Shown here one piece after another: positions 1-38,445 of a stretch of DNA of 38,445 nucleotides. The notes below the pieces were generated by a model that was not told the DNA's origin, searched no databases, and saw only the letters and a list, made by a program, of their open reading frames with translations. This DNA is from an uncultured Saprospiraceae bacterium (GTDB taxonomy: Bacteria; Bacteroidota; Bacteroidia; Chitinophagales; Saprospiraceae): the NCBI GenBank assembly GCA_937930815.1, contig CALHBQ010000264.1:1-38445 (forward strand). Direction: 5' to 3'. Position 1 is the first letter of the stretch, and each line of letters opens with the position of its first letter. The translations under genes were made by a program, and so were the position numbers.

Positions 1-692
1 CCTCGATCAATGGTGTTTAATCCACCGATGGTTACTTTATTTCCTACAATGACATTTCCAGTTTGTGGAATTCTATGATGGTTAAAATATTGATCTTGAG
101 CATATCCAAATCCTTCTCCTCCGATGACACTATTCGATAAAATGAGGCAATCATTTCCAACTTTACAACCCCATCCGATAATCGTTCCTGGGTGAATGCT
201 TACATTATCACCAATGGTTGCGCCATGTTCTATCACGACATTTGCCATAAAGTAACAACCTGGCCCAATCGTCACATTTTTTTCAATCACTACATTAGGG
301 CCAATTTTCGTTCCTTCGGGGATAGTGACACTTTGATGAATTACTGCGGAGGGATGAATGGCTTCCCAACCTGCTTGAGTATAATCATGGTCACCATATT
401 TTTGCTTGATTCGAGCATGAGATACGCCAATATTGTTGCTACAAATAACAACGCTACCATTCAAAGAAACTGTTTTAGAACCAATTAATTTATTTGGAAT
501 AAAAATTAGAGATGCCCCATTTTTTAAAGCTTGATCAAAGGCTTTTTGAGTAGGTGCAAAGACCATATCTCCTTTTGTACCTGACTCATAAGGTGCAATA
601 TTTTGAATGGGGTTCTTACACTTGCCATGGATTTCTGTTAATCCGTATGATTCACCACATTCTTCAAATATTTCTGCTGCTGTCTTTTTCAT
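1..692 (-). CDS. lpxD: UDP-3-O-(3-hydroxyacyl)glucosamine N-acyltransferase LpxD (partial; C-terminus beyond window edge)
   Basis: Minus-strand reading frame from ATG (690-692) open to the window edge: MKKTAAEIFEECGESYGLTEINGKCKNPIQNIAPYESGTKGDMVFAPTQKAF...; left-handed beta-helix hexapeptides (VVIEKNVTIGPGCYFMANVVIEHGATIGDNVSIHPGTIIGWGCKVGN) and IGGEGFGYAQ motif. Not in the supplied ORF track because it runs off the edge. Confidence 0.9.
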   Translation of the reverse strand, partial: MKKTAAEIFEECGESYGLTEIHGKCKNPIQNIAPYESGTKGDMVFAPTQKAFDQALKNGASLIFIPNKLIGSKTVSLNGSVVICSNNIGVSHARIKQKYGDHDYTQAGWEAIHPSAVIHQSVTIPEGTKIGPNVVIEKNVTIGPGCYFMANVVIEHGATIGDNVSIHPGTIIGWGCKVGNDCLILSNSVIGGEGFGYAQDQYFNHHRIPQTGNVIVGNKVTIGGLNTIDR

Positions 693-836
693 ATCAGTAA
701 TTCTTTCCTTTTTAAGAAAAAACGAAGGTTATAATATTTTGCAAAGGTAGGAGAAATGATTTTAGTAGATGCTAAGTAATCGGACACATTATAGTGGCTA
801 AGATCTTACTTAATAAATAAAATGAAGGATTTTATA

Positions 837-844
837 TATCTTTG
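837..844 (+). promoter_or_regulatory. Putative Bacteroidota -7 promoter element (TATCTTTG) of the cold-shock gene
   Basis: Matches TAnnTTTG consensus ~55 nt upstream of the cold-shock ATG. Confidence 0.5.
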
Positions 845-898
845 TGCGGCAGTAATATCAAAATGATGTTACGCCACTTAATTTTTATTTTTTTTATA

Positions 899-1093
899 AT
901 GGCTACAGGTACCGTAAAATTTTTCAACGAAGGCAAAGGCTTCGGATTCATTACACCAGACGAAGGTGGAAAGGACGTTTTCGTTCACATTAATGGATTA
1001 AATGGTCTTCGCATTGGCGAAGGAGACAAAGTTTCTTTCGACGTAGAAGAAGGACAAAAAGGATTGAATGCAGTAAATGTCGAAATGGCATAA
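899..1093 (+). CDS. Cold-shock domain protein (CspA family), 64 aa
   Basis: [34 protein letters not shown]...; RNP1/RNP2 motifs KGFGFITP and VFVHI. The listed ORF start at 842 is too long; ATG at 899 fits the family. Confidence 0.95.
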
Positions 1094-1117
1094 GCATTCC
1101 ATATCTAAAAATCATAT

Positions 1118-1149
1118 AGGCCTGTCACTAAATTGACGGGCCTTTTTTT
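1118..1149 (+). terminator. Rho-independent terminator of cold-shock gene
   Basis: AGGCCTGTCA-ctaaat-TGACGGGCCT followed by T7. Confidence 0.85.
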
Positions 1150-1412
1150 ATGCACAGGTGTATTAGCCAAGTGTTACCTGTTCCTCCAAAGGGAGACATG
1201 TAAGGCCAGTCAGAGGATTTGTATAGAATCAAATTTATTTAGAAAAATCACCTCTATTGCTAACTCTACTCCTCTATTCCCGTCTAATAACAAAGCAGAG
1301 GAATAACTCGAAGAATGGAATAAATTATGCCTATCAAACGTTACTCCTAAGTTTTTCAAATAAAACCAACCGCCTACTACCCCAAAACGAACGCACATAA
1401 AATTTTCAATAC

Positions 1413-2939
1413 ATGACACGTATACACTGTTTTCTCATTTGCTTATTTACTTTTCTAATCTCTACGACTACTTTTTCTCAGAACTTTGATGAGACTTGGG
1501 CTGAATTTTTGGAGAACAACAAAATCTCCAATATGAGTCGTTTGCCTCGACCTGATGCTGTTACAGATCAGGTAAATTATGCAAAATACGCATTGATGAA
1601 TACCAACAACAAATTTTGCCAAAGTAAGATTGTTGATGCCGAAACCTATATGGAGGAACTCAAAACGCTCGACTCTGATGTTCGCGAATCGATTCCAGGT
1701 TTTACGCCTAAAATGGATGATTTAGAGAAAAAAATCGAAGCCTATCATACAATTGATCAGATTTGGAATCGCTTCTTGAAAAACAGAGATGTTACTGTTC
1801 ATGAGTTGGAAGAGGCATACCCACCAAGTTCTATTTGTGAGAAAAGAACCTTGGTAAAATACTCTTACATGACGGCTCATTATTACCTATGTGAAGGTGA
1901 TTTGGAGCGTTCAATCAATACCTTTGAGAACCGTACATTGAAGATTGCAGAGAAAACCACTTTACGTGTAAAAGATGTGAAAGGCATGTCAGCAGAGGTT
2001 AAAAACATGAAAACGCTCTACCGAAACATGTCAAAATTGGACGATGCGTGGGAAGAATATTTGGATACTGGCGTTTCTCTTGGTTTCAAACCAAAATTGC
2101 CACTATTTGATTGCTACCCTGTTCCAAATATAAAAGCATATATTTTACGTGGTGCGGTAGATATTTGTCGAATTGCCCCAGAGATGCTCGAAAAGATTGA
2201 AAAAATTCAAGACAAAACTGATGTTACGCTGGATAGAGAAATTCGCGAAAAGATTAGAGAATTGAGAGAAGATGTTGAAGAAAACGAAGAAACTGCCGCT
2301 CCATTAAATAAGGCGTGGAACGCTTTCGTAAAATCAGGCAAAGTGCCAAGTGTCGATTATGGTTACGAATATTGTAATACAGAATCATTGATTAGAGCCT
2401 ACATCATGGATGGGTACGCTTACCCGTGTAACTTCGGAGATGAGATGCTTACAAAAATTGATTCTTTGCGAAAAGCAGACCGTCCTCGATTGAAAAAAAG
2501 CACCGCTAAAAAAATCAATGAACTGATGGACTTGATTGAGGAGTACGAAGAAAACAGTGCTGACATTGATCAGATTTGGGAAAAATTCGTTGCGAATGGT
2601 GATAAATTGGTCAGTGATTATATTTCTACAGAGAATTATTGTGATAATATTCATCAAGTAAAAGATTGGACCATGAGAGGGCTGACCGCCGATTGTGAAG
2701 AGGCTATCCCCTATTTGAAGAAGATTGATAATTTTAAAGAAACATTCGATTTCGATTTTTATAAAGAATTGGATTGTCGAGTTCAAGCCTTAAGAATCAA
2801 GGTTTGGGAATGTAGGCATGCTGCATTAGAAGATTTAGCAAAGACCGAATTTCCAGATGCATATGAAGAAAGATTGACAGAATTGATGGAACAATATGAT
2901 ATGATTGAGCGACCAAGACTTCCGGATGGTTGTGAATAA
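1413..2939 (+). CDS. Secreted protein of five ~90-aa helical repeats with C-x17-C signature, 508 aa
   Basis: Signal peptide MTRIHCFLICLFTFLISTTTFSQ; repeated W-xx-(F/Y) openings at W29, W118, W213, W302, W389; Cys pairs C142/C160, C234/C252, C321/C339, C410/C428. Confidence 0.85.
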   Translation: MTRIHCFLICLFTFLISTTTFSQNFDETWAEFLENNKISNMSRLPRPDAVTDQVNYAKYALMNTNNKFCQSKIVDAETYMEELKTLDSDVRESIPGFTPKMDDLEKKIEAYHTIDQIWNRFLKNRDVTVHELEEAYPPSSICEKRTLVKYSYMTAHYYLCEGDLERSINTFENRTLKIAEKTTLRVKDVKGMSAEVKNMKTLYRNMSKLDDAWEEYLDTGVSLGFKPKLPLFDCYPVPNIKAYILRGAVDICRIAPEMLEKIEKIQDKTDVTLDREIREKIRELREDVEENEETAAPLNKAWNAFVKSGKVPSVDYGYEYCNTESLIRAYIMDGYAYPCNFGDEMLTKIDSLRKADRPRLKKSTAKKINELMDLIEEYEENSADIDQIWEKFVANGDKLVSDYISTENYCDNIHQVKDWTMRGLTADCEEAIPYLKKIDNFKETFDFDFYKELDCRVQALRIKVWECRHAALEDLAKTEFPDAYEERLTELMEQYDMIERPRLPDGCE

Positions 2940-3018
2940 AGTTCAAGGTTGAAAGTTGAAGGTTTGAAGTTCTAAAGTGTTTCGTTCGTTCATATTTAAA
3001 GTCTCAATTTTAAAAAGA

Positions 3019-3058
3019 AAAAATGTGGCAGATTTTTAAAATCTGTCACATTTTTTTT
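3019..3058. terminator. Palindromic terminator (probably bidirectional)
   Basis: AAATGTGGCAGATTTT-t-AAAATCTGTCACATTT flanked by A-run and T-run. Confidence 0.7.
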
Positions 3059-3152
3059 ATCCGTTTCCATCAACAACTTAGGGGTGATAAAGTTAGAAAA
3101 TTCTAATTGCGTTTCATTCGTTCAACTTTCAACATAAAACTTTCAACTACAA

Positions 3153-3187
3153 CAAAAAAAAGCACGGCCGAAATAACTCGACCGTGC
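3153..3187 (-). terminator. Terminator of the 3220-5490 gene
   Basis: Minus strand GCACGGTC-GAGTTATTTC-GGCCGTGC followed by T8. Confidence 0.8.
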
Positions 3188-3219
3188 AATTTACCCGAAT
3201 TTAAAATCCGGCTTCAACG

Positions 3220-5490
3220 TTACTTTTTTACAACTTTTGTGGTATAAATACCATTCGTTGTAGTAACTCTCAAAAAGTAAATCCCTGGGATTACGGCAGA
3301 TGTTTCCATCATACCATTTACATTCGAAAATTCATTTTTAGAAATAGATTTGCCTTCAATTGAAAACAATTCAGCAGTCCATTTTCCAAGTTGAAAATTT
3401 TTCATTTCAATATTAAAATGATCCGATGCCGGATTTGGGTAAACCTTTGCAATTGATTGTAAATCAGCTACTTCTGAAGTTCCTGAGGTACAATCTGCAG
3501 TGTCGTCGTGGGTTACAGTCATTTCAAATTCAGCAATACAACCAGAGTCAGCATCTGTGATAACCAAAGTGTAAAGACCAGATGTACGAGCACAACGTTC
3601 TGGGCCAATTTCACCTTCCAAAATGTTACCATCCAAATACCATTGTAAGCCATAATTGGCTGGTAAAACCACCGTTGACAATAATGATAAAAGGTTAGCA
3701 TTATTGTCAAATTCTGGGGTAGCTGGATAAACAATTTCTAAAACCGTTGCCGTATCAGAAAATGTGATACATGCGTTGTTTGGGTCTTGATGGGCTACCC
3801 AATAATCACCTGCAAATTCACCAGGAACATTTGGTTCGATTGAAATAGAATCACCCTCAAAGTACCAAATGATATTATCCGAAACAGAGGAAGTTAACTC
3901 AAATGGTAAAAAACAATTGAGCTGTAAATCATCAGGAGAAATAATTGGTTCTGTTGGATAAATTGGAGCTCCAATAACTAAACTATCTGATATAATGGTG
4001 CAAAGTGTATTTGGATCAGTGTGATGCGCCAAATAGATTCCTGCTTCATTGATACTCAAAATTGAATCTGTTGAAATAGGATTTCCATTGAAAAACCATT
4101 CAATGTTTTGTCCAACTGAAGAAGTCAATTGAATATCGCCCTCACATTTTATATTAGGTAATTCAGCGGTAAGAATGGGTCGAGTTGGAAAAGAAAGTGG
4201 CGCAATCAAGGCCGTATCAGAAACTGACCTGCATTGAGAAATTGGATCTGTAAATTGAACCCAATACTGCCCTGCCCTATTTGCTAATAAAACCGAATCG
4301 GTTGAAATGACATTTCCATCATGAAACCATTCTAAATTTTGGCTTAAAGAGGAAGTAAATTCAATTTCTCCGACACATTTCACCTGACTTGATTCTGGAG
4401 AAATGGACGGAACCGGAGGTGCTGCATAAACGAATACCGTATCAGTTTCTACGATTTCTGTAATTGGTTTAAAAAAGGTCAAAAGGACATCCATATTATT
4501 GACCGTATCTTTCAAGAGAACGGTATTATTTGGATTAAAAATTACCTCTCCACATAAGTCATCTGCCCCAGCCAAAATATCATCATCGTCAAAAACTTTC
4601 AAGCGATAATCTCTCACTTCCAAGGTGATATTGACATTAAAATCAGCTGGAAAATCTGTATTTTCTAAATTGGATGATTTGTAAATCTCCGTTCCATTCA
4701 GTTCTTCAATGACAAAATACAAATCAGGATTACCAGTCAAAATAGGAGGAATACGAGTATCCTTGCACTCCGCAGATATTACCGATAATCGACTCATCTG
4801 AGAAGGAAAAGTGTCAACAACCGCTCTTAAAGTCACTGGATAAACTCCAGGCCATAAATAATTTATTGAGCCTGGATTTTCATCTATTGAACTTTCTCCA
4901 TTCCCAAAATTCCAGAAGTAAGTAAAACCAGACGCGCCATTACTTACGATATTATTGACAAAAGTGGCCTCGGTTGTTCCGCAACCAGTGCTGCTAAAAA
5001 TTTCAAACACTTTATTGGGATCAGGTTCGGGATAGATGATTATTTCAAAGGCAAAAGAAGTCGGATTACCTATTCCAAATACAGTTGCTTCCAAATCTAC
5101 ATTAACAAAATATTGACCTGAAGCCAACGGTGTTCCACATATTTTGGCACAACCATCTGTTTGAACTGCTGGGTCAAATTCATCTTGATTGACTTCCCAA
5201 CTAAGTCCTGGAGGTAGGTTCGAAAGTCCAACAATTTTGAACTTAGAAATAGAAATGCCAGGAATGGTCATAGAATCTATTGCATAAACTGGAGTCGTTG
5301 TTTTTGGTAGTCGAAAACTTAAATCTTTATCGAAATAAATATTTTCAAATCCAGCTTCGATTTCGCTTAAAAACAATGTATCATCGGGCATTTGACCCAA
5401 ATCTATTTGGCAACCGGGGCATCCCGATTGAGCGTTTCCAAGACTCGAAAAAAGAAAAAAAGCGAGTGTAAATATTATTGTATATTTCAT
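3220..5490 (-). CDS. Secreted PKD/Ig-like repeat protein with T9SS type A C-terminal sorting domain
   Basis: Start re-assigned to MKYTIIFTLAFFLFSSLGNAQ (signal peptide). PKD-like segment FTYFWNFGNGESSIDENPGSINYLWPGVYPVTLRA; three clear ~75-aa repeats (LEWFHDGNVISTDS / IEWFFNGNPISTDS / IIWYFEGDSISIEP); C-terminal KVYPNPASDHFNIEM...GIYFLRVTTTNGIYTTKVVKK. Confidence 0.88.
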   Translation of the reverse strand: MKYTIIFTLAFFLFSSLGNAQSGCPGCQIDLGQMPDDTLFLSEIEAGFENIYFDKDLSFRLPKTTTPVYAIDSMTIPGISISKFKIVGLSNLPPGLSWEVNQDEFDPAVQTDGCAKICGTPLASGQYFVNVDLEATVFGIGNPTSFAFEIIIYPEPDPNKVFEIFSSTGCGTTEATFVNNIVSNGASGFTYFWNFGNGESSIDENPGSINYLWPGVYPVTLRAVVDTFPSQMSRLSVISAECKDTRIPPILTGNPDLYFVIEELNGTEIYKSSNLENTDFPADFNVNITLEVRDYRLKVFDDDDILAGADDLCGEVIFNPNNTVLLKDTVNNMDVLLTFFKPITEIVETDTVFVYAAPPVPSISPESSQVKCVGEIEFTSSLSQNLEWFHDGNVISTDSVLLANRAGQYWVQFTDPISQCRSVSDTALIAPLSFPTRPILTAELPNIKCEGDIQLTSSVGQNIEWFFNGNPISTDSILSINEAGIYLAHHTDPNTLCTIISDSLVIGAPIYPTEPIISPDDLQLNCFLPFELTSSVSDNIIWYFEGDSISIEPNVPGEFAGDYWVAHQDPNNACITFSDTATVLEIVYPATPEFDNNANLLSLLSTVVLPANYGLQWYLDGNILEGEIGPERCARTSGLYTLVITDADSGCIAEFEMTVTHDDTADCTSGTSEVADLQSIAKVYPNPASDHFNIEMKNFQLGKWTAELFSIEGKSISKNEFSNVNGMMETSAVIPGIYFLRVTTTNGIYTTKVVKK

Positions 5491-5733
5491 AATACTCGAT
5501 TTTAAACCATTGACAATCAATGATTTAGGTTTTAAAATAAAACAGACTTGGTGGAGAAGAATTAACTTAGGAATCAATCCTAATTTTAGAAATTTTTATA
5601 AATCAACTTTCAATTTAGAATTGAAATCGATTGTTAAATTGTTAAAATTGTTTGATTGCTATGGTCGCTTTTGTAAACAATTCTAACAATCAAACAATCC
5701 TAACACGCGTCCCGAAACCTCGGGAATTATCTT

Positions 5734-6543
5734 TTATTTACTTACAACCATTTTCTCAGAAACAAATCCAAGATGATTTTTGATGGCGTAGAAATAGATG
5801 CCACTTTGAAGGTTTGTTCCATCAAAAGGAATATTATTTTTTCCTTCTAAAAGTTGGACTTTTTCTGAATGTAGCACCTTTCCAACCATGTCAAAAACTT
5901 CAAAATTCACCTCACCTGAAAAAGTAGAGGTCAATTCAATAGTCGTCGTCCCATGAAAAGGATTTGGAACATTTCTTAATTTAATAAGATCACTCAAAGG
6001 CTCTGTATCAGATACAGTCGAACAATTCGTAAAATCAGCTGGTCTTACCGTTAAAGTGTAATTACCGGGAGTAGCAGGAGTTGGCAATGACACTACGGTA
6101 CCATTGGTACCATTTAAGAAGACTTCCACACTGATAGTTAAGTTATGCTCCCCTATAAAGGTCGCATCCATAACGGTTCCTTTGATGGCAATACATCCTA
6201 ATGTATTTTTTCTAAAAACACAATCACCAGGATTACATTCGTAGCTAAAACCATCAGGTAAATTGCCAATTGCACCAGTTGTTGCTAACCGAATAGAGTC
6301 AAGAGGTAAACTTAATCCACTGAAATTGAACGTATCTCCAACTGCAGCCTGAAAAGCAAAAAAGTAAGGAATACCGATACAGGCAGTGTCTGGAATTCCA
6401 CCCTGCATCGTAGCAGGGTCGTAAGGCAATGGCTGAACAGGAAATGCTGCATCTATCAAGGTAGAATCAGGTTGACAAACTTGTGCAGACATTGTTGAAG
6501 CGGAAATGGCAATTACTGCCAAAAGGGTAAAAAATTTGCTCAT
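5734..6543 (-). CDS. Secreted protein with T9SS type A C-terminal sorting domain, 269 aa
   Basis: Signal peptide MSKFFTLLAVIAISASTMSAQ; C-terminus LRNVPNPFHGTTTIELTSTFSGEVNFEVFDMVGKVLHSE...SGIYFYAIKNHLGFVSEKMVVSK. Confidence 0.88.
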   Translation of the reverse strand: MSKFFTLLAVIAISASTMSAQVCQPDSTLIDAAFPVQPLPYDPATMQGGIPDTACIGIPYFFAFQAAVGDTFNFSGLSLPLDSIRLATTGAIGNLPDGFSYECNPGDCVFRKNTLGCIAIKGTVMDATFIGEHNLTISVEVFLNGTNGTVVSLPTPATPGNYTLTVRPADFTNCSTVSDTEPLSDLIKLRNVPNPFHGTTTIELTSTFSGEVNFEVFDMVGKVLHSEKVQLLEGKNNIPFDGTNLQSGIYFYAIKNHLGFVSEKMVVSK

Positions 6544-6931
6544 AATTTAAAATCAGAGTTAATGATGGAATGATTCAAAATCGAATAGCTTAGATAAAAG
6601 CTACTTATTTTAAGTCAAACCTTTATGATTAAATATAAATTTTCTTTTTGCGAATTAACTCAAATTGGAGGAGGTTGAAAAGCAAAATCTCTTTGGAAAG
6701 CGGGTATGAAGTGTTTACTCTTCAAAGATAATATGAATTTACTTTAATTTTTAATATTCCAATCTTTTAAGAAATAATTAGTATCCCAATTTACAATAAG
6801 GACGTCTTAAGGAGCGTCTTCCCTAAGTTCAAGAATCATATATTTTATTTAAATTTTTAAAATCAGCTCAAAAGGAATGATTTTGGAAACCATACAAATT
6901 TGTAATCAAACTTTTTAACCAATAAATTAAG

Positions 6932-7483
6932 ATGAAACAATTAATCCTTACTATCTGCCTATCCTTTGGAATTATCGCATTTGGATTTGCTCAAAAATAC
7001 CAAAGTGAAACAGCCGAAATAACACTTGAATCAACTACTCCTCGAGACACTATTCTCGCAATCAATAATTCAGGAAGCTTTTGGATTGACCTATCTACCA
7101 ATAAATTGGAGATGACTGCTCAAGTAAAAGATTTTGTTGTAGAAAATAAAGCGATTGACCGCTTTCGCGGGAAAGACTTTATGGAAGCTGACAAATTCCC
7201 AACCGCAACTTTTAAAGGAAACATGGCGAATGGAAGTATGTTTGATGTAAATAAAACAGGCTCTTACATGGTCGAAATTGTAGGAATTTTTACAATTCAT
7301 GGTGTTACAAAGAGAGTACAAATGCCTGCGGTTATTACGGTTAGAAATGGAAAAATTGAGCTTAATATGAAGTTTAATGTTCAACTGGAAGATTTGAAAC
7401 TAAGATTACCAGGTGATTTGATTAATAAATTATCAGATAGATTCAGAGCGGGGATAAAAGTAAATCTCAAACCAGCGAGATAA
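6932..7483 (+). CDS. YceI-like family protein, 183 aa
   Basis: Signal peptide; GKDFMEADKFPTATFKGN...VEIVGIFTIHGVTKRVQMPAVITV, typical YceI 'F..tDKfP.atF.g...ltihGvTk.v'. Confidence 0.88.
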   Translation: MKQLILTICLSFGIIAFGFAQKYQSETAEITLESTTPRDTILAINNSGSFWIDLSTNKLEMTAQVKDFVVENKAIDRFRGKDFMEADKFPTATFKGNMANGSMFDVNKTGSYMVEIVGIFTIHGVTKRVQMPAVITVRNGKIELNMKFNVQLEDLKLRLPGDLINKLSDRFRAGIKVNLKPAR

Positions 7484-7520
7484 AATATTCAGAATGGAAC
7501 TTCGCCCTCGGGCAAAGTAA

Positions 7521-7638
7521 GTAACGCTCAAAAAAATAATTTCCCGATTTTAAAAAATTAGTGAAGGAAAAGTGATTGATAATGAGGTTTTTCGAGCTAA
7601 TTTTTTGAATTGAAGAGGGAAGTTATTTTTTGAGTAAT
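7521..7638. repeat. Long imperfect intergenic inverted repeat (~40-nt arms)
   Basis: GTAACGCTCAAAAAAATAATTTCCCGATTTTAAAAAATTAG (7521-7561) versus reverse complement of 7597-7638 (ATTACTCAAAAAATAACTTCCCTCTTCAATTCAAAAAATTAG). Confidence 0.75.
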
Positions 7639-7666
7639 ACTAACAGATCTATTAAAATAAAAAATC

Positions 7667-7699
7667 GAAAGGCTGCTCTTTTATCAAGAGCAGCCTTTC
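7667..7699 (-). terminator. Terminator of Crp/Fnr gene
   Basis: GAAAGGCTGCTCTT-ttatc-AAGAGCAGCCTTTC perfect stem, AT-rich flanks. Confidence 0.85.
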
Positions 7700-7743
7700 C
7701 GAATTTTTGAGAACACACTAAAATTCTTTCAGAGAAAATCGCA

Positions 7744-8430
7744 TTATGCCAATTTAGCCATATCTCTTACTAATATTTTTCCTCGGTTGAAATAAATCAA
7801 ATCCGATTTTCTAAGTTCATTTAAAACCAAAGTAACCGTTTGTCTGGAAGTGCAAGTAATATTTGCAATGTCTTGATGAGTCAATGAATGTTTCAATAAC
7901 ATTTCGTACCCAATACGGCGACCTCTTTTATTTACAGCATCTTTGATGAAATCAATGATTCTGGTTCTTGCATCCTTGAAAATTAAAGATTCTAACTTAC
8001 GTTCTGCGCTGCGCAGTCTTGAACCAAAGATTTCCATAATTCTGTCAGTAATAGTCAAGTTAGTATGCATCAAACGTTTGAAGTCAGAAACTTTCAATAC
8101 GTAAATGTGTACTTCTTCTTTTAATGCTTGAGCAAAGTCTTTTCTTTTTACTTCGCCTATCAATCCCAACTCCCCAAACATAGCTTCTGGGTGAATCAAA
8201 GATTTAATTACTTCTTTTCCATCATCTGAATGTGTTGAAATTTTAACGGTTCCTTTCGCTAAAAAATAAATTTCGTTGGATGGATCTCCTGGGTGATAGA
8301 TGTGACTGTACTTAGATTTTACTCTAAGTTCGACCATGTTTTCTAATTTTTCTCGTTCTTCATTTGAAATTCCTTGGAATAGCGGGAATTGCGCTAAGAA
8401 ATTCTCTTTTGATAGTACGGCTGCAGTCAT
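7744..8430 (-). CDS. Crp/Fnr family transcriptional regulator, 228 aa
   Basis: Cyclic-nucleotide-binding-like domain (IYHPGDPSNEIYFLAKGTVKI...GEVIKSLIHPEAMFGELGLIGE variant) and C-terminal HTH (LTHQDIANITCTSRQTVTLVLNELRKSDLI). Confidence 0.95.
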   Translation of the reverse strand: MTAAVLSKENFLAQFPLFQGISNEEREKLENMVELRVKSKYSHIYHPGDPSNEIYFLAKGTVKISTHSDDGKEVIKSLIHPEAMFGELGLIGEVKRKDFAQALKEEVHIYVLKVSDFKRLMHTNLTITDRIMEIFGSRLRSAERKLESLIFKDARTRIIDFIKDAVNKRGRRIGYEMLLKHSLTHQDIANITCTSRQTVTLVLNELRKSDLIYFNRGKILVRDMAKLA

Positions 8431-8657
8431 GGCTTTGATTTTTTAATGTGTTAAAATAAAATTTCGATTTTTTATAAAATCGAAGAATTTACGTTGGTTG
8501 TTAGTTAGACACAGGTTTGAATCGTCCCCCCCTATGGAATAATATCTTTTTTAAAAATATTTTTCACATATATGAAATCACAATAAACCCTAAGTGCCAA
8601 ATAAGATTTTGACAATTAAAATATCATTAATACCGTCCCTATAATAATGAAGAAGAA

Positions 8658-9581
8658 TTACCTGCTTTTGGAAGGAGAAGGTTCCGAGTCGGTTGATGGT
8701 CCAACCAAATCAAGGAAGCTGACTGCTTCTTGTAGGTTTTTAAAGATAGTAAGCATTTTTTCAGATTCTATTCCCTGAGCAATTGGCTGATAGCCAGTCA
8801 TCAAGAGGTGTGAATTTGAAAAGTTTTCTCGTAAGGTCCTAATATAAGAAGGAAGGCCCGAATTGGCCATAGATTCGGTGACAATTGTAAGCAAGAAATC
8901 TGGTTTTGCAAATCTATTCGCATCTGTCAAATCAGCTATTGATAATTCACCTCCTAAATAAATAGAATGGAATCCTTTAGACTTTATCAAAAAATGCAAA
9001 TAAAGCAAAGTGAGGTCTTGTCTTTCACCGCGGGGCAAAAATAGCAAAAACTTTTTGCCTATTTTGGGTAAAGTTGAAGATTCCTTGTCTATTGCTGTTA
9101 AAATTTTCTGTTTAACTAAATTAGACATGAAAACTTCTTGAGCAGGCGTAATGGAACCAGTTAACCACAACAAGTTCAATTTTTCAATTAATGGAAACAA
9201 AACATTGAGCATCGTATCTCCAAAACCATTTTGGTCAATATGAACTTGAATAATCTTATTGAACTTGTATTCGTCCATTTCTACAACCGAAAGCGAAAGC
9301 GCATCTAACTGAACTGCCAATTCAGAATTCATGGTCGTATAGGTCGCTACATTCTCTTGAACTTCAGCGGCCGTCATTCCGACAATCTTAGATATTTTTA
9401 TTCCGTTTCGGTTGAGTAAAGCGATATTCATTACCTTCCGTAAATCTTCGTCGCTGTAGTAACGGATATTGGTAGCAGTTCGATTAGGCTTTATCACTCC
9501 ATATCGTTGTTCCCAAACCCTCAAGGTGTGCGCCTTGATGCCTGTTAACTTTTCTATATCCTTGATGGTATAAACTGCCAA
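8658..9581 (-). CDS. MerR family regulator with CarH/LitR-like (B12-binding-fold) C-terminal domain, 307 aa
   Basis: N-terminal MerR HTH (YTIKDIEKLTGIKAHTLRVWEQRYGVIKPNRTATNIRYYSDEDLRKVMNIALL); C-terminal Rossmann-like KKFLLFLPRGERQDLTLLYLHFLIKSKGFHSIYLGGELSIADL. Confidence 0.9.
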   Translation of the reverse strand: MAVYTIKDIEKLTGIKAHTLRVWEQRYGVIKPNRTATNIRYYSDEDLRKVMNIALLNRNGIKISKIVGMTAAEVQENVATYTTMNSELAVQLDALSLSVVEMDEYKFNKIIQVHIDQNGFGDTMLNVLFPLIEKLNLLWLTGSITPAQEVFMSNLVKQKILTAIDKESSTLPKIGKKFLLFLPRGERQDLTLLYLHFLIKSKGFHSIYLGGELSIADLTDANRFAKPDFLLTIVTESMANSGLPSYIRTLRENFSNSHLLMTGYQPIAQGIESEKMLTIFKNLQEAVSFLDLVGPSTDSEPSPSKSR

Positions 9582-9641
9582 TTGATAATGAACTAAAGGT
9601 TAAAAAAAGTGAAACAGGAGTTTTAGGTTTAAGTTCAAATA

Positions 9642-9680
9642 AAACCATTCTGAATCAGAATAATTGATTCAGAATGGTTT
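9642..9680 (-). terminator. Perfect 16-bp palindromic terminator of the 9695-10495 gene
   Basis: AAACCATTCTGAATCA-gaataat-TGATTCAGAATGGTTT. Confidence 0.75.
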
Positions 9681-9694
9681 AAATTAAAAGAAAT

Positions 9695-10495
9695 TTATTT
9701 TCTTCCTCCTTTCAATTTGTCTTGCCAAGTTTTCAATTTGGCCCATTTACCTTCTGCTGCCATTTTTGCTTGTGCTGGCCAGGTTTCTGGATTATGCATT
9801 TTGTATCTGCTACCTGCTTTTGTCAAAATTCCTTTTAGTCTTGTTTGAGAAGCAGATGCCAATCCTTTAAAAGATTTAATCCTGGATGCCTTTAAAAGGC
9901 CTTCAATTTTTGGACCTATTCCTTCTATTTTGGTAAAGTTGTCAGGGACAATAACTTTAGCCGTTCTTTTTATTGGTGCTTTTCTCGCTGGAGCTCTTTT
10001 TACAGGAGCTTTTTTAGCAACTGTTGTTTTTTTAGGTGCAGCTTTTCTTACGGTTGTTGATTTCTTTACAACAGCTTTTTTCGCAGGTGCCTTTTTCGCA
10101 ACTGGTGCTTTCGTCTTTGCTACAGCCTTACTTATTGTTTTTTTGGTCTTTGGAGCAGCTTTTTTAACTGCTGCCTTTGGCTTTGGAGCATCCTTTTTTG
10201 TGGGAGTAGTTGTTTTTTTCGTTTTAACAACTTTTGAAACAGGCGCTTTTTTAGCAACTGTTTTCACAAAAAGGTTTGATGACTTTACCGTTTTCGCTTT
10301 TTTAGGCTTTGAAGCACTCTTCTTTGCTTTTGGTTTTGAAGCCTTCTTCGATTTCCCTGTACACTCATCACATTTGGCCTTTAACTTCTTTAATTTCTTC
10401 TTTGCTTTTTTCAAAGCAGCTTTTGCTTCTTTAACCGATTTTTTTTGAGACTTTACCTTATTCTTTAATTTCTCACAGGAGTCTTTCTTTTTCAT
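9695..10495 (-). CDS. Lys/Ala/Pro-rich histone H1-like tail fused to C-terminal helix-hairpin-helix domain, 266 aa
   Basis: KKAAPKTKKTISKAVAKTKAPVAKKAPAKKAVVKK... low-complexity basic tail; C-terminal DNFTKIEGIGPKIEGLLKASRIKSFKGLASASQTRLKGILTKAGSRYKMHNPETWPAQAKMAAEGKW. Confidence 0.85.
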   Translation of the reverse strand: MKKKDSCEKLKNKVKSQKKSVKEAKAALKKAKKKLKKLKAKCDECTGKSKKASKPKAKKSASKPKKAKTVKSSNLFVKTVAKKAPVSKVVKTKKTTTPTKKDAPKPKAAVKKAAPKTKKTISKAVAKTKAPVAKKAPAKKAVVKKSTTVRKAAPKKTTVAKKAPVKRAPARKAPIKRTAKVIVPDNFTKIEGIGPKIEGLLKASRIKSFKGLASASQTRLKGILTKAGSRYKMHNPETWPAQAKMAAEGKWAKLKTWQDKLKGGRK

Positions 10496-10604
10496 TTTTG
10501 AAAATTTTAATAATTAATAGTGCGAACTTTTTTCGATAAAAATTAAAATAGATTTACCGAAATTCATTTTAATAGAACACAATGATGTGAAATGTAATTC
10601 AAAA

Positions 10605-10642
10605 AAACAAAGGCTACCTAAAAAATAAGGTAGCCTTTGTTT
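10605..10642. terminator. Terminator hairpin downstream of phosphoesterase gene
   Basis: AAACAAAGGCTACCT-aaaaaat-AGGTAGCCTTTGTTT, perfect 15-bp stem. Confidence 0.8.
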
Positions 10643-10660
10643 CAAAAAATAAAATTAATT

Positions 10661-12589
10661 TTAAATTTTCACTTTCATTTTTTTGATTACATCCTTGCTA
10701 TCTGTGTATAAAACTAAGATGTAATCACCCTTTGGGACATTTTTAAAATCAAGTCCTTTGCGTTGCGGCCCTGGTTTCTGAATTGGGATATTCCAATCTT
10801 TCACCATCGTAGTTTTTCCTTTAAAAAGTCTTGCAGTAACCTTACCTGTTCTGGCTGAGATGAACCTAATCATCGCTTTTTTAGTAGTTGGATCAACTTT
10901 TACAATTGAATCACCGCTTGCTGCCTTTACAGGAGGTTTTCTTTTTCCTGTATTCGTCCCTGTTCGCTTTTTACCACTTGGCGTTTTGGAAGGCATTTCT
11001 TTCATCCTCGATTTTCCATTCTCCATCTTTTGATTTAATCGATATCGAACTCCTGTATCTGGATTCTTTCTCGCAAATCCTCTATCGACAAATCGGTAAT
11101 CATTGCTCTTACCACCTTTGCTATTTAAAGTCTTAATCGCTGAATAGTTCCCGTTATTTACAGAGCGTTGTAGCTCATATTGAACATCAAAGGTTTCATT
11201 TATAGTATTCCAATCGACTACCACATCATCTCCTCTTCTTTCAATTTTAAAATCAATAATTTCAAAGCCAACTTCTGGCTTGCCTCTTGTGACTATATTA
11301 TCGTCCAAATTATTTCCTCTATCAATAGAATTAGAGCCATTGTTCTTTTTAATGACAATAACATCCCCCGTTGGCGGATTCCACAAATTCAATCCTCTTG
11401 GCACAGAGAAAATATTCTTAGCTGAGAGTTCCTCAACTCTATCTGCCCCATCAGTTTTCACAAAACGAAGTTCAATTTTATTTCTATCAACAAAAATCCA
11501 ATGAAAACTATTGAATGATCCACTTGCACGGGTCCAACTTTTTTTATCATCATTTCTTCTAAGTGGTGCGCCCCAACATCCTTCTCCGACATAGACCGTA
11601 CCTGCCTCATCATCTCTTATAAATCCCTCTTCACTGCCAGCTCCATTATCAGGTCGAATAGGATAAGTAGCTTTCACAGTATGTGCATCAGATTCAACGA
11701 CGAAGTTTACGCCATATTCAAAAAATAACTTAGACCAATTTCCCCATTGATCATTATTCTCAGATTTTTTAGAACAATGTGGACGAGTTGAAAGATGGTA
11801 ATGCGCTGTTTTCCATGTAACATGGGGGTTCTGTGCTAAATCACGTTGAAGCCACTGTCTTTGGTCTCCGCCACTTGCCATCATTGAATTCAAAGTATAA
11901 ATTCTTAATAAATCGCCTCCTAAGTTCATTGCATAACGGATGTTTTTATTTTTAATATCAAACATCTGCATGAGTGTCTTATTACTATACTCGTGATTAC
12001 CACGAGCAACAATCAAAGGATATAATCTACCATCCGTTGAAATCGTATGTTGCCAATCATCAAACCAATCTTGCCATTGTTTGTCAACATCATTTTCAGT
12101 AAAATCACCTCCAAACATGATGCAGTGAGGGCGTAACTTAGAAACCATTTTATTGGCATCAACTCGTGCTGTTCTATGATTACGAGAATCACTTCCTGCG
12201 ATAATTGATAATCTTTCGCTGCTGTTTGAAGGAGCTGTTTTGAAAGACAAAACCCTACTTGAACCTTCACTATCTGCAATCACAAAATAGTAAAGCGTAT
12301 TCGCTCGTAAGCCTCCAAGATGAACAAAATGATTGCTCATTCCTTTAGCTTGAATAACGTTATCAGGATTTTTAGAGAAAGCGTATTTGGTAGGGAACTC
12401 TCCATGGTTGACAACATCAAAAAACAACTTAGCACCATTGCCTTTTAATTGATCCCATCCGATTCCCATCGTAGTAGATGGGTCATCTTGCCACATCAGT
12501 CTGTATCTGCCAGTTTTAGCATCAAGATCAACGTAGAAAAGTAGAATTGCCGCAATGGCAACTAATAATTTAATTTTGTAAATTCTCAT
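10661..12589 (-). CDS. Secreted purple-acid-phosphatase-like metallophosphoesterase (N-terminal FnIII-like domain), 642 aa
   Basis: Signal peptide MRIYKIKLLVAIAAILLFYVDLDA; metallophosphoesterase motifs GSDSRN, FGGDFTEND, ARGNHEY, TAHYHLSTRPH, ESDAHT. Confidence 0.85.
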   Translation of the reverse strand: MRIYKIKLLVAIAAILLFYVDLDAKTGRYRLMWQDDPSTTMGIGWDQLKGNGAKLFFDVVNHGEFPTKYAFSKNPDNVIQAKGMSNHFVHLGGLRANTLYYFVIADSEGSSRVLSFKTAPSNSSERLSIIAGSDSRNHRTARVDANKMVSKLRPHCIMFGGDFTENDVDKQWQDWFDDWQHTISTDGRLYPLIVARGNHEYSNKTLMQMFDIKNKNIRYAMNLGGDLLRIYTLNSMMASGGDQRQWLQRDLAQNPHVTWKTAHYHLSTRPHCSKKSENNDQWGNWSKLFFEYGVNFVVESDAHTVKATYPIRPDNGAGSEEGFIRDDEAGTVYVGEGCWGAPLRRNDDKKSWTRASGSFNSFHWIFVDRNKIELRFVKTDGADRVEELSAKNIFSVPRGLNLWNPPTGDVIVIKKNNGSNSIDRGNNLDDNIVTRGKPEVGFEIIDFKIERRGDDVVVDWNTINETFDVQYELQRSVNNGNYSAIKTLNSKGGKSNDYRFVDRGFARKNPDTGVRYRLNQKMENGKSRMKEMPSKTPSGKKRTGTNTGKRKPPVKAASGDSIVKVDPTTKKAMIRFISARTGKVTARLFKGKTTMVKDWNIPIQKPGPQRKGLDFKNVPKGDYILVLYTDSKDVIKKMKVKI

Positions 12590-12733
12590 GTTTAAGCCCT
12601 GTTGAGTCCAAAAAATGAAGATGACGTAAATTTACATTCTATATTTTAAAACATTTTAATATTAGGGAAAAATGTGAAAAGGTGTTTTCTAAATAAAGAA
12701 CCTATATAAAGGTGTCTGGTAAAGAAATATTGT

Positions 12734-12741
12734 ACCTTTGG
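12734..12741 (+). promoter_or_regulatory. Putative -7 promoter element (TACCTTTG) upstream of glyA
   Basis: Matches TAnnTTTG, ~75 nt upstream of glyA ATG. Confidence 0.5.
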
Positions 12742-12816
12742 CGCTTTATTTTTAAAAAATATAGGAGGGAAAATAATAAGAATTAATCGCTCAGTTAAAA
12801 AGCAAAAAATATTATC

Positions 12817-14103
12817 ATGAAAAAAGACCAACAATTATTCCAACTTATAGATCAAGAACTTCAAAGACAACGTCATGGAATCGAATTGATCGCTTCTGAA
12901 AATTTTACAAGCGCCGATGTAATTGCTGCAATGGGTACTTGTTTGACGAATAAATACGCCGAAGGTTATCCTGGCAAGCGATATTATGGCGGTTGTGAGA
13001 TAGTAGATCAAGTTGAACAATTGGCGATTGACAGATTAAAAGAACTTTTTGGTGCTGAATATGCCAACGTGCAACCGCACTCAGGAGCACAGGCAAATGC
13101 AGCTGTATTTTTAGCCTTACTAAATCCGGGAGAAACTACTTTAGGTTTTGACCTTTCTCATGGCGGTCATTTGAGTCATGGTTCTCCAGTCAATTTTTCT
13201 GGTAAAGTTTATAATGCTACTTTCTACGGAGTTGAAGAAGAAACTGGTAGAATTGATATGGATAAAGTAGCTGCAAAGGCAAAAGCTGTCAATCCAAAAT
13301 TGATCATCTGTGGTGCAAGTGCTTATTCCAGAGAATGGGATTATAAAAGATTTAGAGAAATCGCTGATTCAGTTGGCGCATTTTTGTTAGCAGATATTGC
13401 TCACCCAGCAGGTTTGATTGCATCAGGTCATTTAGACAGTCCAATGGAATATTGCCACATCGTTACTTCTACGACTCATAAAACTTTGAGAGGGCCTCGT
13501 GGTGGTTTAATTATGATGGGTAAAAACTACGAGAACCCTTGGGGAAGAACAACCAAAAAAGGAACTGTTTTAAAAATGTCTTCTATTTTGAATAGTGCTG
13601 TATTCCCTGGAATGCAAGGTGGACCATTGGAGCATGTCATCGCAGCCAAAGCAGTTGCATTCGGCGAAGCATTACAACCAGAATTTAAAACTTATGGAAC
13701 GCAGGTCATCAAGAATGCACAAGCGATGGCTCAAGAATTTGTCAAATTAGGTTATAAAATTATTTCAGGAGGAACTGATAATCACTTGATGCTCATAGAT
13801 TTACGCTCAAAAGGTGTCACTGGAAAAGAGGTAGAAAATGCGTTGGTTCGAGCTGACTTGACGGTAAACAAAAACATGGTTCCGTTTGATACGCAATCTC
13901 CATTTGTAACTTCAGGAATGAGAATTGGAACGGCAGCGATCACTACGAGAGGTTTCAACGAAGCTGATTGTGTCCGAACAGTTGGGTTGATTGATAATAT
14001 TATCACCAATATAAGTGACGAAGAAGTAATTGTAGAGACTAAAAAGGAGATAAATAAATGGATGGCAGATTTTCCACTTTATGAAGAAGGGATAACTGCC
14101 TAA
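12817..14103 (+). CDS. glyA: Serine hydroxymethyltransferase, 428 aa
   Basis: [80 protein letters not shown] lysine motif [15 protein letters not shown]. Confidence 0.98.
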
Positions 14104-14125
14104 CTACACAAACATTTGCTTTACT

Positions 14126-14452
14126 ATGGGAGAAATTAAATACAATGCTAAAGAATTTTTGGCCATGCTTCTGATTTATGGAGCATATGCAGATATGGAC
14201 TTTTCTGCTGCCGAAAAAGAAAATATTAAGAACTTAGTCGGAGACCATATTTACACAAAGATGGTCTCCGAATATGATTCCATGTCTGCCGATGAGCTAT
14301 TTACAGCCATTCAAGACTACAAAGGAATTTACTTTCCTACCTACGCGCGTAAGCAAGAGCTAATGCATAGAATGAAAGAATTATTTAAATCCGACGGTGA
14401 TTTTTCTGAAATGGAGGAAGGGTTGTTGAAGGTTTTGGATAAGTTGATGTAG
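14126..14452 (+). CDS. Hypothetical TerB-like small helical protein, 108 aa
   Basis: ORF 22 nt after glyA stop; LLIYGAYADMDFSAAEKENIKNLV...DGDFSEMEEGLLKVLDKLM resembles TerB-like helical proteins. Confidence 0.6.
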   Translation: MGEIKYNAKEFLAMLLIYGAYADMDFSAAEKENIKNLVGDHIYTKMVSEYDSMSADELFTAIQDYKGIYFPTYARKQELMHRMKELFKSDGDFSEMEEGLLKVLDKLM

Positions 14453-14546
14453 GTTGGAAATAAGTAAATAGGACGTAATTGTTCGAAAATTTTACCATCC
14501 CTTAGAGATTAACGTCTATTTTATCATTTCAAATTTATTCATTTTA

Positions 14547-15188
14547 TCATTTTTCAATTATCACCCAAACCAAAAAGAAGTTTTCTAATCGATCGTAGTG
14601 AATGGTGAAAGTCTCATCGAATTCACCCTTCACTACCCTTCCAGTAGTTTGACCTTTTTCTTTATTGTACTGAAATGGCGTTACGAAAATATGGTCTTTG
14701 AAATCTAATTCTTTGCGACCATAAGCTTTGTAGAGTGCTTCTTTTGCGCCCCAAAAGATGTGGAGTTGTTCCAGTCGCTTTTCTTCGTGTAGACAAGCAA
14801 ATTCGACATCACGCATGAATTTATGAGCAATTCTATCTATTCGTGAGACGAATTTTTGAATATCAATTCCGACCAATTTAGGTGAGGCGATAGCTGCGGC
14901 CTTTCCGTCTGTGTGGCTGATTGAAATATGCCATTTTGCACCTTCGAGACGCGGTTTTCCAAATTCATCTTTTAAAATGGCGCCACGTTTTTTTCGACCT
15001 GACATATAGTGCAGGAGGTATCGAACTCCCAACCACTCTACCCTTCTACGACCCTTCATTTTAGAAAAACGCTCTAATTCATCTTCGCGCAAATCCAATT
15101 TCGACAAAAAGAATTCTTCTGATTCCTTAATGGTCCAGATGCCGATTTCTCCTTCTGGAGCGATTTTATTATATAATTTTAATGGCAA
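14547..15188 (-). CDS. 4'-phosphopantetheinyl transferase superfamily protein, 213 aa
   Basis: GKPRLEGAKWHISISHTDGKAAAIASPKLVGIDIQKF...FWGAKEALYKAYG. Confidence 0.92.
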   Translation of the reverse strand: MPLKLYNKIAPEGEIGIWTIKESEEFFLSKLDLREDELERFSKMKGRRRVEWLGVRYLLHYMSGRKKRGAILKDEFGKPRLEGAKWHISISHTDGKAAAIASPKLVGIDIQKFVSRIDRIAHKFMRDVEFACLHEEKRLEQLHIFWGAKEALYKAYGRKELDFKDHIFVTPFQYNKEKGQTTGRVVKGEFDETFTIHYDRLENFFLVWVIIEK

Positions 15189-15240
15189 TATGAATTTTTC
15201 TAATTATGATTCTATATTCGCGCTTCAAAAATAGAAACAC

Positions 15241-15777
15241 ATGATTCTTTCCGATATAGAAATAAAAAAATCAATTAAAAATAAAAAGATTGTCATTAAG
15301 CCATATCGTAAAGATTGCTTAGGAACAAATTCTTATGATGTTCATCTTGGAAAGTGGTTGGCCACTTACAATGACATGATCATCGACGCAAAGAAACACA
15401 ATAAAGTAACGCATTTCGAAATTCCGAAAGATGGATTTGTGCTTTACCCAGGGACGCTTTATTTGGGCGTAACGGAAGAATACACTGAAACACACAACTC
15501 CGTCCCGTTTTTAGAAGGAAAATCGAGTGTCGGTCGTTTAGGTATTGACATTCATGCAACGGCTGGAAAAGGTGACGTTGGCTTTTGCAATCATTGGACT
15601 TTAGAAATTTCTGTAACTCATAAAGTCAGAGTTTACGCAGGCATGCCTATTGGTCAATTGATTTATTTCGCAGTTGAAGGGGACATCAAAAACTATTACA
15701 ACAAGAAGAAAAACGCAAAGTACAATAAGAAAACGGATAAACCTGTGGAAAGTATGATGTGGAAAAATAAGTTTTAG
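15241..15777 (+). CDS. dcd: dCTP deaminase, 178 aa
   Basis: MILSDIEIKKSI...LGTNSYDVHLGKWL...LYLGVTEEYTETHNSVPFLEGKSSVGRLGIDIHATAGKGDVGFCNHWTLEI...AGMPIGQLIYF. Confidence 0.95.
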   Translation: MILSDIEIKKSIKNKKIVIKPYRKDCLGTNSYDVHLGKWLATYNDMIIDAKKHNKVTHFEIPKDGFVLYPGTLYLGVTEEYTETHNSVPFLEGKSSVGRLGIDIHATAGKGDVGFCNHWTLEISVTHKVRVYAGMPIGQLIYFAVEGDIKNYYNKKKNAKYNKKTDKPVESMMWKNKF

Positions 15778-15787
15778 CTCCAGCACT

Positions 15788-15820
15788 AATTGGGGGGATT
15801 TTCAAAATCCGTCCAATTTT
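15788..15820 (+). terminator. Palindromic terminator of dcd
   Basis: AATTGG-GG-GGATTTT-c-AAAATCC-GT-CCAATT followed by T-run. Confidence 0.7.
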
Positions 15821-15876
15821 GATTGTATGGAATACTGACCTTTGAAAATGAAATTCTGTTTTCCACTCAAAGAAAA

Positions 15877-15905
15877 ATACGATGGATTTTTAAAATCCAC
15901 CGTAT
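15877..15905 (-). terminator. Palindromic terminator of alpha/beta hydrolase gene
   Basis: ATACGATGGATTTTTAAAATCCACCGTAT palindrome 8 nt beyond the minus-strand stop. Confidence 0.65.
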
Positions 15906-15912
15906 TAGGTGA

Positions 15913-16740
15913 TTATATCTTGGTTTGAATCCAACCCAAAATTTCATTGAAAACTTCCTCTTTATCCAAGTCATTATGGATTTCATGTTTTGAGTCTTCC
16001 CACATTTTAAAAGTAATATCTCCAGATACTCTTTCGGCAAATTGCTTTGTTGCTTCTGGCGAAATTACTGGGTCGGCACTTCCATGATTCATCATCAAAG
16101 GAACTTTTATTTCACCTGAATATTGGTTAAGCCAATCTGCATTATCGAGCATTGCAGCGCCACATGCAGTCGTGATTTCAAAAACGTTTAGTGGGTCTTT
16201 CGCATACTCCTCAGCGACCGATTTATCTCTTGACAAGCCATCAGGGTTCAAATCATTTGCCAAGGAAAGCGTTGGTATTAATTTACTCAAAGCTCTGCCG
16301 ATAAATACCTTAAAAGCTGGCGGCTGAAAACCTAATTGAATCCATGGCCCAGTGACCACTGCCACATCCACATTCGGTTCTCTTTTTATTAAATGAAAGA
16401 GCGTCAAATGGCCTCCTTGACTATGACCGTAAAGCACAACTGGAAGGTTTGGTAGCTCACTTTTCGCCTTTTCAATTACCAGTGCGATTTCATCTACAAT
16501 CGCATCATGCGATGGCGTGTGGCCTCGTTTTCCTTCCGATTTGCCATGTCCTCGCCTATCATATCCAAAAACTGAAAATCCGTTTTTATTAAAAAAATCG
16601 GCGACGTGATCGTAGCGATTGATATGCTCTCCAAATCCATGAACCAAAACCAACACAGCTTTTGGTTTTTCAATTAGCCAATCTCTGGTGTAAAGAGATA
16701 AACCATCAGAAGTTTTGAGTGTAGATTCTTGAACTTGCAT
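15913..16740 (-). CDS. Alpha/beta hydrolase, monoacylglycerol-lipase-like (serine aminopeptidase S33 fold), 275 aa
   Basis: VLVLVHGFGEHINRYDHVADFF...GYDRRGHGKSEGKRGH...VVLYGHSQGGHLTLFHL...HGSADPVISPEATKQF...SKHEIHND. Confidence 0.93.
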   Translation of the reverse strand: MQVQESTLKTSDGLSLYTRDWLIEKPKAVLVLVHGFGEHINRYDHVADFFNKNGFSVFGYDRRGHGKSEGKRGHTPSHDAIVDEIALVIEKAKSELPNLPVVLYGHSQGGHLTLFHLIKREPNVDVAVVTGPWIQLGFQPPAFKVFIGRALSKLIPTLSLANDLNPDGLSRDKSVAEEYAKDPLNVFEITTACGAAMLDNADWLNQYSGEIKVPLMMNHGSADPVISPEATKQFAERVSGDITFKMWEDSKHEIHNDLDKEEVFNEILGWIQTKI

Positions 16741-16771
16741 AGTTTTGGAATTTAAAATGAGTAAATGATAG

Positions 16772-16840
16772 AATGATTAAATGGACGCTTTTGCTTAGAA
16801 TTTTAGATTTTCTTATGCAATTGCATTCCATTTAATCATT
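16772..16840. repeat. Intergenic inverted repeat, 14-bp perfect arms
   Basis: AATGATTAAATGGA (16772-16785) and TCCATTTAATCATT (16827-16840). Confidence 0.65.
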
Positions 16841-16851
16841 TCAAAATTTAA

Positions 16852-17739
16852 TCATTTGAAAGAAGGTGAAACAACCAAGTCTTTTGAACCTGGCGTATAT
16901 TTATAAAATCCTTCTCCACTTTTTCTACCTAATTTACCTGCCATCACCATATTTACAAGTAACGGACATGGTGCGTATTTAGGATTTCCAAGTCCTTCAT
17001 GTAATACTCGACAGATTGCTAAACAAACATCCAATCCTACAAAATCAGCTAATTGTAACGGCCCCATTGGGTGTCCCATACCGAGTTTCATGACGTTGTC
17101 AATTTCTTCAACGCCAGCAACTCCTTCATGTAAAGTAATGATTGCCTCGTTGAGCATTGGAACCAAAATTCTATTTGCCGCAAATCCAGGGAAATCATTT
17201 ACTTCAACTGGAATCTTTCCAAGGTCTTTCGATATTTGAAGGATTTTCTTCGTAACCGATTTTGAAGTTGAATAGCCTGGGATCACTTCTACCAATTTCA
17301 TCACTGGCACTGGATTCATAAAGTGCATACCGATTACTTTTTCTGGGCGATTGGTTGCCGCAGCGATTTTAGTAATTGAAATGGAAGATGTATTCGTAGC
17401 TAAAATCGCTTTTTTAGGAGCAAATTCATCCATTGATTTGAAAATTTTCAATTTCAAATCTACATTTTCAGTGGCAGCTTCAACGACCAAGTCAGCTCCT
17501 TTTACGCCTTCTTTCATATCTGTGAAAGTAGCGATTCCTTCTATCGTCGCTCTTTTTACTTTTTCAGTGATTTTTTCTTTTTTGACCATTCTATCCAAAT
17601 TTTTGGCGATAGTCAAAATTGCTTTTTCCAAAGCTTTTTCAGAAATATCAATCAAATTAACTTCGTGGCCTTTCATGGCAAAAACGTGAGCGATACCATT
17701 TCCCATGGTTCCTGCTCCTATAACTGCTACTTTACTCAT
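16852..17739 (-). CDS. 3-hydroxyacyl-CoA (3-hydroxybutyryl-CoA) dehydrogenase, 295 aa
   Basis: VAVIGAGTMGNGIAHVFAMKGHEVNLIDI...ATNTSSISITKIAAATNRPEKVIGMHFMNPVPVMKLVEVIPG...GHPMGPLQLADFVGLD. Confidence 0.97.
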   Translation of the reverse strand: MSKVAVIGAGTMGNGIAHVFAMKGHEVNLIDISEKALEKAILTIAKNLDRMVKKEKITEKVKRATIEGIATFTDMKEGVKGADLVVEAATENVDLKLKIFKSMDEFAPKKAILATNTSSISITKIAAATNRPEKVIGMHFMNPVPVMKLVEVIPGYSTSKSVTKKILQISKDLGKIPVEVNDFPGFAANRILVPMLNEAIITLHEGVAGVEEIDNVMKLGMGHPMGPLQLADFVGLDVCLAICRVLHEGLGNPKYAPCPLLVNMVMAGKLGRKSGEGFYKYTPGSKDLVVSPSFK

Positions 17740-17825
17740 TCTTTTGTTTTTAAAATTTGCGCGAAAATATGAATATTCGGATTAATAAAATTAGTTATTA
17801 AAAAAAAACAAAATAGACATGGACA

Positions 17826-17905
17826 GGACACGGATTAAACGGATATTGAAAGATAAAAACGGATCAATCTGTTCAAATCCTAATGAATCCGTTTAATCCG
17901 TGTCC
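17826..17905. repeat. Intergenic palindromic element with 19-bp perfect inverted arms
   Basis: GGACACGGATTAAACGGAT (17826-17844) and ATCCGTTTAATCCGTGTCC (17887-17905); internal AACGGAT-ca-ATCTGTT sub-hairpin. Confidence 0.85.
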
Positions 17906-17921
17906 TATTTTCAAATTCAAA

Positions 17922-18530
17922 TCAAGAATTCAACACCTCCAAAATATTCCCATAAATAGGAGAACACTCTTCCAAAAAGTCCTCCTTTTTCATCCAACGA
18001 CATTCCTCAATATCTTCCTCGGTTTGAGGAACAAGTTTGGTTTTTGGCGCCGACATCTTATACCAGTAAGAATATTTTAAAATTCTTCTATCTTTTAAAG
18101 TATAGGTATGAAGTGTTCTGCAAATTTTCTTTCCTAATTCAATATTAGAAATTCCAGTTTCTTCTTCGACTTCTCTTACGGCTGCTTGCTTTTTCGTTTC
18201 ACCTTTATCGATTTTCCCTTTGGGTAAATCCCAAAAATCTCTTCGAAACATGACCAGAATCTCTCCTTTTGGGTTTGAAACAACCCCACCGGCTGCTTTT
18301 ATTATTTTGTAAAGCGTTTTGAAATCACTCCATAATTTCTTCAAATCAGCGCCGTGAATCGTCACTGAATTAAAGCGTTTTGTCTTCTCCAACATATCCG
18401 CAACTTGCAGCAATTGCTTGGTTTTTCCAGCATATCGGACCGTCAAATTCTCCCCATTCCCCATAACTGGCGAAAACTTCGCAGTTTCAATTAAAATTAA
18501 AGGGGTTTCATTTATATAGATTTTGTACAT
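17922..18530 (-). CDS. NUDIX hydrolase
   Basis: NUDIX box GKIDKGETKKQAAVREVEEETGI; start re-assigned to MYKIYINETPLILIETAKFSPVMG (ATG 18528-18530) because upstream codons overlap divergent pyrE. Confidence 0.92.
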   Translation of the reverse strand: MYKIYINETPLILIETAKFSPVMGNGENLTVRYAGKTKQLLQVADMLEKTKRFNSVTIHGADLKKLWSDFKTLYKIIKAAGGVVSNPKGEILVMFRRDFWDLPKGKIDKGETKKQAAVREVEEETGISNIELGKKICRTLHTYTLKDRRILKYSYWYKMSAPKTKLVPQTEEDIEECRWMKKEDFLEECSPIYGNILEVLNS

Positions 18531-18533
18531 TTG
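18526..18533 (+). promoter_or_regulatory. Putative -7 promoter element (TACATTTG) for pyrE
   Basis: TAnnTTTG match 43 nt upstream of pyrE ATG, overlapping the NUDIX start codon. Confidence 0.5.
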
Positions 18534-18575
18534 CGCTGCTTTTTTTGGAAGCTGATTAAAATTATAAAAAGACAT

Positions 18576-19202
18576 ATGGGAATAGCATCCGCGATTGCTC
18601 GTAAACTGCTGGAAATCAAGGCTATAAAACTTAGCCCGCACCAACCATTCACTTGGGCATCAGGAATTCTATCTCCAATCTACTGTGATAACAGAATCGC
18701 TCTTTCGCATCCTGAGAAACGCAATTTTATAAAAAATAGTTTTATTCAAGAAGTAAAGTCGCTTGGAGATTACGATATAATTGCTGGCGTCGCAACCGCC
18801 GGCATCCCAATGGGAGCTATTTTAGCCGATGCATTGGACAAGCCATTCATCTATGTGCGTTCAAAAGCAAAGGGTCACGGTCGCCAAAATTTGATCGAAG
18901 GAGAGGCGCCAAAGGGGTCAAGAGTTTTAGTGATTGAAGATTTGATTTCGACTGGCGGAAGTAGTTTACAGGCCGTTGATGCTTTGATTGAAGCAGGTTT
19001 TAAAATAACGGGGGTGATGGCCATCTTCACTTACGGCTTTCAACAATCTGTCGATGCATTTTCAAAAGCAAATTGCAAATTAGTTACTTTAACCAATTAT
19101 GGAATTCTATTGAAGGAAGCCGAAAAATTGGGCTATATAAAAAAAGAAGATCAGCAGTTACTAAAAGAGTGGCGGGAGGATCCTAAAAACTGGAAAAAAT
19201 AA
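18576..19202 (+). CDS. pyrE: Orotate phosphoribosyltransferase
   Basis: MGIASAIARKLLEIKAIKLSPHQPFTWASGILSPIYCDNRIALSHPEKRN...PRT motif RVLVIEDLISTGGSSL. Confidence 0.96.
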   Translation: MGIASAIARKLLEIKAIKLSPHQPFTWASGILSPIYCDNRIALSHPEKRNFIKNSFIQEVKSLGDYDIIAGVATAGIPMGAILADALDKPFIYVRSKAKGHGRQNLIEGEAPKGSRVLVIEDLISTGGSSLQAVDALIEAGFKITGVMAIFTYGFQQSVDAFSKANCKLVTLTNYGILLKEAEKLGYIKKEDQQLLKEWREDPKNWKK

Positions 19203-19216
19203 TTTAAAATTAAATA

Positions 19217-20350
19217 ATGGCAAAAGGAAAATCAAAGAAAAGTACTCCTAAAGCTCCAAGAGTCGTTACCAAGAAATCAGAGACTTTTCTAAAAAAGTAT
19301 CTCAACAATACCTCACCTACGGGGTTTGAGATGGAAGGCCAAAAAGTATGGTTGGAATACTTAAAGCCATATATTGATGAATGGAAACTTGACAATTACG
19401 GCACTGCATACGGGATCATAAATCCTGGCAAAAAATACAAAGTGGTCATTGAAGCGCATGCTGATGAGATCGCTTGGTTCGTAAATTACATTTCTGAAGA
19501 CGGGTTTATTTCTGTTATTAGAAATGGAGGTTCGGATCACTTGATTGCTCCAGCCAAAAGGGTAAAAATTTGGACTCGTCACAATGGCCCTATTAATGGT
19601 GTTTTTGGTTGGCCAGCCATTCACACAAGGAAAGGAAAAGCAGGATCTTCACTCAACCCTACGATTGAAAATATTTTTATTGACGTCGGAGCGAAAGATA
19701 AAGAGGAGATTTTGGCAATGGGCATCCATGTTGGAAACGTCGTTACGTTTATTGACGAAATGATGGAGTTGAATGACCGATTTTATGTCGGTAGAGCTTT
19801 AGATAATAAAATGGGTGGCTTTTGCATCGCAGAAGTCGCAAGACTTCTGAAAGAAAACAAAATCAAGTTGCCTTACTCACTTTATGTAGTAAACGCTGTG
19901 CAAGAAGAGATTGGATTGAGAGGTGCTCAAATGATTGCTGATACCATCAAACCAGATGTTGCTATCGTTACAGACGTGACTCACGACACTAATACTCCTA
20001 TGATAAAGCAAAAGGTGGAAGGTGATAAAAAATGTGGTCTCGGCCCTTCTATTGCTTATGCACCTGCTGTTCAAGGAAAATTGCGTGATTTGATAATTGA
20101 TACCGCAGATGAGAAAGGAATTCCTTTCCAACGTTCTGCTTCTTCGCGTTCTACCGGAACAGATACTGATGCCTTTGCTTACTCTAACGGAGGTGTTCCA
20201 TCAGCGTTGATTTCGTTGCCACTAAGATATATGCATACGACTGTCGAATCAGCTCATAAAGATGATGTCAACAACTTGATTATGTTGATTTATGAGACTT
20301 TGCTAAAAATTGAAGATGGGATGAGTTTTAAATATTTTGAAAAACTTTAA
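19217..20350 (+). CDS. M42 family metallopeptidase (glutamyl aminopeptidase/endoglucanase-like), 377 aa
   Basis: VVIEAHADEIAWFVNYI...GRALDNKMGGFCIAEVARLL...VVNAVQEEIGLRGAQM...VTDVTHDTNTP...STGTDTDAFAYSNGGVPSALISLPLRYMHTTVESAHKDD. Confidence 0.95.
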   Translation: MAKGKSKKSTPKAPRVVTKKSETFLKKYLNNTSPTGFEMEGQKVWLEYLKPYIDEWKLDNYGTAYGIINPGKKYKVVIEAHADEIAWFVNYISEDGFISVIRNGGSDHLIAPAKRVKIWTRHNGPINGVFGWPAIHTRKGKAGSSLNPTIENIFIDVGAKDKEEILAMGIHVGNVVTFIDEMMELNDRFYVGRALDNKMGGFCIAEVARLLKENKIKLPYSLYVVNAVQEEIGLRGAQMIADTIKPDVAIVTDVTHDTNTPMIKQKVEGDKKCGLGPSIAYAPAVQGKLRDLIIDTADEKGIPFQRSASSRSTGTDTDAFAYSNGGVPSALISLPLRYMHTTVESAHKDDVNNLIMLIYETLLKIEDGMSFKYFEKL

Positions 20351-20376
20351 AACATCAAATTCCTTGAATACAAAAG

Positions 20377-20410
20377 AGAGCAATTAAGTAAAATAATTGC
20401 TCTTTTTTTT
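20377..20410 (+). terminator. Terminator between M42 peptidase and convergent gene
   Basis: AGAGCAATTA-agtaaaa-TAATTGCTCT followed by T8. Confidence 0.85.
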
Positions 20411-20412
20411 TG

Positions 20413-20856
20413 TTAAAAATCTAAAACAGGCCAATCTTTCAAGCATCCCCAAAGCGACCTTTTCAAAGATTCGTTTTTTTCAATTTTGGAAATTGAATCT
20501 GCCTGCATGATGGTCAAACCATTTATTTCTACAGTATTATATTTTGGTAAATTGATATTCAATCCAAACTGATTGGGTGATACTTCAAAAAAGATAATTT
20601 GTTCGATTGCTGTATTTTTTTTCAACTGAGAGATCGACAAGTATACATCATTGACAGGAAGCAGAAAAACATCCTCCTCCAACACTACTTTTTTAGCATT
20701 TAATATCTTTTTCAAAAACTCAATATTAATTTCATTGTTTTCTTCTTTTTGAATAACGATCAAAAACTTTCGTTTTCCATTACCAAAAAACTGTAAACCC
20801 TCATTTTCTAAGGTAGAAACAGACAATAGCTCATTCTTTATAAATATAGATCTCAA
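20413..20856 (-). CDS. Hypothetical protein, possible divergent DNA polymerase III psi (HolD)-like protein, 147 aa
   Basis: C-terminal IEQIIFFEVSPNQFGLNI...EINGLTIMQADSISKIEKNESLKRSLWGCLKDW resembles the HolD pattern (…G…sP.l.eL..Np.a+.aLW..i). Confidence 0.6.
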   Translation of the reverse strand: MRSIFIKNELLSVSTLENEGLQFFGNGKRKFLIVIQKEENNEINIEFLKKILNAKKVVLEEDVFLLPVNDVYLSISQLKKNTAIEQIIFFEVSPNQFGLNINLPKYNTVEINGLTIMQADSISKIEKNESLKRSLWGCLKDWPVLDF

Positions 20857-21056
20857 AATAATATTTTATATTTTTAATATAATCAGAATATAACCTAATT
20901 TTCGGAAGAAATTTGTCGGTAAAACAGAATTAGATTAAAAAAATGACTAATTTTGGGATAGCCTAACAAATTAATTTTCTGTAAAGTTAACCTCATCAAC
21001 TTCAGAAATTAATTATTTGCCTGATTATTTACCTATCACTAAATAAAACTCATTTC

Positions 21057-22133
21057 ATGAAAATTTCAATCACTAAGTCCGAACAGTCTCGCTTATCACA
21101 AATTGATTTTGATAATATTCCATTTGGAAGAACTTTCTCTGATCATATGTTTGTAGCAGATTTTAAAGACGGACAGTGGGGAGATTATCGCATTATACCT
21201 TTTGGATATATGCAAATGCACCCTGCGATGATGGGACTGCATTATGGCCAATTGATTTTTGAAGGAATGAAGGCGACCAAAATGCAAGATGGGACACCTG
21301 TTTTTTTTAGACCTGAAATGCATTCAGCTCGATTGAACAGATCAGCGGCTCGTATGAAAATGGCTGAATTTCCAGAGGATGTGTTTTTAGAAGCGATTCA
21401 TACTTTGGTCAGTATGGAACAGGGTTGGATTCCACCTGCTGAAGGTAGTGCTTTGTACATTCGTCCTTTTATGTTTGCAACTGATGAGTTTATTGGAGTT
21501 AAACCTTCAAAAACCTATCGTTTTGTAATTTTCACTGGCCCTGTTGGACCTTATTATCCTAAGCCAGTGAGCCTTTTATCGGAGCAAAAATATACCAGAG
21601 CCGCTCCAGGTGGTTTTGGCGAAGCAAAAGCTGCTGGAAATTACGGTGGTTCTTTGTTGCCAACTGAGCTTGCAATCGCTCAAGGTTATGACCAAATTTT
21701 ATGGTTAGATGCTTTAGAATACAAATATGTCCAGGAAGCAGGGACTATGAATCTGATGTTTGTCATTGGCGACACGGTTGTCACTCCTTCGACAACAGGT
21801 ACTATTTTAAAAGGAATCACGAGAGATACTATTCTCAAAATTTGTGACTATAAAGGAATCAAATTTGAGGAACGAATGATTACAATTGATGAAATAGTTG
21901 AGGCGCACATGGACGGTCAATTGAAAGAATGTTTTGGAACAGGAACGGCTGCAGTTGTTTCCCATGTTGCAAAAATCAAACATGGAGATATCATCATGGA
22001 ACTACCTCCAATTGAAGACCGAAAAATCGGCCCTGCATTGAAAGATGAAATGAATGGAATCCGGTCTGGAAGAATTGAAGATAGAAAAGGATGGGTCGTT
22101 CCAGTAAAATCTAATCAATTAGCAACTGTTTAA
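21057..22133 (+). CDS. ilvE: Branched-chain amino acid aminotransferase (class IV PLP, BCAT type II), 358 aa
   Basis: PFGRTFSDHMFVADF...LHYGQLIFEGMKATK...RFVIFTGPVGPYY...AAGNYGGSLLPTELAIAQGYDQILWLDALEYKYVQEAGTMNLMFVI. Confidence 0.95.
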   Translation: MKISITKSEQSRLSQIDFDNIPFGRTFSDHMFVADFKDGQWGDYRIIPFGYMQMHPAMMGLHYGQLIFEGMKATKMQDGTPVFFRPEMHSARLNRSAARMKMAEFPEDVFLEAIHTLVSMEQGWIPPAEGSALYIRPFMFATDEFIGVKPSKTYRFVIFTGPVGPYYPKPVSLLSEQKYTRAAPGGFGEAKAAGNYGGSLLPTELAIAQGYDQILWLDALEYKYVQEAGTMNLMFVIGDTVVTPSTTGTILKGITRDTILKICDYKGIKFEERMITIDEIVEAHMDGQLKECFGTGTAAVVSHVAKIKHGDIIMELPPIEDRKIGPALKDEMNGIRSGRIEDRKGWVVPVKSNQLATV

Positions 22134-22150
22134 AATAAAGGTTTTTCAAT

Positions 22151-22190
22151 AAAAAAAGGCCATCACAATTTAAAGTGATGGCCTTTTTTT
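22151..22190. terminator. Bidirectional terminator between ilvE and rluD-like gene
   Basis: AAAAAAAGGCCATCAC-aatttaaa-GTGATGGCCTTTTTTT. Confidence 0.92.
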
Positions 22191-22210
22191 ATTACTATTA
22201 TTTTCAATTA

Positions 22211-23266
22211 TCAGAGCAACTTCTGCTTTTGATTATTCACGTAACCTCGCCACTTCTCAAGTGCAGCCACAAAGTCCTCAGGAAGCTCTGCATGGAATAA
22301 CATTTCCTCTTTAGTGATTGGGTGAACAAAACCTAAAGAACGCGCGTGTAGCGCCTGACGAGGCATTAATTTAAAGCAATTGAAAACAAATTGCTTGTAT
22401 TTAGAAAAAACTGTTCCTTTCATGATTCTATCACCACCATATCGTGCATCACTAAAAATCGGATGCCCCATATTTGACATATGAGCACGAATTTGGTGCG
22501 TACGTCCGGTCTCCAATCTACACTCAATCAACGAAACATAGTACATCGGTTCAATTACATCATAATGTGTAATAGAATTTTTTCCACCTTCCATCGAGTC
22601 ATCATAAACCATCATTTTTCGACGGTCTTTTGGATTTCTTCCAATGCGAGATTCAATTCGACCCGACTTTTCATCGGGTTCCCCCCAGATAAGTGCATGA
22701 TACCTACGATAAGTCGTATGATTGAAGAACTGCTTCGCGAGATGAGTCAACACTTCTGGAGTTTTACCGACAACCAGCAAACCAGAAGTATCTTTATCAA
22801 TACGATGCACCAGTCCAAGTCGATTTTCAGGGTCTCCATCTTGTACCGGAAGATCTTTGAAATGGTATGCCAATGCATTAACCAAAGTTCCTGAATAATT
22901 GGCCACACCAGGGTGCACAACCATACCTGCTGGTTTATTTACAACCAGCAAGTAATCATCTTCATAATAAATATCTAAAGGAATATCTTGAGGAATTGGT
23001 GGGATCGAATCTTCAAATTCTTTTTTGAAAATTACTTCAATTTTATCATTAGGTCTAATCATGTAATTAGACTTAATAATTTTTCCATTCACCGTGACAT
23101 CACCCCTTTTAATACCGTTTTGAATTCGGTTTCGGCTAATTTTCTCAATTTTAGTCAAAATAAATTTGTCTATCCTAACCGATCCTTGCCTTGGATCAAC
23201 CACTATAGTATGCTTATCTACAAGCAATTCCGACAATGATTCATCCTCTAAATCTATAAAACTCAT
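22211..23266 (-). CDS. RluA/RluD family 23S rRNA pseudouridine synthase
   Basis: S4 domain (RIDKFILTKIEKISRNRIQNGIKRGDVTVNGK); YEDDYLLVVNKPAGMVVHPG; NRLGLVHRIDKDTSGLLVVGKT; ECRLETGRTHQIRAHM. Start re-assigned to MSFIDLEDESL. Confidence 0.96.
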   Translation of the reverse strand: MSFIDLEDESLSELLVDKHTIVVDPRQGSVRIDKFILTKIEKISRNRIQNGIKRGDVTVNGKIIKSNYMIRPNDKIEVIFKKEFEDSIPPIPQDIPLDIYYEDDYLLVVNKPAGMVVHPGVANYSGTLVNALAYHFKDLPVQDGDPENRLGLVHRIDKDTSGLLVVGKTPEVLTHLAKQFFNHTTYRRYHALIWGEPDEKSGRIESRIGRNPKDRRKMMVYDDSMEGGKNSITHYDVIEPMYYVSLIECRLETGRTHQIRAHMSNMGHPIFSDARYGGDRIMKGTVFSKYKQFVFNCFKLMPRQALHARSLGFVHPITKEEMLFHAELPEDFVAALEKWRGYVNNQKQKLL

Positions 23267-23457
23267 GTGTGTAGATTTTTCTATTCGAGTGCAAAGGTAC
23301 TGCAATTATTAAAATCACTATGATTGGTTATTGAATGTGAAGTTAAAATAGCTGAATTTTACGTTTTCAAAGAGCAAGTTAAATGCTTATGTCCAAACTA
23401 CAGCTTTCTCACTCACCAAAGGACATTTAATTAATTCCTAATTGCTTTTAATTACAT

Positions 23458-23624
23458 ATTAGTCTTTATTCTAAAATAATTTGTATGCAATCGAAAACTT
23501 CTTTTTCCGCTACTTTTCGTTAAAAAATTGAACAATAGCTAAGGCTATTCTTAAATTTTTTGCCTCAATTAGCAAAAAAATAAGTATCGATTGCTCTACA
23601 ACCCATTTCAGAATAAAGACTATT
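23458..23624. repeat. ~167-bp MITE-like long imperfect palindrome
   Basis: Arms 23458-23539 and 23544-23624 separated by TAAG; perfect sub-blocks AGTCTTTATTCT/AGAATAAAGACT, GCAATCGA/TCGATTGC, AAAAAATT/AATTTTTT, ATAGC/GCTAT. Confidence 0.8.
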
Positions 23625-23704
23625 AAGTCCGTTTTAATTTAAGAATTGCTAAATTTATTCTCGAATTAGAATCATTCCTAAACTGTGAACAAAAATTTAT
23701 TATC

Positions 23705-25003
23705 ATGAAATTAAGATTAATAGTATTCTTATTGGTCTTTTCAATTATTAATGGTTTTAGCCAAATCAATCCTAAGGACTACCTTCCTAAAAATATTTTA
23801 AAAGAATTTGAAAAAACCGTCCTTAATGACTGGGGAGTTGATTCTATTTATTGTTATAAATACAATGAAACTGCTGGTGCAATTATTGAAAACCAGCGCA
23901 CCTACAATTTAGAATTAACTCCTAATGGACTGGTAGTCAAAGAATTAACTGAAATTTTCGAAAACGGAATTTGGGTAAATAATCGGTTATTAGAAAACGT
24001 TTATTTGCCGTCTGAAGAAATTGATATGCAGTTGATTAAAAATTGGAATACCTCCACAAATAATTGGCAAGGAGCTGAAAGAAGGACTTATCGATATAAT
24101 GCGAATAATTACTTAACCAGCTTATTGCTTGAAAGATTTAATCCTCAAACGGGTGCATGGGTCTTTGAAAGTCGAAATATTTATAAGTACTTCAATCTAT
24201 CTGAGCCAGATGAGTTTTTATTGCAAGAATGGGATGGAACAAACTGGGTAGATAAAGGCCAAATTTTCTATTCCTACAATTCTAATCTTCAAGTCACCTC
24301 TTCAATATTTAGATTATGGGACACTAATCAATGGGTCAATGCCAATCAGACATTTGAAACATATGACAATGATTTCAAACAAACTCGAACGGAAAGAGAA
24401 ACTTGGAATATTGCAGCACAAGATTGGGACAACTCAACAAGGGCGGCCTATTCATACAATCAAGAAAATACATTGGAACGAGTTACTAATGAGATTTGGG
24501 TTAATCAAGATAGTACTTGGACATTCACGGATGATAATATTTACCGTTACGATTTTAGAAAGAGAAATAATGAGTTAATTATTAGAAATTTCGATGGTGC
24601 TGATTTTTCAAATTATTATAGAAATAAAAGAACCTTTGATTTAAATGATAATATCAAAAAAGTCGAAAATCAATTTTACCAAGGTGGTTTTTGGGTGAAT
24701 GATAATTATTGTGACTTATTCTATTCAGAACTTCAAACATCTGATACAGAAGACATTACAAATAATAATTTATGCGGCATCACAAAAAGCAATAATTCAT
24801 TTTCGTTGGATTGTCCTGATTTATTAACAGGCAACAGTCCAATAATTTTTGAAATCCATGACCTATTAGGAAGATTGATTTTTTCAAAAAAAATCAATGC
24901 GATTGAAAAAATCACACCCGTCGTAAATGATGGATTGTATGTAATTTCCTTTCGGAAAAACCGGAAGAACCTCGCTTCTCAAAAAATTTACATTTCAAAA
25001 TAA
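23705..25003 (+). CDS. Secreted Trp/Tyr-rich repeat protein with T9SS-like C-terminus (paralog 1), 432 aa
   Basis: Signal peptide MKLRLIVFLLVFSIINGFSQ; ~40-aa W..(~10)..Y.Y(D/N) repeats; C-terminus IIFEIHDLLGRLIFSKKINA...VNDGLYVISFRKNRKNLASQKIYISK. Confidence 0.82.
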   Translation: MKLRLIVFLLVFSIINGFSQINPKDYLPKNILKEFEKTVLNDWGVDSIYCYKYNETAGAIIENQRTYNLELTPNGLVVKELTEIFENGIWVNNRLLENVYLPSEEIDMQLIKNWNTSTNNWQGAERRTYRYNANNYLTSLLLERFNPQTGAWVFESRNIYKYFNLSEPDEFLLQEWDGTNWVDKGQIFYSYNSNLQVTSSIFRLWDTNQWVNANQTFETYDNDFKQTRTERETWNIAAQDWDNSTRAAYSYNQENTLERVTNEIWVNQDSTWTFTDDNIYRYDFRKRNNELIIRNFDGADFSNYYRNKRTFDLNDNIKKVENQFYQGGFWVNDNYCDLFYSELQTSDTEDITNNNLCGITKSNNSFSLDCPDLLTGNSPIIFEIHDLLGRLIFSKKINAIEKITPVVNDGLYVISFRKNRKNLASQKIYISK

Positions 25004-25014
25004 CCTAATATTTT

Positions 25015-25062
25015 TGCCATAAATCCTTTGGGAAAAGATTTATTTCAAAAGGATTTATGGCA
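25015..25062 (+). terminator. Terminator hairpin between tandem paralogs
   Basis: TGCCATAAATCCTTT ... AAAGGATTTATGGCA, 15-bp perfect stem followed by TTTT. Confidence 0.75.
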
Positions 25063-25188
25063 TTTTAGTTGCAGTACTATTTGTGACAAATTTTCATAAA
25101 AATCCAAAGCTTTAATACCCCCTTTTTTGCTAAGTAGACACTTCTACTTGGGTTTCATTGATCCGTCATTTGGGTAAATTAAAGCTTT

Positions 25189-26481
25189 ATGAAATTTTTA
25201 TTTTCTGCAACATTCCTACTTTTTCTTTCAACTGCAGTTTTTGGACAAGCTGCGTTAGATTTTTTACCAAGAACGATTCTTGAAGCGCACACCTCCCTAC
25301 TCCAGTCAGAATGGGTTACAGATTCAATTTACTGTTACAAAAAAGATAATAGTTCTAACGACTTGGTTTACGACTTTAGAGTTTACAATGAGCGTTTAAA
25401 CGATTTGGGAAGGGTCTTGGTTGAAGTTACTCAACGACACCAAAATGATCAGTGGATCAACTACCAAAGACAAAACAATTCATACAACAGTAAAGGGGAT
25501 TTAATTTCTAATACTATTCAGTTTTACGATCCTGAAGGTGGCGGTTGGATTAACGCTCAAAAAGCTGATTTCAGCTACAATATTAATGGATTTTTGACTA
25601 AGCTCGAACACTTTAATTTTACTGATAATACCTGGGAACGAAATTATCGAAACCAATATGTTTATTTCAATAATGTTGACCCAGATGAGTTTACGCAACA
25701 AGTGTTTGAAGGAGGATTTTGGAGAAACAAATTTAAGGTCTATTATTCTTTTGACGGAGCTGGGAAAATTACTTCTTCCTTTTTCACGACTTGGGATAAT
25801 AATCAAAATGATTGGGTAAATAATAATCGTACTTTCGAAACTTATGACCAGCAAGAAAGACCCATTCAAGTCAAAAGAGAAATTTGGAATTTGACTGAAT
25901 TATCATGGAATAATTCATCCAGAACAAACTGGATTTACAATCCTTCGACAGGTGACCCGAGAATCATTAATGAAAATTGGATTGTCCAAGATTCTGCTTG
26001 GGTAGCAGCTAACGATGTTCAAATTTTCTACGATAACAATGAACTTGAAACGGAGAGAATTGAACGAAATTATGATAACGGAATCTATACAAATTTCTTC
26101 CGTTCAAACAAAAAATATGATGAATTTGAAAACTTAAATAGAGTTGATAATGAGCTGTATATCAATGGCTTATGGGATTTAATCTCTTATTGTGAATACT
26201 TTTACACGAATAACACTTCGTCCACTGTTCCAGAAATTGATCAAACAAAAGCTTTGTGTAAAATTACAAATCCTATCAACGCTTCTACCGTCATCAGTTG
26301 CTCTTTACTAAATGAAAATGTTAGATTAAGAATCATGAATGCAGAAGGAAAAATTGTTTATGATCAACAAAAATCAGGACAGTTTTCAATCAATAAATCA
26401 TTTCCAAATGGAAGCTATTTTTTCACTTTTTCAAAAGGAAATAAATTGATTGAAACAAGAAAAATGATTTGGAAAAATTAA
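25189..26481 (+). CDS. Secreted Trp/Tyr-rich repeat protein with T9SS-like C-terminus (paralog 2), 430 aa
   Basis: Signal peptide MKFLFSATFLLFLSTAVFGQ; collinear with the 23705-25003 product (DSIYCYK, DPDEF vs EPDEF, WVNNNRTFETYD vs WVNANQTFETYD, REIWNL vs RETWNI). Confidence 0.82.
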   Translation: MKFLFSATFLLFLSTAVFGQAALDFLPRTILEAHTSLLQSEWVTDSIYCYKKDNSSNDLVYDFRVYNERLNDLGRVLVEVTQRHQNDQWINYQRQNNSYNSKGDLISNTIQFYDPEGGGWINAQKADFSYNINGFLTKLEHFNFTDNTWERNYRNQYVYFNNVDPDEFTQQVFEGGFWRNKFKVYYSFDGAGKITSSFFTTWDNNQNDWVNNNRTFETYDQQERPIQVKREIWNLTELSWNNSSRTNWIYNPSTGDPRIINENWIVQDSAWVAANDVQIFYDNNELETERIERNYDNGIYTNFFRSNKKYDEFENLNRVDNELYINGLWDLISYCEYFYTNNTSSTVPEIDQTKALCKITNPINASTVISCSLLNENVRLRIMNAEGKIVYDQQKSGQFSINKSFPNGSYFFTFSKGNKLIETRKMIWKN

Positions 26482-27923
26482 CCAACTTCTTCGATCTTTT
26501 TCTTTAGCCAATTTTTATAATAAATACTTTCAGCTTTTTCAAAATCGCGCTTTAATTTATCAATATCCTTTTGGAGTAAAACTTTACTAGTAAAGCCTTT
26601 CTTTGCTCGGATTTTGGCTAATCGCTTTGTTAGCTTAAATAGATTTGCATAGGCCAATTTTCGTGATGCAGCGAGAATGGTACTTCGTTTCAAAAACAAA
26701 CGAAATGAGTCCGTTAAAGAAAAAAGTGGTTCATCTTCGTTTAGGTCAAAATAGGTTTGCAACAATAGAACCTTTGCACCTAAACTATACCGTGGATCGG
26801 TATATTCAACTTGAAGCAAAAGTCCTAATACTTTTTCTAATTCACCAATATTGAAATAATAAGATGCCTTATTGAAACTATAGGCATTTTCTGCTCTATC
26901 TGGGTGTAATTTCAGTTTGTAATCTTCCATGAATTGTTCTACCCACTCTCTTTCATTAAGACGAGTACCTACCGTAATGATATTTTTGTAATACCATTCC
27001 CCTAAATACCCATTATCAAAAATAATTTCTCGATTAATTAAAATTTTGTACAGACTGAATATTTCATTCCAATATTCTTTTGCTCCTTTATTAATTTGAG
27101 AAGAACAGAAATTGGTGAGGTACGTGTAGAGGTTTATCTTTTCAAGAATAGTAAAAAGATGATCATGCTTAGTAATCATTTCCTTTGCTTCGGTATAACT
27201 TATTTTATCCCCTTTTTTAAATAGCCGATAAATATATATATACACTTTTAGCGAAGGGATTTCTGAATATTTATAAGCATTTTCTATCACTTCACTTATT
27301 GCAAAATTTTCAGAATCAAAGGAAATCTCTTTTTTCAAGGCTTTATTTCTTGCAATTTGTTCGATAACATCTCTCAATTTTTCTAATAAAAAAGCATACT
27401 CTAAAAAACTTTGCTTTTCATCATATTGCTCATTGTCCAGCAATTTTCCTTGGGAGCCAAAAAGCAATTCTCTTGATCTTAATTCATCTACCTTATTTTG
27501 CAAAAAATAAAGATCTCTCAAATCATTATTTTCATTTAGTTTATTTAAATGATCTAATTGTTTAGCTCCATGCCGAAATTGTTCCTTTTTACATAGGTAC
27601 TTATTGATAAAAATTTTATGTTTGCTCTCCTCTTCCTTAAAAATTTCATATGCCATGAAATTTTCAAGTTGACGCTTAGTATAGGTGAAAACCAGCGCTA
27701 ACTTCTTTTTATCCATCTTCCCTTTTCCATACATTTCTTTGTAAAGGGATTCTGGGTGACAAGTTTTTTCTGTAAAATTCGGATACAAATCACTGAGTAT
27801 AGACGTCAAGACTCTGACATCCTCATGTTTGTTAAAATATGGTGAATAAACAAATTCTTTAAAATAGGTCATCTCTTTTCTGGTAAAAGAGCGTAGAATC
27901 GAAATTAGAAAACTATTTTCCAT
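26478..27923 (-). CDS. Uncharacterised alpha-helical (TPR-like) protein, 481 aa
   Basis: Long ORF, Lys/Glu/Leu-rich: MENSFLISILRSFTRKEMTYFKEFVYSPYFNKHEDV...; no signal peptide. Stop overlaps convergent gene stop by 3 nt. Confidence 0.8.
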   Translation of the reverse strand: MENSFLISILRSFTRKEMTYFKEFVYSPYFNKHEDVRVLTSILSDLYPNFTEKTCHPESLYKEMYGKGKMDKKKLALVFTYTKRQLENFMAYEIFKEEESKHKIFINKYLCKKEQFRHGAKQLDHLNKLNENNDLRDLYFLQNKVDELRSRELLFGSQGKLLDNEQYDEKQSFLEYAFLLEKLRDVIEQIARNKALKKEISFDSENFAISEVIENAYKYSEIPSLKVYIYIYRLFKKGDKISYTEAKEMITKHDHLFTILEKINLYTYLTNFCSSQINKGAKEYWNEIFSLYKILINREIIFDNGYLGEWYYKNIITVGTRLNEREWVEQFMEDYKLKLHPDRAENAYSFNKASYYFNIGELEKVLGLLLQVEYTDPRYSLGAKVLLLQTYFDLNEDEPLFSLTDSFRLFLKRSTILAASRKLAYANLFKLTKRLAKIRAKKGFTSKVLLQKDIDKLKRDFEKAESIYYKNWLKKKIEEVG

Positions 27924-28037
27924 TATTTTTTCTCAACTTTTTAATTAAATAATTTACTCATAAACCGTTTATAATCAATAAGTTAACTAAATAAATTTTT
28001 ATTTTTTTGAGTATTTTTTCTCAAAAATAAATAAAAA

Positions 28038-28082
28038 TTGTTCTTTTTTCCATCTTAGATATACAGCACCTTTGTATTGTCC
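28038..28082 (+). promoter_or_regulatory. Putative promoter of giant repeat-protein gene, near-copy at 36203-36247
   Basis: TTGTTCTTTTTTCCATCTTAGATATACAGCACCTTTGTATTGTCC aligns ungapped to 36203-36247 with 35/45 identities; CACCTTTG resembles TAnnTTTG. Confidence 0.55.
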
Positions 28083-28170
28083 ACGAAATTATCCAAAACC
28101 CATATCTGTTATTTCACACTTTTCGTGTTTGGAAAAAAGGATTTAGTAACTTTTCAAAAAACACATTTGC

Positions 28171-31100
28171 ATGAACTATTTCTTGAAGCCAACAATAATA
28201 ATTGCCATTTTCCTCACGCTATTTGCAAACCCTCTTTTGGGCCAGCAAACAGGATGCTATACATTAGATAATTTTTTGTTAGGCAATAAGTTGGGCCAAA
28301 GTTTTTCAAGTTTACCAGGTGATTCGATTGGTAATGAGGCTGGTATGTACGTTACAGCCGAGTTATTCTATCTTGAAGACAACAACTTTGCCTTTGATAG
28401 CCTAACTGTGGTCAACGATGAAGTGCAGTCTGAATTTTATCATGGAATAAACAACCTACTCTCTTTAAGAAACATTACTGCCAAGTTTGATGTATTTGAC
28501 GCGCTTGGTGAAGCATATCATATTCAAATACATGGATATAATGAAGGCAATGGAGTAAACTTTGGCTTCAATGGCAATATTCCTCGATTTTATGAGAATT
28601 TTTCGGAGGTTCCTACATTTCTTTACCCAGGAGTTGAATTTGAGGCAATAGAAGTCCCCAATCCAAATGGCTCAGGAACATATTTTGTAATTTCTATTTT
28701 TAGTGACACCAACATCTATGAAGTAAGCATAGGTGGTGAAAATATACTTATTGATAATTTTTGCTTTGATCAAAATCCCAACGTAGATTGTAAAATCTAT
28801 AATCCCATGAACGTACCGGTGTGTGGCCCAGACAACAGTCTTTCGTTAGACTTGTATGTTAGCCATACACCGGCTAACGATCTTCTTGTAAATGTTTCCT
28901 TAAGTGGTATTCCTTTGGGCGTACGCACCCTTTCAAATAAAAAAATAGTACTTTCCAATCTCCAGCAATTGGGCAATCTTCCAGATATCTTAGAAGTTGT
29001 TTTGGAGGAAGTTGACGGAAATTGCACTTCAACTACTTTTATTAGAAAACCCGAATGCACAGGAACAAATCCTTTGGATCCTTGTCAAATTATTGATCCT
29101 TCATTTAGTTTTAGCTATTGCGACGCCAACGGTGATTTTTTGGCAAATCTAAATTTTGATACAACAGGTGTTACTGACTCCTTTCAACTTAGGATTCTTT
29201 CAAACTTCTTAGAAACTTATTCCTACAGTGATTTACCGATTACTATTCCATTTAATGATTCTATGGATTGGATTGATGTAAATACTGGTTTAAACTGGAT
29301 CGCAGAAATTACGGACATTGGAATAGATTCTTGCAGAACCTCCTTTAGAACCAATGATGTTTTGTTGTGTGGAAATGATTGCACATTTAGCAATTTTGTA
29401 GTAACAGATGTTTCTTGCAAAACTTCTTTAGATAGCTTCTTTCTATCTTTTAATTTCGATACCATACAGCCATTGAATGATAGTTTTGCAGTTATTGTTG
29501 ACCAAAATTTCATTGGTACATTTGGTTATGATCAATTGCCGATTCAGAACATGGCGATTGAGCATAGTGGTTACAATTTCCATTCACTAACTGTTTTTGA
29601 TTATACAGGAAGCGATATCCCAACGACCTGCCAAAATACAATCAACTTCCCTACCCTTTGTAGAGAATGTCCTGAAAACTTGACCGCAGGTATGATTTCG
29701 CCGCCAAACATTAGCGGACAATATACCTTCTTTGTGGACATGTATCGGCCAGCAAATGAACTAGGTCGTTTTGAATTATTTTATGATAATAACCTAATAG
29801 ATACTTTTTCTTATAGCCAATTGCCTCTCGGTCAAAACTTCAATTGTTTGGACTACAGCGATTCTTTAAAAATTAGTATAAAAGATATTGACAATGCAAA
29901 TTGTGAAGCCTCTACGCTTCTGCTAATCAACTGTGATTCAGTTTGTTATGTCCCAAATTACACTACTAACATTTTAAATTGTTCTACAACAAATTTTGAT
30001 TTAAACTTAGATTTTAATCCCACGAACAATCCCATTACTGTAAGAGTCTCAGTCAACGGAACAACGGTAGGAACCGGTTCCGTTGCTGGCTCTTTGACTT
30101 TTCAAAACATTCCACTTCAGACAGCGGGCAACTTAAACATTTTGGTTTGTGAAATTGGAAATCCAAACCCAGATTGCTGTGTTGAAGTTGAAATCCCAAA
30201 TCCATGTCCAATTCCTCAATGTGAGTTGGAAATCTTAAACGCGACGCCTTCTGCTTGCGATGCAGACGGTAATTTCATAATTGATCTGGAAGTTAGCGCT
30301 TCGAACCCAACAGGTTCTAATTTCGTCATTTTTGTAAATGGAAATTTACAAACTACTTCCAATTACAATCAAAATCTTCAGCAATTTCAATTAGGTCCTT
30401 TTGACGGAACAGTCACTACTCCATTTGAAATTGAAATATTCGATGTATTAAATAACGATTGTATAGCATCCTTAGACTTAAACAGTCCCAACTGCAAACC
30501 TACACCTTGTTCCATTTCCAGTATTGAAGCAGATATCACCAATTGTGTAGGTGATAATTTCAGTTTGGATATTGATTTTGAATATAATAATGTAAGCAGT
30601 TCATTTTTTACATTATTTGTTGAAGGTGAGGCTCAAGGCTTTAGGCCTTTTAATACAGTGCCTTTCAATATTTCAAATTTGACAAGTGATGGAGATGATG
30701 AAATAAGCGTACGTATTTGTGATTTAGAAGATAATGCTTGTTGCGCAACTATACTAATTCCAAATATTTGCAATGATTGTGAGATTCTTGATTTTCAAGT
30801 AACTCCACAAAGTTGTAATACAAATCAACGATTTAATTTTTTATTGACAAGTGAGATAAATGCTCTCCCAACTGATTCTTTTGATGTATTTGTTGATAGA
30901 CAATTATATACAAGTTTTGGATTTTTAGATTTACCAACCTTAAATTCAACTGGGTTGTTAATTGGTGATTTTGATGGAAGTATTTTAACTGGCTATACAA
31001 TTGGGATTGCCAGCAAAACATATAATTTCTGTTCAAAAGATACCACTTTACAGTACATATGCCCTCCTCCTCCATCTTGTGAATTGAGTAATCTAACAAT

Positions 31101-34100
31101 TACAGATTTACCTTGCGATGCGGATGGTAATTATTTAATTGACATTGATTTTGATAGAGCGAATACGCTTTCAGATTCTTTCAATTTATATCAAAATGGT
31201 TTAATCTACGGTACTTACCACTATGATGAATTATCATTGCAAATTGGTAGTTTTGAAGGAGATGGAAGTACTTTAAACTTTTTAGCTACAGATTTAATTG
31301 ATTCAGATTGTAGAATTACAAGTTCAATTACAGGGCCCCAATGTGTGCAACCTTGCGCAATGTCAAATTTAATATTGCAACCTACTCAATGTAATTCTGA
31401 TGGAACTTATAATTTAGTCTTAAATTTCATTGCAGCAAATCCGACTTCAGATAGATTTGAAGTTTATATTGATGGTAGTTTAAATGGAACTTACACTTAC
31501 GCAGATGATTTACCTTTACAAATAAATTCCTTACCTGGAAATGATTCAAATGTCGATATCGTAATCAGAGATATAGAGAATATTGATTGTCGAATAAGTG
31601 GTTTTTATCAATCACCTTTCTGCACTCTTCCGTGTTCGATTGAAAATTTTGTTGCAGAAGCTGAAGGATGTGATATAGATGGAAATTTCTTAATTAACAT
31701 TGATTTTGATTTATTAAATCCAGTTTCGGATTCATTTCAAATTTTCATCAATGGAGTCAATAATGGTATTTTTTTAAATGACAATACCTCGATTCAGATG
31801 GGCCCATTCCCAGGAAACCAGAGCACTTTAGATTTTGAAGTAATAGATGTTGGAGACCAAGATTGCTCCGCAACCACAACTTTAGTATCTCCTAACTGTG
31901 TGGTTCGTAGTTGTCAGCTTTGGGGATTTGATGCGACACTTCAAAATTGCGATGCAAATCAAGAATTCACGGCAACAATAGATTTCAACTACTTAGACGA
32001 AGGTTCTGGTTTTGAATTATTCGAAAATGGAATCTCAAAAGGTAATTTCAATTATGGTTCGCCGCTCAACGTTGGACCTTACCCTGCTGATGGTTCAACA
32101 ATTAATTTTGAAATCATTGATAATGAGGATACAAATTGCCGATTAACAGGTACAATTAAAAGTCCAGTTTGTAATCCACCGTGTGATTTATCAGGTTTAG
32201 AAATAAACGATACGAAATGTTTGGGAGATGGAAACTTCTCTTTTGAGTTGAAATTTGACAGGCAATTTGCATCTGATTCATTTAACCTTTCAGGGCCAAA
32301 TGGATTTCAGGCAACCTACTCATATTTGGAAATGCCAATTTTGGTCGGCCCTTTGAATGGCGACGGGACGACTTCCTATCCTTTCCAAATTACAGACCAG
32401 CTTTCCTCAAACTGTACGATTGCCTTTAGCATTTTTGCAGAAGATTGTGTTTGTGAAATTTCGAATTTAATTGCCTCAACCACAGCTTGTGATGCAAATC
32501 AAAAATATTCAATCAATTTAGATTTTGATGTAAAGAATTCAGGAACCTCTTTTCTATTAGAAGGAAATGGATTTTCACAACAATATGATTATCAAGATTT
32601 GTCTTTGATTTTTGGTTCATTTGATGGTAATGAAACAACAAACACCTACACGGTTACCGATGTTTCGCGTTCTGGATGTTCAGAAACTTTTGATATAACA
32701 GCTCCCCTTTGTGTAGAGCCATGCGTCCTTAGCGATGTTGAAATAACAGAAATCATTTGTGATAATCAGGGCAGCTTTACTGCAACAATTGATTTTACTC
32801 ACAACAATGATCTTTCTAGTGAATTTAGAATAGGCCAAGAAATTTTCACCTATTCTTCATTACCGATTACCATCGGACCATTCGTTGGTGATGGAACAAC
32901 AACTCAAAATCTTACTATAACCGATTTAACAGATCAGGCTTGTACACTGCCGCTTTTTATTCCTGCAAATTTCTGCGGAGCAAATTGTAGCATTACAAAC
33001 TTACAAGCACTTGTTTCAGCCTGTGACTCATCAGGCAATTTCAATCTCGACTTGCAATTTGACTTTGATAATACGAACCAAGCAGGTTTTCTGGCGACAG
33101 TGAACGGCATACCCGTTGGCACTTTCTCATATAATGTCCCTCAACCGATTTCTCTTGGCACTTTTCCAGGTGATAATGTTACGAATTATAACGTTGCTGT
33201 TTTTGACTTGGAATCTTCGCTATGTTTTTCCGCCGTTTCACTTCCGCCAGTAAACTGCTTGCCGTGTGAATTTACCGAATTAACCACTACCATTACTGAT
33301 TGTGATGCCAACGAAGATTTTTCTGTTTGGCTTAGATTTAAAGAACAAAATGGAAGTAGTAATGGGTTTACCATTACAGGTAACGGAGTTAATTATGGTT
33401 CTTATGCCTACTCAGATCTTCCACTAAATCTAGGTCCATTTGATGGAGACGGAACTTCAGTTTATGAATTTTTAATCAATGACATTGCTGATTCCGAATG
33501 TAACATTGAAACTTCCATAGGCCCAGTAGATTGTGAAATTGACAATTGCAAAATTTACGATGTTTCTTCCACGCCGACCGCATGTGATGCAAACGGAGAA
33601 TTCTTCGTAGATCTTCGATTAAAAAATGATGATCCTGGCAACGATGGTTTTTCTGTCCGAGGAAACGGAACTGTTTATGGCATTTTCAGCTATGGTGCGC
33701 TCCCGATTCGTTTGGGGCCATTTGTAGGTGACGGCAATACCGATTATGAATTCATTATTTCCGATGTAGAAAAAAGTGATTGCGTAAATTACACCACAAT
33801 CGGTTCGATAGATTGTAATATCACTGATTGTAGCATTACTGATTTGAATATTGAACTATTGGATTGTAATGGTGATGGCACTTACCAAGTTGAGGTTGAT
33901 TTCAAATATGAAAATGAAACCAATACAACATTTGACCTAAGTACAACTCGCGGACTATTTGGAACCTATAATTTATCTGATCTTCCATTGACAATTACGG
34001 ATTTTCCAATCAACGGAAATCCTTTCGATGCGATTAGAGTTTGTATGACTGATAGTCATATTTGCTGTGCTTCCTCATTTTTCCCTGCTCCTGATTGTGA

Positions 34101-35598
34101 TGGCGCATGTATAGAGTTTGAGTTATTGTCAGCAGGGATGATATTTGATTCGATATCTGAAACTGTAATAGTTGAGAATGACGTTTTAGTCCAAACCAAT
34201 TCATTGTTTACTGGGACATCGGTAATGAATTATGATTCTGTCATAGTAGAAGAAGCGAATCAATTTTTTGATGCATCAATTGGTCTTCAAATTACGACGT
34301 TAAACGCAACGGTCGATTTTGATTTTCCTAATTTCCCAGGTGTGCCATGTAGAGAAGTAACCTTAAATTATTACCAATCTGGTAACCTAAACAACATAAG
34401 TGTCAACGATCAACCAATACAGATTTTTACAAATTTTGAGGACATTCCATACACTATTGGAAATGGAGTCAATGTAGAAGTGTTCCCAGTCAATAGCCGA
34501 GAAGGAAGTATAAAGCTTAAAGGGTTTATTAGACAATTAAAGATTGGAGGTTCAAATTTAAGTATTGACAATATCTGTTACAACGAGTGCCAAAACTTAA
34601 CAAGCGTTTGGCCTGGTGATATCAATACGGATAATTTAGTGAGTAATCTTGATATACTCAATTTAGGTGTTGCTTTTGGGGCTGTCGGACCAATGCGAGA
34701 TGAATTCAATGTAAATTGGGAAGAATTATCAAGTGAAGATTGGCTTAGAAATTTTGGTCGAGGAGTCAATTTCAAACATAGTGATTGTAACGGTGATGGT
34801 ATCATTGATAAAAATGATTTGGAGGTCATGGAAGCCAATTATGGTTTATCCAATGATCCAATTCTAACTTTTCCACCAGAAATTCCACCGCCAACAGCTC
34901 CAAGAATTTATATTGAATATCCAGATCCAAGTACAATTGAACCGAATGTTCCATTTACAATGAATGTGATGTTGGCCGAAGAATCTAACCCAATATTCAA
35001 CTTGTATGGTTTAGCATTTAATCTGCGATACGACAATACTTCGATCCAAATCTTACAAGATGTTACATACCCTCCAAGCTGGTACGGAGATCAAAATAAT
35101 GACTTAGTTACGATTGATAAAGTTTTCAATAGCGCAGGTGTTGCAAACATTGGCATGACGCGTATCAATCAAGAAAATGTAACAGGCTATGGTATGATTG
35201 CCCAAATTGATGGGATTATCATTGTGGAAGATATCGTACAACGCCAAGGAAGGATAGACATCGAGATAGATGGTATTGCTTCTATTTCAAAAGATGAATT
35301 ATCGGTGCCAATTAATGGGACAGTGAGTACGCTTGGATTTGAACCTTCGAGCACAATTCAAACTTTTGACGGAAGTCTTGAAGTTTTTCCAAATCCAACA
35401 AATGACAAATTCTATTTTGAAATAGATAATGAACAAAAAATTGATTTGATAGAAATTTTATCCGCAGATGGAAAGGTCTTGCAATCGCTCATCCCAAAGG
35501 CGAACTATGTTTCTCTTGACCAACATCTGCCAGGCATTTATATTGTCAAATTTGTTATTGATGGCAACCAATATTATGATAAGGTTGTAAAACAATAG
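28171..35598 (+). CDS. Giant secreted protein: 19 tandem four-cysteine repeats, paired flanking domains, dockerin-like and cohesin-like modules, T9SS type A sorting domain, 2475 aa
   Basis: Signal peptide MNYFLKPTIIIAIFLTLFANPLLGQ; repeats with C-x11-C ... C-x10-C; dockerin-like GDINTDNLVSNLDILNLGVAFG...DCNGDGIIDKNDLEVMEANYG; C-terminal LEVFPNPTNDKFYFEI...GIYIVKFVIDGNQYYDKVVKQ. Confidence 0.9.
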   Translation: MNYFLKPTIIIAIFLTLFANPLLGQQTGCYTLDNFLLGNKLGQSFSSLPGDSIGNEAGMYVTAELFYLEDNNFAFDSLTVVNDEVQSEFYHGINNLLSLRNITAKFDVFDALGEAYHIQIHGYNEGNGVNFGFNGNIPRFYENFSEVPTFLYPGVEFEAIEVPNPNGSGTYFVISIFSDTNIYEVSIGGENILIDNFCFDQNPNVDCKIYNPMNVPVCGPDNSLSLDLYVSHTPANDLLVNVSLSGIPLGVRTLSNKKIVLSNLQQLGNLPDILEVVLEEVDGNCTSTTFIRKPECTGTNPLDPCQIIDPSFSFSYCDANGDFLANLNFDTTGVTDSFQLRILSNFLETYSYSDLPITIPFNDSMDWIDVNTGLNWIAEITDIGIDSCRTSFRTNDVLLCGNDCTFSNFVVTDVSCKTSLDSFFLSFNFDTIQPLNDSFAVIVDQNFIGTFGYDQLPIQNMAIEHSGYNFHSLTVFDYTGSDIPTTCQNTINFPTLCRECPENLTAGMISPPNISGQYTFFVDMYRPANELGRFELFYDNNLIDTFSYSQLPLGQNFNCLDYSDSLKISIKDIDNANCEASTLLLINCDSVCYVPNYTTNILNCSTTNFDLNLDFNPTNNPITVRVSVNGTTVGTGSVAGSLTFQNIPLQTAGNLNILVCEIGNPNPDCCVEVEIPNPCPIPQCELEILNATPSACDADGNFIIDLEVSASNPTGSNFVIFVNGNLQTTSNYNQNLQQFQLGPFDGTVTTPFEIEIFDVLNNDCIASLDLNSPNCKPTPCSISSIEADITNCVGDNFSLDIDFEYNNVSSSFFTLFVEGEAQGFRPFNTVPFNISNLTSDGDDEISVRICDLEDNACCATILIPNICNDCEILDFQVTPQSCNTNQRFNFLLTSEINALPTDSFDVFVDRQLYTSFGFLDLPTLNSTGLLIGDFDGSILTGYTIGIASKTYNFCSKDTTLQYICPPPPSCELSNLTITDLPCDADGNYLIDIDFDRANTLSDSFNLYQNGLIYGTYHYDELSLQIGSFEGDGSTLNFLATDLIDSDCRITSSITGPQCVQPCAMSNLILQPTQCNSDGTYNLVLNFIAANPTSDRFEVYIDGSLNGTYTYADDLPLQINSLPGNDSNVDIVIRDIENIDCRISGFYQSPFCTLPCSIENFVAEAEGCDIDGNFLINIDFDLLNPVSDSFQIFINGVNNGIFLNDNTSIQMGPFPGNQSTLDFEVIDVGDQDCSATTTLVSPNCVVRSCQLWGFDATLQNCDANQEFTATIDFNYLDEGSGFELFENGISKGNFNYGSPLNVGPYPADGSTINFEIIDNEDTNCRLTGTIKSPVCNPPCDLSGLEINDTKCLGDGNFSFELKFDRQFASDSFNLSGPNGFQATYSYLEMPILVGPLNGDGTTSYPFQITDQLSSNCTIAFSIFAEDCVCEISNLIASTTACDANQKYSINLDFDVKNSGTSFLLEGNGFSQQYDYQDLSLIFGSFDGNETTNTYTVTDVSRSGCSETFDITAPLCVEPCVLSDVEITEIICDNQGSFTATIDFTHNNDLSSEFRIGQEIFTYSSLPITIGPFVGDGTTTQNLTITDLTDQACTLPLFIPANFCGANCSITNLQALVSACDSSGNFNLDLQFDFDNTNQAGFLATVNGIPVGTFSYNVPQPISLGTFPGDNVTNYNVAVFDLESSLCFSAVSLPPVNCLPCEFTELTTTITDCDANEDFSVWLRFKEQNGSSNGFTITGNGVNYGSYAYSDLPLNLGPFDGDGTSVYEFLINDIADSECNIETSIGPVDCEIDNCKIYDVSSTPTACDANGEFFVDLRLKNDDPGNDGFSVRGNGTVYGIFSYGALPIRLGPFVGDGNTDYEFIISDVEKSDCVNYTTIGSIDCNITDCSITDLNIELLDCNGDGTYQVEVDFKYENETNTTFDLSTTRGLFGTYNLSDLPLTITDFPINGNPFDAIRVCMTDSHICCASSFFPAPDCDGACIEFELLSAGMIFDSISETVIVENDVLVQTNSLFTGTSVMNYDSVIVEEANQFFDASIGLQITTLNATVDFDFPNFPGVPCREVTLNYYQSGNLNNISVNDQPIQIFTNFEDIPYTIGNGVNVEVFPVNSREGSIKLKGFIRQLKIGGSNLSIDNICYNECQNLTSVWPGDINTDNLVSNLDILNLGVAFGAVGPMRDEFNVNWEELSSEDWLRNFGRGVNFKHSDCNGDGIIDKNDLEVMEANYGLSNDPILTFPPEIPPPTAPRIYIEYPDPSTIEPNVPFTMNVMLAEESNPIFNLYGLAFNLRYDNTSIQILQDVTYPPSWYGDQNNDLVTIDKVFNSAGVANIGMTRINQENVTGYGMIAQIDGIIIVEDIVQRQGRIDIEIDGIASISKDELSVPINGTVSTLGFEPSSTIQTFDGSLEVFPNPTNDKFYFEIDNEQKIDLIEILSADGKVLQSLIPKANYVSLDQHLPGIYIVKFVIDGNQYYDKVVKQ
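28789..34098 (+). repeat. Protein-level tandem repeat array (19 units of ~85-95 aa) within the giant CDS
   Basis: Units such as CELSNLTITDLPCDADGNYLIDIDFDRANTLSDSFNLYQNGLIYGTYHYDELSLQIGSFEGDGSTLNFLATDLIDSDCRITSSITGPQC recur head to tail. Confidence 0.9.
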
Positions 35599-35622
35599 GC
35601 CAAGAATAAATTCTTGACCTAT
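35596..35622 (+). terminator. Hairpin immediately after giant gene stop
   Basis: TAGGCCAAGAA-taaa-TTCTTGACCTA (one mismatch), followed by tcatcattttt. Confidence 0.6.
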
Positions 35623-35627
35623 CATCA

Positions 35628-35727
35628 TTTTTCCAGCGTTTTAGAATGAATGGGTTTGTTGAAAGCCAATTTTATTTAATAAAAGCTGAAAATAGAGACC
35701 GTTTCTGGGGACAGGAGCGGTCTTTTT
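35628..35727 (+). ncRNA. Putative 3'-UTR/sRNA element copy A
   Basis: TTTTTCCAGCGT..., GTTTGTTGAAAGCCAATT (35654-35671), then 11-bp hairpin GACCGTTTCTG-GGGA-CAGGAGCGGTC + T5; shared with 36276-36394. Confidence 0.4.
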
Positions 35728-36202
35728 CTTTTAGAAGTCCTTGTCTTTTATTAAAACCTCTATCTCCAATTTGGGCAAGGATAACTCCAAAACCCAAATT
35801 TCATTATTTTCAAGTATGGTTTCTAACACAAATACCCAGTTTGTGGTATAAATTGAGTCCAATTAGGAAATTTTCTCATGTAAACGAGAAATTCTAATCT
35901 TCTTCTTCCTTAATTACTAATTCTTTCAAAAATACCATAATCCCCAAAAAATAATTAAAATAACATTGAACTATCTGTAACATATTGGAGCATCTATTAC
36001 AACTTTCGCTCAATTTCCACTTCAAAACAACCAATTCCAATATATAAAGAATATTTTCACTATAAATCACTTTTTTTTTAGAAAAAAGTAGCTTTTATAA
36101 TTAAAAATAATCAGTTTTTAAGCATAAAATATTTCATAAACAACTGATTTACAGTACATTAAGTTGTTTTTTATATTTTTTACATCCAATAATTATCAAT
36201 TT

Positions 36203-36247
36203 TTGTTCTTTTTATCAACCCTGATATGCTGCATCTTTGTATTGTCA
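36203..36247 (+). promoter_or_regulatory. Near-copy of the giant-gene promoter, not followed by a CDS
   Basis: TTGTTCTTTTTATCAACCCTGATATGCTGCATCTTTGTATTGTCA, 35/45 identical to 28038-28082. Confidence 0.55.
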
Positions 36248-36394
36248 TTAAAAGTAATGAACAAACATTTAAGAATTTTTCCAGGGTACTAAATGCTGTT
36301 TGTTGAAAGCCAATTAGTACAAAATAAATTCTGATGAAAGTCAGAATAATTATAGTTTAAGGCCACTCTTTTGGGGAAAGGGGTGGCCTTTTTT
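36247..36394 (+). ncRNA. Putative ~150-nt small RNA / gene-deletion remnant (copy B)
   Basis: Promoter-like element directly upstream, TTTTTCCAGGGT (36276) and GTTTGTTGAAAGCCAATT (36298-36315) shared with copy A, 12-bp terminator hairpin GGCCACTCTTTT-GGGG-AAAGGGGTGGCC (36361-36388) + T6; no plausible ORF. Confidence 0.45.
36361..36394 (+). terminator. Rho-independent terminator
   Basis: GGCCACTCTTTT-GGGG-AAAGGGGTGGCCTTTTTT. Confidence 0.9.
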
Positions 36395-36435
36395 GTTTTT
36401 TAGAAACTAAACTTATCGCAATCCTTTTAATAGAT

Positions 36436-36443
36436 TATATTTG
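36436..36443 (+). promoter_or_regulatory. Putative -7 element (TATATTTG) for ABC-F gene
   Basis: TAnnTTTG match 18 nt upstream of ATG 36462; implies a very short leader. Confidence 0.5.
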
Positions 36444-36461
36444 CGGTCAAAAAAAATCTGG

Positions 36462-38372
36462 ATGCTTAATTTGAGTAATATTTTTGTGAAGTATGGAGAT
36501 CGAGTTTTGCTCGATGAAATTTCGGTAACAATTACCGATAGGGAAAAAATTGGATTGATTGGACGAAATGGAGCTGGAAAATCTACCCTTTTCAAAATTT
36601 TGGCGAATGTGCAAAGCCCACATGAAGGACACATCGCTCGCCCAAACAATACCTCTATTGGATACCTTCATCAAGAGATGAGTTTGCCGCTGGGCAAAAC
36701 AGTGATGGAAGAAACGCTCACCTGTTTTGAGGAGCTAAAAACAATAGAAAAAAAATTAGAAGAACTTACCAATCAAATAGAAACGCGAACGGATTACGAA
36801 TCAGATGCTTATTCAGATATACTGAACGATCATGCCGATTTGAGTACTCGATTTGAAATACTCGGAGGTAGCAGTATGCAAGCTGATACAGAACGAGTTT
36901 TGAAAGGTCTTGGCTTTAAACAAAAGGACTTCCAAAGATTAGTAGACGAATTTAGTGGTGGATGGCAGATGAGAATCGAATTAGCAAAAATGCTTTTGCA
37001 ACGCCCTGATTATTTATTGCTGGATGAGCCGACCAATCACCTTGATATCGAATCTATCATTTGGTTGGAAAATTTCTTAAAAGATTATACAGGAGTAGTC
37101 ATCACTATTTCTCACGATAAAGAATTTTTGAATAACGTTACCAAACGTACTTTAGAATTGGAGTTAGGTAATGTTTATGATTATAAAGCGGCTTATTCTA
37201 AAGCTATGGTTTTGCGAGAAGAACGTCGTGAAAAGCAAATGAGTTCTTTTAAAAATCAGCAAAAAGTAATTGCGCAAAAAGAAAGAACGATTAGCCGATT
37301 TATGGCAAAGGCAACCAAAACGAGCCTTGCTCAATCGATGCAAAAGCAGCTGGATAAAATGGAACGCGTTGAAGTTGCGGCAGAGGATACAGCGGTCATG
37401 AATTTGAGATTTGTAGATCCGCCTCGCTCAGGTGACATCGTGGTTGAAGGAAAAAATATTTCGAAATCTTATGGAGATTTGGATGTTTTACAAAATGTAA
37501 ACCTGCAAATTGAAAGAGGTGAACGTGTTTCTTTTGTAGGTCAAAATGGTCAAGGAAAAACCACGCTTGCCAAAATTTTGATTGATCAAATCAAATCGAC
37601 CGCTGGCGAAGTAAAATTGGGACACAATGTTCATTTAGGTTATTATGCCCAAAACCAATCCGATGAATTAGACCTAAAAAGAACGGTTTTGGAAATCATG
37701 GAAGACCACTCTCCTGCAGAGATGAGAACCAAATTGCGAAAGATTCTAGGTTCGTTCATGTTCAGTGGAGATGATGTCGAGAAGAAGGCTTCTGTGCTTT
37801 CTGGAGGGGAACGAGCAAGGTTAGCATTAGCTTGCATGATGCTTCGACCAATTAACTTGTTGGTACTCGATGAGCCAACCAATCACCTTGACATGCTTTC
37901 TAAGGATGTTTTAAAAAAAGCAATCAAGGAATATAAAGGAACCTTAATTGTCGTATCTCACGATCGGGATTTCCTCAAAAATTTGACTGATAAAACCATC
38001 GAATTTAGAGATAAAAAACTCTATGAGCATTTAGGCGATATTGATTATTTCCTTGAGCGAAGGAAGATGGAAAATATGCGGGAAGTAGAGCTTCAAAAGA
38101 AAGTCGCTGCTGCAAAGAAGGATAAAGTATTGACCACTGAAGAGTTTCAAGAAAGAAAACAAGTTCAGCGTGCTGTCCAAAATGTCGAAAAGAAAATTGC
38201 TAAATACGAAGAAGAAATCGCTGCTATCCAAAAAGATATGGAGACCGTTTCTTTTTATGAAAAACCTGACTCGAAGGACATCATGAAAAAATTAGAAACA
38301 CTCAAAGCAGATTTAGAAAAGGCAATGGAAACCTGGGAAGAAGCGCAGCTGAATTTGGAAAAATATGAATAA
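36462..38372 (+). CDS. ABC-F family ATP-binding cassette protein
   Basis: Two ABC domains: GLIGRNGAGKSTLFKIL / FSGGWQMRIELAKMLLQRPDYLLLDEPTNHLD and FVGQNGQGKTTLAKIL / LSGGERARLALACMMLRPINLLVLDEPTNHLD; no TM segments; C-terminal coiled coil. Start re-assigned from TTG 36441 to ATG 36462 (MLNLSNIFVKYGD). Confidence 0.95.
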   Translation: MLNLSNIFVKYGDRVLLDEISVTITDREKIGLIGRNGAGKSTLFKILANVQSPHEGHIARPNNTSIGYLHQEMSLPLGKTVMEETLTCFEELKTIEKKLEELTNQIETRTDYESDAYSDILNDHADLSTRFEILGGSSMQADTERVLKGLGFKQKDFQRLVDEFSGGWQMRIELAKMLLQRPDYLLLDEPTNHLDIESIIWLENFLKDYTGVVITISHDKEFLNNVTKRTLELELGNVYDYKAAYSKAMVLREERREKQMSSFKNQQKVIAQKERTISRFMAKATKTSLAQSMQKQLDKMERVEVAAEDTAVMNLRFVDPPRSGDIVVEGKNISKSYGDLDVLQNVNLQIERGERVSFVGQNGQGKTTLAKILIDQIKSTAGEVKLGHNVHLGYYAQNQSDELDLKRTVLEIMEDHSPAEMRTKLRKILGSFMFSGDDVEKKASVLSGGERARLALACMMLRPINLLVLDEPTNHLDMLSKDVLKKAIKEYKGTLIVVSHDRDFLKNLTDKTIEFRDKKLYEHLGDIDYFLERRKMENMREVELQKKVAAAKKDKVLTTEEFQERKQVQRAVQNVEKKIAKYEEEIAAIQKDMETVSFYEKPDSKDIMKKLETLKADLEKAMETWEEAQLNLEKYE

Positions 38373-38380
38373 ACTCAACC

Positions 38381-38445
38381 GTGAGAGAACAATTCAAAAC
38401 GCACCTTTATCGTCTTATTTCTCCAACTGATAAAATTCTTTTGGC
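38381..38445 (+). CDS. Partial N-terminus of a downstream protein, possibly a membrane transporter
   Basis: GTG-initiated frame VREQFKTHLYRLISPTDKILLA open to the window edge, 8 nt after the ABC-F stop. Confidence 0.35.
   Translation, partial: MREQFKTHLYRLISPTDKILL

Follow-up and report, generated by a model that had tools for sequence, protein, structure and literature searches.

The window, a 38,445-nucleotide stretch of DNA from an uncultured Saprospiraceae bacterium, carries at positions 28171 to 35598 (+ strand) an open reading frame that translates, with no internal stop, into a protein of 2475 amino acids with 89 cysteines. Its domain order comprises a signal peptide-like N-terminus (MNYFLKPTIIIAIFLTLFANPLLG, 28171–28242, read directly from the translation), a cap domain named JR1 (aa 29–205, 28255–28785), an array of 19 units (aa 207–1979, 28789–34107), a second cap domain named JR2 (aa 1980–2140, 34108–34590), a pair of dockerin-like EF-hand loops (aa 2142–2235, 34594–34875), a predicted cohesin-fold domain (aa 2236–2400, 34876–35370) and a T9SS type A C-terminal sorting domain followed by the stop codon (35383–35598), all on the + strand. 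A preliminary description had assigned these coordinates to a giant secreted repeat protein; the repeats are present, but the coordinates also cover five further domains outside the array. Secretion, as proposed there, is supported by both termini, the signal peptide-like start and a C-terminal match to TIGR04183 that scores 35.4 bits against a curated cut-off of 23. On the opposite strand (26478–27923, −), a gene encoding a 481-aa TPR-like helical protein runs divergently from the array gene, and the two share an intergenic region of 247 bp (27924–28170).

The 19 units, each of 88–100 residues, follow one another head-to-tail and uninterrupted through linkers of 1–5 residues (8 after unit 1), with a mean pairwise identity of 25%. 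Leave-one-out profiles, each built from the other 18 units, recovered all 19 with scores between 16.6 bits (unit 1, the weakest) and 96.8 bits, and the array is not a product of chance because every withheld unit outscored the best of 2000 shuffled units (10.4 bits). The earlier count of 19 units between 28789 and 34098 is thus borne out, except that the array ends at 34107, with 34098 marking its last cysteine. Canonical cysteines occupy unit positions 1, 13, 79 and 90 (hereafter Cys1, Cys13, Cys79 and Cys90). The array contains 82 cysteines, not the roughly 76 first estimated, and in the C-x11-C / C-x10-C pattern proposed for it the second spacing ranges from x9 to x11 and unit 4 (29668–29943, +) lacks the second cysteine, Cys13, and carries Cys61 in its place (aa 559). 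Units 5, 7 and 19 (29944–30219, 30508–30777 and 33829–34107, all +) are CC variants in which an additional cysteine, absent from the preliminary description, lies 8–10 residues upstream (aa 660, 850 and 1958) and probably pairs with the extra cysteine at aa 670, 858 and 1966, giving a third pair, Cys72 and Cys80.

Whether the query was the whole protein, a single unit or a profile, sequence searches of Pfam, NCBIfam and the PDB returned no convincing family for the unit, and no named Saprospiraceae repeat turned up in the literature searched. Among 122 unit triplets from the window and its relatives, no Pfam immunoglobulin, HYR or BIg family was matched, and the scattered weak matches were to other families. 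Across all these searches the weak hits, to STIV turret, BetaGal_ABD2, Colicin_M and His_Phos, were discarded because they fell below the cut-off or were confined to a handful of members, and disagreed with one another. The unit profile matched 30 of 61 related genomes, nearly all of Saprospiraceae and the remaining few from two further families of the same order, and 4 of 297 genomes in a phylum-wide sample, all of Saprospiraceae, which makes the unit a lineage-restricted family. Within its own genome, a 4.8 Mb draft, the array is present once, with three single weak unit matches elsewhere.

Scanning with the whole protein found just one close relative, from another uncultured Saprospiraceae bacterium (L033, 94% identical), and full-length orthologues occur in the genomes G001 (2475 aa, 19 units) and G003 (about 2625 aa, 20 units). 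Best matches fell in the same position for 18 of the 19 units in G001 and for most units in G003, which carries one extra unit around unit 13. In all three proteins the unit-4 variant keeps its place, as do the CC unit in fifth position and the one that closes the array. Unit order collinear between species rules out a recent tandem expansion, and the array, judged by this comparison, is old and stable. In other genera, some arrays are devoid of the caps and the dockerin-cohesin block and consist of units plus a C-terminal tail. Arrays of other genera (L051, L057 and L048) show an almost regular alternation of plain units with CC (or Cys63/Cys89–91) units, for example aBaBaBaBaB, which suggests a two-unit repeat.

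An AlphaFold2 model of units 17–19, computed from the alignment of the 122 triplets, reached a mean pLDDT of 89.6 with seven strands in each unit, in agreement with the beta-rich unit predicted earlier; its pTM was only 0.40, so the orientation from bead to bead is not fixed by the model. Foldseek comparison with the PDB retrieved phage Hoc, Aureispira GhpA, the giant adhesin SiiE, MDGA1 and CD45 at E values of 1e-6 to 1e-4, the top matches being to immunoglobulin-like chains (E about 1e-6, probability 1.0). By this model the unit is a seven-strand immunoglobulin-like sandwich, an ordinary fold whose sequences form a separate family, and the earlier remark that no named family was recognised for the unit holds for its sequence (unit profiles against Pfam, NCBIfam and the PDB), the predicted fold being a common one. 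The unit is a real, well-defined and undescribed domain family of known fold, in the environmentally abundant, little-studied Saprospiraceae.

In the model, strands A and G are bounded by the four canonical cysteines, with Cys1 and Cys79 preceding and Cys13 and Cys90 following these strands, while Cys61 and Cys63 come after the strand before F, and Cys72 and Cys80 flank the F-G turn. Given seven alternating strands with A and G parallel, Cys1, Cys72, Cys79 and Cys80 would gather at one end of the sandwich and Cys13, Cys61, Cys63 and Cys89–91 at the other. We aligned 222 units to the profile, 201 of them gap-free at the four main positions, and 193 of these 201 had all four cysteines. Cys80 was present in 58 of the 60 units with Cys72 (Fisher p 1e-49, a nominal value that overstates independence among related units), Cys63 was accompanied by a cysteine at 89 or 91 in 13 of 13 units, and Cys61 occurred only where Cys13 had been lost (8 of 8 units with both positions aligned). 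The simplest pairing would join Cys1 to Cys79 and Cys13 to Cys90, tying strand A to strand G at both ends, with Cys61 apparently able to replace Cys13 as disulfide partner in units of the unit-4 type. The CC units look like carriers of a third disulfide, Cys72–Cys80, across the F-G hairpin. Cysteine covariation and predicted fold thus both favour the disulfide-stapled unit put forward in the preliminary description, with the bonds themselves deduced from these patterns. Of the two meanings it had offered for the CC variant, a second unit type, probably with one more disulfide, looks right, and an alternative cysteine pairing is rejected.

Taking these observations together, we consider it probable that the protein is a mechanical stalk or adhesin with disulfide-clamped beads, exported by the T9SS and anchored in the outer membrane. 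The signal peptide would direct the chain to the periplasm, and the type A sorting domain would carry it over the outer membrane; there, on the model of Porphyromonas gingivalis, it may be trimmed and become attached to A-LPS. Beside this anchor would come the dockerin-like and cohesin domains, the 19 units would be immunoglobulin-like beads on a string, and the cap at the N-terminus, a candidate binder, would be the distal and presumed binding end; assuming roughly 4 nm per bead, a typical size, the 19 beads would reach about 75 nm. Within each bead, Cys1–Cys79 and Cys13–Cys90 would join the parallel first and last strands, A and G, at both ends, so that a pulling force might enter and leave via two covalently joined edge strands, bypassing the rest of the domain, and we propose that a bead with such a force path could not be unzipped. 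Nearly all of the 19 beads would have these two locks, and CC units would add the third bond across the F-G hairpin. Saprospiraceae are common in wastewater and some of them live as epiphytes on other bacteria (PMC9304909), a way of life with which an adhesion tether would fit.

Clamps of this kind have precedents in other stalks. First-to-last-strand bonds make stalk domains inextensible, as with the isopeptide of Spy0128 and the ester of Cpe0147, and Cpe0147 has also been given an engineered disulfide as such a lock (PMC8382745). Spy0128, the Cna B repeats and Cpe0147 of Gram-positive pili and adhesins are tandem immunoglobulin-like beads with covalently joined first and last strands (PMC8382745), whereas the window protein would have a disulfide at either end of each bead and would be exported by the T9SS of a Gram-negative bacterium; no sequence relation to the isopeptide- or ester-locked stalk domains was found. 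In the extenders of RTX adhesins, calcium between the parallel terminal strands raises strength, and MpAFP and MhLap, whose beta-sandwiches of about 100 aa also form long strings, have their parallel terminal strands clamped in this way (PMC5380327), with the difference that the window protein would use disulfides in place of calcium and the T9SS in place of type I secretion. Surface adhesins of the SprB/RemA type are likewise large proteins exported by the T9SS; the tail of the window protein is of type A, and it is type B tails that bind PorP/SprF (PMC11205867).

The same cysteines could instead pair between neighbouring units or chains, yielding a covalent polymer or sheath, that is, a cross-linked filament or matrix. 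Inter-unit bonds are sterically thinkable, as Cys90 and Cys1 of the next unit are mostly 1–5 residues apart, and the adjacent dockerin and cohesin could link molecules head to tail. However, the losses and gains of cysteines are compensated within one unit (Cys13/Cys61, Cys72/Cys80 and Cys63/Cys89–91), the four cysteines are kept in first, last and isolated units, such as a lone unit at aa 1168–1256 of a protein of the genome G036, and the even number of cysteines per unit speaks against free inter-chain thiols, so that we regard the cross-linked form as unlikely. The beta-rich and probably stapled parts of the "disulfide-stapled beta-rich filament" first suggested can be kept, but for the filament itself a monomeric anchored stalk is at least as good a fit.

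JR1 and JR2 are homologous to each other (blastp, E 2.6e-8, 26.6% identity), JR1 ends in the motif IGGxNxxIDNxC, and relatives carry further cap copies interleaved among their units; of the 23 copies in the window and its relatives, 22 had no Pfam match, and no significant PDB match was obtained for the caps. The dockerin-like region has two D-x-N-x-D loops, GDINTDNLVSNLD and SDCNGDGIIDKND, which are putative calcium loops of dockerin type separated by a long, conserved insert, and its profile matches the type II dockerin 2y3n_B at 5.9e-5. Pfam Dockerin_1 matches five of 15 relatives, with 7.6e-5 as the best value, but not the window protein itself. For aa 2236–2400 the predicted structure is that of a cohesin, with target-normalised Foldseek TM scores of 0.78–0.79 to 2jh2 and 5nrm_A, and weak matches to Pfam Cohesin (0.0013) appear in 3 of the 15 relatives. 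The same fixed block, dockerin and cohesin directly followed by the T9SS tail, closes two further proteins of this genome that otherwise differ, encoded on contigs C331 and C310, and a third, cut by the end of contig C296, shows cohesin and tail.

The predicted cohesin fold and the dockerin-like EF hands recall cellulosomal scaffoldins, and the protein might be a cellulosome-like scaffold whose dockerin and cohesin recruit other secreted proteins, with the array a mere spacer. In favour of this are the fit of the cohesin fold, the dockerin-like loops and the recurrence of the dockerin-cohesin-tail end in the same genome. Unlike scaffoldins, the window protein has both domains in one chain beside a T9SS anchor, and no catalytic domain, other enzyme module or carbohydrate-binding module was found in it. 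An internal clamp or spacer is favoured over recruitment because dockerin and cohesin stand together in one chain just before the anchor in every intact copy that was read, and we judge the scaffold to be quite improbable.

Aureispira belongs to the same family, Saprospiraceae, and the GhpA chains 9flw and 9flp, which are among the top structural matches, raised the possibility of a predatory grappling hook component for catching prey. GhpA, from this related genus, is also large and has immunoglobulin-like domains, and ixotrophy connects hooks with the T9SS (PMC11205867). The match is structural and a sequence relation is undetectable: neither the unit profiles, searched to E 10, nor the whole protein, searched to E 1, matched any GhpA chain in the PDB, which rejects homology by sequence, and many unrelated immunoglobulin-like strings score about equally well. 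A hook role for the window protein is very doubtful. Finally, four conserved cysteines per unit in a C-x11-C / C-x10-C layout might recall a zinc-type metal site rather than disulfides, which we dismiss as highly improbable, since the protein is predicted to be exported, its extra cysteines come in pairs, and cysteines at opposite ends of the predicted sandwich could not meet in one metal site.

Besides the array, the locus has a second conserved element. The TPR-like gene adjoins the array gene, always divergently, in nine genomes, namely its own and eight others (G001, G003, G035, G028, G006, G019, G036 and G034). A profile of its protein matches consensus TPR proteins at 1.6e-9, and no convincing named family was found for the protein. 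Its own genome encodes this protein or a relative at 18 places, and 13 of these copies have a 5′ flank that could be read directly: nine face a large T9SS-tailed ORF (contigs C264, C331, C310, C284, C319, C308, C382, C486 and C491), one (C447) lies downstream of a large T9SS-tailed gene on the same strand, and three (C493, C72 and C255) have other neighbours, two of them facing regulator-like genes. This genome has a large secreted repertoire, with at least 150 T9SS tails above the cut-off (the best 150 were scored) in 4.8 Mb, from which the chance expectation is that just a few percent of genes carry such a tail. Both other intact dockerin-cohesin genes of the genome belong to divergent pairs of this kind, and in G036, a genome of a second genus with 90 T9SS tails, coordinates place four of five TPR-like copies in the divergent arrangement.

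Outside the array itself, no lead is more promising than the TPR-like partner family, whose pairing with T9SS cargo provides a testable handle on the control or export of the many large surface proteins of these bacteria. We tentatively extend the stalk reading in two directions at once, a combination that is possible, though less than an even bet: the array would be a disulfide double clamp of natural origin, an independent chemical route to an inextensible adhesin stalk, and the protein would be one of the cargoes of a two-gene system spread across the family, with every giant T9SS surface protein encoded divergently from a TPR-like partner of its own, be it a regulator, a chaperone or a secretion adaptor. 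If the clamp reading is right, disulfides would join isopeptide, ester and calcium clamps as means to non-stretching adhesin stalks, and about 220 natural units would show which extra bonds are tolerated.

Elsewhere in the window, positions 1413–2939 (+) encode a secreted-looking helical protein of 508 aa with about five repeats starting [LI]DxxWxx[FY], for which no convincing family was found. Just before the divergent pair, 23705–25003 and 25189–26481 (both +) encode two similar secreted proteins of 430 aa with repeated aromatic/Asn motifs, the second of which has a weak T9SS tail; both are conserved in G001, at 50% and 43% identity, respectively.
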